Shown in pieces: positions 1-60,192 of a stretch of 60,192 nucleotides of DNA (position 1 is the stretch's first letter; each line of letters opens with the position of its first letter). Below the pieces are notes generated by a model. The model was not told the origin of the DNA, did not search any database, and worked only from the letters and a program-made list of their open reading frames with translations. The translations under genes and the position numbers were made by a program. The stretch comes from Clostridia bacterium (GTDB lineage Bacteria; Bacillota; Clostridia; Christensenellales; Aristaeellaceae), in assembly GCA_017549335.1 (NCBI GenBank), contig JAFYVB010000015.1, positions 1-60,192 on the forward strand, given 5' to 3'.

Positions 1-74
1 CTTTATTTCCTGTATCGTTTTCAAGGTCCCTGCTCTCTCGTTCGGCCCCTCTCAGGGGGGCTTCTCTCGAGCGC
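1..74 (-). other. Probable rRNA operon leader, running off the left edge
   Basis: Read leftwards, this is the transcribed region just after the strong promoter at 81-109. It holds a G/C hairpin (CCCCC and GGGG arms around 45-60) and then a stretch containing ACCTTGAAAAC (about 17-27), which resembles the leader and spacer text of Firmicutes rRNA operons. The 16S gene itself would lie outside the window, so the assignment is inferred from promoter strength and leader wording only. No reading frame of interest is present. Confidence 0.5.
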
Positions 75-80
75 TTGACT

Positions 81-150
81 ATAATAACACAATCATTCCC
101 CTTTGTCAACACCTTTTTTTAAACTTTTTTCACTTTTTTTCGCATTTTTT
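81..150 (-). promoter_or_regulatory. Very strong sigma-A promoter with phased A-tract UP element
   Basis: On the minus strand TTGACA (104-109) is followed after exactly 17 bp by TATTAT (81-86). Directly upstream of the -35 are four A-tracts (T-runs on the plus strand at 114-120, 125-130, 134-140 and 145-150) whose centres are 9.5-10.5 bp apart, that is, in helical phase. This is the layout of a bent UP-element promoter as used for stable RNA. From 151 to 349 I see no gene: the DNA is T-rich, and short frames there are low-complexity. Confidence 0.8.
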
Positions 151-351
151 CATCTTACATACTTATTCATCCAACCTATATATAATCGTTCGGATTTTCT
201 TGTATCAGCATCCATAATTCTCCACCCCTTCGTTCGTGTTTTCCTTGTTTTGCACACTCCTCCTCCCCTTTTTCTTTTTCACTTTTTTCGAATTTCCCCT
301 GTTTTTTCGAGGGGATGCGATATTTTTTCAAAAATGATTTGTCTGATAACA

Positions 352-380
352 GAAAAAATACCCGACGGTTTTCCGCCGGG
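352..380 (-). terminator. Rho-independent terminator of the cysteine-rich gene
   Basis: On the minus strand CCCGGCGG, an AAAA loop and CCGTCGGG form an 8-bp stem with one G-T wobble, followed by TATTTTTTCT. It lies 25 bp after the stop of the gene at 406-1194. Confidence 0.8.
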
Positions 381-405
381 CTTCGTTGTTGTTTATCGTT
401 TATAA

Positions 406-1194
406 TCAGTTGTTTCCGCAGGAAGTGCAGCCGCAGCGTCCGCAGCAGCCGCGCGCAGTGCCCGTATTGCTCGCGGCATTGCCCGTCGTTTCGTTACAAA
501 GATTCATGGAAGGGAACAGCGGCAGGCTGAAGAATTCGTCGCACACATTATCGGCGAACTCCTCGCAGGGAGGAATGGCGCAATAACCGTAGGAGGGCAC
601 CAGAATTTCTACCTGCGCCAGTACCTTAAGAATGATGGACACGCAGATCGTCAGGTTGAAAACATTGTTGCCGCGATAGCAGCCCGATACGCAGATGGCA
701 CTGGCAAGACCCTCCAGCGTATACGGCACAATGGAATCGTCAGGCACGCTCAGGAGCACATCCTTATTGACGCGCACAACGCCGCGGCCGATGTATTCAA
801 CGCAGCGGGAGTCAACGAAGAGCACTTCGATGGGGATCTCGATATAGCCGCGCACACGGGCAAAGCAAGGACGGTCGCACAGTCGTTCGACACTCAGGTT
901 GGAGATATCGATGTTTGCCGTGCTGGATCGGCAGCTTTCAAAGGTAAAAGGCTCCACGGGAGCGGTGGGGGCAGGAACATTCTGCGCATTGGCAGGGCAT
1001 CCGCAATCGTTTACCACCTGCGCATAGCCGGTGATCATTACGCTGACGTTGTCCAGCTGCTCCTGCTGCAGACAGCTGTCGTATACGCGCTGCACCTGAA
1101 TGCAGATTCTCTCGTTCAGCCCGTCGAGCGCGCTGCCCGCGATCTCACCGGGGCTGTTTACGGGATTGGCATTTTTATAAGAATAGAAAGACAT
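406..1194 (-). CDS. Cysteine-rich protein, spore-coat-like
   Basis: Encodes 262 residues with 20 cysteines and no signal peptide or membrane segment. The middle (about residues 110-205) is a hydrophobic beta-rich domain; the C-terminus ends in a Cys/Gly cluster (GCCGRCGCTSC). An N-terminal element of the type ERICIQVQRVYDSC resembles clostridial proteins of unknown function that carry regularly spaced cysteines and are often linked to spore outer layers. That link is from memory of the family style, not proven here. The start has a good AAGGAGG site. The gene is alone between two terminators. A structural spore-surface or metal-binding role is plausible; the function is not established. Confidence 0.55.
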   Translation of the reverse strand: MSFYSYKNANPVNSPGEIAGSALDGLNERICIQVQRVYDSCLQQEQLDNVSVMITGYAQVVNDCGCPANAQNVPAPTAPVEPFTFESCRSSTANIDISNLSVERLCDRPCFARVRGYIEIPIEVLFVDSRCVEYIGRGVVRVNKDVLLSVPDDSIVPYTLEGLASAICVSGCYRGNNVFNLTICVSIILKVLAQVEILVPSYGYCAIPPCEEFADNVCDEFFSLPLFPSMNLCNETTGNAASNTGTARGCCGRCGCTSCGNN

Positions 1195-1271
1195 ATCCGC
1201 GCCTCCTTCTTTGCGGCTGCTCCGGCAGCCTTCATCCCCATGCTATGCCCGGGAGCAAAAAGTGTGCGGAA

Positions 1272-1300
1272 CAGAAAAAACGCCCGCGTGATCGCAGGCA
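1272..1300 (-). terminator. Terminator after the secreted propeller-like gene
   Basis: On the minus strand GCCTGCG, loop ATCA and CGCGGGC pair (7 bp, one wobble) and are followed by GTTTTTTCTG. The T-run on the plus side (1301-1306) is also suitable, so it may work both ways. Confidence 0.75.
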
Positions 1301-1305
1301 TTTTT

Positions 1306-2109
1306 TCATTCTTTTTTCAGCGTCGCCCGATAGATATGAGAACCATTTTCATTGAAAGCAATATACCAGTCGTTGCCGATGCGGAACAGGCTTTCTATTT
1401 CTTTACGGGATTGCACACGGATGCGGTTTATGAAATTTCCTTCCCAATCGTATACCATGATTATGTTTTCCTTGGCGTCGTCGGTATTCTGGGGGAAATA
1501 AATATAGTTTTCATCGCATTCGCAGCCCTGCTTGACCAGCGAGGTATTGATCCCCTTGAACCGCTGTATCTTTTTAAAATCCTTGTCAAGAATCACAAAG
1601 TCATAGGAGCCGCTGATACCGATAATATACTGATCCCGCGAAGGCTCATACGCCATGCAGTAAATCTGATAGGGCATGGTCTTTGCACCGAGGATCTCCA
1701 GCGTTTTAGGATCCACAAAGCTTACGCGGGTGTATCTGGGTTTGTTATGCACCACAAGCAGCTGACCGAGTTTGGGATTGTAGGTCATGTCGTTTCCGTG
1801 ATCCAGATCAAGACCGTACCGGATATCGGCCACCGACCAATCCTTCATATCAAGCTTCCAGATCGAGCAGCGCTTTATTTTTTGATTTTCAAGGATAGCA
1901 TAAGCATATTCCCCATCCGATGCAAAGCCCTGCTGCACATGATAATGCCGCAGCTCCCTGGTAAAAGGCGGGTATAAACGCGCAACGCGCCGGAGCGTCA
2001 TAACAAAAGCGTCCGTCGTATTTAAATTTTCCTCCGTCCGTTCCCCCGCAAAACAAGCAGTGGGAATCAGCAAAGCAAATATGCACAAAGCAGAAATCAG
2101 CTTTTTCAT
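1306..2109 (-). CDS. Secreted protein with propeller-like repeats, function unknown
   Basis: The chosen start (2109) gives 267 residues beginning with MKK and a clear signal peptide ending in TACFAGE; a GGAG site sits just upstream. A longer frame from 2151 would bury the signal peptide. The mature part carries repeated blocks such as YAYAILENQKI, QLLVVHNKP, YIIGISGSYDF and WYIAFNENG, spaced like blades of a beta-propeller. There is no lipobox, so release by signal peptidase I is expected. It follows the HD-domain gene after 56 bp on the same strand and could be the last gene of the ZorAB-like operon, but may be unrelated. No catalytic motif was recognised. Confidence 0.6.
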   Translation of the reverse strand: MKKLISALCIFALLIPTACFAGERTEENLNTTDAFVMTLRRVARLYPPFTRELRHYHVQQGFASDGEYAYAILENQKIKRCSIWKLDMKDWSVADIRYGLDLDHGNDMTYNPKLGQLLVVHNKPRYTRVSFVDPKTLEILGAKTMPYQIYCMAYEPSRDQYIIGISGSYDFVILDKDFKKIQRFKGINTSLVKQGCECDENYIYFPQNTDDAKENIIMVYDWEGNFINRIRVQSRKEIESLFRIGNDWYIAFNENGSHIYRATLKKE

Positions 2110-2165
2110 TTTATCTCCGTCCCCCAGCAAGGGAAAACAGCCCGTTTGCACGAGCTGCCCTTATT

Positions 2166-2846
2166 TTACAAAATGGCCGTATCGTTGATATTCATGCGGA
2201 ACGTAAGGCCCAGCTTTTCGCAGGCGCGCCGGCAAAGCTGCATACGCGAAAGGAACGCTTCAAAGAACTCCATCACCGAGCTGTAACGGGTATCGATACC
2301 GATGTTCAGCCACAGTTCTTTTTTGTCCCTGTCCACCGTCACCTGCGTTCTGACAGCGGAATAATTGACGCGGTCATGCATATCAAAGGTATTTTCATCA
2401 ACCGAGCCATCCTCTTCTCTACGCACGCGGGTACGGCGAACGTCCGCCTTATCGGCAATGATCAGCGCCGCCGCGATGGGCGTTACAGGCTCGGCCACCG
2501 ATTCGTCATGGTGCCCGACAGCCGTCACCACCGCCGCAACGTCGGAATAATCAAATCCCAGGCGCACGAGGATCTGCTGCGCCATCAGCGCACCCGACTG
2601 GGCATGATCCTTGCGGTTGACCAGATTTCCGATATCATGCAGCCATGCCGCAATCTGCGCCAGTTCCACTTCATGGGCAGAATACCCCAGCGTTTCCAGG
2701 ATCTTTCCGGCCACCGAAGCCACGCGCCCCACATGAGCAAAGGAATGCTCCGTATAGCCGATGGCTTCCACAATTTCGTCAGCCGCCGTGATATATGCCA
2801 TGGCCTCCGGATCGTTTCTTACTTTTTCAAAAGCTTGTCCGTTCAT
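2166..2846 (-). CDS. HD-domain phosphohydrolase
   Basis: 226 residues. It has the HD-superfamily metal signature: H38, the HD pair at 70-71 in WLHDIGN, H81, the HH pair at 112-113 and D132 in IADKAD. Such enzymes hydrolyse phosphate esters, often nucleotides or cyclic nucleotides; the substrate cannot be read from sequence. The C-terminal 80 residues form an extra domain of unknown role. No membrane segment is seen, so it should be cytoplasmic. It starts 8 bp after the small membrane-protein gene with an AAGGAG site and is therefore co-transcribed with the ZorA/ZorB-like genes. It could supply a second messenger-cleaving or nucleotide-depleting activity to that module (inference). Confidence 0.8.
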   Translation of the reverse strand: MNGQAFEKVRNDPEAMAYITAADEIVEAIGYTEHSFAHVGRVASVAGKILETLGYSAHEVELAQIAAWLHDIGNLVNRKDHAQSGALMAQQILVRLGFDYSDVAAVVTAVGHHDESVAEPVTPIAAALIIADKADVRRTRVRREEDGSVDENTFDMHDRVNYSAVRTQVTVDRDKKELWLNIGIDTRYSSVMEFFEAFLSRMQLCRRACEKLGLTFRMNINDTAIL

Positions 2847-2854
2847 TTTTCTCC

Positions 2855-3367
2855 TTAATTATAAACAGCAGTCACCGTAACGGGAATTCCCCAAATGTAA
2901 TAGGTGATATAGAAAGAGCGCGTCACGATATGATTGTCCTGATTCTGTTTGCTGGTGATCAGCACCGTCCACACGTCCCGTTCGCTTCCCGAAGGGATCA
3001 CGGTATTGGCATTGATCCCCTCAGTATTGGTGGTGGAATAGGAAAGCACGTCGCCGTTGACAGGCACCGTCTGCACCTCCACCATTTCGGCGTCGATCAA
3101 ACCCTTGTTGCGCAGGCGCAGCGTATATACGAAATAACTGTAATCCGCCGCCGTTCCGGGGATGCTTTGGGTATATGCCGTGCCGCAGACGGCGCCGTTA
3201 TCCACCGCGCTTTGCCAGGAAGCAAAATCCTCTGCCTGCTGAGTGGCGGGATACGCCTCCAGCGAGATCTCGGCTACCTCCAGGCGGATATTGACATAGG
3301 CATATACGCCCAGCGCCGCTGCCAGCAGCACCAGCACCACGGTAAATACTGCTATATATTTCATCAT
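2855..3367 (-). CDS. One-pass membrane protein with extracytoplasmic beta domain
   Basis: 170 residues: one N-terminal membrane helix (about 5-26) and then an outside domain rich in alternating hydrophobic strands (for example YSYFVYTLRLRN, WTVLITSKQ, RSFYITYYIWG), looking Ig-like. The start codon overlaps the stop of the OmpA-like gene by one base (TGATG), which implies translational coupling. A second ATG follows directly. No family was recognised. Because it is locked into the operon between the PG-binding anchor and the HD hydrolase, it is probably a structural or sensing partner of the channel complex (inference). Confidence 0.65.
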   Translation of the reverse strand: MMKYIAVFTVVLVLLAAALGVYAYVNIRLEVAEISLEAYPATQQAEDFASWQSAVDNGAVCGTAYTQSIPGTAADYSYFVYTLRLRNKGLIDAEMVEVQTVPVNGDVLSYSTTNTEGINANTVIPSGSERDVWTVLITSKQNQDNHIVTRSFYITYYIWGIPVTVTAVYN

Positions 3368-4383
3368 CAGTTCTCCATACGCGAAAGGATTTCATTCATC
3401 TGCTGGATCATTTCAGCATCCTTCAGACGGAATTTGATTTCCACGCGGCGGGAACGCTGCTGATCCTCCCGACCGTTCACATAGATGGGATCGGAATAGC
3501 TGCGGCCCGTGGCCGTGATAATATCCTTCAGTTTCGTTTTCTGTTGACCGGTCAGCGTCTTCATATCAAGACAGTACATGACCACATTCAGCGCGCGCTC
3601 CTGCGAAAGCTCCAGATTGCGCGCATAGGTGCCGGTGGAGTCGGTATGTCCTTCAATGATGATCTCCGCTACGTAGTCCTTATATTCGTCCCGCATCAGA
3701 ACGCCCAGATATACGGGCATCAGGCGGTTGAGCTGTGCGTAGCCTTCGTCGGAAAGCTTACTGCTGTTCACCTCAAACATGAGCGTGCTGTCCAGCACGA
3801 TATCGCCGGTGTTTTCATCTACCTTGGCGGAAATGCGCGCAGCCGACAGCGCCTGGCTCAGCTCACGCACGATTTTGGTGCGCACGCCCAGCATATCAGC
3901 CAGCTGCAGCTGGTAACCCTCCAGCTCTTCTTCCTTGGCAGCCAGCACGATCTGCAGCGCCGCCACTTTGTTCTGCTGATCCGCCAGATCGGATTCCTTG
4001 AGATTGATCTGCACCAGCAAATCGTTATTCTGCGCTTCCTGCTCATTGAGCTTGAGCTGCGCAGCAAAAAGCTCGGCTTCCTGCGCATCCAACTGGATCT
4101 GGATCGCCGCCAGCTCTTCTTCCTTGCCCATCAGCGTCACGCGGGTAGTTTCAAGATCGCTTTCCTTTTGTGCAAGAGTGATCTGCGCCGCATCCAGCGC
4201 CGCCTGCTGTTCTCCCAGCTCCTTTGTTTTGGTCTCCAGCAAATTATAATACTGATAAATACACAAACAAATGGCCATGATGAACACCAGCAGCAGCGAA
4301 GCCATCATATCCGAATAGGAGATCCAGTACGCGCCGTTATCCATACTTCTGCGTCCGCGGCCCGTGCCTTTCCGTGTTCTCAT
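3367..4383 (-). CDS. OmpA/MotB/ZorB-like peptidoglycan-binding stator protein
   Basis: 338 residues. A short basic N-terminus is followed by one membrane helix (about 21-43) that contains an aspartate (D25 in ISYSDMM), placed like the ion-binding Asp of MotB and ZorB. Next is a long coiled coil (about 48-170) of repeated EELAAIQIQL-type heptads. The C-terminal OmpA domain (about 190-320) has the peptidoglycan-binding pattern EGHTDSTG and RSRRVEIKF. The coiled coil is longer than I expect for ZorB. The start lies one base past the end of the ZorA-like gene, with its GGAGG site inside that gene. With the MotA-type partner it should form an ion-driven inner complex anchored to the wall. No ZorC, D or E genes are nearby. 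Confidence 0.8.
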   Translation of the reverse strand: MRTRKGTGRGRRSMDNGAYWISYSDMMASLLLVFIMAICLCIYQYYNLLETKTKELGEQQAALDAAQITLAQKESDLETTRVTLMGKEEELAAIQIQLDAQEAELFAAQLKLNEQEAQNNDLLVQINLKESDLADQQNKVAALQIVLAAKEEELEGYQLQLADMLGVRTKIVRELSQALSAARISAKVDENTGDIVLDSTLMFEVNSSKLSDEGYAQLNRLMPVYLGVLMRDEYKDYVAEIIIEGHTDSTGTYARNLELSQERALNVVMYCLDMKTLTGQQKTKLKDIITATGRSYSDPIYVNGREDQQRSRRVEIKFRLKDAEMIQQMNEILSRMEN

Positions 4384-4384
4384 A

Positions 4385-5965
4385 TCAGCCCTCCTGCGCG
4401 TCGGCAGCTCCCCTGGACTGTTCCACAGCCGCCGTCATATCGGCAAGCGCACGCTGCATACGCGACAGCGCCGTAATCAGGCCGTCCGTGCTTTCATTGA
4501 GGGCGTCCTGACGGATCCCGTACTGGGTGTTGACCGATTTTGCGGTCTTTTCGATGTTTTCCAGTCTGCCGTCAAGCAGCGACACGACCCCATGCATATT
4601 CTCTTCAAACATACCCATGCTGCGGGAGAGACCCTTGACGATGTTTTCCACAAAGGCGGTATAGCTTTCGGAAAGCTGCTTTCCGCCTTCGCGCATGGCA
4701 GACGCCACGTCGCGGGAGTTGGCAGCCGCCACGTCAGCCTGTTCGTGCACAGCCTCCAGCACCCGACCGCTCCACTGCGCATAATCCTGCATACTGGCCT
4801 GCAGATTATCATGGCCCGAGCGCAGGGACGCCAGGTACTGCCCCTGCTCGTCCATGGAATCGTGCATCGCTTCCAGCAGCATCTGCGTGCTGCTCGTAAA
4901 CGCTTCATGCTCTTCGCGCACGGAGCCCACTTCGCCCGCATAGGCTTCCAGCCGCTCCATTACCTGCTGCATTACGCCGCCCATATTCTGCAGATGCTGC
5001 ATAATGGCGCCGGCTGCGTCAAGGGAGGTATTGAGGGCATTGAAATCCACCTGCTGCGACTGATTGATGGCCGTAAGCGTCTGTCCCAGCTGAGAAAGCT
5101 GACCGTCCAGCGTATCGCTCATTTTATTGATAAAAGTACCCACAATACGGTCCAGACCCTCGATCTGCGTCTGGGTTTCACCCACAATGAACTGATTCAT
5201 GGACTGTACCATCGGCACCATCGTGCGCTCCAGCGCGCCCGCAACGCCGTCGCCCATGCGGGAAGAAAGCTCATTTACGGCATGGCGCATAAAGGCCGCC
5301 TGATCTTCCTGCTGGCAGATCGCCTGCACATTGTCATTGAGCGGCTGCTGCATTACAAATTCGGTAAACGCCTCATGGAAATCATCAATGGCGCGCTGGG
5401 TGGAACCCACAGACGCGCGGTTGATGATATTGAAAGCAAGGGAGCAGGAAACGCCGGCGATGGAAGTGCCAAAGGCAAAGCTCATGCCCTTGATCATATC
5501 CGAAATACTAGACATGGTCTTTTCCGCACTGGAAAGATCCAGCGCACTCAGACCGCGGACAAGACCGATAAACGTACCCAGAATACCCAGGGACGTCAGG
5601 ATACCCGGGATCACCTCCGCCAGCTGCGTATGACCGTTTTCGTCAATAACGGTATCGTCGTTGATGTAGTCCACCACGTCACAGTTGATGCCGCGGCTGT
5701 CCAGCTGCTCGGCGTTGACGAGGAATCTGCGCCATGCATTCTGCAAAGCGCGGCCAAGGAACATGGTATCCTGCCAGATGGGGCGGGTCCCTTCCTTGAT
5801 CGTCATCATTTCCAGCTGGCGAACGCCCCTTCTTAAATGGCGGGCGCACGAACGCGTGGGCATGACACACTTGATCAAGCCCGTCAGCGTCACCACCGCA
5901 ATCGCGATATAAATGGTAACGTCCACCAGACTTGCCGTAAAATTCGCCATCAATTCCGTCAGCAT
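4385..5965 (-). CDS. MotA/ExbB/ZorA-like proton-channel protein with long coiled-coil tail
   Basis: 526 residues from the ATG at 5965, which has a GGAGGA site 7 bp upstream; a longer frame to 6022 lacks one. Three membrane helices are visible: about 13-35, 117-141 (PGILTSLGILGTFIGL, the MotA/ExbB/ZorA core) and 160-182. About 330 residues follow with helical, Gln/Ser-rich sequence that should form a long cytoplasmic tail, as in ZorA, which uses its tail as a signal rod. First gene of a tight operon with the OmpA-like anchor, a one-pass protein and an HD hydrolase. In known Zorya loci ZorAB act with ZorC/D or ZorE; none is present, so this is a relative, not a canonical system. Confidence 0.8.
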   Translation of the reverse strand: MLTELMANFTASLVDVTIYIAIAVVTLTGLIKCVMPTRSCARHLRRGVRQLEMMTIKEGTRPIWQDTMFLGRALQNAWRRFLVNAEQLDSRGINCDVVDYINDDTVIDENGHTQLAEVIPGILTSLGILGTFIGLVRGLSALDLSSAEKTMSSISDMIKGMSFAFGTSIAGVSCSLAFNIINRASVGSTQRAIDDFHEAFTEFVMQQPLNDNVQAICQQEDQAAFMRHAVNELSSRMGDGVAGALERTMVPMVQSMNQFIVGETQTQIEGLDRIVGTFINKMSDTLDGQLSQLGQTLTAINQSQQVDFNALNTSLDAAGAIMQHLQNMGGVMQQVMERLEAYAGEVGSVREEHEAFTSSTQMLLEAMHDSMDEQGQYLASLRSGHDNLQASMQDYAQWSGRVLEAVHEQADVAAANSRDVASAMREGGKQLSESYTAFVENIVKGLSRSMGMFEENMHGVVSLLDGRLENIEKTAKSVNTQYGIRQDALNESTDGLITALSRMQRALADMTAAVEQSRGAADAQEG

Positions 5966-5993
5966 ATAGGTATCCTCCTGTTTTATCACTTCT

Positions 5994-6022
5994 ATTTTAA
6001 TGGATAACCGCCAAAATTGCAA
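5994..6022 (-). promoter_or_regulatory. Promoter of the ZorAB-like operon
   Basis: Minus strand: TTGCAA (6017-6022), 17 bp, TAAAAT (5994-5999). The start codon at 5965 and its SD follow about 30 bp later. The promoter is back to back with that of hprK. Confidence 0.6.
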
Positions 6023-6078
6023 CGAATTTGTTACATTTCAAAACATTTTCTTGACTATTTTGTGTACATTTTCTTCCA

Positions 6079-6110
6079 TTGACAAACAATACCTGTTTGT
6101 GATGTAATAT
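6079..6110 (+). promoter_or_regulatory. hprK promoter region with embedded palindrome
   Basis: TTGACA (6079-6084) precedes TGTAAT (6103-6108, spacing 18) or TAATAT (6105-6110, spacing 20). A perfect inverted repeat ACAAACA-5-TGTTTGT (6082-6088, 6094-6100) overlaps the -35 and spacer, so a repressor there would block RNA polymerase. A second imperfect stem (6110-6130, AGTAG/CTACT core) lies just before the ribosome site. Confidence 0.55.
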
Positions 6111-6148
6111 AGAGTAGGTTTCTACTATATAAAATGGAGGTAGAGCAG

Positions 6149-7078
6149 TTGATTAAGGTAGATGATTTTGTAAAAGCGCTCTCACTGGATACACTGTGCC
6201 CTTCTTCCAGGACAGTCTGGCAGATCGAAAATGCCGACCTGAACCGTCCCGGACTGCAGCTTGCGGGCCATTACGATTATTTTTCCCGGAAATGTCCGCA
6301 GGTATTGGGCAACACCGAAATGAGCTATCTCAACTCGCTTACTCCCGAAGTGCGCTATGAGCGTCTGAAAAAGTTTTTCAGCTACGATATGCCCTGCGTG
6401 ATCATCTGCCGCGGTCTTGAACCGGTGGCTGAGCTGATCCCCCTGGCAAAGGAGCATGACATTCCCGTGTTCCGCACCGACGCCATCACCGCCCGTTTCT
6501 TTGTTAACGGCATCATCTATATGCGTCAGGCGCTGGCGCCCCGCGCCACGCTCCACGGCGTACTGCTGGACGTTCACGGCATCGGCGTTCTTATCACCGG
6601 CCGCAGCAGCGTGGGCAAGAGCGAAGCGGCGCTGGAGCTGATCAAGCGCGGTCATCAGTTGGTGGCGGACGACGTGGTGGATATCTGCAAGGTTTCCGAC
6701 GATCAGCTGGTGGGCGAATCCCCCGAAATGGTGCGCCACCTGATGGAGATCCGCGGCATCGGCATCATCGATATCAAGGCCATGTACGGCATCGGCTCCG
6801 TGCTTCCCCATAAAAAGATCCAGCTGGTCATCCATCTCGAAAAATGGGATGAAACCAAAGAATACGACCGCTACGGTCTGACGGACGAATACACCGAGAT
6901 CATGGGCGTCAAGCTTCCCCAGCTGATCCTGCCCGTGAAGCCCGGCCGCAATCTGGCTATCATCATCGAGGTGGCTGCCCGTAATTTCGGTCTCAAGCGC
7001 CTTGGTTATTCCGCAGCCGAAGAGCTCAACCGCCGCACCAACGAAATGATGCAGCGTCACATGAACGGAGGAAACTGA
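6149..7078 (+). CDS. hprK: HPr kinase/phosphorylase
   Basis: Bifunctional enzyme that phosphorylates and dephosphorylates Ser46 of HPr, the switch for carbon catabolite control in Firmicutes. From the TTG at 6149 it has 309 residues, the usual length; the GGAGG at 6136-6140 fits this TTG, while the ATG at 6134 contains the SD itself. The C-terminal kinase domain shows the P-loop GRSSVGKS (about 151-158), the VADDVV element and the HprK signature EIRGIGIIDIKAMYG (about 200-214); the N-terminal domain is the variable HprK fold. It is followed after one base by glucokinase, so sugar entry into glycolysis and catabolite control are co-transcribed. Confidence 0.93.
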   Translation: MIKVDDFVKALSLDTLCPSSRTVWQIENADLNRPGLQLAGHYDYFSRKCPQVLGNTEMSYLNSLTPEVRYERLKKFFSYDMPCVIICRGLEPVAELIPLAKEHDIPVFRTDAITARFFVNGIIYMRQALAPRATLHGVLLDVHGIGVLITGRSSVGKSEAALELIKRGHQLVADDVVDICKVSDDQLVGESPEMVRHLMEIRGIGIIDIKAMYGIGSVLPHKKIQLVIHLEKWDETKEYDRYGLTDEYTEIMGVKLPQLILPVKPGRNLAIIIEVAARNFGLKRLGYSAAEELNRRTNEMMQRHMNGGN

Positions 7079-7079
7079 A

Positions 7080-8030
7080 ATGTATTACATCGGCGTTGAT
7101 CTGGGCGGCACCCACATGGCCGTGGGCGTGGTAGATGCCGGCGGTACCATTATCGCCAAGGCTGAAACTCCCACTCTCCCCCAGCGCCCCTATCAGGAGC
7201 TGGTAGCCGACATGGTCAAGTGCATGTACACCGCCATGGAAAAAGCAAACGTCAAGGAAGATGAGATCGCCTCTGTGGGCATCGGCATCCCCGGCGTGGC
7301 CGACCGCAACGGCGTGGTGGTCTTCTGCACCAACCTGGGCTGGCACGACATTCCCCTGCGGGAAGAAATTCAAAAGCATATCAACAAGCCTGTTTTCATC
7401 GATAACGACGCCAACGTTGCCGGCTGGGCAGAATACGCCGCCGGCGTCAGCCGCAATACCGACACCAGCGTTTTTCTGACGCTGGGCACAGGCGTGGGCG
7501 CAGGCATTATCATCAACGGTAAACTGTGGGCCGGTCGCCACAACGTTGCGGCGGAATACGGTCACATCATCATCAACGCCGACAACGGCGAAAAGTGCAC
7601 CTGCGGAAAAACCGGCTGCACCGAGCGTTACTGCTCCGCCACCGCCATCATCCGCATGGGACGCGAAGCCTGCGAAAAAAACCCCGATTGCCTGCTGATG
7701 CAGCGCTGCGGCGGCGATGTGAATAAACTCAATGCCAAACACGTCATTGATGCAGCGAAGGAAGGTGATGCGATCGCGACGGGCGTATTCAATCGCTATG
7801 CGGAATACCTGACCATCGCTGTGAATAACGTGATTTCCTTCCTCGACCCCGACATGATCGTTCTGGGCGGCGGCGTCAGCCACGCAGGCGAGTTCCTGCT
7901 GAATGCCGTTCGCGAGCGTCTGCCCAAGTACCACATGTTCAAGACTCTCCCCTACGCAGAGCTTCGTCAGGCCAAGCTCGGCAACGACGCCGGCTTCATC
8001 GGCGCCGCGCTGCTGGGCATCAATCAATAA
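7080..8030 (+). CDS. glk: ROK-family glucokinase
   Basis: Phosphorylates glucose with ATP at the start of glycolysis. 316 residues with the N-terminal phosphate loop DLGGTHMAVG, catalytic D110 in FIDNDAN, the GTGVGAG loop (136-142), E159/H162 and the ROK zinc site CTCGKTGC (Cys173, 175, 180). No N-terminal HTH is present, so it is a kinase and not a repressor. It starts one base after hprK with a GGAGG site inside the end of that gene and is followed by asnS after 29 bp. Substrate preference for glucose rather than another hexose is inferred from family similarity. Confidence 0.88.
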   Translation: MYYIGVDLGGTHMAVGVVDAGGTIIAKAETPTLPQRPYQELVADMVKCMYTAMEKANVKEDEIASVGIGIPGVADRNGVVVFCTNLGWHDIPLREEIQKHINKPVFIDNDANVAGWAEYAAGVSRNTDTSVFLTLGTGVGAGIIINGKLWAGRHNVAAEYGHIIINADNGEKCTCGKTGCTERYCSATAIIRMGREACEKNPDCLLMQRCGGDVNKLNAKHVIDAAKEGDAIATGVFNRYAEYLTIAVNNVISFLDPDMIVLGGGVSHAGEFLLNAVRERLPKYHMFKTLPYAELRQAKLGNDAGFIGAALLGINQ

Positions 8031-8059
8031 ATTTTATCAACTGAAAGAAGGATTTCCCC

Positions 8060-9448
8060 ATGGAAAAGTATTTGATCCGCGATCTGTACCGCGCCACGCC
8101 CGCTGACGGCGCAAAGATCACCGTATCCGGCTGGGTGCGCACCGTGCGCGACAGCAAAGCCTTTGCCTTTATTGAAATGAACGACGGCACCTTCTTTAAA
8201 AATCTGCAGATCGTTCTGGACGAGTCCGTGCCCGATTTCCGCGAGGTCGTCAAGGTGACCCTCGGCTCCTCCATCGAGGTGACCGGCACGCTCAAGCTCA
8301 CCCCCGAAATGAAGCAGCCCTTTGAACTGAAGGCCGATACCGTCAAGATCGTTGGCATGGCTGCCCTTGACTATCCCCTGCAGAAGAAGCGCCACACCGT
8401 GGAATACCTGCGCACCCAGGCCCATCTGCGTCCCCGCACCAACCTGTTCTCCGCCGTTTTCCGCATCCGCTCGGTGGCGGCGCAGAGCATCCACCGTTTC
8501 TTCGCCGATCAGGGCTTCGTATATGTGCATACTCCCCTGATCACCGCCAGCGACTGCGAGGGCGCCGGTGAAATGTTCCGCGTGACCACGCTGGACATCG
8601 ACAATCCTCCCCGTGATGACAAGGGCAACGTGCTGCACAGCGAAGATTTCTTCGGCAAGCCCGCCAACCTGACCGTTTCCGGTCAGCTCAACGGCGAAGC
8701 CTACTGCATGGCCTTCCGCAACATCTACACCTTCGGCCCCACCTTCCGCGCAGAGAAGAGCTACACCCAGCGCCATGCCGCGTAATTCTGGATGATCGAG
8801 CCCGAGATCGCCTTTGCCGATCTGAACGACGATATGGAGCTGGCCGAAGCCATGGTGCGCTACGTCATCGCTGACGTGATGGATCGCTGCCCCGAAGAGC
8901 TGGAATTCCTCAACAACTTCGTGGACAAGGGCCTCATCGAGCGCCTCACCCATGTGCGCGACAGCGACTTCGCCCGCGTTTCCTATACCGAAGCCATTGA
9001 GATCCTCAAAAACTCCGGTGTGGAATTCGAATACGGCGCCTACTGGGGCATGGATATGCAGACCGAGCATGAGCGCTATCTGGCTGAAAAGCACTTTGGC
9101 CGTCCCGTTTGCGTATACAACTATCCCAAGGAGATCAAGGCCTTCTATATGCGTCAGAACGACGACGGCAAAACTGTTGCCGCTGTGGACGTGCTGGTGC
9201 CCGGCATTGGCGAACTGATCGGCGGCAGCCAGCGCGAGGATCGTCTGGATGTGCTGGAAGCGCGTCTGGACGAGCTGGGGCTTGACAAGGAAGCCTATTG
9301 GTGGTATTTGGAGCTGCGCAAGTACGGCTCCACTCCCCACGCCGGCTTCGGTCTGGGCTTCGAGCGCCTGATCATGTACCTCACGGGCGTGAGCAACATC
9401 CGCGACGTACTGCCCTTCCCCCGCACCACCGGCAGCGCGGAATTCTGA
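8060..9448 (+). pseudogene. asnS: Asparaginyl-tRNA synthetase interrupted by an in-frame TAA
   Basis: Class II synthetase charging tRNA-Asn. Ignoring the stop, the frame runs 463 codons, the normal length, with an OB-type anticodon-binding domain, motif 2 ([15 protein letters not shown]-stop-FWMIEPE) and motif 3 ([12 protein letters not shown]). Codon 242 (8783-8785) is TAA where the family has Glu (GAA), so one G-to-T change explains it; the frame continues intact on both sides. TAA is used as a normal stop elsewhere here. Separate pieces would be 241 and 218 residues, the second starting at ATG 8792, but the break splits motif 2, so two working halves are unlikely. Options are a sequencing error, a true nonsense allele rescued by the Asp-tRNA/GatCAB route, or read-through. 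Confidence 0.9.
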
Positions 9449-9459
9449 TTCAATCACCA

Positions 9460-9487
9460 AGCACCGCATCACAGCGGTGCTTTTTTT
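9460..9487 (+). terminator. Terminator after hprK-glk-asnS
   Basis: AGCACCGC, loop ATCACA, GCGGTGCT and a run of seven T residues. Confidence 0.9.
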
Positions 9488-9560
9488 GTGCCCGATTATT
9501 CTCTTTTCCCCCATTTTATGGTATACTGCAAGCATTGAACGATTATTGGGAGGTACATCC

Positions 9561-10832
9561 ATGCATCTTGATATCGGCGCATACTGCAGCAAAGAGATTC
9601 GCTGCACCTGCGGACGCACACATTTTTGCAATCTCGGCGAAGTTGTTGTGGAAAACGGCGCGCTGCGTCACCTTCCCCGCCTGATGAAAAACTATCACCG
9701 CATTTTGCTGGTGGCTGATCAAAACACCTACGCCGCCTGCGGAAAGCAGGTGCAGGAAATCCTGAACGGGAAAATTGCAGATACCCTTATTTTTACCTGC
9801 GAAGGCTATCTGGTGCCCGATGAGCAGGCCGTAGCCGAAGCCGAAAAGCATCTTGACGGCATTGATTTTATCGTGGGCGTAGGCTCGGGCGTGATCAATG
9901 ACATCTGCAAATACGTTTCCTTTAATCACCGCATGGAATATGCCATCGTCGCCACCGCCCCTTCCATGGACGGCTTTGCTTCCTCCGGCGCCGCCATGAT
10001 CATGGGCGGCATGAAGATCACTTATACCACCCACGCGCCTACCTATATCATCGCAGACGTGGACGTTGTGAAAAATGCGCCGCTGGATATGATCCGCTCG
10101 GGCTACGGCGACATCATCGGCAAGTATTCCTCATTGAACGACTGGAAACTGGCTGCACTGATCAATCAGGAGCATTTCTGCCCGGAGATTTATCAGTTGG
10201 TGCTTGACGTCACCAATGAGATCCGCCGTCAGGTGAAGCAGATCGTTGCCCGCGACGATGAAGCCATCGCTTTCCTGACCAAAGCGCTGGTGCTCATTGG
10301 CATCACGCTGACGCTCCTTGGCTCCACCCGCCCGGGCTCCGGCAGCGAGCATCACCTGTCTCATTTCTTTGAGATCGTGGGTCTCATCCACGATCAGCCT
10401 TATTTCCTCCACGGCACAGACGTGGCCTACTCCACCGTGGTGACCGCCGGCATGCGCGAGCGCATCGTCAAGCTCACGGCGCCTGTATTTACCAACGTTT
10501 CCCGCGAAAAGCGCCTCAGCGAATACGAGCGCATTTACGCCGGTTTTGCCAAGGACGTGCTTGCCATTCAGGAAGAAGCCCGCTCTTATGAAAAGGATCG
10601 CAAAGCGCAGTATGCGCTGTTGTGGCCCGAAATCGTGCACATTCTCTCCGAATGCCCCACTTCGGAAGCGATCGCCCAAATGTTCCTGGATGCAGGCTAT
10701 GACATGACCGCCTTTGAAAAAATGTACGGCACGAAAAAAATCCACGATGCGCAGCTTTTCGGCAAGGATCTGAAGGATCGCTACTCCGTTTTGTGGCTGT
10801 ATTACGCGCTGTTCGCGGGTGGGGAGGTGTAA
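9561..10832 (+). CDS. sn-glycerol-1-phosphate dehydrogenase (EgsA/AraM family)
   Basis: Reduces dihydroxyacetone phosphate to glycerol-1-phosphate with NAD(P)H; in Bacilli AraM feeds archaeal-type ether lipid synthesis through PcrB. 423 residues from ATG 9561 (site GGGAGG 8 bp upstream; an upstream frame to 9477 is not used). Seen: dinucleotide loop GVGSGVIND, the SMDGFASSGAAM block, RSGYGDIIGKY with the metal Asp, and the histidines of GSEHHLSHF and FLHG that bind zinc. The long C-terminal tail is normal for the family. A TATACT -10 lies at 9522-9527. The SIS gene begins right after it. Whether its product goes to lipids or to a teichoic-acid-like polymer is open. Confidence 0.85.
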   Translation: MHLDIGAYCSKEIRCTCGRTHFCNLGEVVVENGALRHLPRLMKNYHRILLVADQNTYAACGKQVQEILNGKIADTLIFTCEGYLVPDEQAVAEAEKHLDGIDFIVGVGSGVINDICKYVSFNHRMEYAIVATAPSMDGFASSGAAMIMGGMKITYTTHAPTYIIADVDVVKNAPLDMIRSGYGDIIGKYSSLNDWKLAALINQEHFCPEIYQLVLDVTNEIRRQVKQIVARDDEAIAFLTKALVLIGITLTLLGSTRPGSGSEHHLSHFFEIVGLIHDQPYFLHGTDVAYSTVVTAGMRERIVKLTAPVFTNVSREKRLSEYERIYAGFAKDVLAIQEEARSYEKDRKAQYALLWPEIVHILSECPTSEAIAQMFLDAGYDMTAFEKMYGTKKIHDAQLFGKDLKDRYSVLWLYYALFAGGEV

Positions 10833-10833
10833 A

Positions 10834-11355
10834 ATGCTGCCCGTTATCCTGAATGAACTGAACACCGCCGCTGCCGGCATTTCGGAAGATGCAATTCATC
10901 GCTGCGCCCAAAAGATCGCCGCACATGAGCGTATTTTTGTCTACGGTGCAGGACGCTCGGGGCTGATGCTCAAAGCCCTCGCCATGCGGCTGATGCAGCT
11001 GGGCAAAACGGTGTATGTGGTGGGCGAAACGGTGACCCCCGCCATTCGGGAAAAGGATCTTTTGATCACCGCTTCCGCATCGGGCTCCACCCACAGCGTG
11101 TGCCATTACGCCGCTGCCGCCCAAAGAGAAAACGCCGATCTGCTGGTCATCACCGCGCAGGCATCCTCGCCCCTTGCGCAGATCTCCGCCCCCGATCTGA
11201 TCATCGCCGCGCCCGACAAACATCACCTGCCCCAATCAGGGCAGCTCATGGGCAGCCTGTTTGAGCAGATGCTGCTGCTCGCAGGCGATGCAATCGCCAT
11301 GGCGCTGGCGGATAATCGCGAAACACTGTCGCGGAATCACGCAAATCTGGAATAA
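10834..11355 (+). CDS. SIS-domain phosphosugar isomerase, HxlB-like
   Basis: 173 residues, one SIS domain. The start at 10834 has a GGGGAGGTG site that overlaps the end of the previous gene. Motifs: VYGAGRSGLMLKALAMRL (sugar-phosphate loop), ITASASGSTHSV (second phosphate loop) and GSLFEQMLLLAGDAI near the C-terminus. This order matches 6-phospho-3-hexuloisomerases (HxlB/YckF), which convert hexulose-6-phosphate to fructose-6-phosphate. No hexulose-phosphate synthase partner is nearby, so a different ketose phosphate may be the substrate. It is operonic with the glycerol-1-phosphate dehydrogenase, an uncommon pairing. Confidence 0.75.
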   Translation: MLPVILNELNTAAAGISEDAIHRCAQKIAAHERIFVYGAGRSGLMLKALAMRLMQLGKTVYVVGETVTPAIREKDLLITASASGSTHSVCHYAAAAQRENADLLVITAQASSPLAQISAPDLIIAAPDKHHLPQSGQLMGSLFEQMLLLAGDAIAMALADNRETLSRNHANLE

Positions 11356-11391
11356 AAAAACGGAGCCGGTTCAACCGGTTCCGTTTTTTAT
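11353..11391. terminator. Bidirectional terminator between convergent genes
   Basis: The stem ACGGAGCCGGTT/AACCGGTTCCGT is flanked by an A-run on the left and a T-run on the right, so it serves the SIS gene and the leftward hexosaminidase gene. Confidence 0.85.
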
Positions 11392-11400
11392 TCCGCCTTT

Positions 11401-13179
11401 TTATGCTTTAAGCGCCAGCAGCTCTGCGCGGCGGCTCTTGAAATGATTGAGCGAACGCTCAATGCCCATTTCATAATTGCGGATATTCCAGATCTCAATA
11501 TATTCGGGGATGATTTCGTCAATCAGCGCCACCAGACGATCCACTTCGCCAACGGACTCCTGCGGATGGAGCTTGACCTTGCAGATCTCGCTGCCCAGCG
11601 TGATCATCTTCGTCGTCAGGCGGATCTCACGGGCAAACAATTCGTCAAACTCCAGTTTTTCGATATCCGCCTGCACGCGGCGCACATAATCGATGACGTT
11701 GTCAAAGTAGAAGTCATCGCCGCTGTCCTTCAGGTCATGCAGATGCGCATATTTCGTTTCATTCAAAGGCATGGACAGCTGCTTGGCGCTCATGGTGCAA
11801 ACGTGTACGCGTTCGGGCTCCAGCAGATAGTAGTTGGCCATGCGATACATCAGGCGGGAAACATTCTTGCCGCCGAAGAAGAATTCATCGGTAATGACTT
11901 CGGCATTGCGGATGAAATCGGCCTTGAAGGTTTCGCCGTCCTGGGGCGCACCCACATTCCAGCCGTACTGACCGCACAGCGCAATGGGCTGCGCGCTCCA
12001 GATCCAGGGCTGGGGATGACCGCCGTCGCCCCAGTCGGTGAGCAGCAGACCTTCGGCGCCGTACTCGGTGGCCAGTTCGGCGCAGGTACGGATATTGAAA
12101 GTGGTCACGTCCATGCGGCTGGTAAAGCTGCCGTGGGTATTGACAGAGGGACATACATAATAGCGGACGCCGGCATTGCGGTAGGCAATGCAGTGGTCGG
12201 TCATGCGCTGGCTCTGGATCAGCTCATAGCCCCACTCCAGCGCAATGGCATCCTTGGGCACCATGTGGTAGCTCTGGGGATAGTTGTAGATCATATCGGC
12301 CCAGAACATGACCTTCTTGCCATAGGTATCGCGAATATGGTCGTTGAGCTTGTTGAGCCACTCCATGAACACGACGTCCTTGCCCTTTTCGCGGCAGTAT
12401 TCTTCAATCTGATACTTGCCCAGCGCGAAGGCTTCGTCAAGACCGATGTTGATGAACACGGAATTGAAATGGGGCAGCAGCGAGCGGTACAGATTGCACA
12501 CGAACTCGAAGCTTTCTTCCAGCAGGGGGTTCAGGGTGGAGGGGACTTCATCCTCGCTGCCAAACAGACCCAGATGATGGAAATCGGGCTTTTTCAGCCA
12601 GGTGTACATATGACCGAAGGAATTCTGGTTGGGAACCAGATCGATATAACGCTCCTCGCAGTATTTCACCAATTCGCGGATGTCTTCGGGGGTCAGGCAG
12701 TCAAAATGCGCCGTTTCCTTGGGGTAAGCGGCGTACTTGAAGCAATCGCCTTCCATGTACAGCTGGAACTCGTTATACTTGAGATCTGCCATGAAATCGA
12801 TCATCATTTTGATGGTTTCCACGCGGGGCTTACGACCGCGGCTGATATCGATCATGTAACCGCGACGGGGCAGGTCGGGCTTATCCTTGATGGATACGAA
12901 GGGCAGCTGACCCTTTTCGCGCTTGATCATCTGACGCAGGGAAGTAGCGGCGCGGAAAAGACTTTCATCGCCGGATACGGTGAGGCAGATGCCCTTTTCA
13001 TCGATATCCAGTTCATATTCTTCCTTGCCAAGCAGAGGCGCCTTTTCGATGCGGATATCGGCATTTTCCTTTTGGATCGCCGCAAAGAAAGCCGGCAGAG
13101 AAGAAAGATCATAGCTGCCCTTTACAGTATAAATGCCTTCCGCAACTTCCATGATTCGGGGCTGGGGAAACAAAATCAT
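11401..13179 (-). CDS. Glycoside hydrolase family 20 protein (beta-N-acetylhexosaminidase-like)
   Basis: 592 residues, no signal peptide, so probably intracellular. An N-terminal GH20b-like alpha/beta domain (1-100, ending RGYMIDISRG) leads into the TIM barrel; the catalytic Asp-Glu pair is D248-E249 in INIGLDEAF, and H190 sits in NSFGHMYTW. The second domain order (PRRGYMID, then QLYMEGDCF) is typical. It would remove terminal GlcNAc or GalNAc from imported oligosaccharides. SD GGAGG precedes ATG 13179. Last gene of the leftward set GHL10-like, C39/C26, M20, so it likely acts on the sugar brought in by the adjacent ABC transporter. Exact linkage specificity is unknown. Confidence 0.78.
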   Translation of the reverse strand: MILFPQPRIMEVAEGIYTVKGSYDLSSLPAFFAAIQKENADIRIEKAPLLGKEEYELDIDEKGICLTVSGDESLFRAATSLRQMIKREKGQLPFVSIKDKPDLPRRGYMIDISRGRKPRVETIKMMIDFMADLKYNEFQLYMEGDCFKYAAYPKETAHFDCLTPEDIRELVKYCEERYIDLVPNQNSFGHMYTWLKKPDFHHLGLFGSEDEVPSTLNPLLEESFEFVCNLYRSLLPHFNSVFINIGLDEAFALGKYQIEEYCREKGKDVVFMEWLNKLNDHIRDTYGKKVMFWADMIYNYPQSYHMVPKDAIALEWGYELIQSQRMTDHCIAYRNAGVRYYVCPSVNTHGSFTSRMDVTTFNIRTCAELATEYGAEGLLLTDWGDGGHPQPWIWSAQPIALCGQYGWNVGAPQDGETFKADFIRNAEVITDEFFFGGKNVSRLMYRMANYYLLEPERVHVCTMSAKQLSMPLNETKYAHLHDLKDSGDDFYFDNVIDYVRRVQADIEKLEFDELFAREIRLTTKMITLGSEICKVKLHPQESVGEVDRLVALIDEIIPEYIEIWNIRNYEMGIERSLNHFKSRRAELLALKA

Positions 13180-13203
13180 TGCTTTTTCCTCCTGATCGTA
13201 TCC

Positions 13204-14406
13204 TTATTCCTGGGTGAGATATACGCTGGTTTCCTTTTCACCGCAGTAAACCTGCAGCGTATCGGCAGCGAAGGGCAGCTGCAGCTGCTTTTCAGTGCCG
13301 GGAGCGATCTCTTCCGCGCTCTCAAATACCTGCTCGCCGCAGGTCGCCTTCACCTTGGTGATGGGCTTTTCAAGGGTATTGTATACCTCAAGCTTTTTAT
13401 CCTGAGCAAAAGCCATGGCGGTAGCGCCCTCACGGAACAGGCAGATGCCTTCAATGGCGGTATCCTTCAGCGCAGCAATATCCTTTTTCAGCGTCAGACC
13501 GGTGCCGCCTTCGTAGGCGTGCAGACCCATGATGGTCTTCATGCCCCGCTTCATGGTGCCTTCGGCTACCATCTTCACCCAGGAAGCATCCTTTTCATAA
13601 GCCTGAGAATATGCCATAGGCAGCGCATAATCGTAAAGCTTCGAAGCATCTTCGTAATTCTGGCCGTAATGAACGTCCGAGAAGGCAAGATCGTCATAAG
13701 CGCCTTCGGGCATCAGCGCGGCACTGAGGATCAGATCGCTTCTTTCGGCGTGGGCAAGCTTGGTCAGCGCCGTGGCAAAATGCACTACGTCCTTTCTGCG
13801 GGCACGGGCAAAGGCCAGCACGCTTTCATCGCCGGCGCGATAGGCATCGAAAATAGCCTCCGGACCGGCGGGCGCATCGCCAAGGAAGGCTTTGTCCATC
13901 ATGGCGCGCAGATGGGCAATATCAGCGCCCTCCGCCTCATAGCGGCGGATATCCGCTTCATCCCAGCCGTACACCATATGATTGTAACGAATGTAATCCA
14001 GATGCAGGCCGTCAACGTCGTAATTGCGGCACAATTCGCGGGTGATCTTTTCCATATAGGAAAGATATCCCGCATCCGACAGCGACAAAAGCTCCCGGTC
14101 CTTGCCGCGGGTATAGTGGCAGCGACCGCTTTCGGGATAAAGCTTTTTGTATACTTCATCACAGGCAGAGGTGAACCACGCGTGCACGCGGATGCCCTTT
14201 TTATGCGCAGCGGTGAGCAGCTCCGCAAACAAATCATAATCATAGCCGGCGGGCGCGATTTCCCCCTTGAAAGCCGTCGTACCGGCCAAACCCTTGGTCA
14301 GAAAATAAATATCCGTTACACCGGCACGGGCACAGTAAGCACACACCTTTTCAGCGCCGTACACGCGAACATTGGTGGGCCACATCCATACGCCGAGAAT
14401 CGCCAT
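13204..14406 (-). CDS. GHL10/DUF187-like glycoside hydrolase
   Basis: 400 residues, no signal peptide. A TIM-barrel start (AILGVWMWP, GVTDIYFLTKG, KKGIRVHAWF) is followed by the hallmark VDGLHLDYIRYN (about residues 143-154), as in the YngK/DUF187 (GHL10) family, where the acidic residues are thought to be catalytic. The C-terminal 70 residues form a small beta domain. SD GGGAGG lies close to the ATG; 24 bp separate it from the GH20 gene. Family members act on peptidoglycan-like or exopolysaccharide glycans; the substrate here is not known. Compared with secreted relatives, this one lacks export signals, matching an intracellular pathway fed by the ABC importer. Confidence 0.7.
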   Translation of the reverse strand: MAILGVWMWPTNVRVYGAEKVCAYCARAGVTDIYFLTKGLAGTTAFKGEIAPAGYDYDLFAELLTAAHKKGIRVHAWFTSACDEVYKKLYPESGRCHYTRGKDRELLSLSDAGYLSYMEKITRELCRNYDVDGLHLDYIRYNHMVYGWDEADIRRYEAEGADIAHLRAMMDKAFLGDAPAGPEAIFDAYRAGDESVLAFARARRKDVVHFATALTKLAHAERSDLILSAALMPEGAYDDLAFSDVHYGQNYEDASKLYDYALPMAYSQAYEKDASWVKMVAEGTMKRGMKTIMGLHAYEGGTGLTLKKDIAALKDTAIEGICLFREGATAMAFAQDKKLEVYNTLEKPITKVKATCGEQVFESAEEIAPGTEKQLQLPFAADTLQVYCGEKETSVYLTQE

Positions 14407-14432
14407 TTTTATATCCTCCCGATTTTATTCCG

Positions 14433-15560
14433 TCAGCGGCGGGCAGAGGCTGCCAGTGCAGCAAAAATCGATACCGCAGTGGGATCGCTGTCGATCAGTT
14501 TTTCGGGCCGCCAGGAAACGCCAAGGCAGAGAACGCCCGTGCAGCATTCGATCGCCGCGGGATTGCCCTCCTGATCCTCAGCACACACGCGCATGGTTTC
14601 GGGAAGCTCCGCCTTTTCCACGCCGAAATGCTTTTTGAGATGCGTTTCGCCGTTCATTATAACTTCCAGTCGCGTTCCGCGCACGGTCTTGATATCCGCC
14701 GCAGGAGCGCCGCAGGAACCCTTCACGTCCGCACCGTTGGCTGCAGCAACAGCGCAAATACCGCTGCACACGCCCAATACCGGTTTGCCGTTTTCGCGGA
14801 AGGCTTTCACAGCTTCGGTTTCTTCGGCAGAATCGCCCTTTACGTACAGACCGTCCAGCCGCTCAGCTGCCGCCCCGGCTTCTTCCTTGGTCAGCATTTC
14901 CGCCTTGCAGCCCACCTTTTCGATGGCCTTCACAGCGTCTTCATCGCTGCCCACAACGCCGATCACCGGGATCATCGGGGGCGTATCCTTCTTTTCAAAC
15001 AGGAAGAAGGGGCGTTCCTTGCAGTCTTCTGCGAAAACGGACATATCGGCATAGGCATCGGTACCATCCATGCGCACCTTACCCTTACGACCGGGAATAT
15101 CAAAGCGTCCGCTGCCTTCGCGATACATGGGATCCAGCACCTTCACGGTGGTACCCTCCGCTTCGGCAATCACCACATAATGACCGCCGGTGGAGAAAAC
15201 GCCGATATATCCGTCGTCAGGACGGTCGCCGCGGACGTTGGCAATAACCATACCCCGCTTTTCCTGCAGGAAACGCAGCGCTTCCTCCACGCTTTCGGTT
15301 TCGGTCATTTTCAGATTGAACTGAGCTGCAAGCACGGGCGAAAAAGCATACAGATCGGTTCCGTACACTTCGCGGGCGCCGCACATTTTGGCAAGCTTGG
15401 CAGCCACTTCGGGCGGGAAGGAAACGCCCAGCATATTTTCGATCACCATGGAAGCCGAGCACACGCCGCAGCCGTTGTTGGAGATGTTGCCGTTCCCCGC
15501 ACCCATAGGGGAAAGATAAGGAACATGTTCGTAATCCAGCTGACAATAAAAGATAGACAT
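14433..15560 (-). CDS. Fusion of a C39-like cysteine peptidase and a class I glutamine-amidotransferase-like domain
   Basis: 375 residues in two parts. Residues 1-190 look like a papain-like C39_2 domain: C31 in NNGCGVCSASM, H127 in GGHYVVI and D143 in VLDPM. Residues 195-370 look like a peptidase C26/GATase-1 domain with the nucleophile elbow VLGVCSG (C265). The usual His of the C-terminal HxE motif is Arg351 (SWRPEKL), so the second active site is probably dead or altered. No signal peptide. It lies between an M20 amidohydrolase and glycosidases, suggesting cleavage of peptide or gamma-glutamyl bonds in an imported glycopeptide (inference). SD AGGAGG precedes the start. I know no standard named protein with this arrangement. 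Confidence 0.65.
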   Translation of the reverse strand: MSIFYCQLDYEHVPYLSPMGAGNGNISNNGCGVCSASMVIENMLGVSFPPEVAAKLAKMCGAREVYGTDLYAFSPVLAAQFNLKMTETESVEEALRFLQEKRGMVIANVRGDRPDDGYIGVFSTGGHYVVIAEAEGTTVKVLDPMYREGSGRFDIPGRKGKVRMDGTDAYADMSVFAEDCKERPFFLFEKKDTPPMIPVIGVVGSDEDAVKAIEKVGCKAEMLTKEEAGAAAERLDGLYVKGDSAEETEAVKAFRENGKPVLGVCSGICAVAAANGADVKGSCGAPAADIKTVRGTRLEVIMNGETHLKKHFGVEKAELPETMRVCAEDQEGNPAAIECCTGVLCLGVSWRPEKLIDSDPTAVSIFAALAASARR

Positions 15561-15561
15561 T

Positions 15562-16770
15562 TTAGTCCTCCTTCTGGGGAATGACCATGCCGTCGATACC
15601 GTTCATGTTGTCCAGCACAAACTGCACAAACACCTTTACGCCCGTGGACAAACCATCTTCGTCGATATCCCAATTCTTGGTGTGGGCCGGATATCGGCAA
15701 TCCTTTTCTTCGTTGCGCATACCCAGGCCAAAGAGCAGGCCGGGCTTTTCCTTTTCATAATAGGCAAAGTCCTCGGCGCCGGGAGAGGTAGGCAGATAGA
15801 TCACACGCTCGTTGCCCACCACCTTGCGGGCAGAGGCAGTGAACGCTTCGTACATGGCAGGATCGTTATGGGCGCCGGGCAGCGGATCGCCGGACCAGGA
15901 AACATCCCACGTCACGCCGCATTCTTCGGCAACCATGCGGGTCAGCTTCGTCAAGCGCTCCCGCGCCCACTTCATGGTCTTGTCATGGAGGCAGCGGATC
16001 GAGCCTTCCAGCACGCACTTATCGGCATTGGTAGATACCGTGCTGCCCGCCTGCATGGTGGTCACGCTCATCACGCAGGTATCAAAGGGATCGACCTCGC
16101 GGCTGACCAGCAGCTGCACGCCGTTGTAGATCTTGACGCCGGCAGCCAGCGCATCCACGCCCATATGAGGCGTGGCAACGTGAACGCTGCGTCCGCCCAG
16201 CTCCACCTTGAAAGCCACGGAGGAGCAGTTGGTCACGCCGGGGTTGGAAGAGATCACGTGCACATTATCCACGCAGTTGACATGGCACATGATGATGCAG
16301 TCAATATCCTTCATGACGCCGTGCTCGCACATGGTACGGGCGCCACTGGGACGGCCCTCTTCACAGGGCTGGAACAACAGTTTCACGCGGCAGGTCAGCT
16401 GATCACGGATAGCATGCAGGGCTTTGGCCGCGCCGATCAGCATAGCGGTATGGGCATCGTGACCGCAGGCATGCATGATGCCGTCATGGCGGGAACGATA
16501 GGGCTTATCTTCATTATTTTCCTGAATGGGCAGAGCATCCATATCCGCGCGGATACCGATGGTGAACCGATCGATCTGGGGATTGATGGTAGCAACGACC
16601 GTATGGGGGCCATAGGCGTCGGCCACATATTCGATACCGGCTTTATCCAATTCCTCACGGACAAGGGCAGAGGTCAGCGGCAGATCCCACTTCATTTCGG
16701 GATACATATGCAGCTGGCGGCGGATGCGGACAAGTTCTTCCTGATTGACAGGCGCGATGGTATGATCCAT
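15562..16770 (-). CDS. M20-family amidohydrolase (peptidase M20D type)
   Basis: 402 residues. Metal and catalytic motifs: HACGHDAH (100-107, with C102 as in M20D), FQPCEEG (E137/E138), H163 and a late His in YPAHTKNW. These enzymes hydrolyse N-acyl amino acids, indole-acyl conjugates or gamma-glutamyl amides in the cytoplasm. The dimerisation domain lies in the middle (about 185-300). It is the first gene after the terminator behind the ABC binding-protein gene and is followed without gap by the C39/C26 gene (1 bp). The context suggests deacylation or amide cleavage of an imported amino-sugar conjugate; the substrate is unproven. Confidence 0.85.
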   Translation of the reverse strand: MDHTIAPVNQEELVRIRRQLHMYPEMKWDLPLTSALVREELDKAGIEYVADAYGPHTVVATINPQIDRFTIGIRADMDALPIQENNEDKPYRSRHDGIMHACGHDAHTAMLIGAAKALHAIRDQLTCRVKLLFQPCEEGRPSGARTMCEHGVMKDIDCIIMCHVNCVDNVHVISSNPGVTNCSSVAFKVELGGRSVHVATPHMGVDALAAGVKIYNGVQLLVSREVDPFDTCVMSVTTMQAGSTVSTNADKCVLEGSIRCLHDKTMKWARERLTKLTRMVAEECGVTWDVSWSGDPLPGAHNDPAMYEAFTASARKVVGNERVIYLPTSPGAEDFAYYEKEKPGLLFGLGMRNEEKDCRYPAHTKNWDIDEDGLSTGVKVFVQFVLDNMNGIDGMVIPQKED

Positions 16771-16845
16771 ATAAAACAGCCCTCTCTTGCAAATTCTGAT
16801 TCAAATTAGACGCCGCGTGCGGGTATTTCCCCCTCTGCGGCGATA

Positions 16846-16880
16846 TAAAAAAGAGGGACGGAGGGTAAACCTCCGCCCCC
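16846..16880 (-). terminator. Terminator between the ABC operon and the catabolic genes
   Basis: Minus strand: GGGGCGGAGG, loop, CCTCCGTCCC (10 bp, one wobble) followed by TCTTTTTT. It would cap or attenuate the transporter transcript so that the M20 gene is expressed less or from its own promoter. Confidence 0.75.
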
Positions 16881-16897
16881 CTCAACGGGTTCAGGAA

Positions 16898-18346
16898 TTA
16901 GTTGCCGGCCAGATAGGCATCCAGCTGACGCTGGGCTTCAGCCTGAACTACATAGATACCAGCCTGTTCGAGCTCAGCCTTGATTTCGGGCAGCTTCGCT
17001 TCGATGTCGATGGTACCGGTCAGCAGTTCGGCGTTGTACTTCGCCATAACGGCGGAGCAAGCAGCCATTTCAGCTTCAACGTCAGTGCCAACGAAGCTCC
17101 AGGTGCCCAGGGTAGAAATGATGGCCTTCTCATAGCCCTTGAAGATCTCTTCCCAGTCATAGATAGCGTCGGTGGTAACGGAAGCGTTAACAACGGAACC
17201 GGTTACGAAAGCGTCCATAGACCAGTTCTTGATGCCCTGCTCGGAGCGCTTAACAGCCTTAACGCCGTCAACTTCTTCGTAGTTGAAGTGAATGCCTTCA
17301 ACACCGTAGCGCAGGATGTCGCGGAAGGTGCGGTCGGTGCTCAGCAGTTCCAGGTACTTCAGGCAAGCGATGGCCTGCTCTTCGGTAGCAGCAGCATTGA
17401 TGGCGTTCATGGCGCCGCGCATGGTAGCCAGAGACATGAAGGGACCGGCGTAGCAGGAGCCTTCAACGTTGATGCCAGCCCAGCTGGAGTAGCCCTTGTA
17501 GTAGCCCGGCCAAGCGGAACCGGAACGGATAGCAGCGCGGATGTCAGAGCCGATGGATTCGATGGTGGCGGCATCGGGATTGATGTAGCCCATGCGGTAC
17601 CACTTGCTCAGCAGGGTGTAGCGTTCCATGACAACTTCATCTTCCCAGAAGGGGATGATCTTGTTTTCACGGTCGGTGCCGGCCAGGTGATAGGGAGAGC
17701 ACAGGTAGGTGCCGGCGATCCACTGAGCGGAGTTGTTCATACCGGTCAGGCCGCCCTTACCCATCATCAGGGGGTACAGGTCAGTATAGTTTTCCTTGTA
17801 AGCCTTGAGCATGGGCTCGAGCTCAGCGAAGGTCATGTAGTCGGGGATCTTGATGCCGATGGCTTCGAAGCGATCCTTGTCGAAACGGAAGAACTGCTGG
17901 GAGGCCATGTCCTTCAGAGTGGGAACAGCGTAGATCTTGCCGTTCAGGGAGCCGGCATTGGTCCAGTACTTTTCTTCCATGCTGGCGTACAGGGCGGGGG
18001 TAGCAGTCTTCACCAGATCGGTGATGTCATAGAACATTTCGTTGGCAGCGTTGGTTACGAAGTCGTTCGCCCAGTCGCAGGTGAAGGTCATGTCGTAGTA
18101 CACGCCGGTGTTCATGTCGAGGCCGAACTGATCGTCATTCTTGAAGACGAGTTCAACTTCAACGCCGATCTTTTCGGCAGAGTACTTGTTGGCAGCATCA
18201 ACAACCAGCTGAGTGTCGATGGGAGCGTCGCTGGCAGCATACAGCCACCAAATGATCTTGGTGGGTTCCTCAGCAGCCTGAGCAATGCTCAGACCCATGG
18301 TCAGAACCATGGAAAGCACGAGGACGAGGGACAGAAGCTTTTTCAT
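16898..18346 (-). CDS. Extracellular solute-binding protein of a carbohydrate ABC importer (DUF3502 type)
   Basis: 482 residues. The signal peptide MKKLLSLVLVL... ends at SIAQAAEE; there is no lipobox Cys, so type I cleavage is predicted, unusual for a monoderm binding protein. The mature part shows family-1 solute-binding motifs (LNGKIYAVPTLKDM, an aromatic-rich core) and a C-terminal region like DUF3502 of LplA-type proteins. It is third in the leftward operon after two LplB/YtcP-type permeases, with a strong AAGGAGG site and a terminator downstream. The ATPase is not encoded here and is presumably a shared MsmX-type protein. Probable ligand: an amino-sugar oligosaccharide, from the neighbouring enzymes. 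Confidence 0.85.
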   Translation of the reverse strand: MKKLLSLVLVLSMVLTMGLSIAQAAEEPTKIIWWLYAASDAPIDTQLVVDAANKYSAEKIGVEVELVFKNDDQFGLDMNTGVYYDMTFTCDWANDFVTNAANEMFYDITDLVKTATPALYASMEEKYWTNAGSLNGKIYAVPTLKDMASQQFFRFDKDRFEAIGIKIPDYMTFAELEPMLKAYKENYTDLYPLMMGKGGLTGMNNSAQWIAGTYLCSPYHLAGTDRENKIIPFWEDEVVMERYTLLSKWYRMGYINPDAATIESIGSDIRAAIRSGSAWPGYYKGYSSWAGINVEGSCYAGPFMSLATMRGAMNAINAAATEEQAIACLKYLELLSTDRTFRDILRYGVEGIHFNYEEVDGVKAVKRSEQGIKNWSMDAFVTGSVVNASVTTDAIYDWEEIFKGYEKAIISTLGTWSFVGTDVEAEMAACSAVMAKYNAELLTGTIDIEAKLPEIKAELEQAGIYVVQAEAQRQLDAYLAGN

Positions 18347-18429
18347 GTGGTTACCTCCTTAATTTATCAACTACGGCACTCGCGGCCGTTTGTTGCCTAT
18401 GAATTGTCAATTGCCTTTATAAAACTATT

Positions 18430-19374
18430 TTAACCCTTAACAGCACCAACTGTCAAGCCCCCAACGAAATATCTTTGGAAGAAGGGGTAAGAACAGGCGA
18501 TGGGGAGCACGACGACCATAACAATGGCCATGCGCATGGTCTCGGTGGGCAGGCTCATGGCGCCTTCCATGAAGTGGTCTTCATTCATCGCCATGAACGA
18601 GGCGTTCTTTTCAATACTGATCAGAACATACTGCAGGGGATACAGGGTGCGGTGGTTGCTGTCCACATACAGCATGGCGCCGTACCAGGCGTTCCAGTAG
18701 TTGAAGGTGAGGAACAGACCGATGGTGGCGATAACGGGCAGGGAGATGGGCAGAACAAGCTGGACGAAGATACGCAGCTGGCTGGCGCCGTCGATCTTAC
18801 CCGATTCGATGATACTGTCGGGGATCGTCGTCTGGAAGAAGGTTCGCATGATGACCACATAGAATGTGGAGCAGGCGCCGGGCAGGATCATGGACCAGTA
18901 GGTGTTCTTCAGATGATAAACCTGCGTATTGACCATGTATCTCGCAACCAGGCCGCCGGAGAACAGCATGGGGATGATGATCATGATCGTATACAGAGGC
19001 TTGAAATAGAAGTTGGGACGGGACAGGGAATAGCCCAGCGTGGAAGTGAGCACCAGACCCAGCAGCGTACCGGCGACGGTAATGCCGATGGAGTTCAGGA
19101 ACGCCCGGCCGATGTAACTTCTGGACTCCCAGAGATACGCATAGGAAGCAAGGGAGAGCTCTTCGGGGAAAAAGCTGTAGCCGTTGTTTGCTACGGAGGC
19201 TTCCGAAGAGATCGAAATGATCATTACGAACAGAACCGGCAGGAAAGTCATCAGAGCGAGAATAATGAACAGGCCGGAAAACATCACGTTGGTGAAGGGC
19301 TTGATCTGATTGAAACGAACAAGACCGTCCGCCGTTTCCTTGATGTTGGGCTTGTGGGCAGTAGTCGTTGACAC
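18430..19374 (-). CDS. Carbohydrate ABC transporter permease (LplC/YtcP-like)
   Basis: 314 residues from the GTG at 19374, which has AAAGGAGG upstream; a longer frame to 19452 has no site. Six membrane segments are expected; the cytoplasmic EAA loop reads ESGKIDGASQLRIFVQLVLP. The C-terminus ends FFQRYFVGGLTVGAVKG, the typical tail of MalG-class permeases. It forms the channel with the product of 19403-20398 and receives substrate from the binding protein downstream. 28 bp separate it from the upstream permease. Confidence 0.88.
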   Translation of the reverse strand: MSTTTAHKPNIKETADGLVRFNQIKPFTNVMFSGLFIILALMTFLPVLFVMIISISSEASVANNGYSFFPEELSLASYAYLWESRSYIGRAFLNSIGITVAGTLLGLVLTSTLGYSLSRPNFYFKPLYTIMIIIPMLFSGGLVARYMVNTQVYHLKNTYWSMILPGACSTFYVVIMRTFFQTTIPDSIIESGKIDGASQLRIFVQLVLPISLPVIATIGLFLTFNYWNAWYGAMLYVDSNHRTLYPLQYVLISIEKNASFMAMNEDHFMEGAMSLPTETMRMAIVMVVVLPIACSYPFFQRYFVGGLTVGAVKG

Positions 19375-19402
19375 GTTTTTTCCTCCTTTCAGGCAATACG
19401 GC

Positions 19403-20398
19403 TTAGAACAGACCGCTTTCCGGATCGATGAACTTAACGACTCTGTTGGCAATCAGCAGCAGGATACAACCGGCCGTATTCTGCAGCAGGGATACCGCCG
19501 AAGAATAGTTGTAGTTGTTGGACTGCATCAGTGCCTTGTGGACGTAAACGTCCAGCGTCTGCGTTACATTGATCAGGGAGTTGGAGTCGCGCGTCACCTG
19601 GAAGAACAGACCGAAGTCCGACGCGAAGATGTTGCCGACATTCATGATGAACATGATGGAAATAACGGGACGGAGCAGCGGGATGGTGATGCCCTTGCAC
19701 TGCTGCCACTTGCTGGCGCCGTCGATAACCGCGCTCTCATAGAGGCTGTTGTCGATACCGGTGATGGTGGCCATGTAAACAACCATGGAGTAACCGAAGG
19801 TCTTCCAGGTGTTCATGAAGATCAGGATGTAAGGCCAGTACTTGGGCTCCTGATACCACATGATCCGCTCGCCGCCGAGGGCAACGATGATGGAGTTGAT
19901 AAGACCTTTATCGGTGGACAGGAAAGCGTACACGAAGTAGCTGACGACAACCCAGCTGAGGAAGTGGGGCAGGAACACGCTGGTCTGGCAGACCTTGGCC
20001 AGCTTGCGGGAGCGCAGCTGGGTGATCATGATGGCCAGCGCAACGGGCACCGTAACACCGATGCAGATAAACACGAGGTTGTAGCAGATCGTGTTGCGGA
20101 AGATGTTCATGATGTCCGGGGACTTGAACAGGAACTTGAAGTTCTTCAGCCCCACCCACTTGGAATGGACGAACAGGCTGTACATGAAGCTCTTGCCGGG
20201 CTTGTACTTGTAGTTCTTGAACGCAAACACAATACCAAACATCGGTATATAACAAAATGCGATGAACCAAAGCACGGTCGGCAGAGAGAGCAGCGTCAGT
20301 TCAAAATCATCCCACGTAAAGCGACGGCGCTTTCTGCGGATCGCGGCCTCACCCTTCAAAGACAGGGATTCCACGTTGGACTTACGAAGGAATGCCAT
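19403..20398 (-). CDS. Carbohydrate ABC transporter permease (LplB/YteP-like)
   Basis: 331 residues. A basic N-terminus (IRRKRRRFTWDD) precedes the first membrane helix; the EAA loop is ESAVIDGASKWQQCKGITIP. The long extra N-terminal part and the tail (VVKFIDPESGLF) match the MalF-class LplB/YteP permeases of complex-glycan importers. First gene of the leftward ABC operon, transcribed from the TTGAAA-17-TATAAT promoter at 20436-20464. Partner of the permease and binding-protein genes downstream. Confidence 0.88.
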   Translation of the reverse strand: MAFLRKSNVESLSLKGEAAIRRKRRRFTWDDFELTLLSLPTVLWFIAFCYIPMFGIVFAFKNYKYKPGKSFMYSLFVHSKWVGLKNFKFLFKSPDIMNIFRNTICYNLVFICIGVTVPVALAIMITQLRSRKLAKVCQTSVFLPHFLSWVVVSYFVYAFLSTDKGLINSIIVALGGERIMWYQEPKYWPYILIFMNTWKTFGYSMVVYMATITGIDNSLYESAVIDGASKWQQCKGITIPLLRPVISIMFIMNVGNIFASDFGLFFQVTRDSNSLINVTQTLDVYVHKALMQSNNYNYSSAVSLLQNTAGCILLLIANRVVKFIDPESGLF

Positions 20399-20435
20399 TT
20401 ACATCCCACCTTTTCAAATTTTCGTACCACAAACA

Positions 20436-20464
20436 ATTATACTCTTTGTGTTCGTTTTTTTCAA
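20436..20464 (-). promoter_or_regulatory. Promoter of the leftward ABC operon
   Basis: Minus strand TTGAAA (20459-20464), 17 bp, TATAAT (20436-20441), about 38 bp before the permease start. Confidence 0.75.
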
Positions 20465-20580
20465 GAGAACGCATTCATTCTCACATAGTATAATACATCT
20501 TCTTAAATTATGCAAGTGGTTTTAAAAAATCTTTGTAAAAATCATTTTTTTGGCAGGAGGAGGAGGTTTTGTGTCGAATG

Positions 20581-20641
20581 AGATATAGGATATATCTTTA
20601 TGCTTGTTTATTACATTAAAGAATCCAATCGCTATTATAAT
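20581..20641 (+). promoter_or_regulatory. Candidate operator palindrome and -10 element of the kinase operon
   Basis: A perfect 17-bp palindrome, AGATATA-GGA-TATATCT (20581-20597), lies between the divergent operons. A TATAAT -10 (20636-20641) stands 75 bp before the GTG start of the kinase gene; its -35 is weak (TTACAT at spacing 19), consistent with control by a regulator. The rest of the 315-bp gap is A/T-rich and holds no gene. Confidence 0.45.
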
Positions 20642-20713
20642 GGAAGAAACTCGTACCTGCCCGTCTCCTGTTCCGAAAGCGGACACGTACAGATGCTTTA
20701 AGGAGGCTATCCT

Positions 20714-21688
20714 GTGGCACAAAAAATTTTTATCGGCATCGACGGCGGCGGCACCCATTCCACCGCTGTGGCCGCTTACCCCGACGGCAGCATCGCTGCC
20801 TGCGTGGACGGCGGCGGATTAAATTTTCATAACGTAGGCGTCGACCTTGTGCGCGACCGCCTGCTGGAAATGACCGATGCCCTGCGTGCCAAGAGCGGCT
20901 GTGAGATTGATCAGGTGTGCGTGGGCATGTCGGCGCTGGATGCCCCTGCCGACGCGCAGACCCTTGCCTGTTTCGAAAAAGATGCTTATCGGCCCGGTCA
21001 GCTGGATCTGCAGTCTGACGCCTATATTGCGCTGATGGGCTTGACGCAGGGGCAGCCCGGCGTGATCGTTATCTGCGGCACCGGTTCCATGCTGCTGATG
21101 CTGGACGGAAAAGGCAACCAGATTCCTGCAGGCGGCTGGGGGTATCTGCTGAACGATGCCGGCAGCGGCTATACGCTGGCCCGCAACGGCTTGCTTTTTG
21201 CCATCGAATACGCCGAGGGTCTGAGCGAAGCTACGCCTTTGCTGCAGGATGCCATGGATTATTTTCATGTGGATACCCCCCGCGGCTTGATCGACCGCGT
21301 ATACGCCCCCAATTTCACGCCCGACCGGTTGGCCGGCTTCGCCCGTTGTGTGATCGCCCGTGCTCAGGAAGGCAACGTCTCCGCGCAGGAATTGCTTTCC
21401 GATAACATGAAGCGTCTGGCGAGACACGCCGCACATCTGATTTCCGAAGCGCCTGAGGCTTCGAGGGTGGGCCTGTACGGCGGCATCTTTGCTCACAGCG
21501 AAGCCGCCCGCTGCCTGTTCACCCGCGAACTGAAGGCTCTCGCCCCCCAAGCCACCGTTCAGCCGCCGGATTATCCGCCCGAGCTGGGTGCGCTGATCCA
21601 TCTGTTCCAGAAAAAGGGCATCCTGACAGACGACGTGCTTGCCCGTATGAAATCCACTTATGAGGAGTATCGCCATGACAGCCATTAA
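20714..21688 (+). CDS. BadF/NagK-type N-acetylglucosamine (or MurNAc) kinase
   Basis: 324 residues, GTG start with AGGAGG 7 bp upstream. ASKHA-fold motifs: FIGIDGGGTHS (phosphate 1), QSDAYIALMG (catalytic Asp), VICGTGSM (phosphate 2), the GGWGYLLNDAGSGY block typical of NagK/MurK, and VGLYGGIF (adenosine). It phosphorylates N-acetylated amino sugars in the cytoplasm. It is followed by an overlapping SIS-domain gene, the arrangement seen for MurNAc/GlcNAc kinases with etherase- or isomerase-type partners. Whether the substrate is GlcNAc or MurNAc cannot be decided. Confidence 0.8.
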   Translation: MAQKIFIGIDGGGTHSTAVAAYPDGSIAACVDGGGLNFHNVGVDLVRDRLLEMTDALRAKSGCEIDQVCVGMSALDAPADAQTLACFEKDAYRPGQLDLQSDAYIALMGLTQGQPGVIVICGTGSMLLMLDGKGNQIPAGGWGYLLNDAGSGYTLARNGLLFAIEYAEGLSEATPLLQDAMDYFHVDTPRGLIDRVYAPNFTPDRLAGFARCVIARAQEGNVSAQELLSDNMKRLARHAAHLISEAPEASRVGLYGGIFAHSEAARCLFTRELKALAPQATVQPPDYPPELGALIHLFQKKGILTDDVLARMKSTYEEYRHDSH

Positions 21689-22412
21689 CATCTACTTTGA
21701 TAACCTGAAAGAACTGATCGACCGCACCTTTGAAACCCAGAAGGACGGCATGGAAAAGGCCGCCCGCTATATTGCCGATTGCTTCCGCGACGGCGGTATG
21801 CTCTACACCTTCGGCACCGGTCACGGCCATCTGCTGGCATTGGAAATTTTCTACCGTGCAGGCGGCATGGCACGCGTATGCCCCATTCTGGACAAAAAGC
21901 TGATGCTGCACATCTCGGCCGCCGGCTCTACGCTGGAAGAGCGCGATGAAACCTGGGTCCCCAAGCTGCTTGAAAAGTATCCTATCAAAAAGGGCGACGT
22001 GCTGCTGGCCTTCTCCAACTCCGGCCGCAATGCCGTTCCCGTGCTGCTGGCCAAGGAAGCCAGAGAGCGCGGCGCCGTGGTGATCGCGCTGACCTCCATG
22101 CAGCACTCCGGTGTGGTTACTTCCCGCAACCGCCTGAACCTGCGTCTGTTTGAAACCGCCGATCTGGTGCTGGACAACGGCGGCATTCTGGGCGACGCCT
22201 GCGTCAAGGCCGCCGACGGCGCCATGGTCGGCCCCACTTCCACCGCTGTGGGCGCAGCCATCCTGCAGGCCATCGTTGCCCGCGTCAAGGAGCTGTCCCT
22301 GGAAGAAAAGTTTGAAGCAGACTTCTTCAAGTCCAGCAACGTAGACGGCGGCGATGAATGGAACAACCGCCTGATCGAAAAGTATCAGGATATCATCCCC
22401 GGTTTGAACTAA
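21675..22412 (+). CDS. SIS-domain sugar-phosphate-binding protein (UPF0309 type)
   Basis: 245 residues from ATG 21675, which overlaps the kinase gene by 14 bp and has a GAGGAG site. SIS elements: LYTFGTGHGHLLALEIFYRAGG (loop 1, first half) and LLAFSNSGRNAVPV (loop 2), then a C-terminal helix pair (VGPTSTAVGAAILQAI). Length and order match the UPF0309 family of phosphosugar-binding proteins. It probably processes the product of the kinase, for example as isomerase or lyase. The MurQ signature is not clearly present, so no enzyme name is given. Confidence 0.75.
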   Translation: MTAINIYFDNLKELIDRTFETQKDGMEKAARYIADCFRDGGMLYTFGTGHGHLLALEIFYRAGGMARVCPILDKKLMLHISAAGSTLEERDETWVPKLLEKYPIKKGDVLLAFSNSGRNAVPVLLAKEARERGAVVIALTSMQHSGVVTSRNRLNLRLFETADLVLDNGGILGDACVKAADGAMVGPTSTAVGAAILQAIVARVKELSLEEKFEADFFKSSNVDGGDEWNNRLIEKYQDIIPGLN

Positions 22413-22450
22413 GTTACTTCATATTTATATACAGTGAGGAGGCGCCATAT

Positions 22451-23671
22451 ATGCGTGCCGGATACGGAAAATGGGAACTTACACCGCCCATGGGCGTTGA
22501 ACTGGCCGGATACGGCTATTATCTGGGTCGCTGCGCCCTGTCAGTGCGCGATCCCCTCTATGCCCGCGCTGTCATTCTGGAAACGGAGGACGCCCGCTCG
22601 CTGATCATCTCCTGCGATCTGCTGGGACTGAGCAAGAGCGTATGCGCCGAGGTTTTCGCCCACGCCGCGCAGTACGGCTTCTCCCCCGACCAGATCATTA
22701 TCGTCAGCATTCACACCCATACCGGCCCCACCATCAAGTATCATGAGGGCTGCGGCTTTGTGAACGATGATTACGTTGCCACCGTAGGCGGCTTGATCTG
22801 CCGTGCCGTGGACGCCGCTGCCGAAGATCTCGGTGAAGTCACCGGCATCCGTCAGGTATTCGAGCCTTTCACCGGCGATCATATTTACAACCGCACCGTC
22901 AAGGATGGCCCGGTGGATCGCTTCATGCGAGGCTTTATGCTGGATCGCGCCGACAAGCCCGCCATCAGCATGGTCAACGCCGCCTGTCACGGCGTGTTCC
23001 GCGGCAGAGTGACCGCCGTATCCGCCGACTTCGCAGGTGAGATCAACCGCCTGATGGAAGAAAAGGGCTGCCAATCGATTTATCTCAATGGCCTGTGCGG
23101 CGATATCGATCCCTACAAGCCCACGGATGAACGCCTTGTGGAATTCGCACACATCGCCGTCAATGCTTTCCGCGACGAAAAAGAGCTGCCGCTCACCCTT
23201 TCCACCGGCGCACTGCCCTTCACCCTTCGTCTGACCTCGGTCACCAAGGAAGAAATTCAGGGTGCTGCCGCTCATGCCGTGGAAAAAGAAGGCGGCCCCG
23301 ATACCCCCGCGGCCCGCGTGGCGCTGACCTGGGAGCGTGAAATGCTGGAAAAGCTGGATACGCTCCGCGATACCGAAGACATCGTATGCAAATACGTCAT
23401 CCTGGGCGGCGTACCCGTGCTCGCTCTGCCTTTCGAGGGCTTCACCCGCATCGGGCAGGAAGTGCGCGAGATCATCGGCCGTCCCGATTGTCTTGTACTG
23501 GGCTGCGGAGAAGAGCTGCTGGGCTATCTCCCCACCAAAGACGACATTGCCCGCGGCGCGTACGCAGCGCTGGAATCCACTTTCCTGTACAAGCGTTTGC
23601 CCGTCGTCCCCGGCGAAGCCGAACGTCTCGGCGTTGAAATGGGTCAGGCATTGGGAGGGTTGCTCAAATGA
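22451..23671 (+). CDS. Neutral/alkaline ceramidase-like amidase, cytoplasmic form
   Basis: 406 residues from ATG 22451 (site GAGGAGG). N-terminal ceramidase-domain motifs: AGYGKWELTPPMGVELAGYG, IHTHTGP (metal-binding His pair) and LNGLCGDIDP. It is much shorter than true neutral ceramidases (which carry a C-terminal Ig domain) and lacks a signal peptide. In Firmicutes such short relatives sit in sugar-use loci and may deacylate N-acyl amino sugars or lipids. It overlaps the ROK regulator gene by 4 bp (ATGA). Together with the kinase and SIS gene it forms a rightward amino-sugar operon. Substrate unproven. Confidence 0.75.
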   Translation: MRAGYGKWELTPPMGVELAGYGYYLGRCALSVRDPLYARAVILETEDARSLIISCDLLGLSKSVCAEVFAHAAQYGFSPDQIIIVSIHTHTGPTIKYHEGCGFVNDDYVATVGGLICRAVDAAAEDLGEVTGIRQVFEPFTGDHIYNRTVKDGPVDRFMRGFMLDRADKPAISMVNAACHGVFRGRVTAVSADFAGEINRLMEEKGCQSIYLNGLCGDIDPYKPTDERLVEFAHIAVNAFRDEKELPLTLSTGALPFTLRLTSVTKEEIQGAAAHAVEKEGGPDTPAARVALTWEREMLEKLDTLRDTEDIVCKYVILGGVPVLALPFEGFTRIGQEVREIIGRPDCLVLGCGEELLGYLPTKDDIARGAYAALESTFLYKRLPVVPGEAERLGVEMGQALGGLLK

Positions 23672-24822
23672 AACCGATCGCATTATCCACGATTCGTCAG
23701 CAGAACCTCGAAAAGACGCTGGGTCTTTTGGAATCCGCTCCTTCCATGACAAGGCAGGAACTGGCCGAGCACTCGGGGCTCAGCCTGATGACTGTAACCA
23801 ATCTGGTCGATCTGCTTAAGGAGCAGGAAGTGCTCACCCTCACCCCCATCCAGCGTGAAGAATCCGCCAAACGCATTTCCGGCCGCAAAGCGGATGCCAT
23901 TTCTCTGCGCGGCGACCGCAAAGCCTGGCTTGTGATCAACATTTCCAGCAACCGTTTCCGCATGACGCTGATGGGCTTCGATCTGAAAACCATGCTGCGA
24001 CTGCAGGATGAACAGCCCGGGGATTATCTGCCGCGTCTGGAAGCCTTCCTGTGCGAATCCAGACCCAAGATCGAAGAAGCGCTGGGCGATCATACGCTGC
24101 TGGGTGTTGCCGTGGTCACCCCCGGCCCCTATGAAATCGCCAGCGATACGGTTTTCAATCAGCGCATTCCCGAGCTCAACGGCGTACACATCAAAGAAAT
24201 GTTCCAGCGCTGTCTGGGCAATTATGAGTTCTACGTGGACGAGGACGTTAAGTTCGCCGTTCGCGCCTTCCCTGACCTGATCAAGAGCGAGAACTGCGAA
24301 ATGCTCTACTATCTCTATATCGGTGAAGGCGTGGGCGGTTCCGGTGTGCATCGCGGCAATATGCTTCGCGGTCTTAATTCCGCTGCCGGCGACCCCGGTC
24401 ATATGCTGGACAACTGCGGAAACACCTTTGAAAGCAAGCTGAGCGTCCCCGCCTTTGCAAAGCTGATGAACATCGATACCTGTGTAACGGCGGATGAGCT
24501 GATCGAGAAGTTCCGTGAGCTGAGCGAAAACGATCACGAAGAATATTATGCCGTTCTGCAAAAGATGGCGGACTATGCCGCTGAAATGCTCAACGGCGTA
24601 CTGTGGATGCTCGATCCCACCCACATCATCATCGACTGCGTATATGCCCAGCCCAATGCGGCGGATTTTGCCCAGATGGTAGATGCAAACCTCAAAGCCC
24701 GCTATGCAGACGGCAGCCGTCGCCTGCCCATCGTGACCGCGCCCCAGCGGAATATGCGCAGCGTGGTGCTCGGCGCCGTCCATGCCCTTCAGCGCGAATG
24801 GCTGGAACGCATCCTCGCCTGA
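23668..24822 (+). CDS. ROK-family transcriptional regulator (NagC/XylR type)
   Basis: 384 residues. N-terminal winged HTH (about 10-70: TRQELAEHSGLSLMTVTNLVDLL), then a ROK sugar-binding domain with VAVVTPGPY, FYVDEDVKFAV and GEGVGGSGV. The usual ROK zinc cluster CxCGxxGC is not evident (NCGNTF remains), so metal binding may be altered. Start ATGA overlaps the ceramidase-like gene, so it is the last gene of the operon and likely controls it and perhaps the divergent ABC operon through the palindrome at 20581-20597 (inference). A terminator follows. Confidence 0.83.
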   Translation: MKPIALSTIRQQNLEKTLGLLESAPSMTRQELAEHSGLSLMTVTNLVDLLKEQEVLTLTPIQREESAKRISGRKADAISLRGDRKAWLVINISSNRFRMTLMGFDLKTMLRLQDEQPGDYLPRLEAFLCESRPKIEEALGDHTLLGVAVVTPGPYEIASDTVFNQRIPELNGVHIKEMFQRCLGNYEFYVDEDVKFAVRAFPDLIKSENCEMLYYLYIGEGVGGSGVHRGNMLRGLNSAAGDPGHMLDNCGNTFESKLSVPAFAKLMNIDTCVTADELIEKFRELSENDHEEYYAVLQKMADYAAEMLNGVLWMLDPTHIIIDCVYAQPNAADFAQMVDANLKARYADGSRRLPIVTAPQRNMRSVVLGAVHALQREWLERILA

Positions 24823-24833
24823 TATGTCGTCTC

Positions 24834-24859
24834 AAAGCCGGTCTATGACCGGCTTTTTT
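24834..24859 (+). terminator. Terminator of the amino-sugar operon
   Basis: AAAGCCGGTC, loop TAT, GACCGGCTTTTTT. Confidence 0.9.
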
Positions 24860-24898
24860 CATGCAGGAAAAAAATATCAAATATTTTCAAAAAAGGGC

Positions 24899-24927
24899 TT
24901 GCATTTTGTCATGTCCTCTGTTATAAT
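24899..24927 (+). promoter_or_regulatory. Promoter of tRNA-Arg(ACG)
   Basis: TTGCAT (24899-24904), 17 bp, TATAAT (24922-24927). A small inverted repeat CTGTCA/TGACAG lies between it and the tRNA. Confidence 0.75.
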
Positions 24928-24953
24928 AACTAAGCTGTCAGATTGACAGTGAT

Positions 24954-25030
24954 GCGCCCCTAGCTCAGCTGGATAGAGTGTTTGACTACGAATCAAAAGG
25001 TCGTGGGTTCGAATCCCGCGGGGCGCGCCA
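24954..25030 (+). tRNA. tRNA-Arg (anticodon ACG)
   Basis: Complete cloverleaf of 77 nt including encoded CCA: acceptor GCGCCCC/GGGGCGC, anticodon stem TTTGA/TCAAA with loop CTACGAA, T-arm GTGGGTTCGAATCCCGC. The A34 would be deaminated to inosine to read CGU/CGC/CGA. Confidence 0.97.
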
Positions 25031-25037
25031 GTAAAAA

Positions 25038-25069
25038 CCCCGAAAAACCACGGTTTTTCGGGGTTTTTT
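25038..25069 (+). terminator. Terminator of tRNA-Arg
   Basis: CCCCGAAAAACC and GGTTTTTCGGGG arms followed by TTTTTT. Confidence 0.9.
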
Positions 25070-25128
25070 GATGCTTTTTTGTCTGTTTTTTTGCACTTCC
25101 TCAAAACGTCCAAATGGGCTTTATGTAA

Positions 25129-25455
25129 TCATATGCAATATGTATTTACACATAAGTGTAAAGAAGTGTAAAATTCCGCAAGCAAAAAAAGAGGGACTTT
25201 CGCCCCTCCTTTCTTATTTTGTCCATGCTTCTTGACAAGTTCAAACAGATCTGCTACAGTAAGATCGTCTCCTGAGTAAGCCCCTGCGCCGTAGGCTTTT
25301 TCAAAAGCCGGGGTGTTGGCTGCGGGAGATATTTTTATTGCTCGCAGATTATAGAACCGTTTCCCATTCTCTTTCCCAAAACCATATTCTTCTACCGTTA
25401 CTTTAGCGACCCACGGCTTTCCGTTGTAATACACCAGTGTATACAGTTTGTGCAT
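25129..25455 (-). CDS. Small hypothetical protein, possible mobile-element remnant
   Basis: 108 residues from ATG 25455 (a GTG at 25461 is possible; no good ribosome site for either). The text KLYTLVYYNGKPWVAKVTVEEYG followed later by FYNLRAIKI and DLTVADLFELVKKHG resembles C-terminal nuclease or polyvalent-protein domains found in phage and conjugative-element proteins, where such a fragment would be the end of a much larger protein (family guess). It sits 100 bp past tRNA-Arg, a common integration site, and next to a duplicated promoter-like repeat. It may be a scar rather than a working gene. Confidence 0.4.
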   Translation of the reverse strand: MHKLYTLVYYNGKPWVAKVTVEEYGFGKENGKRFYNLRAIKISPAANTPAFEKAYGAGAYSGDDLTVADLFELVKKHGQNKKGGAKVPLFLLAEFYTSLHLCVNTYCI

Positions 25456-25463
25456 AAACACTG

Positions 25464-25509
25464 TATGCTATGATTTTTCGGTAATCACAAAGGAAGCGGA
25501 GGGATTTTT
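25464..25509 (+). repeat. Direct repeat copy A (matches 35501-35548)
   Basis: 46 bp. The last 31 bp (CGGTAA..ACAAAGG..GGGATTTTT) differ from the copy at 35518-35548 at only two positions, and the first 15 bp match except for one substitution and a small indel. In the other copy this is the -10 and leader of the ZIP transporter gene; here no gene follows, because the end of a leftward gene abuts it. Confidence 0.8.
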
Positions 25510-25943
25510 TATTGCACATTTTTACAGGATATCCAGATATGCGCCGGCGCAAAGAGAAGGGCGGATAAGATCAGCAGTACCGACCTTGTCATGACGCCGC
25601 TGAACAGAAACACGATCGACGGCAGCCCCGAAAGCATCAGCGCCCTGAGCATGCTGCGGCTTTTCCACAGGATCACCCATGCAATGCAATACGCAAGCAC
25701 CAGCAGGGCATTTACAATCAGATACACCGCAAAGGCCTCGTCCGAGGGCCATCCGAAACAGACCCCCGGGATTTGAATCACCATAAAACCAAAGCAGCCG
25801 AACCGACCGATCTGCTCGATCATTTCTACCCTTTTGTTTTGCACCTTGTTTGCAAAACCGTCTTTGCATTTCACGGCAAAGACAATGTTGGGAATCATGA
25901 TCACGGCAAGAAAGGCCATGCCGAAGAGATTCACAAATTCCAT
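25509..25943 (-). CDS. Four-helix membrane protein of unknown function
   Basis: 144 residues from ATG 25943, one base after the stop of the upstream gene, so translation is coupled. Four hydrophobic segments: FGMAFLAVIMIPNIVFAV, CFGFMVIQIPGVCFG, VYLIVNALLVLAYCIAWVIL and SIVFLFSGVMTRSVLLILSALLF. A longer frame to 26006 would overlap the neighbour. No motif was recognised. Forms a two-gene operon with the membrane protein at 25945-26784. Confidence 0.65.
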   Translation of the reverse strand: MEFVNLFGMAFLAVIMIPNIVFAVKCKDGFANKVQNKRVEMIEQIGRFGCFGFMVIQIPGVCFGWPSDEAFAVYLIVNALLVLAYCIAWVILWKSRSMLRALMLSGLPSIVFLFSGVMTRSVLLILSALLFAPAHIWISCKNVQ

Positions 25944-25944
25944 T

Positions 25945-26784
25945 TTACGCTTTCCCCTCTCCCCGCAGCGCCTCCAGCATTTCAACAAAGGGAACAAGGG
26001 CTGCAAAGGAATGACGTTTAAGCGTCATGACCGTGACCTCTTCTTCCAGTTCAAACTCGCCTGTATAGAAGTTGCCGTTAAAGAAGGCCTTTACTTCCTT
26101 GCCTTCCACATACATCGCAGCGCGCATGCCGGCCGCATCGCAAACGCTCTGCCATTTTTCCATCAGCAAAGCATCGGGATTGCGTCCGTTCTCCGTCATG
26201 GCATACCAACCCTTTTCCTTGCCGCCGGCAGGAGCCAGCCGCAGCGCGTCCTTTTCATATTCGTTGCGCAGCGCCGCGTGCTTAAAGGCATAACGTCCAA
26301 GGAGCAGCGCACGGGAGAAATCCGCATTTTCAAGGGTGCAGCGGATCATAACGCCGCTGGAAAAAGTGGGCTGGCGCTTTCCGTTTTCCATACAGCCCAT
26401 GGTCACCTCGGCGATCCACATGGGAATACCGTGCATATCACCGCGAACGGCATGCATCACAAGAGGCTTGGTCACTTGGGCAGAGGAAGGCAAAAGATGC
26501 ATATTGCCCAGCCAGGTTTCCTCCTCCTTGCTTTTCCCCAGGTATTCCGCATTTTTCAGTCCCAGCGCATGGATCGCCTGCAGACGGCAGCAGGTGTTCA
26601 CATAATCCTTTTTGCCTCTGCTTTTATAGACGATACCGCCCACCAGCGCAGCCGTGCCCAGCACAGCGCCCGGCAGCCTCAAGCCCAAGGCGATCAGCAA
26701 AACAGCCGCAATCTCCACCGCAGCCATGACAAGGGGCGCGTAGCGCAGGCTGTTTCTTTTTCTTTTAAGAGAAGCAATATCCAC
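25945..26784 (-). CDS. Membrane-anchored protein of unknown function
   Basis: 279 residues, GTG start with AGGATG site. Two close membrane helices near the N-terminus (about 16-35 and 38-53) are followed by a soluble domain of about 220 residues with no known catalytic pattern (WLGNMHLLPSSAQVTKPLV, GWYAMTENGRNPDALL). The topology suggests a cytoplasmic C-terminal domain. Two-gene operon with 25509-25943. Not recognised. Confidence 0.65.
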   Translation of the reverse strand: MDIASLKRKRNSLRYAPLVMAAVEIAAVLLIALGLRLPGAVLGTAALVGGIVYKSRGKKDYVNTCCRLQAIHALGLKNAEYLGKSKEEETWLGNMHLLPSSAQVTKPLVMHAVRGDMHGIPMWIAEVTMGCMENGKRQPTFSSGVMIRCTLENADFSRALLLGRYAFKHAALRNEYEKDALRLAPAGGKEKGWYAMTENGRNPDALLMEKWQSVCDAAGMRAAMYVEGKEVKAFFNGNFYTGEFELEEEVTVMTLKRHSFAALVPFVEMLEALRGEGKA

Positions 26785-26922
26785 CGTATTTCATCCTTCT
26801 TACAGGTTATTGTGATCTGTGTATCACATTGATTCAGTATAACACACACCGCAAACGCAGGCAAGTTTTTTACGCCCGGCAGCGTGCTTACATAAGAAAT
26901 ATGTAGAAATCGCATATTTTTC

Positions 26923-26951
26923 TTGACAAAGAATAGCAAATTCATTAGAAT
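26923..26951 (+). promoter_or_regulatory. Promoter of the CYTH-like/ppx operon
   Basis: TTGACA (26923-26928), 17 bp, TAGAAT (26946-26951). The 185-nt leader after it is listed separately. Confidence 0.8.
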
Positions 26952-26957
26952 AGAAGC

Positions 26958-27143
26958 ATGGTTAACCGCCATATACGCGTTCCCTTTACAATGCAGAATA
27001 CAGAGTTTTCACACCTTGCCGCGCAACGGTGTGGCAATTTCTGTATTCTATTTTGCATATGAAGGTTAGCTTGATCAAACCCGATTCGTCGCTGCTTTGA
27101 AAGGCAGCCGGTGATATAAAAAATTTTTAGGGAGGTTACCCCA
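26958..27143 (+). ncRNA. Structured 5' leader, candidate riboregulator
   Basis: The leader between the promoter and ATG 27144 contains a two-tier hairpin: AGAATACAGA (26995-27004) pairs with TCTGTATTCT (27040-27049), and inside it CACACC (27010-27015) pairs with GGTGTG (27028-27033), capped by TTGC/GCAA. A second short stem, GCTGC/GCAGC (27091-27108), precedes an AAAAAATTTTT stretch and the GGGAGG site. I do not match it to a known riboswitch class; no terminator-like T-run follows the main stem. This covers the 359-bp gene-free stretch 26785-27143. Confidence 0.45.
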
Positions 27144-27731
27144 ATGGCTGACAAGATTATCCCGCGCTGGGAATGGCGCACTTTCGGTGAAAACTTCGGT
27201 GTGAGCGAAGACAAGATCAAGGCTTACGAGCTGGCCAACTTCAAGAAGAGCAGCGAAAAGTACATCCTGTCCCGCAACAGCAATGAGAACTGCAAGGTTC
27301 GCGACGAGCTGATGGACATCAAGTCCCTCAAGCAGATCAACGCCGACAAGCTGGAGCAGTGGTACCCCACTCTCAAGGAAGGCTTCCCGCTGAGCCAGGA
27401 AACCATCACCATGCTGTGCAATGACTTCTTCAAGGTCGAAGTTCCCGCCATGGAGCAGGAAGCTTATGACTTCGAAGCTTACATTGAGCTGTGCAAGACC
27501 GTGAAGGATCTGGTCGTTGTGGACGTTTACAAGGAGCGCTCCATCTACGTTATCAACGAAGCCATCGTTGAGATCGCCGAGACCAAGTTCAACGGCGTTC
27601 CCATGCGCACCATCTGCGTTGAGCATGCCGATCCCGAAAACGTGATCAACGTTGTCCGTATGCTGGGCGCCGAAAACTTCGAAAACGTCAACTACATCCA
27701 GGCTATGAAGAAGGCCGTGGGCATTCTGTAA
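27144..27731 (+). CDS. CYTH-like (triphosphate tunnel) domain protein
   Basis: 195 residues, no signal peptide. The N-terminal IIPRWEWRTFG and the later strands YKERSIYVINEAIVEIAE, VPMRTICVEHAD and VRMLGAENFENVNYIQAM follow the strand order and the closing SY/NY-x-A element of CYTH proteins, which bind triphosphate or polyphosphate in a beta tunnel. The ExExK signature is not clean, so the assignment is tentative. The next gene, 25 bp on, is a Ppx/GppA phosphatase, which fits a polyphosphate or organic-triphosphate role. SD GGGAGG; long structured leader upstream. Confidence 0.45.
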   Translation: MADKIIPRWEWRTFGENFGVSEDKIKAYELANFKKSSEKYILSRNSNENCKVRDELMDIKSLKQINADKLEQWYPTLKEGFPLSQETITMLCNDFFKVEVPAMEQEAYDFEAYIELCKTVKDLVVVDVYKERSIYVINEAIVEIAETKFNGVPMRTICVEHADPENVINVVRMLGAENFENVNYIQAMKKAVGIL

Positions 27732-27756
27732 GCCCGGCGGAGAGGAAGCAATAACA

Positions 27757-28674
27757 ATGAAACGTGTAGCGATCATTGACATCGGCACCAACTCCATCAA
27801 ATTCTTCGTAGGCGAGCATCAGGAAGACGGCACCATCAAGACCGTTCTGGATAAGAACGACATCGCTCAGCTGGGCGAGGGTCTGCGTGAAACCGGCCTG
27901 ATCAATCCCGAAGCTCTCGAGCGCAACGCTCAGTCCGTCGCTGCCTTCGCCAAGGAAGCGCTGGAAAACGGCGCCGAGAAGATCGTCAGCGTCGGCACCA
28001 TGGCGCTGCGTACTGCCAAGAACAGCGCTGACTTCGTCGCCCGCGTCAAGGAACTGTGCGGCGTTGAAGTTCAGATCATCCCCGGCGAAGAGGAAGCCCG
28101 CCTGTCTTATCTGGCCGTGCTTTCCGGTCTGCCCCTGGAAGAGGGCGGCGAGCTGGTGATCTTCGACACCGGCGGCGGCTCCACCGAGTTCATCTTCGGT
28201 CAGGGCACCACCCTGAAGAACCGCTTCTCCGTCAATCTGGGCGCGCTGATCATCACCGAAAACTTCTTCAACGATGACCCCGTGAAGGAAGGCTCTGTCG
28301 ACGCCGCCATCGCGTACATCGATAAGGAGTTTGCTGCTGCCGGCGTTGCGGGCAAGCCCCTGCAGGTCGTTGGCATGGGCGGCACCGTCACCAGCATGGG
28401 CGCCGTCAAGCACAAGATGGTCAAGTACAATCCCGATATCATTCAGGGCTCCACCCTCACCCGCGAAGACGTTCAGGAGCAGGTGGATACCTACGCCGCC
28501 CGCACTGTGGAACAGCGCCGTGAGCTGCCCGGTCTGCAGCCCAAGCGTGCCGGCACCATTCTGGCCGGCGCCTGCATCCTCAAGGATATCCTTGCCCGTC
28601 TGGATGCACCCCAGCTTACCATCAGCGACCGCGGCCTCCGTCATGGTCTGGCCTTCGATCTGCTGAATAAGTAA
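27757..28674 (+). CDS. Ppx/GppA-family phosphatase (exopolyphosphatase or pppGpp hydrolase)
   Basis: 305 residues, only the two ASKHA subdomains, as in short Ppx/GppA proteins. Motifs: IDIGTNSIKFFV (phosphate 1), GTMALRTAKN, the catalytic Glu in PGEEEARLSY, FDTGGGSTEF (phosphate 2), VGMGGTVTSMGAV and the closing LAGACILKDI. Removes terminal phosphate from polyphosphate or converts pppGpp to ppGpp; the two cannot be told apart here. 25 bp after the CYTH-like gene and 57 bp before tctC, so co-transcription of all three is likely. Confidence 0.88.
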   Translation: MKRVAIIDIGTNSIKFFVGEHQEDGTIKTVLDKNDIAQLGEGLRETGLINPEALERNAQSVAAFAKEALENGAEKIVSVGTMALRTAKNSADFVARVKELCGVEVQIIPGEEEARLSYLAVLSGLPLEEGGELVIFDTGGGSTEFIFGQGTTLKNRFSVNLGALIITENFFNDDPVKEGSVDAAIAYIDKEFAAAGVAGKPLQVVGMGGTVTSMGAVKHKMVKYNPDIIQGSTLTREDVQEQVDTYAARTVEQRRELPGLQPKRAGTILAGACILKDILARLDAPQLTISDRGLRHGLAFDLLNK

Positions 28675-28731
28675 CGGATCCTTAAGACGGCTGCCAATGC
28701 TGTCTAAAAAATATTACAGGAGGAAAAAACA

Positions 28732-29709
28732 ATGAAGAAACTGTCCCTGGTTCTCGTTCTCATTCTGCTGTGCGGCATGTTCACTGTTGCCAACGCCGAA
28801 TGGAAGCCCGAAGCTCCCATCACCATCATGAACTACGTTAAGTCCGGCGGCGGCATGGACGTTGCCACCCGTAAGTTCTCCGAAATCGCTGCCAAGTACA
28901 CCGACGCCACCATCGTGGTTGACAACAAGACCGGTGCCGGCGGCCTGATCGCTGCCGAATACGTTCTGGGCCAGCCCGCTGACGGCTACACCGTATTCGC
29001 CACCACCATCTCCTACGTTGACTCCGTTCTGTGGGGCTCTGAAGATATCGATGAGTACATCTTCGGCTTCGAATGGATCGACAACATCATGGCCGACCCC
29101 TATGCCATCATGGTTGCTAAGGACAGCAACGTGACCCTGTCTGACCTGGCTGCCGATAAGGACGGTCAGATCTGGTGCGGCCCCTCTGCCGGCGGCGCCA
29201 AGCACATCGTTGCTCTGCAGTTCTGGAGCAAGCTGGGCATCGAAAATGCCACCTTCGTTCCCTACACCTCCGGTCCCGACGCTCTGCTGGCCGTTATGCA
29301 GGGTCAGGGCGTTGCCACCGTTGGTAACCCCGGCGACGTGGAAGGCCGCGATCTGAAGCACCTGGTCATCGCCACCAAGGAAAAGCTGGCCACCTATCCC
29401 GATGCTGCCAACTTCGCTGATCTGGGCTATCCCGAGCTGGACAACCTGTCCATGTGGCGCGGCTACGCCGTAAAGAAGGGCACCCCCGCTGAATTCATCA
29501 CCTGGTGGCAGGATCTGTGCCAGAAGGTTACCGAAGATCCCGAATGGATCGATTTCTTCGCCAAGAAGTCCATCGTTGTTTCCAACGAAACCACCGAGGA
29601 CTTCACCGCCCGCCTCAAGCAGGATATGATCGACCACGTCGCCATCATGCTCCAGGCTGAAGGTGTTGACGCTGATTACGCCAAGGCCGTTACCGACGCC
29701 TGCAAGTAA
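28732..29709 (+). CDS. tctC: Tripartite tricarboxylate transporter, substrate-binding protein (Bug family)
   Basis: 325 residues. The signal peptide ends TVANAEW without lipobox Cys, so it is predicted to be cleaved by signal peptidase I. Bug-fold motifs: the PITIMNYVKSGGGMDVATR start, VVDNKTGAGGLIAAEYV and PADGYTVFATT (ligand loop 2). Binds a carboxylate outside the membrane and hands it to TctAB. AGGAGG site. A strong hairpin separates it from tctB, which should let it be made in excess over the membrane parts. Confidence 0.9.
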   Translation: MKKLSLVLVLILLCGMFTVANAEWKPEAPITIMNYVKSGGGMDVATRKFSEIAAKYTDATIVVDNKTGAGGLIAAEYVLGQPADGYTVFATTISYVDSVLWGSEDIDEYIFGFEWIDNIMADPYAIMVAKDSNVTLSDLAADKDGQIWCGPSAGGAKHIVALQFWSKLGIENATFVPYTSGPDALLAVMQGQGVATVGNPGDVEGRDLKHLVIATKEKLATYPDAANFADLGYPELDNLSMWRGYAVKKGTPAEFITWWQDLCQKVTEDPEWIDFFAKKSIVVSNETTEDFTARLKQDMIDHVAIMLQAEGVDADYAKAVTDACK

Positions 29710-29729
29710 TTTTCCCTATCACAAAACTG

Positions 29730-29763
29730 GGGAAACCCTTCTTTGCACAAAGAAGGGTTTCCC
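29730..29763 (+). promoter_or_regulatory. 15-bp hairpin between tctC and tctB (attenuator or mRNA stabiliser)
   Basis: Perfect stem of 15 bp (29730-29744 with 29749-29763), loop GCAC, built on GGGAAACCC and its complement. The following TTGTATC is a poor T-tract, so partial termination or protection of the tctC 3' end is more likely than a full stop. Confidence 0.7.
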
Positions 29764-29805
29764 TTGTATCATGAAATCTGCCAAGGAGAGGAGTGTCATC
29801 TCCCC

Positions 29806-30399
29806 GTGAAAGCTATCGAGACTTTCCTCAAGCCCATCGGTACGTTCCTCACGAACATCAATCCCATTTTCCTGCTGCTGGGTTTCGTCGTTATTATGGT
29901 CGGCTTTTTCTTCCTGTTCGGTCTGAGCAAGAAGCTGAAGGCCTACCGCGGACAGATGATGGTCATTACCGGCCTTTGCCTGTTCTTCCTGCTGTTCTAT
30001 CTGCTGACCTTCGCCTTCAAGATTCGTAAAGCGCAGATGGTTTACACCACCGCTTCCACCATGCCGCATGTATGGATTTTCCTGATGATCCCCGTGGCCA
30101 TCATGGTTATCACTTCCATTCTCAACGGCAAGAGCGGCACCGACGAGCCCTTTGGCCGTTGGATCCTCACGCTGGGCGTTGCTGTGGCTGCCTTCATCAG
30201 CGTGTTCCTGTTTGAATACATCGGTTATTACCTGTCCAGCGCGCTGCTGCTCGTTCTGATGATGTTCCTGCTGCGCGAACGCAAGGTAGCCGTTCTGGTG
30301 GGTGTGCCCATTGGCTGGGTGCTGTTCACCTATTTCGTATTCGCCAAGCTGCTGTTCATCTCGTTGCCCATGGGCAGCCTGTGGACCGGTCTGTTCTAA
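29806..30399 (+). CDS. tctB: Tripartite tricarboxylate transporter, small membrane subunit
   Basis: 197 residues from the GTG at 29806 (a longer frame opens at 29743, inside the hairpin). The ribosome site AAGGAGAGGAG is 12 bp away, farther than usual. Four membrane helices: PIFLLLGFVVIMVGFFFLFG, MMVITGLCLFFLLFYLLTF, ILTLGVAVAAFISVFLFEY, and a C-terminal pair around LLVLMMFLL and VLVGVPIGWVLFTY. This is the TctB pattern; it partners TctA (next gene, 18 bp). Confidence 0.83.
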   Translation: MKAIETFLKPIGTFLTNINPIFLLLGFVVIMVGFFFLFGLSKKLKAYRGQMMVITGLCLFFLLFYLLTFAFKIRKAQMVYTTASTMPHVWIFLMIPVAIMVITSILNGKSGTDEPFGRWILTLGVAVAAFISVFLFEYIGYYLSSALLLVLMMFLLRERKVAVLVGVPIGWVLFTYFVFAKLLFISLPMGSLWTGLF

Positions 30400-30417
30400 G
30401 AAAGGAGGAAACGCATC

Positions 30418-31941
30418 GTGCTTGATATTCTGAGCTATCTGGGTCAGGGTTTCATTAACCTGATTGATGTCACTGCCCTTCTGCTTGTAATGGCGGGCGT
30501 GGCTATCGGCATCATAGGCGGCGCGATCCCCGGCATTTCTCCTTCCATGGCCGTGGCTCTGCTGCTTCCCGTAACCTACTCCCTCACCCCTGTGCAGGGC
30601 ATCATCCTGCTGATGGGCATCTACACCGGCGCCAACTACGGCGGCGCCATCACCGCTATCGCCATCAACACCCCCGGCACTCCCTCCTCTGCGGTTACCT
30701 CCTTTGACGGCTATCCGCTGTGTCAGCAGGGCCGTACCGGTGAGGCCATGGGTATCGCCCTGTGGGCCAGCGTTGCCGGCGGTATCATCTCCACCATCAT
30801 CCTGATCTTCTTCTCCATCCCGCTGTCCAAGGTCGCGCTGAAGTTCTGGCCCTCCGAATACTTCGCGCTGTGCTTCATGGGCCTGACCACCGTTGCTACC
30901 CTCGGCGGCAAGCAGTGGCAGAAAGCTCTGGCTGCGGTTCTGCTGGGTCTGCTGATCAACACCATGGGTATCGACCCCATCTACGGCATCCGCCGCTTCA
31001 CCTTTGGCATCAACGCGCTGTATGACGGCATCCCCATGGTTCCCGTGCTGATCGGTCTGTTCGCTCTGGGCGAAGTGTTCAGCAATCTGGAAAAGTTCAA
31101 GGGCGAAGGCGAAAAGGGCAAGACCGTGGACTACAAGTGGCCTCCCTTCTCCCTGCACTGGAAGCTGAAGTGGTCTTACATCCGTGCTTCCGTCATCGGC
31201 TGCATCATCGGTATTTTCCCCGGCGCCGGCGGCACCATTGCCTCCTTCATCTCCTATGACGTTGAAAAGCGTCTGTCCAAGCATCCCGAAGAGTTCGGTC
31301 ACGGCGCTCTGGCCGGCGTTTCTGCCGGTGAAGCGGCCGACAACGGCTCCATCGGCGGCGCCATGGTGCCCCTGCTGAGCCTTGGTATCCCCGGTTCCGC
31401 CACCGCTGCCGTTTTGATCGGCGCGCTGCAGATCCACGATATCACCCCCGGCCCCGAACTGTTCACCAAGCAGCCCGATCTGGTGTACACCCTGTTCGCC
31501 TCCATGTTCGTTGCCAACGCCTGCATGGCGTTCATCGGCGTCATCGGCACCAAGGGCTTTGCTCGCCTGACCAACTCCCTGCCCAAGCGCATCTTGTACC
31601 CCATGATCGTGGCGTTCTCCATCCTCGGCTCCTACGCCGTGGAGCGCTCCGTGGTCCATGTGGTCCTGTGTCTGGTCTTCGGTCTGCTGGGCTGGCTGAT
31701 GAAGAAGTACAAGTACCCCGCCTCTCCCGTTGTGCTGGGCGTTGTGCTTGGTAAGCTGATGGAAGAAAACCTGAGCCGCGCGCTGATGGTCAGCGGCGAC
31801 TGGTCCAGCTTCTACACCCGTCCTCTCACCGTTATCCTGTTCCTCATCTCCATCGCCGCGATTGCGATGCCCATGATCAGCGACGCCCGCAAGAAGAAGG
31901 CCGGTACGCTGTCTGCTGACGCAGAAGAAGACGTAGACTGA
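30418..31941 (+). CDS. tctA: Tripartite tricarboxylate transporter, large permease subunit
   Basis: 507 residues, GTG start with AAAGGAGG. Two glycine-rich family loops are clear: GGAIPGISPSMAVALLLPVT (residues 34-53) and GIFPGAGGTIASFISYDVEK, followed by the GEAADNGSIGGAMVPLLSLG block. About 12 membrane helices. It is the ion-driven carboxylate channel of the TctABC system. Its position after tctC and tctB is the standard order. The terminator at 31954-31989 closes the operon. Confidence 0.93.
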   Translation: MLDILSYLGQGFINLIDVTALLLVMAGVAIGIIGGAIPGISPSMAVALLLPVTYSLTPVQGIILLMGIYTGANYGGAITAIAINTPGTPSSAVTSFDGYPLCQQGRTGEAMGIALWASVAGGIISTIILIFFSIPLSKVALKFWPSEYFALCFMGLTTVATLGGKQWQKALAAVLLGLLINTMGIDPIYGIRRFTFGINALYDGIPMVPVLIGLFALGEVFSNLEKFKGEGEKGKTVDYKWPPFSLHWKLKWSYIRASVIGCIIGIFPGAGGTIASFISYDVEKRLSKHPEEFGHGALAGVSAGEAADNGSIGGAMVPLLSLGIPGSATAAVLIGALQIHDITPGPELFTKQPDLVYTLFASMFVANACMAFIGVIGTKGFARLTNSLPKRILYPMIVAFSILGSYAVERSVVHVVLCLVFGLLGWLMKKYKYPASPVVLGVVLGKLMEENLSRALMVSGDWSSFYTRPLTVILFLISIAAIAMPMISDARKKKAGTLSADAEEDVD

Positions 31942-31953
31942 TTTACACACCCA

Positions 31954-31989
31954 AAAGGGCTTGCCTGACGGCAAGTCCTTTTTCTTTTT
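31954..31989 (+). terminator. Terminator of the tct operon
   Basis: AAAGGGCTTGCC, loop TGAC, GGCAAGTCCTTTTTCTTTTT. Confidence 0.9.
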
Positions 31990-32002
31990 GCATTTTCTGC
32001 CC

Positions 32003-32030
32003 TTGCAAACGCCGCAAAAGGTGGTATACT
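32003..32030 (+). promoter_or_regulatory. Promoter of the cyclase/ABC exporter genes
   Basis: TTGCAA (32003-32008), 16 bp, TATACT (32025-32030), 22 bp before ATG 32053. Confidence 0.65.
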
Positions 32031-32052
32031 AAAGCAAACGGAGGAAAAATAC

Positions 32053-32592
32053 ATGATTTACGACATTACGCAGGAATATTTTTCGGGCAGTGTTTATCCC
32101 GGCGATCCGCATCCTGTATTTCGCCGTATCAAGTCCTTTGAAGCAGGCGATCCATCCACCGTTACCGAAGTAACGGCACAGCTGCACGCTGCCACCCATA
32201 TCGATGCCCCCATTCACCGTGTACGCGGCGGAAAGGGGATTTCGGATATCCCGCTCAGCAAATGCATCGGCCCGTGCGAAGTCATTGACGGCGAGGATCT
32301 GACCCAATTGCAAAAGAGCGTCCACAAGCGCATATTGTTTAAAAACTGCCCCGAAATCTGTGAAGAAACGGCGCACTTGCTCATCGAAAAAGGCGTATTT
32401 TTTGTTGCTGCCGAAGGGCCGAGCATCGGCGACCGCACCGTACATCGCATACTGCTGGAAAACGAGGTTGTGATCCTCGAAGGCGCTGAGCTGAGCCATG
32501 TACCCGCCGGCGTCTATACGCTTTATGCCCCGCCCATCCCCCTCAAAGATTGTGACGGCGCTCCCTGCCGGGCAGTGCTGATGGCGGAATAA
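32053..32592 (+). CDS. Cyclase-family metal hydrolase (KynB-like)
   Basis: 179 residues, shorter than KynB (about 210). The metal motif HAATHIDAPIH is intact, and GVFFVAAEGPSIGD matches the second conserved block. Members hydrolyse N-formylkynurenine or open and close other ring amides and lactones; the substrate here is unknown. GGAGG site at 32040. The ABC exporter gene follows after 38 bp on the same strand. Confidence 0.8.
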   Translation: MIYDITQEYFSGSVYPGDPHPVFRRIKSFEAGDPSTVTEVTAQLHAATHIDAPIHRVRGGKGISDIPLSKCIGPCEVIDGEDLTQLQKSVHKRILFKNCPEICEETAHLLIEKGVFFVAAEGPSIGDRTVHRILLENEVVILEGAELSHVPAGVYTLYAPPIPLKDCDGAPCRAVLMAE

Positions 32593-32630
32593 GAATAAAA
32601 TACAACAGAACCCATCAAAGGAGTGATTCC

Positions 32631-34448
32631 ATGCAGCGACTGGGGCCGCGCGGATTTTTGACCGAGGAAGAGAAAAATAACCTGCCCACTGTTTCATGGG
32701 CTTTGATCAAGCGCATTTTGAGCTATCTGACGCCTTACTGGAGTAAATTTGCGCTTGTATTCATCACCATCATCCTGTCCTCTGTGCTGGGACTTTTGCC
32801 CAGCATCATCACAGGACGCATTGTGGATGAAGCGCTGGTTGGCGAGAGCATGACACTGCTGATCAAGCTGCTTCTGGCCGCTCTTGCCACGCTCACAGCC
32901 TCGCAGCTGGTGGGCCTGCTCACCACCTATCTGAATGCATGGATCAGCCAGCACATCATTTTCGACATGAAAAACCAGATGTACGGTCATTTACAGCGCA
33001 TGAGCCATGCATTTTTCACCGGCGAGCGTCAGGGAGATATCATCACCCGCATGAATACCGACGTAAGCGGCGTTTCGTCGGTCATTTCGGGCACGCTCTC
33101 CAGCATTTTAAGTAATCTGGCCACCGTTATCACCACGCTGGTGGCCTTGTTTGGCATGAACTGGAAGATGGCGATCATCGGCATTCTGGTGATCCCGCTG
33201 CTGATCCTCCCCACCCGCTCGGCAGGCCGCACCCGCTGGAAGCTGTTGAGCGAAAGCCAGGCCAAGCATGACGAGCTCAACCAGCTGATCAACGAAACCC
33301 TCAGCGTATCAGGCTCCATGCTCACCAAACTTTTTACCCGCGAAAAGGCCGAATACGACCGTTTTGTCAAGGTAAACGGCGAAGTAACTTCCCTCGCCCT
33401 CAAAGAGCAGCTCTCCGGCCGCTGGTTCCGCCTGCTGATGGGCATTTTCACCCAGATCGGGCCTTTGCTGATCTACTTCGCCGGCGGCTGGCTGATCATC
33501 GCCCGCGGCGAGGAAGGGCTGACGGTGGGCGCGATCACCGCCATGGTGGCGCTGGTCAACCGTCTGTACCGCCCGGTGGAATCCCTTTTGAACATTCAGG
33601 TGGATTTCACCCGCAGTCTGGCGCTTTTCACCCGTATTTTTGATTATTTTGACCGCGAAATCGACATCAAATCCGCCCCCGATGCGGTGAAGCCCGATTT
33701 CCGCGGCGCCGATATCTGCTTCAGCCACGTGCGCTTTGGCTATACCGAAGAGGTTGAAATCCTCCATGACATCGATTTCACCGTGAAAGCCGGTGAAATG
33801 GCTGCCATCGTGGGGCCCAGCGGCAGCGGCAAATCCACCGTGATCAATTTCATCCCCCGTCTGTGGGACGTGGACGGCGGCAGCGTGACCATCGGCGGCG
33901 TGGACGTGCGCAGGATCGACCTTGAATACCTGCGCAGCCAGATTGGCTATGTGACGCAGGATACTTATCTATTCAACGGAACCATCCGCGACAATCTGCT
34001 CTACGCCAAGCCCAACGCCACCGACGAAGAGCTGATCGCCGCCTGCAAGGCTGCTTCGATCCATGATTTCATCATCGAACAGCCCGACGGCTACAATACG
34101 CAGGTGGGTAATCGCGGCCTCAAGCTCTCGGGCGGCGAAAAGCAGCGCATTTCCATCGCCCGAGTGATCCTCAAAAACCCCGCCATTCTGCTGCTGGACG
34201 AAGCCACATCGGCGCTGGATTCCATCTCCGAAAGCGCCATTCAGGATGCGCTGGAAATGCTCATGCAGGATCGTACCTCCATTGTCATCGCCCACCGTCT
34301 GTCTACTATTATGGCTGCGGATAAGATCCTCGCCCTCTCCGACGGCGTGATCGCCCAGTGCGGCACCCACGACGAGCTGATCGAGCAGGGCGGCGTGTAC
34401 CGTACGCTCTATGACACCCAGTTTGGCCGATTGGACGACGAAAACTGA
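32631..34448 (+). CDS. ABC exporter, fused membrane and ATPase domains
   Basis: 605 residues. Six membrane helices (about 35-310), then an ATPase domain with Walker A GPSGSGKST, Q-loop YVTQDTYLF, signature LSGGEKQRISIAR, Walker B ILLLDEATSALD and the switch IAHRLST. It is a homodimeric lipid/drug/peptide exporter of the MsbA/BmrA style (fused half transporter). AGGAG site. Substrate not predictable; a second half-exporter gene is not present. Confidence 0.9.
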   Translation: MQRLGPRGFLTEEEKNNLPTVSWALIKRILSYLTPYWSKFALVFITIILSSVLGLLPSIITGRIVDEALVGESMTLLIKLLLAALATLTASQLVGLLTTYLNAWISQHIIFDMKNQMYGHLQRMSHAFFTGERQGDIITRMNTDVSGVSSVISGTLSSILSNLATVITTLVALFGMNWKMAIIGILVIPLLILPTRSAGRTRWKLLSESQAKHDELNQLINETLSVSGSMLTKLFTREKAEYDRFVKVNGEVTSLALKEQLSGRWFRLLMGIFTQIGPLLIYFAGGWLIIARGEEGLTVGAITAMVALVNRLYRPVESLLNIQVDFTRSLALFTRIFDYFDREIDIKSAPDAVKPDFRGADICFSHVRFGYTEEVEILHDIDFTVKAGEMAAIVGPSGSGKSTVINFIPRLWDVDGGSVTIGGVDVRRIDLEYLRSQIGYVTQDTYLFNGTIRDNLLYAKPNATDEELIAACKAASIHDFIIEQPDGYNTQVGNRGLKLSGGEKQRISIARVILKNPAILLLDEATSALDSISESAIQDALEMLMQDRTSIVIAHRLSTIMAADKILALSDGVIAQCGTHDELIEQGGVYRTLYDTQFGRLDDEN

Positions 34449-34451
34449 TCA

Positions 34452-34487
34452 AAACAGCAAGCCGCTCAACCGATGGCTTGCTGTTTC
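34452..34487 (+). terminator. Terminator after the ABC exporter
   Basis: AAACAGCAAGCC and GGCTTGCTGTTT arms; the T-run is short (TTTCTTA). Confidence 0.7.
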
Positions 34488-34507
34488 TTATGCTTCCATG
34501 ATAAAAT
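34478..34507 (+). promoter_or_regulatory. Promoter of the 34542 gene
   Basis: TTGCTG (34478-34483, inside the terminator stem), 18 bp, TAAAAT (34502-34507). Confidence 0.45.
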
Positions 34508-34541
34508 AGGGCGGCAAGTTTGAATTCCCGGAGGACATACT

Positions 34542-35396
34542 GTGAACAAAATCCGATTCACCGCAAATAAGGATACAAATTACGTCTTTCACATGCTTTC
34601 TGTTTCCAAATGCGGATATAACAACGTTTACAGCGATCAATATGCCCCGCTCTACCCGCAGGAAGATTTAGCCGTTCTAAAGGCGCATGAACAGTTGATC
34701 ACCGTTTGCGGTGGGAAGCATTGCGGCGCGCTTTATGGCATATTCGTGTGCGAAGCTGCCTGTGCAAAAACGTCAGCAAAAGATTATTATACCGAGCTGA
34801 TGCGAAAAGCTGACGGGAACGATCTCCCCCTCGCCTTATCCCTATACAGAGAGGTTATCTTAAAACTTGCAGCCGTAATGATAAAGCACTATGATCATTA
34901 CGTTGAAAACATTTGGAGTGCGGAGCGTGACAGGATCACCCAATACATTCCGGCGGTTGAGGCATTGTTTGAAAACAACCGCTTCACCGAAAGAGCCGAA
35001 GCAGCCGTCGGCAGTACTTTGCCCCGCGAGTTTTTTACCGCTACGCTTGTCACATCGGTGGAAAACGGCGCGGAAGCGATCGATATATCCGATGAACAGG
35101 ATGTATTCGGAATTGAGCGGTCGCCCCTTGATGCATTCTATTTTATCGGACATGAGTATATTATTTATCTGTTGTTCGAAGCTCTGAAAGAGGAAAATGC
35201 ATTCAAAGAGCTTAATACATGGAACATAACGGAAGGTCTTGCCGAGTATTACCTCAAGCAGGTTCTCGGAGATACACGGTTTTTTAAACCCCAAGAAAAA
35301 TACGTTTTATTCTTTGAACAAGTCAATCCTCAAATGCAATTCAATGCTGTTGCACTATATAAAAAAGGGTTCAAGTTCTTTTCAAACGCCCGCTAA
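34542..35396 (+). CDS. Unknown protein with degenerate metallopeptidase-like motif
   Basis: 284 residues, GTG start with GGAGG 7 bp upstream. No signal peptide or membrane helix. Near residues 205-245 it reads FIGHEYIIYLL and then TEGLAEYYLKQ: an HExxH-like site whose second His is Ile, with a downstream Glu pair as in gluzincins. It could be an inactive or differently liganded peptidase fold. Codon use and base composition are visibly more A/T-rich than the neighbours, and no partner gene is obvious, so it may be recently acquired. No family was recognised. Confidence 0.6.
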   Translation: MNKIRFTANKDTNYVFHMLSVSKCGYNNVYSDQYAPLYPQEDLAVLKAHEQLITVCGGKHCGALYGIFVCEAACAKTSAKDYYTELMRKADGNDLPLALSLYREVILKLAAVMIKHYDHYVENIWSAERDRITQYIPAVEALFENNRFTERAEAAVGSTLPREFFTATLVTSVENGAEAIDISDEQDVFGIERSPLDAFYFIGHEYIIYLLFEALKEENAFKELNTWNITEGLAEYYLKQVLGDTRFFKPQEKYVLFFEQVNPQMQFNAVALYKKGFKFFSNAR

Positions 35397-35482
35397 GACA
35401 ATTCCGGCATATCATACACAGTCAAGGATTTCTCCAACTGGTTTTTCTGCTGTATTTTGTCAGATTTTGTCATCCTTACCGA

Positions 35483-35511
35483 TTGTTTTTATGAGCATCC
35501 TATGCTATCAT
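35483..35511 (+). promoter_or_regulatory. Promoter of the ZIP transporter gene
   Basis: TTGTTT (35483-35488), 17 bp, TATCAT (35506-35511). It runs into repeat copy B. Confidence 0.5.
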
Positions 35512-35548
35512 TTTGATCGGTAAGTACAAAGGAAGCGGAGGGATTTTT
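35501..35548 (+). repeat. Direct repeat copy B (matches 25464-25509)
   Basis: 48 bp covering the -10 region and leader of the ZIP gene. The shared 31-bp core contains a GGAAGCGGAGGG element; 29 of 31 positions agree with copy A. Confidence 0.8.
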
Positions 35549-35572
35549 ACGGAAGTTATCAGCACCTTGCTT

Positions 35573-36388
35573 ATGGCAACTACACTGGCAGGCGTTGTGG
35601 GCACGGGCCTTGGCGGCCTGATCGGCGCGCTGCTTGAAAAGGATTCCAACCGCACGGTCAGCCTGCTTTTAAGCTTCGCGGGCGGCGTGATGCTCAGCGT
35701 TGTCTGCCTTGATCTGGTGGTCGAAGCCGTGGAAACCAACGTGGGCGTTGCCACTGTGATCGCCGCCATCGCCGCGGGCGTTACCATCATTTATTTGCTC
35801 AATCACCTCATCGATATGAAGACCAATCCCGAAGTGCCCCACATCGATGAAAACCATCCTAAAACCGCCGATAACCTGAACGAGCTGATCCACAGCGACC
35901 ACCTGGAGCAGCACTATGCCCGCAAGGACAGCAAGTTCTCCCTGTTCATCGCCGGCATCGTTATGGCCAGCGCCATTGCGCTGCACAACGTTCCCGAGGG
36001 CATGACCATCGGCGCCTCCTACGCCAGCAACAACGGCGTAATGGGCAGCGCCGCGCTGGTACTGGCCATCCTGATCGGTCTGCACAACATTCCCGAAGGA
36101 ATGGCGGTATCCGTTCCGCTGATCAGCGGCGGCATGACCAAATGGAAAGCCGTGCTGATCACCGCGCTTTCGGGTGTTCCCACCATCATCGGCGCGCTGC
36201 TGGGCTATCTGCTGGGCGATATCGGTGCCCTCGGTCTGGCGCTGAGTCTCGGTTTTGCCAGCGGCGCCATGCTGTACGTGGTTTTCGGTGAGATCCTCCC
36301 GCAGGCTATTTTGATGTATCACAGCAAGCTCCCCGCCTTTTCCGCCATCATCGGTATGCTGGTGGGCATGCTGATCATTTACGCGTAA
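35573..36388 (+). CDS. ZIP-family metal transporter (ZupT-like)
   Basis: 271 residues from ATG 35573; the frame stays open back to TTG 35513, and another TTG is at 35567, so the exact start is uncertain (the GGAGGG at 35537 is poorly placed for any of them). Eight membrane helices with the paired metal motifs ALHNVPEGM and GLHNIPEGMAV in helices IV and V, and a charged, His-containing loop before them (HIDENHPKT, HSDHLEQHY). Imports Zn, Fe or Mn. Single gene with its own promoter; a strong bidirectional terminator follows. Confidence 0.88.
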   Translation: MATTLAGVVGTGLGGLIGALLEKDSNRTVSLLLSFAGGVMLSVVCLDLVVEAVETNVGVATVIAAIAAGVTIIYLLNHLIDMKTNPEVPHIDENHPKTADNLNELIHSDHLEQHYARKDSKFSLFIAGIVMASAIALHNVPEGMTIGASYASNNGVMGSAALVLAILIGLHNIPEGMAVSVPLISGGMTKWKAVLITALSGVPTIIGALLGYLLGDIGALGLALSLGFASGAMLYVVFGEILPQAILMYHSKLPAFSAIIGMLVGMLIIYA

Positions 36389-36397
36389 AAGCACAGA

Positions 36398-36434
36398 AAA
36401 ACCCCTTCGTACAAACAGTGTACGAAGGGGTTTT
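36398..36434. terminator. Bidirectional terminator
   Basis: Perfect 16-bp stem AAAACCCCTTCGTACA / TGTACGAAGGGGTTTT with a 5-nt loop, between convergent genes. Confidence 0.92.
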
Positions 36435-36435
36435 C

Positions 36436-37182
36436 TTACTTTTTCATTTCCTCCATGTATGCATCGCATACTTCCTGCACGTCGCCCACCATGCGCATCG
36501 CGCCTTTATCCAGCCATACGGCATGATCGCAAAGTCTCCTGACTTCATTGATATTATGCGAAACGTACAAAAGCGTTGTACCGTTTGCGAGAAGCTCCTG
36601 CATACGTTTTTCGCATTTCTGGTGGAATTTGTAGTCGCCCACGGCAAGGATCTCGTCCACGATCAGGATGTCGGGCTTAACCATGGTGGCGATAGCAAAA
36701 CCAAGCCTTGCCCGCATGCCGGAGGAAAAGTTCTTCAGCGGCGAATCGAGAAACTGTTCGATCTCCGCAAATTCGACAATCTCATCGAAATGCTCTTTCA
36801 TGAATTTGATCGAATATCCCAGCACGCAGCCGTTGAGGAAAATATTTTCACGGGCAGTGCATTCGGGATCAAAACCCGCGCCCAGCTCAATCAGCGGCGA
36901 TATGCTGCCGTGAACGGCAATCCTTCCGGAATACGGCTTGAGAATGCCGCTGATCACCTTGAGCAGCGTGGATTTTCCCGCGCCGTTGGCGCCGATCAGC
37001 CCCCATGCTTCCCCCTTATGCACACGGAACGTCACATCCTGAAGGGCAATGAATTCCTGAAACATCAATTCGCCCTTGACAAGCTTGGCGAAATATTCCT
37101 TTAAGTTATCTATTTTTTGGCTGGACAGATTAAAACGGATCTTGACGTGATCCACATCCACCACGATCTTTTTATTTTCCAT
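36436..37182 (-). CDS. Polysaccharide/teichoic-acid ABC exporter, ATP-binding protein (Wzt/TagH-like)
   Basis: 248 residues: Walker A GANGAGKST, Q-loop region SPLIELGAGFDPE, signature FSSGMRARLGFAI and Walker B ILIVDEILAVGD. These match the ABC-2 polysaccharide/polyol-phosphate exporters. It lacks the C-terminal carbohydrate-binding domain of the longer Wzt proteins, so it is the TagH/RfbE short form. Works with the permease 12 bp upstream; GGGAGAG site. Confidence 0.9.
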   Translation of the reverse strand: MENKKIVVDVDHVKIRFNLSSQKIDNLKEYFAKLVKGELMFQEFIALQDVTFRVHKGEAWGLIGANGAGKSTLLKVISGILKPYSGRIAVHGSISPLIELGAGFDPECTARENIFLNGCVLGYSIKFMKEHFDEIVEFAEIEQFLDSPLKNFSSGMRARLGFAIATMVKPDILIVDEILAVGDYKFHQKCEKRMQELLANGTTLLYVSHNINEVRRLCDHAVWLDKGAMRMVGDVQEVCDAYMEEMKK

Positions 37183-37194
37183 GAAGCTCTCCCG

Positions 37195-37983
37195 TCAAAT
37201 ATACAGAATAAAACGATCTTTCGTCTTATAGAAACTCAAAATACCCACCAGCAGCATCAGTACCGCCGCACCGGTACCCGCTGCGATCAGCACCAGCGAA
37301 GGCGCCGTCCCTTTGTATACCATCGAACGGAACTGCTCGATGTAGAAATACATGGGATTAAAATGCCGGATCAGCCAGCTGATCTTTTCGGACAGCGATT
37401 CGATGGGATAGAAGATGGGCGTCAGGTACAGCCAGGCCGTGGTTACAGCGTTATAGATGAAATGCATATCGCGGAAAAACACATTCGCCTGCGCCAGAAA
37501 AAGACCAAGACCCAGGCAGAAAACATACAGCTGCGCCAACGTCACGGGAATCAGCAAAAGCCACAGCGTGAATCTTGCCCCCGTGGCGATCATAACGACC
37601 AAAAGCGCACCCATGGAGAAAATCAGATCGATCAGGCTGCCGTCGATGGTGGCTAATGTAAAAATATACTTGGGCAGGTAGCATTTTTTCAGCATGGCTC
37701 CGCTGATGCTGATTGAACTGATCGCTCGGTCGGTAGAATTTCGCATGAAATTAAACAAAAGCTGTCCGCAGAAAAGATATACGGGATAGTTATCGATGTT
37801 TCTGCTGAACATTTTGGAAAATACCACCGTCATGACCAGCATGATCAAAAGGGGATTGAGTATGCTCCACAAATATCCCAGAAAACTTCTGCGATATTTA
37901 AGCTTTACATTCTTCTCCACCAAAAGCCTGCGCAGGTCCCGGTATCTCCAGAATTCATGAATATAGGCCTTTATTTTTATCAT
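37195..37983 (-). CDS. ABC-2 polysaccharide exporter permease (Wzm/TagG-like)
   Basis: 262 residues from ATG 37983 (the frame extends to 38022). N-terminal amphipathic part with LKYRRSFLGYLWSILNPLLIMLV (first part shown by family), six membrane helices and the C-terminal block FNPMYFYIEQFRSMVYKG. Moves an undecaprenyl-linked glycan across the membrane with the ATPase. It is fourth in the order glf, ugd, permease, ATPase, with a 147-bp gap after ugd that holds no gene and may carry a weak promoter. Confidence 0.88.
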   Translation of the reverse strand: MIKIKAYIHEFWRYRDLRRLLVEKNVKLKYRRSFLGYLWSILNPLLIMLVMTVVFSKMFSRNIDNYPVYLFCGQLLFNFMRNSTDRAISSISISGAMLKKCYLPKYIFTLATIDGSLIDLIFSMGALLVVMIATGARFTLWLLLIPVTLAQLYVFCLGLGLFLAQANVFFRDMHFIYNAVTTAWLYLTPIFYPIESLSEKISWLIRHFNPMYFYIEQFRSMVYKGTAPSLVLIAAGTGAAVLMLLVGILSFYKTKDRFILYI

Positions 37984-38130
37984 GCCGCAAATAACAGCTC
38001 CTTTTTCTTTAACGCACACCAAATACTTTTTGGATTCAATGCTTTGTCAGCGCATCGGGAATTGCACAGATCGCAGCAGCGGTCTGCAAAATATATCTTA
38101 CCCGATTCACACTGCCGATCTTCTTTTTAT

Positions 38131-39315
38131 TTAATCCCTGTTGAACAAGTCTCTTGAATACACCTTTTGAGCAACATCCGCAAGATCGCTGCTGGCGCGG
38201 TTGGCGATGATCACGTCGCTTTCCGCCTTGAACCGTGCAAGATCGTTCACCACACGGTTGCCGAAGAATTGATCCTCTTTGAGGGTGGGCTCATAAATGA
38301 TCAGCTCGGCGCCTTCGGCACGGATGCGCTTCATCACACCCTGAATGGCGGACTGGCGGAAGTTATCGCTGTTGGTTTTCATGGTCAATCGGTAGATGCC
38401 CACCACCCGGGGGGCTTTGCCCAGCACCTGCTGCGCAACAAAATCCTTACGGGTATGGTTGGATTTGACGATCGCTTCGATCAGGTTCTGCGGCACATGA
38501 TCGTAATTGGCCAGCAGCTGCTTGGTATCCTTGGGCAGGCAGTAACCGCCGTAGCCGAAGGACGGATTGTTGTAATGCCCGCCGATACGGGGATCCAGAC
38601 ACACGCCGTTAATGATCTGCTTGGAATCAAGTCCCTTGATTTCGGCATAGGTATCCAGTTCGTTGAAGAAGGATACGCGCATGGCAAGATACGTATTGGC
38701 AAAAAGCTTGACAGCCTCAGCCTCGGTAAAGCCCATGAACAGCGTATCAACATTTTCTTTGACTGCGCCCTCCTGCAAAAGCGAGGCAAAGGTCCGGGCG
38801 GCACAAGAGAGCTTTTCGTCCTGCGGATCGGTACCCACAATAATGCGGCTGGGATAAAGGTTATCATACAGCGCTTTGGATTCCCGCAGGAATTCGGGGC
38901 TGAACATGATATTCCGGCTGCCCGTTTTGGCGCGGATGCCTTCGGTAAAGCCTACCGGAATGGTGGATTTGATCACCATCACGGCGTCGGGATTTGTGCG
39001 CATCACCGTATCGATCACCGCCTCCACAGCAGAGATATCGAAATAGTTTTGCTTTTCGTCGTAATTGGTAGGCGCGGCAATAATGACGAACTCCGCGTCA
39101 CGATATGCGCTTTCAGCATCCAGCGTCGCCGTGAGCTGCAATTCTTTTTCCGCAAAGAAGCGCTCGATCTCGGCATCCTGAATAGGCGACACGCGGCGGT
39201 TGATCAGATCCACCTTTTCTTTTACAATATCCACCGCCGTTACTTCATGATGCTGTGCAAGAAGAACAGCCAGCGATAAACCGACGTACCCGGTACCCGC
39301 AACCGCGATTTTCAT
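38131..39315 (-). CDS. ugd: UDP-glucose 6-dehydrogenase (nucleotide-sugar dehydrogenase)
   Basis: Oxidises UDP-glucose to UDP-glucuronate with two NAD. 394 residues: N-terminal Rossmann loop [29 protein letters not shown], catalytic Cys in [11 protein letters not shown] and the C-terminal UDP-binding domain. Starts one base after the stop of glf. Provides an acidic sugar for the surface polymer exported by the genes downstream. It is of the short class (about 390 residues), close to the capsule-type enzymes of streptococci and Bacteroides. Confidence 0.92.
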
Positions 39316-39316
39316 T

Positions 39317-40414
39317 TTAAAGCACCTCTTTCTTCAGATCATCCAGTGCAGCGCGGATGACTTTGTCCATATCGTAATAACGGTACTGACCGAGGCGGCC
39401 GCCAAAGACCACATTTTCTTCTTTTGCAGCCAATTCGCAGTAAGCTTCATACAGCGCGCTGTTTTCGGCGTCATTCACGGGATAATAAGGCTCCATACCC
39501 GGCTTCCATTCAGCGGAATACTCGCGGCTGATCACCGTGGTGGGCTGCTTGCCGAACTCAAAGTGCTTATGCTCGATGATGCGCGTATAGGGCACCTCGC
39601 GCTCGGTGTAATTGACAACGGCGTTGCCCTGATAATCTTCCATGGGCATCTCTTCCGTTTCAAAGCGCACACTGCGATAATGAAGCGGCCCCAGCTTGTA
39701 GTCGAAATATTCATCGATGCAGCCGGTATATACAATGCGCTTTGCGATATCGGGCTGTGCCTTGATCAGTTGGGCAAAGTCCACGTTCAGCCTTACTTCC
39801 ACGCCCTGAAGCATCTTTTCCACCATGGCGGTATATCCACCCATGGGAATGCCCTGATAACGGTCGTTAAAATAATTATTATCGTAAATAAACCGGCAGG
39901 GAAGACGCTTGATGATAAAGGCAGGCAGTTCCCTGCAATCTCTCCCCCACTGCTTTTCGGTATAACCCTTGACCAGCTTGGTGTATACGTCCGTGCCCAC
40001 CAGACTCAGCGCCTGTTCTTCCAGATTTCGAGGCTCGGTGATATGCAGCTCCGCCACCTGTTCGGCGATCTTGGCTTTGGCTTCAGCCGGCGTGCGCACG
40101 CCCCACATTTTGGAGAAAGTATTCATGTTGAAAGGCAGGTTGTACAGTTCATCTTTATAGACGGCAATGGGGCTGTTGATATAATGATTGAACTCGGCAA
40201 AGCGGTTTACATATTCCCATACTTCCTTATCGCTGGTATGGAAAATATGAGCACCGTACTTGTGCACATTAATGCCGCTGACGTTTTCGGTGTAGATGTT
40301 GCCGGCAATATGGCTGCGGCGGTCAATAACCAGACACTTTTTTCCTTTTGCAGTCAATTCCCTTGCAAATACCGCGCCGTAAAGCCCCGCACCGACAATC
40401 AGATAATCGTACAT
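39317..40414 (-). CDS. glf: UDP-galactopyranose mutase
   Basis: FAD enzyme converting UDP-galactopyranose to UDP-galactofuranose. 365 residues from ATG 40414 (GGCGGA site; longer frame to 40513 rejected). Motifs: [14 protein letters not shown] (FAD), [26 protein letters not shown] and [12 protein letters not shown] at the C-terminus. Its presence shows that the cell builds a galactofuranose-containing surface glycan. First gene of the leftward glf-ugd-exporter set; promoter at 40487-40515. Confidence 0.95.
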
Positions 40415-40486
40415 CTTTATTCCGCCTTTCGTCCTGCTGGTCATAATCAAAAGTTGGTTCCAAAGGTGCTTCTTCTCTATCCTAAA

Positions 40487-40515
40487 ATTATAACACAAAA
40501 CACGCAAATGCACAA
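40487..40515 (-). promoter_or_regulatory. Promoter of the glf operon
   Basis: Minus strand TTGTGC (40510-40515), 17 bp, TATAAT (40487-40492). Confidence 0.65.
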
Positions 40516-40616
40516 TTCTCCCGCCCGCCTCTTATGCATTTATCTCTTTCTTACCGTCTTCTTTTTTGAACAAAAATATGGTATCATGATCCCATCAAGC
40601 CTCCGGAGGTCATGCC

Positions 40617-41765
40617 ATGCAGCCAATTCCTCCTAATTATCGTGAGATCCCCCGGCATTTCAGGCGTATGCGGGCAATTGCCTCCCGCTTCGGCGCTCTT
40701 ACATATAAGCTCAGCCGTCTTCACGCTCTGCTCACGCCCTGCACTTCCGTCAATGCTCTGGGCAAAGGCACGCCCTGTGTCAGCCTGTCATTTCTGGCAC
40801 ACCCGGCAAAAGATAAGTCCGACGGTTTTATTCTGACATCACGCACCGAAAAAAAGCTGGAAGTATGGGTGTCCGACGGCGGTTTTGCCACCGGGGAAAC
40901 GCTGAGCGAGCTGCTTTCCCTGCGCAAACAGCTGCTGAAGGCAGGCGGCTTTGAAAAAGAAATCAATAATCCCCGCTGCAAGCTGGAGGTCACCTATCTG
41001 GTGTCCCATTTCCATATCGACCATATCAACGAGGGGATTTATCACATCCTGCCCTCGCCCTTTATCCGCGTAAAACAGGTGTATTTCCCCCACATTTCGG
41101 TTTATGCGCAGGATCGCGATCACATCCTTGAACGCAACGGCGACATCGGTTTGCGCTCCCGCTTCATGCTGTCCCAAAGAGCTTATCAACCCTTGGCCGA
41201 CATGATGGATATGCCCTTCGGCGCCTGCCGCACCGTGCCTTTCGGTGAAGGCAGCATCACCCTGATGATGCCCGATATCGACTGGGGCGCACCCGAGTAT
41301 CGCAAACGGCTCGCGGAAATGTATGACATCACCGCGCCCGAGGAGCTGGCAAAGGCCACCCCCGTACAGGTGATCAACTCCAACTGCCTGATCGCCCGCA
41401 TTGAATACGCCGGACGCAGCATGCTTTTGACGGGCGACGCCATGAAAAAAACCTTTGAATTCGATGACGAGCCCTTTGACCGTCTGGTTTCTCAGTACGG
41501 CGACACGCTCAAGTCCGACATTGTCAAGTATCCCCATCACGGACAGGCCCGCAATCCCGCATGGAAGACCGTGCGCGACAAACTGCTTATCCCCTCTCCC
41601 GACGCCATGGTGGTGCTCACAGGGCATAACGCCCATACCCACGCAGCTCCCTATCTGACGGAAAACAATGTGCCCTGGGTCGATCTGAGGGAAAAGACGC
41701 ACACCTTTACCATCACCCCCGACGGCATGATCCGCCATACCACGGGAAACGTCACCCTTCTTTAA
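40617..41765 (+). CDS. Metallo-beta-lactamase-fold hydrolase
   Basis: 382 residues. Metal motifs: SHFHIDH (HxHxDH), the LLTGDAM aspartate and YPHHG, as in ComEC-type and RNase Z-like hydrolases. No signal peptide; a basic N-terminal region of about 40 residues precedes the fold. Start ATG 40617 has GGAGG 6 bp upstream. The next gene (CocE-type hydrolase) follows after 8 bp, so they are co-transcribed. Substrate unknown; the family includes nucleases, lactonases and phosphodiesterases. Confidence 0.8.
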   Translation: MQPIPPNYREIPRHFRRMRAIASRFGALTYKLSRLHALLTPCTSVNALGKGTPCVSLSFLAHPAKDKSDGFILTSRTEKKLEVWVSDGGFATGETLSELLSLRKQLLKAGGFEKEINNPRCKLEVTYLVSHFHIDHINEGIYHILPSPFIRVKQVYFPHISVYAQDRDHILERNGDIGLRSRFMLSQRAYQPLADMMDMPFGACRTVPFGEGSITLMMPDIDWGAPEYRKRLAEMYDITAPEELAKATPVQVINSNCLIARIEYAGRSMLLTGDAMKKTFEFDDEPFDRLVSQYGDTLKSDIVKYPHHGQARNPAWKTVRDKLLIPSPDAMVVLTGHNAHTHAAPYLTENNVPWVDLREKTHTFTITPDGMIRHTTGNVTLL

Positions 41766-41773
41766 AGGAGAAA

Positions 41774-43330
41774 ATGCCCATGTTATTTTACGATTACGTC
41801 ATTTCGCAGGACACACGCCTTTTTACCGTCGTTTGTCTGCCCGAAGCGATCGACCGCTGCCCCGTCGTGGTGTACAGAACGCCTTATGTTGACGCCGCCC
41901 AAGCCATGACCGAAGAGGAAATCTGTGCTCAGGTACAAAGCGATTTCGGGGATTATCTGCGCTACGGCTTCGGCGTTGTGTATCAGCACTGCCGCGGACG
42001 GGGAAAGAGCGAGGGGGATTGCATTCCCTATCTGAACGAGCGCACCGATACCCAGGCCCTGTATGACTGGATCCGCCGTCAGCCTTTCTACAATGGCGAA
42101 CTGTACCTTTTCGGCCGCAGCTATTCCTCCTCTGTGCATCTGGTGGCCGCGCCCTTTGCCCCTGATATCAAGGGCGCCGTACTGGAGGTGCAGGATTCCC
42201 AGCGCTATAACTGCAATTACCGCAACGGCTTTTACAAGATCGGCCTGCACGGCAACTGGTACGTGGGGATGTACAAGAAAAAAAGCCTGCCTGTCAAGCA
42301 TTACGTCCCCGAAACCTTTCACACGCTGCCGCTCAGCGATTTTTCGCAGACGGTTTTCAATGAAAAAGCCGAAGACTTTGACCAGATCCTTCGCCATCCC
42401 GCCGCAGACGATCCCTTCTGGCATACAGCCATGGGCGGCGGGGAATCTTACGACGCTTTGAAGCACGCCCGCATCCCCGTTCTGCTGGTCACGGGCTTTT
42501 ACGATATTTACACCGGCGGCGTTTTCGATATGTGGAACAATCTGGACGAAGAGACCCGTTCGCAGTCGGCGCTGGTGGTATCGCCCTACGATCATTCGGG
42601 CAAGCCCGACAAGCAGCCCGTGCATTTTGAAAAGGGCATGATTTCCGAGCAATTCGGTGATTACCGTCAAAAGTGGCTATCTGCCGTCCGCGACGGGAAG
42701 ACCCCGCCCTTCGCCTGCGGCAAAGTCACCTATTACAAGCTGTTTGACGACAAATGGCATACCGACGATTTTGTGCCCGCTGATCGCAGCATCACGCTGC
42801 CGCTGGGCGCGGATACGCTGACCTACCGCTATAACCCCTATGCACCCGCTTCTTTCAAGGGCGGTCTTTCCGCCAACTTCGGGGGCACGGCTTATCAGGA
42901 TCCGCCCTTCCAGCGGCCCGATGTTCTGACGGTATATACCCGGCCCTTTGACGAGGACACCTGCGTAAAAGGAAAAATCTCCGCCCGTCTGCGGGTCGCA
43001 TCCTCCTGCGAGGATACCTGTTTTTACATCCGTTTGAGCCTGTGTACGCCCATGGGCGATCTGGGGCTGCGGGATGACATCAACCAAATCTCCAATTTTA
43101 CCGCCTGCTACCGCCCCGGGGAGGAAATCACCATGGATTTTTCCTTTGACGAGCATGCCTTCGTCATACGGAAGGGGCAAAAACTACGCGTGGATATTTC
43201 TTCCTCTGCCTTCCCGCTGTATGTGCGCCATACCAACCGCAAAGGGCTGTTTTGCGATCAAGTCACGGCCCTCACGGCAGACAACACCGTATTTCTCCGC
43301 GAATCCACGCTGACCTTGCCTGTTGAATAA
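41774..43330 (+). CDS. CocE/NonD-family alpha/beta hydrolase (peptidase S15 type)
   Basis: 518 residues. N-terminal alpha/beta domain with the nucleophile elbow GRSYSSS (S116), oxyanion-side YRTPY and QHCRGRGKSEG, catalytic Asp probably in GFYDIYTGG, His in SPYDHSG; the C-terminal half is the jelly-roll domain of X-Pro dipeptidyl peptidases (PAGEEI/DFSFDEHAF type strands). Cytoplasmic, no signal peptide. AAAGGAG site. Acts on peptides or esters; no closer call is possible. Terminator follows. Confidence 0.85.
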   Translation: MPMLFYDYVISQDTRLFTVVCLPEAIDRCPVVVYRTPYVDAAQAMTEEEICAQVQSDFGDYLRYGFGVVYQHCRGRGKSEGDCIPYLNERTDTQALYDWIRRQPFYNGELYLFGRSYSSSVHLVAAPFAPDIKGAVLEVQDSQRYNCNYRNGFYKIGLHGNWYVGMYKKKSLPVKHYVPETFHTLPLSDFSQTVFNEKAEDFDQILRHPAADDPFWHTAMGGGESYDALKHARIPVLLVTGFYDIYTGGVFDMWNNLDEETRSQSALVVSPYDHSGKPDKQPVHFEKGMISEQFGDYRQKWLSAVRDGKTPPFACGKVTYYKLFDDKWHTDDFVPADRSITLPLGADTLTYRYNPYAPASFKGGLSANFGGTAYQDPPFQRPDVLTVYTRPFDEDTCVKGKISARLRVASSCEDTCFYIRLSLCTPMGDLGLRDDINQISNFTACYRPGEEITMDFSFDEHAFVIRKGQKLRVDISSSAFPLYVRHTNRKGLFCDQVTALTADNTVFLRESTLTLPVE

Positions 43331-43360
43331 AAAAAGCAGCCTTGAAAAAGGCTGCTTTTT
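43331..43360. terminator. Bidirectional terminator
   Basis: AAAAAGCAGCC / GGCTGCTTTTT stem between convergent genes. Confidence 0.9.
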
Positions 43361-43363
43361 CAG

Positions 43364-44575
43364 TTATTCCACCCGGCTGTCCAGTTCGGCAAATTTCTGC
43401 TGCATGGTGGGATTATTGCGCGTGAGCTTTTTGATGGTCAGCTCCTGCGCCTTGTTATTGGCCAAACGCAGGTTATTTTCGGAGGACAACAGCGCTTCCT
43501 TGGTTTTCTGCAGGTGATCGATGGTCTTGTCGATCTCCTCGATCGCCTTCATAAACTTGGCGCTGGCCAATTGATAGTTGCGGGAGAATTTGACCTTGAA
43601 TTCGTTCATATCCTCCTCAAAATGGGTGATATCGATGTTCTGGCTGCGCATTACCGCCAATTCCCGGCGGTAAGAGAGGGAATGCTGCGCAGCATTGCGC
43701 AGGATCGTGATCAGCGGAATGAAGAACTGCGGACGGATGACGTACATTTTTTCATAGCGGTGGGATACGTCCACGATACCCGCATTATACAATTCGTTAT
43801 CGGCCTCCAGCATGGTAACGAGCACGGCATACTCGCACTTTTTCTCACGGCGATCCTTGTCCAGCTCCTTGAAAAAGTCCTCGTTCTTATGCTTGGTGGC
43901 CGTTTCATCGCCCTCGTTTTTCATTTCAAACATGATGGAAATGAACTCGATGCCGTTTTCATCCGTTTCGCGGAAGATATAATCGCCCTTGCTTCCCCAG
44001 CGCGCATCGTTGTCCTTTTCAAAATAAGCCCGCTGGAAACCCGTGGCGCGGAGGCGGTTGAACTCGATTTCACAATGCTGCTCCAGATTTTCGCCGATCA
44101 TCTTGGTGGACTGACGGGCCTTGAAGTCCTTGTAATAGGCGATCATCTCATCCTTGGTTTTCAGCTGCTGCTCGTAGGCGTTTTTCATGGATTGCTCACT
44201 GCGCTGCGTCTCACGGCGTTCGCTTTCCATCTGCGCCCGCAATTCGTACAGCTGGCGATCCTTTTCGGCCAGCGCTTTTTCGCTGCGCATCAGCGCCTGC
44301 TGCACGGCAAGCTGCTTTTCGTTCTCCGATTGGCTCAGCTTTCCCTGCAGTTCCATCTGCCGCACATCACGACGCGCCAATTCATCCCTGTATCGGCTTT
44401 CGGTCTGCGCACGGGCGATCTGAACAGCGTTTTCCTTCTCCAAAGCCAGCTGGCGCGTACGCTCTTCCATTTCTTTTCCGAACTCGCGATCGCGCACCTG
44501 CTTAACAATGGCGGCGTAACCCGATTCATCCACCTGAAACATTTCTCCGCACTTGGGGCATTTGATTTCCTGCAT
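43364..44575 (-). CDS. DUF2130 protein, zinc ribbon, coiled coil and nuclease-like domain
   Basis: 403 residues. An N-terminal Cys pair CPKCGEMF (C5, C8) suggests half a zinc ribbon; residues 25-160 are a long coiled coil; the DUF2130 domain follows ([40 protein letters not shown]). The D...FEMKNE pattern is like a PD-(D/E)xK nuclease core, from which a DNA-related role is often inferred; no function is established. The C-terminal part is again helical. GGAGGG site; single gene. Confidence 0.88.
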
Positions 44576-44638
44576 GGTTTTTCCCTCCGTGATAGGTTAT
44601 TTGCCGGACAGATCGCAAACTAAGCCGCCGCTTACCCG

Positions 44639-46480
44639 TCACTCTTTCTCTGCCAAACGCTTTACGATCTCGTAGCTCTGGCGGATGAACGCCGTCAGTT
44701 CTTCTTTTTCAAGGGGACGCGCACTCATACGGGCAATATCAAAATAATGCTTTGCCAACAGCTTTTGCAATTCACGGTCGGCAAGCTCAGCCAGCTTCCG
44801 TACCGCCTCGCAGCCGCTGTTGAGCACGATCTCGGGACGCTCGGGCAGTTTAAAGTCCTGGCCGTACATTGCCGCCATCTCCCGGTAACGGCGCAGCTGT
44901 TCGTTTTCAAGCAGCATCAAAGGCAGTTCCCTGTCCGCCAAAGGCTGAAGCTTTACGGTGGCATCCTGGTTATCCAGCGCCTCGCGGAACAAACTTTCCA
45001 TCGCTTCCTGCGAGATGTCGTTTACTTCTGCGTCCTGATCGATCAAACCCTCGGCGTCGGCGTCTACACGGGCAAAGAGAATGCCCTCAGGCTCACCGTT
45101 TTGCTCCAGCATCTGCATGAAGCTGACGTCGATCACCGAATCCATCACCGCCACATCAATCTCCCGGGCGGTGTAGAGATTCACCGAAGCCGCCTGACGC
45201 GCAGCATCGGAGGTGTAATATACCTTCTTGTCCGCCTTGCCCTCGTTGCGGGCACGGTACTCGTCAAGCGTGAGGTACTCGTCCTTCACGGTCTTAAGCA
45301 GCAAACCGGCCTTTACGGCATCATAGAACTTCCGATCGCGCAGACAACCATACTTGACGAAGGGATGAATATCGTCCCAGTAAGACTGATAGGTTTCACG
45401 CTCGGTGTTCATCAGCCCGTTCAGCTTGTCTGCCACCTTCTTGGTGATGTGAGCGGACAGCTTTTTCACATAGCCGTCATTCTGCAGGAAGGAGCGGCTG
45501 ACGTTCAGCGGCAGATCGGGGCAATCCAGCACGCCGCGCAGAAGCAGCAGGAACTCGGGAATGATCTCCTTGATATTGTCCGCCACAAACACCTGACGGT
45601 TAAACAGCTTGATCTGCCCTTCCTGCCCGCCGAAATCCTTGCGAATACGAGGGAAATAGAGAATGCCCTTGAGGTTGAAGGGGTAATCCACATTCAGATG
45701 GATCCAGAACAGCGGATCCTCGTAGGTATTGAACAGTCTGTAATACGCCTGCTTGTATTCTTCCTCGGTGCATTCCCGGGGATTTTTCAGCCACAGCGGA
45801 TGGGTATCATTGATGGGCTGAGGCTCCTTGGGCTCTTCCTCCCGCTCCTCGGTCTTGTCGCGTTCATCGTCAAGATCCTCCAGATAAATGGGCACTGCCA
45901 TGTATCCGCAGTAACGGTCAAGAACTTCACGCACACGGCTCGCTTCCAAAAATTCCTTTTCCTCATCGGCAATATGCAGTGTTACCGTGGTTCCGCGCTG
46001 GTTTCGGCTGCCTTCGCTCATTTCGTAGGCCATGCCGTCCTCGCTCTCCCAGTGCACGGGCTTTGAGCCCTCCTGATGGCTCAGCGTATCGATCGTTACT
46101 TTGGTTGCGGGCATGAAAGCAGAATAAAAGCCCAGACCGAAATGGCCGATAATGCCGCCTTCGCTTTCCCCCTGATACTTTTTGAGAAATTCTTCGGCGG
46201 AGGAAAAGGCCACCTGATTGATGTATTTTTCCACCTCGTCCGCCGTCATACCGATGCCGTTGTCGCTGAAGGACAGCGTTCCCGCCGTCTTATCCACCGC
46301 AACCGTCACAAACAGCTCCTGATCGTCGCCCGTGAGCATACGGTACTTGGTCACCGCGTCGCAGCCGTTGGCCGTCAGCTCGCGGATAAAAATATCCTTA
46401 TCGGAATACAGCCAGCGCTTGATCACCGGCATGATATTCTGCGCATGAATGGAAATATTGCCTTTTTTGATCTCGGACAT
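44639..46480 (-). CDS. htpG: Molecular chaperone HtpG (Hsp90)
   Basis: 613 residues from ATG 46480 (AAGGAGG site). The N-terminal GHKL ATPase is intact: FIRELTANGCDAVTK (ATP Mg Asn), FSDNGIGMT and GHFGLGFYSAF (lid). Middle domain LPLNVSRSFLQ carries the catalytic Arg. A charged acidic insert lies near residues 215-235 (DDERDKTEEREEEPKE). Length is normal. A TATAAT -10 is present at 46511-46516 on the minus strand; divergent from mazF. Confidence 0.95.
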   Translation of the reverse strand: MSEIKKGNISIHAQNIMPVIKRWLYSDKDIFIRELTANGCDAVTKYRMLTGDDQELFVTVAVDKTAGTLSFSDNGIGMTADEVEKYINQVAFSSAEEFLKKYQGESEGGIIGHFGLGFYSAFMPATKVTIDTLSHQEGSKPVHWESEDGMAYEMSEGSRNQRGTTVTLHIADEEKEFLEASRVREVLDRYCGYMAVPIYLEDLDDERDKTEEREEEPKEPQPINDTHPLWLKNPRECTEEEYKQAYYRLFNTYEDPLFWIHLNVDYPFNLKGILYFPRIRKDFGGQEGQIKLFNRQVFVADNIKEIIPEFLLLLRGVLDCPDLPLNVSRSFLQNDGYVKKLSAHITKKVADKLNGLMNTERETYQSYWDDIHPFVKYGCLRDRKFYDAVKAGLLLKTVKDEYLTLDEYRARNEGKADKKVYYTSDAARQAASVNLYTAREIDVAVMDSVIDVSFMQMLEQNGEPEGILFARVDADAEGLIDQDAEVNDISQEAMESLFREALDNQDATVKLQPLADRELPLMLLENEQLRRYREMAAMYGQDFKLPERPEIVLNSGCEAVRKLAELADRELQKLLAKHYFDIARMSARPLEKEELTAFIRQSYEIVKRLAEKE

Positions 46481-46622
46481 AACAAACCCTCCTTGGAATG
46501 GTACGAAAATATTATACCACAAATTGTAAATGATATATAAACTTTTTCACGCCCTGCCGAAAAATGCATACCCTGATAGTGCAAGGGATTTTCCCTTCTT
46601 CCGAAAACGGGATGTGAGGCAT

Positions 46623-46967
46623 ATGAAACGCGGAGACGTTTACCGCGCAAACCTTGATCCCGTGCAGGGCTCCGAGCAGGGCGGGGTGCGGCCTGTGGTC
46701 ATCGTGCAAAATGACCTTGGCAACCGCCACAGCCCCACTGTGATCGTAGCGCCCATCACCTCACAGCGCAAAAAGCTTTCGCAAAAAACGCACGTATCGG
46801 TGGAACCGCCCGAGGGCGGGCTGAAATACCCTTCGCTGGTACTGTGCGAACAGCTGCGCACCCTTGAAAAAACGCGGCTTGACCGCTATCTTGGTTCCTT
46901 TGGCGAAGAAACGCTTTTGCGCGTGGATGCGGCGCTTTGCGAAGCGCTGGGCACGGGCAGGGATTAA
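46623..46967 (+). CDS. mazF: MazF/PemK-family endoribonuclease toxin, no antitoxin seen
   Basis: 114 residues from ATG 46623 (GAGG site). Motifs: RGDVYRANLDPVQGSEQGGVRPVVIVQND, here given only in part as RGDVYRANL and GVRPVVIVQN, then VIVAPITSQ and the C-terminal RLDRYLG. The catalytic Arg and Thr of MazF are kept. An in-frame 31-codon extension upstream (46530) has no start signal. No MazE/NdoAI antitoxin gene lies on either side: upstream is htpG in the other direction, downstream is convergent ftsH. Such orphan MazF proteins can be regulated from elsewhere. Confidence 0.88.
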   Translation: MKRGDVYRANLDPVQGSEQGGVRPVVIVQNDLGNRHSPTVIVAPITSQRKKLSQKTHVSVEPPEGGLKYPSLVLCEQLRTLEKTRLDRYLGSFGEETLLRVDAALCEALGTGRD

Positions 46968-46977
46968 AAATAAACAA

Positions 46978-47001
46978 AACCGCCGCATTTCTGCGGCGGT
47001 T
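46978..47001. terminator. Bidirectional terminator between mazF and ftsH
   Basis: AACCGCCGCA, loop TTTC, TGCGGCGGTT; T-rich on both outer sides. Confidence 0.88.
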
Positions 47002-47008
47002 ATTTGTC

Positions 47009-48925
47009 TTATACGCTTTGTTCTCCGCGCTCGTCATCCAGCAGCACGATGGGCTGGGCGTCCGCATTCAGAATCTCTTTGAATTCCTCGCCGGAGATAT
47101 TTTCTTTTTCCAGCAGGTATTCCGCCAGATCATGGAGCTTGCGGGTATTCTGCTTGAGAATGTCCAGCGCGCTTTGATAAGCCTGACGGATCAGTTCCAC
47201 CACTTCCGCATCCACCTGTGCTGCGGTATCGGCTGAGCACATCAGCTGCGAATCGCCGCCCAGATAGGCATTGGTCGCCGTTTCCAGTGCTACCATGCCG
47301 AACTTTTCGCTCATGCCGTAGCGGGTGACCATGGCGCGGGCCAGTTTGGTGGCCTGCTCGATATCGTTGGCTGCGCCCGTGGTGCAGGTATTGCAGGCAT
47401 ATTCCTCCGCAGCACGGCCTGCGGTGAGCACTGCCAGCTTGCCGATAATATCCTCGCGCTTCATCAGCACGTGCTCTTCTTCATCCACCTGCATGGTATA
47501 GCCCAGCGCCCCGGAAGTACGGGGAATGATGGTGATCTTCTGCACGGGCACGGCATTTTTCTGATGCGCCGCCACCAGCGCGTGACCGATCTCGTGATAG
47601 GCCACGATCCGCTTTTCGTTTTCGGGGATCACAAAGCTCTTGCGCTCGGTGCCGGCGATCACCGTTTCCACGGAGGCTTCCAGATCGCCCTGCGTTACCG
47701 CGCTGCGTCCAAGGCGAACCGTGCGCAGCGCCGCTTCATTGATGATATTGGCAAGGTCTGCACCCGAAGCGCCCACCGTCTGACGGGCAATAGCGGAAAA
47801 ATCCACGCCCCGATCCATGGTAATGCCGCGGGCGTGTACACGGAGAACGGCCTCTCTGCCGCGCAGATCGGGCAGATCCACCGTGATGCGGCGGTCAAAG
47901 CGACCGGGACGCAAAAGCGCAGCGTCCAGAATCTCGGGACGGTTGGTGGCGCCCAGCACCACAATGCCCTTGGAGGCGTCAAAGCCGTCCATCTCCGCCA
48001 GCAGCTGATTGAGCGCCTGTTCGCGTTCGTCGTTGGAGGAAAGCCCCACGGCGTCGCGCTTTTTGCCGATGGCGTCAATTTCATCGATGAAAATAATGCA
48101 CGGCGCTTTTTCATTGGCCTGTTTGAACAGATCGCGTACGCGCGCTGCGCCCGTGCCGACGAACATCTCCACAAAGGCTGAGCCGCTGACAAAGAAGAAG
48201 GGCACCTTCGCTTCGCCCGCCACCGCCTGCGCAAGCAGCGTTTTACCCGTACCGGGAGGGCCCACCAGCAGCGCGCCCTTGGGCAGCTTTGCGCCGATGG
48301 CGCGGTATTTCTCGGGCTGATGCAGGAAATCCACCAGTTCGATCAGCGCTTCCTTGGCTTCATCCTGACCGGCCACGTCGGTGAACTTTTTGCTTTCATC
48401 CGACACCGTATACATTTTGGCGCTGCTTTTGCCAAAGCTCATGGCGCCCATGCCGCCGCTGCCTTTTCTGATCATACGGAAAACAAAGAAAATGACAGTG
48501 CCGTACAAAAGAATGGGCAAAACAAGGCTGATGATCATGCCCAGCACGGACGAGCCCGACAAGTCCTCGCCGCCGAATTTTACATTCGCGGCAAGCAGAC
48601 GATCCACCAGATAGGGATCTTCCACAGTGATGGTGCGGTACACTGTGCTTTTCGCCGCGCCCAGATACCACTTGGGCAGCGTTTCGTCGCTCTTGAGGGT
48701 GAATGCGATATTTTCCGGACCGATCTGCACCCGATCCACACGGCCGCTTTGCACCATTTCGATAAAGGTCGAGTACTCCACGATCTCCGTTTTTCCGCCC
48801 AGCAGGCGCGAAGCAGAAAACAGCGTAGAAATCAGCATAACACCCAGAACCACCACGGTGATCCAGAAAATGGGCGGTTTCTTCATTTGAGGCGATTTAT
48901 TCTGTTTGGTATTTTTCTCTTCCAT
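47009..48925 (-). CDS. ftsH: ATP-dependent zinc metalloprotease FtsH
   Basis: 638 residues. Two membrane helices (about 20-40 and 126-150) flank an outside domain; AAA module with Walker A GPPGTGKT (222-229), the pore loop FVEMF, Walker [13 protein letters not shown] and second-region [19 protein letters not shown]; zinc protease site HEIGH (444-448). Degrades membrane and regulatory proteins. The stretch [13 protein letters not shown] holds two Cys in the usually Gly/Asp-Thr segment after the protease motif, a small oddity. AAAGGAG site; promoter at 48998-49027. Confidence 0.95.
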
Positions 48926-48997
48926 CCCCTATAGCTCCTTTCCGGGATATAACGCCAAATACCGGCAAAAAACGCCGAATATTTTTTGTCTGTATAT

Positions 48998-49027
48998 ATT
49001 TTATCCGATGCTTTCATCCGCTGTCAA
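48998..49027 (-). promoter_or_regulatory. Promoter of ftsH
   Basis: Minus strand TTGACA (49022-49027), 18 bp, TAAAAT (48998-49003). Confidence 0.65.
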
Positions 49028-49084
49028 GAAAGGTGGGAAAAGTTCACATGGGCTTCATATACTATACAAAAACACTTTTTCTTA

Positions 49085-49093
49085 TGCTATAAT
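49085..49093 (+). promoter_or_regulatory. Extended -10 promoter of uvrC
   Basis: TGCTATAAT (49085-49093) is an extended -10; no clear -35. The uvrC start is 21 bp downstream, so the leader is very short. Confidence 0.5.
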
Positions 49094-49113
49094 GGATGCG
49101 GAGGCGCAAATGC

Positions 49114-50952
49114 ATGAACGAAACGCTTAAAACAAAAATCAAAATGCTGCCCGATTCGCCCGGTTGCTATTTGATGAAGCACAAAGGCGAGATCATTTAT
49201 GTGGGAAAAGCGGTGAATCTGAAAAACCGCGTGCACAGCTATTTCCAAACCCGCGATCATACGCCCAAGGTAGCTGCCATGGTGCGTTTGATCGATGATT
49301 TTGATATTCTGCTTTGCAATACCAATCTGGAGGCGCTGACGCTGGAATGCAATCTGATCAAGCGTCATATGCCTCATTACAATATTCTCCTGAAAGACGA
49401 CAAGCACTACCCCTATGCGCGCATTGACAAGCGCGAGCCCTTCCCCCGCGTGACCATTGCCCGAAGGATGCAAAAGGACGGCGCCCAGTATTTCGGGCCT
49501 TACATCGGCGCATCGGCTGTACGCGATGCGCTGGAGGTGCTGCGCAAAGTCTTTCCCATCCGCACCTGCAGCAAAAATCTGCCCCTTTCCAAGCCCTCGC
49601 GCCCCTGCGTCAATTACGAGATCGGCCGCTGCCTCGCCCCCTGTGCGGGCAAGTGTACCCGGGAAGAATACCGTAAAATGATCGACGGCGTGATCGCTTT
49701 TCTGAACGGCAATACCAAAGAGATCACCGACCTTCTTCAGAATGAAATGCTGGAGGCTTCCCGTAATCTTGATTTTGAACGCGCCGCGCAAAAGCGGGAT
49801 GCACTGCGGGATATCGAGGGATTAAGCGAGCGCCAGCGCGCCATCCAGACCAACGACGCCCAGCAGGACGTGCTGGCCCTTGCACAGGACGGCCTTGACG
49901 CCATGGTGCAGGTGCTGTTTATCCGCGGCGGGCGCATGATCGGCGGCGACAGCTTTGCCCTCCCCGGCGAAGGCAACGAACCTCCTCAGGAGGTGCTCAC
50001 CGAGTTCATCCTGCGCTACTATGCCGACCGGCTGCCTCCCCGGGAGATCCTCACCCAGCCCATGGAGGAAGCAGAAACCATGGAACTGCTTTTGCGTGAA
50101 AAGCGGGGCGGAGCGGTATCGCTGTTCATCCCCCAGCGCGGCGAAAAACGGGCGCTGGTGCTCATGGCGGAAAAGAACGCCCGGGATGCCTTGCAAAAGC
50201 GGAATGCCAAACAGCAGGTGCAGTGGGATCGCACAATCGGCGCCTGCCGCGATCTGGCGCAGGCCATTGGCATGAAAGGCTATCCGCGGCGTATTGAGGG
50301 CTTTGATATTTCCAACACCCAGGGCGTTTTGTCCGTAGCGTCCATGGTGGTTTTTATCGACGGCATGCCCGCCAAGAAAGAATACCGCCATTACCGCATC
50401 AAAACGGTGGTGGGCGCCAACGATTTTGCTTCCATGAATGAAGTACTGGGGCGCCGTTTTCGCCGTACCAAAGCAGAGGATGAATCCGAGCGCTGGGTCA
50501 TGCCCGATCTGGTACTGATCGACGGCGGCCCCCAGCAGCTGGCTTTCGCACGGGAAGCCATGCTGAAGGAAGGCATTGAAGTACCCATGTTCGGCCTTGC
50601 CGAGCGATTGGAGGAGATCTGGCTGCCCGATTGCGATACGCCCATCCTGCTGGATCATCACACCCCTGCCCTGCATCTGGTGCAGCGCATCCGCGATGAA
50701 GCCCACCGTTTCGCCATTACCCATCACCGTTCCCTTCGCGGGAAAGCCTCCATCCACTCTTCTTTGGAGGACGTTCCCGGAATCGGCGCAGCCCGCCGCC
50801 GGGCATTGATCGCCCATTTTAAATCGATCAAAGCCATGAAAGAGGCCGGTGAAGAGGAGTTTTGTGCCGTCAAAGGGATGAACAAGACCGCCGCTCGCGC
50901 ACTTTATACCTATTTCCATCCGGATTCAACGGAAAACGGGCAGGAATTGTAA
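49114..50952 (+). CDS. uvrC: UvrABC excinuclease subunit C
   Basis: 612 residues from ATG 49114 (GGAGG 10 bp upstream; an ATG at 49096 overlaps the SD). GIY-YIG nuclease domain at the N-terminus (DSPGCYLMKHKGEIIYVGKA), Cys cluster RPCVNYEIGRCLAPCAGKC, UVR domain about 195-230, RNase H-like second nuclease domain (IEGFDISNTQG, DLVLIDGGPQQL) and C-terminal helix-hairpin-helix (LEDVPGIGAARRR). All parts are present. Cuts both sides of DNA lesions with UvrB. Confidence 0.95.
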   Translation: MNETLKTKIKMLPDSPGCYLMKHKGEIIYVGKAVNLKNRVHSYFQTRDHTPKVAAMVRLIDDFDILLCNTNLEALTLECNLIKRHMPHYNILLKDDKHYPYARIDKREPFPRVTIARRMQKDGAQYFGPYIGASAVRDALEVLRKVFPIRTCSKNLPLSKPSRPCVNYEIGRCLAPCAGKCTREEYRKMIDGVIAFLNGNTKEITDLLQNEMLEASRNLDFERAAQKRDALRDIEGLSERQRAIQTNDAQQDVLALAQDGLDAMVQVLFIRGGRMIGGDSFALPGEGNEPPQEVLTEFILRYYADRLPPREILTQPMEEAETMELLLREKRGGAVSLFIPQRGEKRALVLMAEKNARDALQKRNAKQQVQWDRTIGACRDLAQAIGMKGYPRRIEGFDISNTQGVLSVASMVVFIDGMPAKKEYRHYRIKTVVGANDFASMNEVLGRRFRRTKAEDESERWVMPDLVLIDGGPQQLAFAREAMLKEGIEVPMFGLAERLEEIWLPDCDTPILLDHHTPALHLVQRIRDEAHRFAITHHRSLRGKASIHSSLEDVPGIGAARRRALIAHFKSIKAMKEAGEEEFCAVKGMNKTAARALYTYFHPDSTENGQEL

Positions 50953-50959
50953 AAATTGC

Positions 50960-50988
50960 TTGACGAAGCACTACAAATTTGTTACAAT
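50960..50988 (+). promoter_or_regulatory. Promoter of the lipoprotein gene
   Basis: TTGACG (50960-50965), 17 bp, TACAAT (50983-50988). Confidence 0.75.
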
Positions 50989-51053
50989 TATGTAAAGTTG
51001 CAATACGCAGCTTTTGACGTGTTACCATTCCTGTATGGAGGGGATTATTTGCT

Positions 51054-51854
51054 ATGAAAAAGAAGTTTGCCTTGATCGCTTTGCTGCTGATCGCAGCCTT
51101 TGTTCTGTGCGCCTGCAGCGCCGGTGATAAAACGGAGGAGCCCGCTTCTCAGGGCGTAGGTCAGGTTCCGCCCATGGAACAGCAAAACAACCAGCCGCAG
51201 GTCGCTGATACCAACGATTGGGGTCTGCCCGAGGGCTATGATCCCGCCAGCGAAGAGGACACGGGCTTCTATTTTGTGGACGCCAAATATGATGAAACCG
51301 GCAAGGCCGTGTACGCCGGCGCCACCCCCATCCCGATCAATCCCGTGGATATGCCCACCGCCACGCCCCGTCCCGAACTGACCTTTACCTTCGGCGAATA
51401 TACCGCTGCCAAGCTGGGTCTTAAATTCAGCTCTGCCATCGGTTATCAGATCGATGACACCGCCGGCGATATGTATATTCTGACCGAGCCCGCTTCCGCC
51501 GTCAAGGATAACTATGCCGCCACCATTTCGCTTCAGATCATCCCCATCAACAGCAACTACGATATTAACGACCTGAAGACCGATCTGCGCAACTTCCTGC
51601 TGAATGAAAAGACCAAGTACGACACGTGGGAAAGCTACTCCGCCTCCAGCAAGACGCTGATGGGTCAGAAGGGCTATTACAACAATTACCGCGCTTCGCT
51701 GGTGGACGGCACCATCGTCCGCGGCCGCGTGCATATGGCCATCATCGATAAGACCGAGCTGCTGGTGCTGCATGTATCCTGCCCCGGCTGGTTCAACACC
51801 AGCTATATGAAGATCTACGATCAGATCCGCGATACGCTGGCCAAGATCAACTGA
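51054..51854 (+). CDS. Lipoprotein of unknown function
   Basis: 266 residues; signal peptide with lipobox VLCAC (lipid on C21). A flexible acidic/Pro-rich stretch (residues 22-110, ATPIPINPVDMPTATPRPE) leads to a compact domain of about 150 residues (LTFTFGEYTAAKLGLKF, DMYILTEPASAV, YYNNYRASLVDG) that looks like a PsbP/MOG1-type or lipoprotein fold; not recognised with confidence. GGAGG site; own promoter and terminator. Confidence 0.75.
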   Translation: MKKKFALIALLLIAAFVLCACSAGDKTEEPASQGVGQVPPMEQQNNQPQVADTNDWGLPEGYDPASEEDTGFYFVDAKYDETGKAVYAGATPIPINPVDMPTATPRPELTFTFGEYTAAKLGLKFSSAIGYQIDDTAGDMYILTEPASAVKDNYAATISLQIIPINSNYDINDLKTDLRNFLLNEKTKYDTWESYSASSKTLMGQKGYYNNYRASLVDGTIVRGRVHMAIIDKTELLVLHVSCPGWFNTSYMKIYDQIRDTLAKIN

Positions 51855-51867
51855 TCCTATTCACCCC

Positions 51868-51894
51868 AAGGGAAGCGCATCCGCTTCCCTTTTT
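51868..51894 (+). terminator. Terminator of the lipoprotein gene
   Basis: AAGGGAAGCG, loop CATC, CGCTTCCCTTTTT. Confidence 0.9.
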
Positions 51895-51913
51895 CATTTG
51901 TTGGGACATTTAT

Positions 51914-52423
51914 ATGGAAATCAAAACAAATCGCCTGACCATCCGCCGCCTGACCCCCGATACGGCGCAGGCCATCCATGAAAACTCGCTGGATGAAAAT
52001 ACCCGCCGTTTCGTGCCCGACGAGGTCTTTGAAACCCTTGCAGAAGCCCGGGAAACGGTGGATTATCTCATCTCCTGCTATGACTCCTCCGAGCCGAATC
52101 CGCTGGTGTACGGCATTTTCCTTGATAAAAACTGCATCGGCTACGTGCAGGCAGTGCCCATGGACGAGGGTAAATGGGAGATCGGCTATCACATCGCCGA
52201 AAAACACACCCGCAAAGGCTATGCCACCGAAGCAGTCAAAGCATTCTTGCCTGAGATTATGCAAAAGCTCGCCCTCACCGAAATACTGGGCGTTTGCCTG
52301 AAAGAAAACGCAGCCTCCGTCAAAGTGATGGAGCGCTGCGGGTTTGAAAAGGTTTTCAGCGGCGTCGGACGCTATCAGGGAAAAGAACACCCGATCTGCC
52401 GGTACATCTATAAAGCTCCATAA
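51914..52423 (+). CDS. GNAT N-acetyltransferase (RimJ/RimL-like)
   Basis: 169 residues. The TNRLTIRRLTPDTAQAIHE start, WEIGYHIAEKHTRKGYATEAV (acetyl-CoA loop as xxRxGxG/A, here RKGYAT), ILGVCLKENAASVKVMERCGF and the end PICRYIY are the RimJ-class pattern. Acetylates an amino group of a protein or small molecule. Weak ribosome site (GGGACA). It follows the previous terminator, so its promoter must lie in the short gap or arise by read-through. Confidence 0.88.
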   Translation: MEIKTNRLTIRRLTPDTAQAIHENSLDENTRRFVPDEVFETLAEARETVDYLISCYDSSEPNPLVYGIFLDKNCIGYVQAVPMDEGKWEIGYHIAEKHTRKGYATEAVKAFLPEIMQKLALTEILGVCLKENAASVKVMERCGFEKVFSGVGRYQGKEHPICRYIYKAP

Positions 52424-52427
52424 AAAA

Positions 52428-52449
52428 TCCCGCCTCTTTCGAGGCGGGA
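52428..52449. terminator. Bidirectional terminator
   Basis: TCCCGCCTC, loop TTTC, GAGGCGGGA; strongest T-run on the minus side, for the exported OB-fold gene. Confidence 0.88.
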
Positions 52450-52465
52450 CTTTGTTATGCGATTC

Positions 52466-53161
52466 TTACTTCACGATCTTGGTGATGTGGGGATTGGCGC
52501 CGTTGTACCAGTACAGGAAGCCTTCCACGTCCACAACATCGCCCACCTGCAGTTCGCAGGCAGTCTTGTACACTTCGGTTTCGGGACCGGTCAGGTAGCG
52601 TTCCACGCAGAAATCGTAGTTCTGGCCGTTCAGGGAGAAGGTCAGGTAGATGTCATCGCCGGGCTCGCCGTACTTGTGCGTCAGCTTTTCCAGCTTCAGG
52701 CCCTTGAAGATCGCCTTCTGGTTGATATGGGAAATCAGCTCTTCGGTGCCCAGCAGAGCGGTCATATCCTTGGCTTCGGCAACGTAGTTGCCTTCGAGGA
52801 TTTCAAAGGTGGGCTGAGTGCCGATTTCGACTTCGCCGGCATACTCGATCTTTTCGCCCTTTACGCGGATCTTGGCGCCTTCAACCAGCTTGGCGGCGTC
52901 TTCTTCGGAGCAGACCATTTCGTAAATGAAGTAGCCGCCCATATCATCCTGAGCGTAAACGGTGATCTTGTTGTCCCACCAATCCTGAGTGGCCTGAACA
53001 TAAGCTTCAACGGTCACTTCGGTATACAGATCGGCAGCAGCGTATTCGGCATAGGTCATAACGCCTTCGCCCTTGGCTTCGGGAGCGGGAGCAGCCTCAT
53101 CGGCCATGGCGCAGGTGAAAGCCATGCACAGGAGCATCAGAACAGCCAGGAACTTTTTCAT
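52466..53161 (-). CDS. Exported protein with two OB-fold-like domains
   Basis: 231 residues. Signal peptide cleaved at CAMADE (no lipobox). Two similar halves, about 32-125 and 140-230, each with the order long strand-turn-strand seen in nucleic-acid-binding OB folds: VTVEAYVQATQDWWDNKITVYAQD / GAKIRVKGEKIEY and IFKGLKLEKL / VGDVVDVEGFLYWYNG (shown as fragments). This resembles secreted YhcR/DUF5689-type OB repeats that bind DNA or glycans. Function unknown. TTTTTTG leader with AGGAGG site; single gene. Confidence 0.65.
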   Translation of the reverse strand: MKKFLAVLMLLCMAFTCAMADEAAPAPEAKGEGVMTYAEYAAADLYTEVTVEAYVQATQDWWDNKITVYAQDDMGGYFIYEMVCSEEDAAKLVEGAKIRVKGEKIEYAGEVEIGTQPTFEILEGNYVAEAKDMTALLGTEELISHINQKAIFKGLKLEKLTHKYGEPGDDIYLTFSLNGQNYDFCVERYLTGPETEVYKTACELQVGDVVDVEGFLYWYNGANPHITKIVK

Positions 53162-53242
53162 TTTTTGTTTCCTCCTAAAATGGATTTTCAGGGTACATCT
53201 TTATTATACATAAAAAGCAAAATAAATCAATGCAATTCCCGA

Positions 53243-54832
53243 TTATTTACTTTTTGCTTTTTTCACGGCAATATATCCGGCATACACCGCGATCAGCCCC
53301 CATGTAACGGAAAGCGCCGTCAGCAGCGTAACGCCGGTAGCGGGCAGCGGACCGAGATCCCGCTTGCCGGTGGCGGCGATATCGATCTGATCCAGCCGGT
53401 AGAGCGACTGCGTATCGCTGTACAGGGTGTCCATGAAGGTTTCGTTGATCTCTTTCTTGCGAAGGATGCCCTTGACCACGCTTTCGATCAGGTAACCCGC
53501 CGCATCGCGCAAGGAGGCCGAGCCGTTGAACACCGGCGTTACGAAGGTGTTTTCCACGTTATCAATCAGCAGCTTGGACGCCTTGATCTTGACGTCGTAG
53601 TACATATCGTTATCTTCGCCCTCGCGGGAGAGATAATCCCGGTAATCCGCCGTATCCTGCGCCTTTTGCGTAACGGGCACATAGCCCTCGGTCTTGGCGT
53701 AAGAAAGCTGCACGTCGTTGGTGAGCATAAACTGCATGAACAGCCAGGAAGCCAGCACCTCCTGCGGATCTTCCTTGTTGAAGATGCACATGGAGGGGCC
53801 CTGAGAGATCATCTTGGGATTTTCGGTATCGAACTGGGGAATTTCCATGACTGCCGTTTCAAATCTGACCAGCGCGCTTTCGGCAATGTCAAGCAGCGGC
53901 GCATCCGAGCCCATCCACGTGGCGCCCGCGGTGGAGTCCACGGCGAAAATGCACTGACCGGCATTGAGGAAGTTGGCGGGATAACTGGAGATTTTGAAGG
54001 TAGAGAAGGATTTGAGCTTCGCGTGCTCAGCCACGGTGTAGAGCATTTCCCTTGTGGTATCGTTGAAGATCTCGATCCTGCCTTCGGGCGTGGAGTAGCC
54101 CGCGCCGCGCTGGCGAAGCATCTGGATCATCATATTGTCGGTGGACTTGTAAATGAAAGGAATCATTACCTTCTGTCCGTTGACAAGGAAATTGCCGTTT
54201 TCATCCTTGGCCATGGCGGCATCCGCCACCTGCCACACGAAATCCCACGTCAGCTTTTCCGGCAGCGTAAAGCCCAGCTTTTCCACGAAGGTTTTATTCA
54301 CATAGCAGGCTTCGGTGGAGCGCATATAGGGCAGAGCGTACTGTATGCCGCCCACTTTTCCTTCGTTCAGGAACTGCGGAACGATCTCCTCCTTGGTGGG
54401 GGCATCAAACAGCACCTCGCTGCCGCCAAGGCCGTATTTGGCATGCGTCAAAAGATCGTCAAGGGGCACCACGCAGTGATCGCCCGTGAGATACGTGGCA
54501 ATATGATCGGGATAGGTGATGCAGATATTAGGCGTTGTGCCGGTGGCGATGTTGGTGATCACGTCGTTATAAATACGACCGTAATCGGTATAGGGGCGCA
54601 GCGTCACATGAACGTTGGGATAAATCTTTTGGAAGTCCTCAATGGCCTGCTTGTAGATTTTCTGCTGGGTGGCGTTGGAGTCGTTTTTCGCCCAGAAAGT
54701 GAGCTCAAACTGCCGGCTCGTATCAAACTCCCCGGGAATCTCAAAGGCAACGGACTCCTTTGCCCCATGGCAGCCCGAAAGCAATGCCGCCAGCAGACAC
54801 AAAAGCAGCACAAATGCGATTTTTTTCATCAT
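53243..54832 (-). CDS. ABC sugar-binding lipoprotein with C-terminal LPATG sorting signal
   Basis: 529 residues. N-terminal lipobox LLSGC (C21), then a family-1 binding-protein fold (FELTFWAKNDSNATQ, GTTPNICITYPDHI, GGIQYALPYMRSTEACYVN, ASWLFMQFML). The C-terminus carries LPATG at 496-500, a hydrophobic stretch of about 22 residues and a KKAKSK tail, the full cell-wall sorting signal for sortase. Having both a lipid anchor and a sortase signal is unusual for an importer binding protein and would tie the protein to membrane and wall at once, or let one form replace the other. Its stop-end is the last of the leftward operon with two permeases; the start overlaps the permease stop (ATGA). Confidence 0.82.
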   Translation of the reverse strand: MMKKIAFVLLLCLLAALLSGCHGAKESVAFEIPGEFDTSRQFELTFWAKNDSNATQQKIYKQAIEDFQKIYPNVHVTLRPYTDYGRIYNDVITNIATGTTPNICITYPDHIATYLTGDHCVVPLDDLLTHAKYGLGGSEVLFDAPTKEEIVPQFLNEGKVGGIQYALPYMRSTEACYVNKTFVEKLGFTLPEKLTWDFVWQVADAAMAKDENGNFLVNGQKVMIPFIYKSTDNMMIQMLRQRGAGYSTPEGRIEIFNDTTREMLYTVAEHAKLKSFSTFKISSYPANFLNAGQCIFAVDSTAGATWMGSDAPLLDIAESALVRFETAVMEIPQFDTENPKMISQGPSMCIFNKEDPQEVLASWLFMQFMLTNDVQLSYAKTEGYVPVTQKAQDTADYRDYLSREGEDNDMYYDVKIKASKLLIDNVENTFVTPVFNGSASLRDAAGYLIESVVKGILRKKEINETFMDTLYSDTQSLYRLDQIDIAATGKRDLGPLPATGVTLLTALSVTWGLIAVYAGYIAVKKAKSK

Positions 54833-55698
54833 CCCTTGCTACCTCCTCTGGCAACACCCGCCATGATCTTTTTATGGAAGATCAGAAACAGCACGATCAG
54901 CGGCACGGAGATGGACACCACCGCCGCCATCATGGCAGGAATGTTCTCGCGTCCGAAGCCGCTTTCGCGGATGGTCTGAATGCCGTTGGACACAAGGAAA
55001 TAGCTTTCATCATCCGTGATCAGACGCGGCCACACATAGGAGTTCCAGCATTCGATGATCTTGAGAATGGTGATGGTGATGACCGTGTGGCGGCACACAG
55101 GGATCAGCACCTTGAACAGATACTTCAGATCGCTGGTGTTATCCACCTTGGCGGCGTAGTACAGTTCATCGGGCACCTGCGCAAAGTTTTCCTTCAGCAG
55201 ATAAATATAGAACACCGACGTGATGGAGGGCAGGATCAGACCGGTAAAGGTATTGCGCAATTCCAGATTGGTGATGGTCACAAAGTTGGTAATGATCACC
55301 AGCTCGTTGGGGATCATCATCAGCGCCAGGAACAGCACGAACACCAGATTCTTTCCCTTGAACTGCAGTCTTGCAAAAGCAAAGGCCGCCAGCACGGTCA
55401 CAATGAGCATCGCCGCCGTGGTGACCGCGGTATAAATCAGCGTGTTGGCAAAGTACTTGGCAAGGGATACCGTGGTGAAGGCGTCGATGTAGTTCTGAAT
55501 CGTCGGCGCCGCGGTATACAGTTTGGGAATGTATTCGGCATTGTAGGAGCCGTAGCTCTTTATGCTGGTGAGCAGCATCCAATAGAAGGGAAACAGCACC
55601 ATCAGCGCCCAGATCACCAGCAGCGTATAGATCACCGTTTGCGATACGCCTTTGCGGATACGCGCGCGTTTTTCGATCTTCTTATAATCCACAGCCAT
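54829..55698 (-). CDS. Carbohydrate ABC transporter permease (MalG class)
   Basis: 289 residues, six membrane helices; EAA loop YYAAKVDNTSDLKYLFKVLIP, in which the usual Gly-Ala of DGAS is Asn-Thr (VDNTS). C-terminus FHKKIMAGVARGGSKG is typical (shorter tail FHKKIMAGV is diagnostic). Second permease gene of the operon; overlaps the binding-protein gene by 4 bp. Confidence 0.88.
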   Translation of the reverse strand: MAVDYKKIEKRARIRKGVSQTVIYTLLVIWALMVLFPFYWMLLTSIKSYGSYNAEYIPKLYTAAPTIQNYIDAFTTVSLAKYFANTLIYTAVTTAAMLIVTVLAAFAFARLQFKGKNLVFVLFLALMMIPNELVIITNFVTITNLELRNTFTGLILPSITSVFYIYLLKENFAQVPDELYYAAKVDNTSDLKYLFKVLIPVCRHTVITITILKIIECWNSYVWPRLITDDESYFLVSNGIQTIRESGFGRENIPAMMAAVVSISVPLIVLFLIFHKKIMAGVARGGSKG

Positions 55699-55710
55699 GC
55701 GCCCGCCTCC

Positions 55711-56604
55711 TTAATAATGCACGTGCTTCTTGCTGATCAGCAGATTGATGCACGTGATGGTCAGAACAATGGCAAACAGAATGATCGCCGCGGCCGATGC
55801 GTAGCTGGGGTAGCCGCCGCTGTTGCCGTAGAGCATATCGTAGATATAGCCTACGATGGTGTTCATTTCCGCCGCATTCAAATCGGTACCGAACAGCGCC
55901 ACCGAGTCGCTGTATGCCTTGAATGCGCCGATAAAGCCCGTGATGATCAGGTAGAACAGCGAAGGCGAGATCATGGGCAGAGTGATGCGCAGGAACATAC
56001 GGTTTTTACGGGTGCCGTCCACGCGGGCCGCCTCATAATACTTTTCACCCACCGACGCCAAAGCGCTGGTAAGGATGAGGATCTTGAAAGGCAGCACCAC
56101 CCATACCGTGTAGAAGCACAAAACGAACATCTTCGCCCAGTAGGGGCCGTCAATGAAATCCACCGACTCGCCGCCAAATCCGTTGATCAGCAGATTGACC
56201 AGGCCCTCGGAATAGGGCGTTTTCTTGAACAGGATCATGAAAACAAGGCCCACCGCCAGCGTATTGGTGACGTAAGGCAGGAAATAGACGGTCTGGAACA
56301 CATTGCGCAGAGGCTTTATGGAATTGAGCCCCAGCGAGATCAGAAGCGCCAGACCCGTGGACAGCGGCACGGTGATGATCACCAGGATGAAGGTATTTTT
56401 CACCGCCTGCAGGAAATAGGGATCGTGCAGGACGTAGGAATAATTGTACAGGCCCGTGCCGAAATACGTTTGCGAAGCGGAATTATACCCCTCCTCAAAC
56501 GAATAAATGAACACGTCGATCAGCGGATACACCATAAAAAAGCCCAGAAAGAGAATGGCCGGCAGTAAATACAGCCACCCTTTCAGGTTATTTTTTTCCA
56601 TCAT
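55711..56604 (-). CDS. Carbohydrate ABC transporter permease (MalF class)
   Basis: 297 residues from ATG 56604 (GGGGG site; a longer frame to 56736 reaches across the promoter). Six helices; EAA loop YYEAARVDGTRKNRMFLRITLP (EAA and G kept). First gene of the leftward ABC operon with the MalG-class permease 12 bp on and the binding protein last. As in the first ABC locus, no ATPase gene is nearby, so a shared ATPase is expected. Confidence 0.88.
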   Translation of the reverse strand: MMEKNNLKGWLYLLPAILFLGFFMVYPLIDVFIYSFEEGYNSASQTYFGTGLYNYSYVLHDPYFLQAVKNTFILVIITVPLSTGLALLISLGLNSIKPLRNVFQTVYFLPYVTNTLAVGLVFMILFKKTPYSEGLVNLLINGFGGESVDFIDGPYWAKMFVLCFYTVWVVLPFKILILTSALASVGEKYYEAARVDGTRKNRMFLRITLPMISPSLFYLIITGFIGAFKAYSDSVALFGTDLNAAEMNTIVGYIYDMLYGNSGGYPSYASAAAIILFAIVLTITCINLLISKKHVHY

Positions 56605-56659
56605 AACGCGATTCCCCCTTTGCAGCTTTTGCGCCGGACGGGCAAATTGTTCCAAATAA

Positions 56660-56688
56660 ATTGTAGCGCAAGAGCGCAGGCAAGTCAA
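56660..56688 (-). promoter_or_regulatory. Promoter of the second ABC operon
   Basis: Minus strand TTGACT (56683-56688), 17 bp, TACAAT (56660-56665). Confidence 0.75.
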
Positions 56689-56703
56689 CGAAAAAATGCC
56701 CGA

Positions 56704-56732
56704 TTGACAAAGAACGCATCCTGTTTTATTCT
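56704..56732 (+). promoter_or_regulatory. Promoter of the L,D-transpeptidase fusion gene
   Basis: TTGACA (56704-56709), 17 bp, TATTCT (56727-56732); GGAGG and ATG 56764 follow. Back to back with the ABC promoter. Confidence 0.75.
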
Positions 56733-56763
56733 TCATATATAGAGCAATGCAAAGGAGGCCTTT

Positions 56764-59577
56764 ATGAAGCGCCTTTACCTGCTGATTTTTCTGATGCTGA
56801 CCCTGTGCACCGCAGCTTTTGCCGGAGAGCTTTCCCTTACCGCGCCCGAATCGCTGCGCCCCTATATCAATAAGAATATTTCCGTTTTTGCCCCGGCTGC
56901 GGGGACGCTTGAGCTCGCCCTTTCGGACGGCACTTCTTCCTTTGTCCTTTATTCAAATGAGGTGCCCGCAGGCGAAAGCGTGATCCCGCTCAACGGCCTG
57001 CATTTCAACGGTGAAGCCGTTCCCCGCGGCGCGTACACGCTGACCGCTTCCCTTCAGACAAATGAAAAAGCGCTGACCCAAAGTCAGCCGCTGCGCATCC
57101 TTCCGCCCGCCGCCGCGCTGCAGTACTGCATTCCCTCTTCCTTCACGGTGTATGCAGGATACGAGGGCTTTCAGGTCAACTATCTGATCACCGCAGACGC
57201 CCTCATGCACGTTAAGCTCTACAAAGCCAAAGATCCCCAAACCGCGCTGAGAACATGGTCCATCCAGCAGGATGATCTGCTGCCCCACGCCTTCAAATGG
57301 GACGGAAAGATCAATTCCAAAAAGGCGGCCGAAGGCGATTATATCCTGACCTTCAAAGTAAAAAACAGCGAGCAGGAAGCCTTTTCTTTCCCTCTTCGCG
57401 TCACCCACGACGCCCCGCCCGAAGCCCCGCTGGTCGTCACGCCTGAAGGCGCTTTCCTGCCGGAGGATTTATTGAGCCCCTCCGCCGTATGGGCCGCCAT
57501 CACTGCGCCTTTGACGGTGGTGGATATCGGTGACGTGGCGCATCAGAAGGTATACGCTTCCCCCTCCGAAAAATCCGAGGTGCTGGGCACGGTCCACGGA
57601 CAAACGCAGGGGCTGAAAGTGCTGGAGCTGAACGCCGGAAGCTTCGCCCGCGTGGGCGTGTACCGCCACGAAGACGGCGAATACATCGAAGGCTATATCC
57701 CGCAGAAAAAGCTGAAGACCATCATTCCCGATACCCGCTACGGCGTTGTGATCGACAAGCGGGATCAAACGCTCACCGTTTATGAGCAGGGCCGCCTGCT
57801 GGGCACGGTTTCGGTTTCCACCGGTCTGAAAGCTGAAAACAAGCTCTTTCGCGAAACCCGCGGCGGCGCTTTCCTGACCCAGGATCGCATCATTAATTTT
57901 GCCAGCGAGGGCTACGGATATAACTATGCCATCCGCATCGACGGCGGCAATCTCATTCACTCCGCGGGCTACAAGCGCTACGACGGGCAGAAATGGGATT
58001 ATTCCCAGCACCTTTCGCAGCTGGGTGAAAAAGCCTCCCATGGCTGTGTGCGCGTGGATACCCGTCCCACCGAGAGCGGTATCAATATTTATTGGCTGTG
58101 GACGCATCTTCCCATCCATACCAAGGTATTGGTGATCGACGACGCGCCCGCTCCCGTGCAAACCGCAACCGAAGCCCCCGTCATCCCGACCCCCACCGCC
58201 ACGCCCACGCCCACATTCACACCCACGCCCACCCTCACTCCTACCTTTACCCCCTCGCCCACGCCTACGCCTACGCCCACCGTCACCGCAACGCCCGCAC
58301 CCTCCTACGAGGGGCTTCTTTCCTATCGCTCCCGCGGCATTCATGTAATCCAGCTGCAGGAAAAGCTGAAGGAGCTGAATTATTACACCTCCGAGGTGGA
58401 CGGCATTTTCGGCGACGCCACCTATAAAGCGGTGGTGGCTTTCCAGAAACGCAATCAGCTGCAGGCGGACGGCATGGTGGGGCTGATGACCTTCGCTGCG
58501 CTCTTTGGCGATGACGCCGTCCCCACCGATACGCCAAAACCCACCAAAAAGGCAGCCACGAAACAGCCGCCCACCCCTTCGCCTACACCTACATTGCCCC
58601 CGACGCCCTCGCCTTCCCCCTCGCCCACGCCCGTTCCCCCGGATGACGTTACCCTCACCCTCACCTTCGGCGGTGATACGCTCCTTGGCAGCGAAAATGC
58701 CGTGCGCAAGCGGGAAACCTCCTTTGATTCCGTGGTGGATGCAAAGGGCTACGACTATCCCCTGCAAAATCTCGCGGCGCTCTTTTCCTCCGATGATCTG
58801 ACCACCCTGAATCTTGAATGCGTTTTCAAAAACGATTCCACCGGCAAAGCCGAAGGCCGCCTGTTCAATTTCCGCGGCCCCACCGATCATGTGAACATCC
58901 TCACCGCCGCAAGCGTGGAGCACGTCAATCTTGCCAACAACCACTTTGTGGATTACGGCTATGCAGGCAAGCGTACCACCCGTGATACCCTCACAAAGGC
59001 GGGCATCGCGTACAGCGGCTACGGCTCCACCTGGATCTTTGAGAAAGACGGCGTAAAGATCGGCTTTTCGGGCATCCGCGAAACGATCTGGCATCAGGAT
59101 CGCTCCGTGCCGGCTCAGGAGATCAAGGAGCTGCGCAAGGCCGGCTGCGATTACGTCATTTATTCCTGCCATTTCGGTCAGGAATACGCCCCGAACCGCA
59201 ACGCCGATCAGGAATTGATCGCCCATATGATCATCGACGCCGGCGCAGACTGCGTGATCGGCCATCATCCTCATGTGGTGCAGGGCATTGAAGTATACAA
59301 CGGCAAACCCATTTTCTACAGCCTGGGCAATCTGGTATTCGGCGGAAATCTTACCCCCAAGGATTACGACGGGCTGGTGGTGCAGCTGCAGCTCAGCTTC
59401 CATAAGCAAAAGATCAACGGCGTTTCGGCCTCGCTGATCCCTGTAATGACCAGCGGCGTGCAGGACGGCACCACCGATTTCCAGCCTGTGATCGCCCAAG
59501 GCGAAGACAAAGCGCGTATCCTTCAAAGAATACAAAACGACAGCGCGCTGACCATTTCCGAAGCTTTACAGTTTTAA
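56764..59577 (+). CDS. Exported L,D-transpeptidase / peptidoglycan-binding / CapA-domain fusion
   Basis: 937 residues. Signal peptide 1-20. Beta-rich (FlgD/Ig-like) region 21-215; SH3-like domain about 250-320; YkuD L,D-transpeptidase domain about 326-460 with the catalytic SHGCVR (C428); Pro/Thr linker about 470-513; peptidoglycan-binding domain 1 about 518-583 (GIHVIQLQEKL, VDGIFGDATY); second Pro/Thr linker about 590-625; CapA/PGA_cap metallophosphatase-like domain about 630-890 (TFGGDTLLG, LNLECVF, ANNHFVDYG, GHHPHVVQG). The parts point to cross-linking of cell-wall peptides plus processing of a poly-gamma-glutamate-like or wall polymer. The order is unusual; each domain looks complete. 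Confidence 0.88.
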   Translation: MKRLYLLIFLMLTLCTAAFAGELSLTAPESLRPYINKNISVFAPAAGTLELALSDGTSSFVLYSNEVPAGESVIPLNGLHFNGEAVPRGAYTLTASLQTNEKALTQSQPLRILPPAAALQYCIPSSFTVYAGYEGFQVNYLITADALMHVKLYKAKDPQTALRTWSIQQDDLLPHAFKWDGKINSKKAAEGDYILTFKVKNSEQEAFSFPLRVTHDAPPEAPLVVTPEGAFLPEDLLSPSAVWAAITAPLTVVDIGDVAHQKVYASPSEKSEVLGTVHGQTQGLKVLELNAGSFARVGVYRHEDGEYIEGYIPQKKLKTIIPDTRYGVVIDKRDQTLTVYEQGRLLGTVSVSTGLKAENKLFRETRGGAFLTQDRIINFASEGYGYNYAIRIDGGNLIHSAGYKRYDGQKWDYSQHLSQLGEKASHGCVRVDTRPTESGINIYWLWTHLPIHTKVLVIDDAPAPVQTATEAPVIPTPTATPTPTFTPTPTLTPTFTPSPTPTPTPTVTATPAPSYEGLLSYRSRGIHVIQLQEKLKELNYYTSEVDGIFGDATYKAVVAFQKRNQLQADGMVGLMTFAALFGDDAVPTDTPKPTKKAATKQPPTPSPTPTLPPTPSPSPSPTPVPPDDVTLTLTFGGDTLLGSENAVRKRETSFDSVVDAKGYDYPLQNLAALFSSDDLTTLNLECVFKNDSTGKAEGRLFNFRGPTDHVNILTAASVEHVNLANNHFVDYGYAGKRTTRDTLTKAGIAYSGYGSTWIFEKDGVKIGFSGIRETIWHQDRSVPAQEIKELRKAGCDYVIYSCHFGQEYAPNRNADQELIAHMIIDAGADCVIGHHPHVVQGIEVYNGKPIFYSLGNLVFGGNLTPKDYDGLVVQLQLSFHKQKINGVSASLIPVMTSGVQDGTTDFQPVIAQGEDKARILQRIQNDSALTISEALQF

Positions 59578-59583
59578 CGGCAT

Positions 59584-59621
59584 CAAGGCAGCTCCTCAAA
59601 AAGGCTGCCTTGAATTTTTTT
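59584..59621 (+). terminator. Terminator of the fusion gene
   Basis: CAAGGCAGC and GCTGCCTTG arms followed by AATTTTTTT. Confidence 0.88.
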
Positions 59622-59643
59622 GAAGTTTTTTTCAAAAAAGGTG

Positions 59644-59672
59644 TTGACAAACGATTCAAACAGTGGTATCAT
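59644..59672 (+). promoter_or_regulatory. Promoter of the tRNA cluster
   Basis: TTGACA (59644-59649), 17 bp, TATCAT (59667-59672), 54 bp before the first tRNA. Confidence 0.8.
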
Positions 59673-59726
59673 CTATCACTGTCAGCAGGGATTAAATCCC
59701 CCCGACACTCCCCCCGACAGCGGCCT

Positions 59727-59803
<77 letters not shown>

Positions 59804-59812
59804 ACCCTTCAT

Positions 59813-59889
59813 GGTGGGTATAGTTCAGTGGTTAGAGCGCCAGATTGTGGCTCTGGATATCGTGGGTTCGACTCCCACTACCCACCCCA
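59813..59889 (+). tRNA. tRNA-His (anticodon GTG)
   Basis: Acceptor GTGGGTA/TACCCAC, encoded CCA, anticodon loop TTGTGGC. The extra G-1 (59813) and C73 (59886) expected for tRNA-His are both present. Confidence 0.97.
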
Positions 59890-59920
59890 TTTCCTCTCTC
59901 GATTGGCGGGACTCCTTTGT

Positions 59921-59995
59921 AGGGGTGTAGCCAAGCGGTAAGGCAAGGGACTTTGACTCCCTGATTCGTAGGTTCGAACCCTGCCACCCCTGCCA
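59921..59995 (+). tRNA. tRNA-Gln (anticodon TTG)
   Basis: 75 nt; acceptor AGGGGTG/CACCCCT, anticodon stem AGGGA/TCCCT with loop CTTTGAC, encoded CCA. Confidence 0.96.
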
Positions 59996-59998
59996 AAT

Positions 59999-60074
59999 GA
60001 CCCATTAGCTCAGGTGGTAGAGCACTTGACTTTTAATCAAGGTGTCCGGAGTTCGAATCTCCTATGTGTCACCA
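59999..60074 (+). tRNA. tRNA-Lys (anticodon TTT) with two stem mismatches
   Basis: 76 nt with encoded CCA, anticodon stem CTTGA/TCAAG, loop CTTTTAA. The acceptor stem pairs GACCCAT with ATGTGTC, leaving a C4-U69 mismatch, and the T-stem CGGAG/CTCCT has C49-U65 unpaired. The usual bases at both places would be G, so two G-to-T changes are implied. It may still work, or may be a decaying copy. Confidence 0.93.
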
Positions 60075-60099
60075 CCCTTCGGGGCTTTTCCTTCGGAAT

Positions 60100-60181
60100 G
60101 CGGGCGTGTAGGAATGGCAGACGCTCCAGATTTAGGTTCTGGTACTTCGTTGTAAGAGTTCAAGTCTCTTCGCCCGCACCA
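60100..60181 (+). tRNA. tRNA-Leu (anticodon TAG)
   Basis: 82 nt, type II with a long variable arm; acceptor GCGGGCG/CGCCCGC, anticodon stem CCAGA/TCTGG, loop TTTAGGT, encoded CCA. Last complete gene before the window ends; the cluster may continue. Confidence 0.96.
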
Positions 60182-60192
60182 GAATAACGCCC

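Follow-up and report, generated by a model that had tools for sequence, protein, structure and literature searches.

The window, the whole stretch of DNA analysed here (60,192 nt; Clostridia bacterium, Aristaeellaceae; GCA_017549335.1, contig JAFYVB010000015.1, positions 1–60,192 of the forward strand), contains an operon of four minus-strand ORFs in the order zorA, zorB, smp and a gene for an HD-domain hydrolase. The gaps between them are 1, −1 (an overlap) and 8 bases, as expected from an earlier note on this DNA that described four tightly coupled genes, and the domain types it assigned are recovered by Pfam (MotA_ExbB, E = 1.2e-5; OmpA, PF00691, E = 7.7e-14; HD, PF01966, E = 3.5e-11). The four-gene run is real, but it is continued by a fifth ORF (1306–2151, minus strand), which begins 14 bases after the HD gene if counted from a GTG; the ATG at 2109 is the likelier start. 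The product of this ORF is propeller-like by weak Pfam matches only and, judged by eye, starts with a signal peptide; some relatives within the genus carry the ORF in two copies (G330, L087 and L166; G or L with a number denotes an individual genome or locus sampled). Next comes a gene for a conserved Cys-rich protein without a Pfam family (406–1194, minus strand), relatives of which are found downstream of smp at some loci. The divergent neighbour of zorA is hprK (6134–7078, plus strand; Pfam), which also adjoins zorA at loci of other genera.

The zorA-like gene (4385–5965, minus strand) encodes, from its ATG, 526 aa comprising a MotA/ExbB/ZorA-type motor domain (Pfam core at 5381–5629) and a helical tail of ∼ 300 residues. 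The PADLOC ZorA model matches it at E 2.7e-27, Zorya ZorA is its nearest relative both by profile and by predicted fold, and the predicted model has the A-subunit fold of the superfamily of 5:2 motors (MotAB, ExbBD, TolQR and ZorAB). The MotA-type channel with a long cytoplasmic tail that had been proposed, and that characterizes ZorA of Zorya, is therefore present.

The zorB-like gene (3367–4383, minus strand; 338 aa) encodes an N-terminal membrane helix with Asp25 (codon 4309–4311, minus strand), a long linker and an OmpA-type domain (residues 202–312; 3448–3780, minus strand). Asp25, which we take from its known role in the family to be the ion-carrying Asp of MotB-type axles, and the OmpA signature residues are invariant across 28 of 28 aligned ZorB rows. 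The PADLOC ZorB model (ZorB1) matches at E 1.6e-67, and the nearest solved chains to the ZorB profile are ZorB structures. Helix, Asp and OmpA domain were thus all correctly predicted; the coiled coil of the linker is a reading. The protein has the membrane Asp and peptidoglycan-binding domain of Zorya ZorB, but with a longer linker: 191–247 residues separate the membrane Asp from the OmpA signature in 17 ZorB proteins encoded with zorA and smp, against 104–125 in six from Zorya I/II. A linker of such length (217) also occurs in a ZorB-like protein of Paracoccus (L256), which, however, lacks an Asp at the Asp25 column. Plasmid matches of ZorB (33 records) are all < 60% identical.

smp (2855–3367, minus strand) encodes a one-pass protein of 170 aa. 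Its AlphaFold model (pLDDT 92.9) consists of one helix (residues 2–25; 3293–3364) and an Ig-like β sandwich, so that the predicted structure bears out the Ig-like membrane protein claimed as third gene. The Ig-like domain is taken to face outward. Throughout, 'the family' is the source family of the window, which consists mainly of gut bacteria. smp is found in 224 of 250 family genomes, 220 of which have zorA as well. It comes after zorB in 36 of 40 loci chosen from the best-listed matches; for the 80 named loci, an overlapping set, the figure is 70, and seven of the ten misses are at contig ends. In the deeper genera smp adjoins zorB in only one of 13 loci; of the remaining 12 genomes, 11 encode it elsewhere. 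G249 has kept smp where zorAB is missing from its place, three further zorA-negative genomes (G229, G234 and G347) also retain smp, and six genomes of genus g111 carry zorAB but no smp; the parts can therefore exist without one another, and some species seem able to do without the motor.

The HD hydrolase (2166–2846, minus strand; 226 aa) had been proposed as the effector of a membrane-triggered nucleotide-hydrolysing module, immune or sensing, a reading that the 8-base spacing to smp, the identical gene order in G330 and a single case in another genus (G237), where an HD gene lies head-to-head with zorA, would favour. It is nevertheless very improbable. We read this locus in nine further genomes of the genus: the HD gene is there in G330 alone, seven lack it, and one locus (L085) is truncated by the end of its contig. 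HD relatives are encoded by 95 of 200 related genomes, including those of families of the order in which zorA was not found (e.g. G004, G007 and G008). Neither the loci of the genus, nor those of the deeper genera, nor the related genomes show the HD gene conserved together with the motor. The conserved unit is not the four-gene set but the three genes zorA, zorB and smp, and we take the HD gene as a lineage-specific passenger, a recent neighbour of the operon.

zorA is present in 238 of 250 family genomes, and in 112 of the 116 that are ≥ 90% complete and ≤ 5% contaminated; such retention rules out chance as the origin of the observation. The 12 genomes without zorA stayed negative in a profile search. 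In a tree of 87 ZorA sequences 14 of 15 genera are monophyletic, as are 11 of 15 in a tree of 84 ZorB sequences: zorAB has descended mostly vertically, following the genera. No relatives were found in viral contigs. The earlier note had named a universally conserved housekeeping locus at a fixed position as speaking against its reading; this is largely what is seen, the locus being near-universal, although its position is stable only within some genera (next to hprK) and not across the family. Outside the genus, identity to the window is 34–49% for ZorA and 22–42% for SMP, compared with 57–62% for hprK (six loci having hprK), which is fast for housekeeping genes.

ZorAB is known as the sensor-motor of the anti-phage system Zorya, and defence systems are usually patchy and island-borne. 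An immune sensor of the core genome, in which ZorAB, with SMP as sensor on the outer face, would detect phage damage to the wall and signal to an effector encoded elsewhere, has in its favour that the nearest solved relatives are Zorya defence proteins, that the ZorB profile of the core lineage (as we call the motor of this family) picks up a clostridial type I ZorB (L253) at E 3e-65, that the helical ZorA tail is retained and that SMP diverges fast. Since Zorya ZorAB is itself a reader of the cell wall, binding to the wall is compatible with immunity. Against this stand the 238/250 presence and mostly vertical descent of zorA, unusual for defence genes and neither patchy nor island-borne. Only the ZorA and ZorB models among the PADLOC Zorya families match proteins of the window operon, in which none of the Zorya effectors (ZorC + ZorD, ZorE or ZorF + ZorG) is recognised. 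In 106 neighbouring ORFs from 14 loci there was no ZorC or ZorE among the 25 of 36 PADLOC families listed, and ZorD gave one match per model, which is what the added control should give. EH_Signature (ZorC) was found in 0 of 100 family genomes, in a search whose controls were also silent. This supports the earlier claim that a ZorAB-type motor is combined with a one-pass protein and lacks ZorC/D/E, and we regard the immune reading as unlikely.

The core lineage shares with Zorya type I (8qyd, 8vvn) the ZorA motor fold and helical tail as well as the membrane Asp and OmpA domain of ZorB. It differs in having no ZorC/ZorD recognised beside the motor, a core and mostly vertical distribution, often an Ig-like partner, and roughly 100 more residues between membrane and OmpA domain; it forms a separate clade (support 93) in a tree where type I itself is unresolved. 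With Zorya type II (ZorA, ZorB, ZorE; own clade, support 100) it has the two motor subunits in common, but no HNH nuclease is recognised at its loci and the type II linker is shorter (110–123 residues in three examples). A third ZorAB-like lineage of Clostridia (L249, L250, L252 and L255) resembles it in a ZorA of ∼ 490 aa, a long ZorB linker (187–199) and a third gene outside known defence families; that gene is TPR-like (weakly in L249) rather than membrane Ig-like, and the lineage is a separate clade (support 100).

MotAB stators with FliL likewise pair a motor with a one-pass partner, but the family has no flagellar rotor: FliG (FliG_C) was found in 0 of 60 family genomes, with 4 of 14 control genomes positive. 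An ion-motor homologue in such a family, combined with an Ig-like partner and an extended ZorB linker, could be imagined to drive surface motility or to move adhesins, as gliding motors do. We consider this improbable; of the 112 Pfam families for the 106 neighbouring ORFs, the 25 listed include none of adhesin type, a weak test.

An M15 peptidase follows smp or is fused to it in 23 of the 80 named loci, a minority of lineages (SMP–M15 fusions in G205, G246 and G356). Visual inspection gives these proteins a signal peptide and motifs of VanX type, and VanX is the nearest solved chain. An M15 peptidase is encoded somewhere in 66 of 100 family genomes. Its restriction at the locus to a minority of lineages weighs against the envelope reading favoured below, as does the window's own genome (86% complete), in which none was found.

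The evidence in hand for an envelope role comprises homology, the predicted ZorA and SMP folds, the conserved Asp and OmpA residues, the core distribution, the mostly vertical descent, the operon structure and the adjacency or fusion of SMP and peptidase. Near-universal presence in the sampled genomes, no DNA-cutting partner recognised at the loci analysed and, often, a small protein taken to face outward, which a few relatives fuse to a wall enzyme, together look more like a built-in envelope motor than phage defence. Of the functions offered before, immune or cell-envelope sensing, the latter would fit the sequences better; both remain proposals. On balance, if by a modest degree, we favour a family-core, ion-driven rotary motor of ZorAB type with most likely a cell-envelope job rather than phage killing. 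Its core would be a pair of ZorB helices ringed by five ZorA subunits; ions passing Asp25 would make the assembly rotate or switch, and the long linker and OmpA domain of ZorB would anchor it to peptidoglycan. SMP would sit next to the motor on the outer face, where it may link the motor to the wall as an adaptor; in some lineages it carries, or precedes, the putative D-Ala-D-Ala peptidase. The job may be to sense the wall, or to act on it, as cells grow. TolQRA-Pal and ExbBD-TonB are envelope-working ion motors of the same superfamily. More tentatively, and with some doubt, we speculate that this whole non-flagellated family of Clostridia runs an ion-driven ZorAB cell-wall machine whose outer adaptor SMP can carry the peptidase, that the motor pulls or steers wall enzymes like Tol-Pal, and that Zorya immunity is one offshoot of wall-reading ZorAB motors and the TPR lineage another.

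Single-gene matches to defence models, such as PADLOC ZorB1 here, can fall on core genes and call for caution. If the favoured envelope reading is true, a family-wide, mostly vertical ZorAB without recognised effectors would mean that motors of this type serve a housekeeping function as well, and the core ZorAB, with its usual outer partner and, in some lineages, a wall-peptide enzyme, would offer a clean comparison for what ZorAB itself does.

Four genes follow one another on the minus strand of the window: zorA (4385-5965, 526 aa), encoding a MotA/ExbB/ZorA-type motor subunit; zorB (3367-4383, 338 aa), an axle with membrane Asp and OmpA domain; smp (2855-3367, 170 aa), the one-pass protein SMP; and an HD-domain hydrolase gene, HD (2166-2846, 226 aa). 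Their gaps of 1, -1 and 8 bases agree with the tight coupling claimed in the earlier note, and zorA, zorB and HD each have a purine-rich, ribosome-binding-like stretch ahead of them. The divergent genes upstream are hprK and a ROK kinase gene. After HD lies a fifth ORF (1306-2151, likely start ATG 2109; two copies in genome G330 and loci L087 and L166), whose product is propeller-like by weak Pfam hits and, judged by eye, starts with a signal peptide. Positions 406-1194 encode a conserved Cys-rich protein without a Pfam family, relatives of which recur 3' of smp, including unlinked smp.

The ZorAB-type motor is core equipment by inheritance in Aristaeellaceae, a family without FliG (0 of 60 genomes; 4 of 14 controls positive). 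ZorA matches occur in 238 of 250 family genomes and in 112 of the 116 with ≥ 90% completeness and ≤ 5% contamination; a profile run against 40 selected genomes, the 12 misses among them, gave 28 positives and the same 12 negatives. SMP was found in 224 of 250 (111 of the 116). Order-wide, 15 of 200 genomes match ZorA (13 family members, two weak) and class-wide, five of 341 match SMP (two family members, three weak). Viral contigs yielded no relatives. Genera are monophyletic in 14 of 15 cases in the ZorA tree (87 sequences) and in 11 of 15 in the ZorB tree (84 sequences), and descent of the motor therefore appears to have been mostly vertical. Named genomes hold at least 562 relatives; the 80 retained as named loci are labelled Clostridia, Clostridiales, Eubacteriales, Bacillota, Christensenellaceae or Christensenella, with many of rumen and gut origin.

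In many genera zorA-zorB-smp (the trio) is a unit. Of 40 loci taken from among the best-listed hits, 36 have smp after zorB, as do 70 of the 80 named loci, a set that overlaps the first; of the remaining ten, seven are cut off by the end of the contig, and L129, L130 and L139 lack smp. Among 13 loci of deeper genera smp adjoins zorB in one (L269), and 11 of the 12 remaining genomes carry it at another site, scoring less well (1e-14 to 1e-31). In genus g111, six genomes possess zorAB and no smp. In G249 (L220, G249:C28, 8687-11596) a UvrD-type helicase gene replaces zorAB between the conserved neighbours and smp, and G229, G234 and G347 are likewise zorA-negative and keep smp; thus, zorAB can disappear from a genome and smp can persist after its loss. 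In L269 (genus g107; G203:C206, 5484-7652), ZorA and ZorB appear as a single 722-aa open frame (MotA_ExbB, MotB_plug, OmpA), followed by smp and then an M15 peptidase gene; if a true fusion, it would alter the 5:2 arithmetic.

SMP gave nothing over the curated Pfam cut-offs and no match in NCBIfam or PADLOC. Its AlphaFold model (64 sequences; pLDDT 92.9, pTM 0.84) predicts a helix (2-25) and a beta sandwich that resembles Ig-like or appendage domains in a generic way, which upholds its earlier description as an Ig-like membrane protein.

HD, proposed earlier as the effector, is a passenger of the trio locus. It adjoins the trio in the window and G330 (84% identity) and is absent there from seven further genomes of the genus; the eighth locus is cut. 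Relatives with 38-57% identity occur at other sites in many genomes of the family and the order (95 of 200 positive at E 1e-20), including some where no zorA was found (G004, G007, G008). These observations argue against both an effector and a fixed motor partner. In one genome of another genus, HD stands head-to-head with zorA (L268, G237:C174, 5511-9106).

Of the 80 named loci, 23 have an M15 peptidase gene after smp or fused to it; the gene overlaps smp by 16 bases in 15 of the 23 and lies 380 bases away in one (L097). The sequences show SxHxxGxxxD-, EWWH- and DAYRP-like motifs, and the top solved-structure match is VanX (1r44, 4.4e-54). By eye, an N-terminal signal peptide can be made out in most unfused copies; it is not plain in L098, L135 and L157, nor in L053 and L230 outside this set. 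In genus g109 (G205, G246, G356) the peptidase is fused at the SMP C-terminus and would therefore lie outside the membrane. M15 genes occur in 66 of 100 family genomes, mostly away from the trio. Since M15 adjoins the trio in a minority of loci and no M15 gene was seen in the window's genome, the cell-wall link holds in some lineages only.

True Zorya systems occur in other Clostridia: type I at L253 (ZorA, ZorB, EH_Signature, SNF2-Mrr) and type II at L251 (ZorA, ZorB, HNH). A Nostoc locus (L257) matches the ZorA1, ZorB1 and ZorC1 models and has a helicase. A third clostridial ZorAB lineage carries a TPR-type third gene (L249, weak; L250, L252, L255) in which no known defence family was found. 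A tree of 28 joined ZorA-ZorB pairs recovers single clades for the trio (support 93; 90 and 75 in separate trees), for type II and for the TPR lineage (100 each), but not for type I. Zorya and the trio share a ZorAB-type motor but differ in ZorB: 104-125 residues separate the membrane Asp from the OmpA signature in six Zorya proteins and 191-247 in 17 trio proteins; the spacing is 187-199 in four TPR-lineage ZorB, and a Paracoccus ZorB-like protein (L256) has a 217-residue linker without the membrane Asp. Wall thickness alone is insufficient to explain the long trio linker, because two clostridial Zorya ZorB are also short (125 and 123 residues). L248 (G444:C6, 5768-8886) joins a MotA_ExbB/ZorA-like N-terminus to an EAL domain (2.7e-28) in place of the coiled-coil tail, beside a ZorB-like protein with SpaA-type repeats replacing OmpA and a weakly ParA-like gene; perhaps it couples a motor to cyclic-di-GMP.

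The trio is not flagellar, not sporulation-linked (Spo0A in 32 of 50 genomes) and not island-borne. The defence-island setting considered earlier was examined on 106 of 152 listed ORFs around 14 loci; length and conservation guided their selection, and some may be spurious. With PADLOC at E 1e-15, among 25 of 36 families listed, mad3 matched three ORFs and DpdJ, PDC-S01, BrxH, SngC and IetA one each, the ZorD match being an added control that also matches DpdE models. Their Pfam families (25 of 112 listed) include MarR, bacterial SH3, ABC transporter, sigma-70, ROK, Fe hydrogenase, HprK, class II tRNA synthetase, RNase E/G and SmpB.

The ZorA-ZorB pair of the trio would work like a ZorAB motor. 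Whereas Zorya carries effector genes, none was recognised beside the trio in the loci examined, in line with the earlier reading of a motor lacking ZorC/D/E, and the motor is usually accompanied by its conserved one-pass partner. We do not class the trio as Zorya because neither its gene content (no recognised effector) nor its distribution is that of such a system. From the OmpA axle, the partner, the distribution and the lineages in which a wall-peptide enzyme is fused to the partner, we infer that the motor acts on the envelope. Zorya I and II are reported to depend on ion flow, on the ZorA tail and on binding to peptidoglycan (PMC11890865); in this family the same parts could serve growth, not defence.
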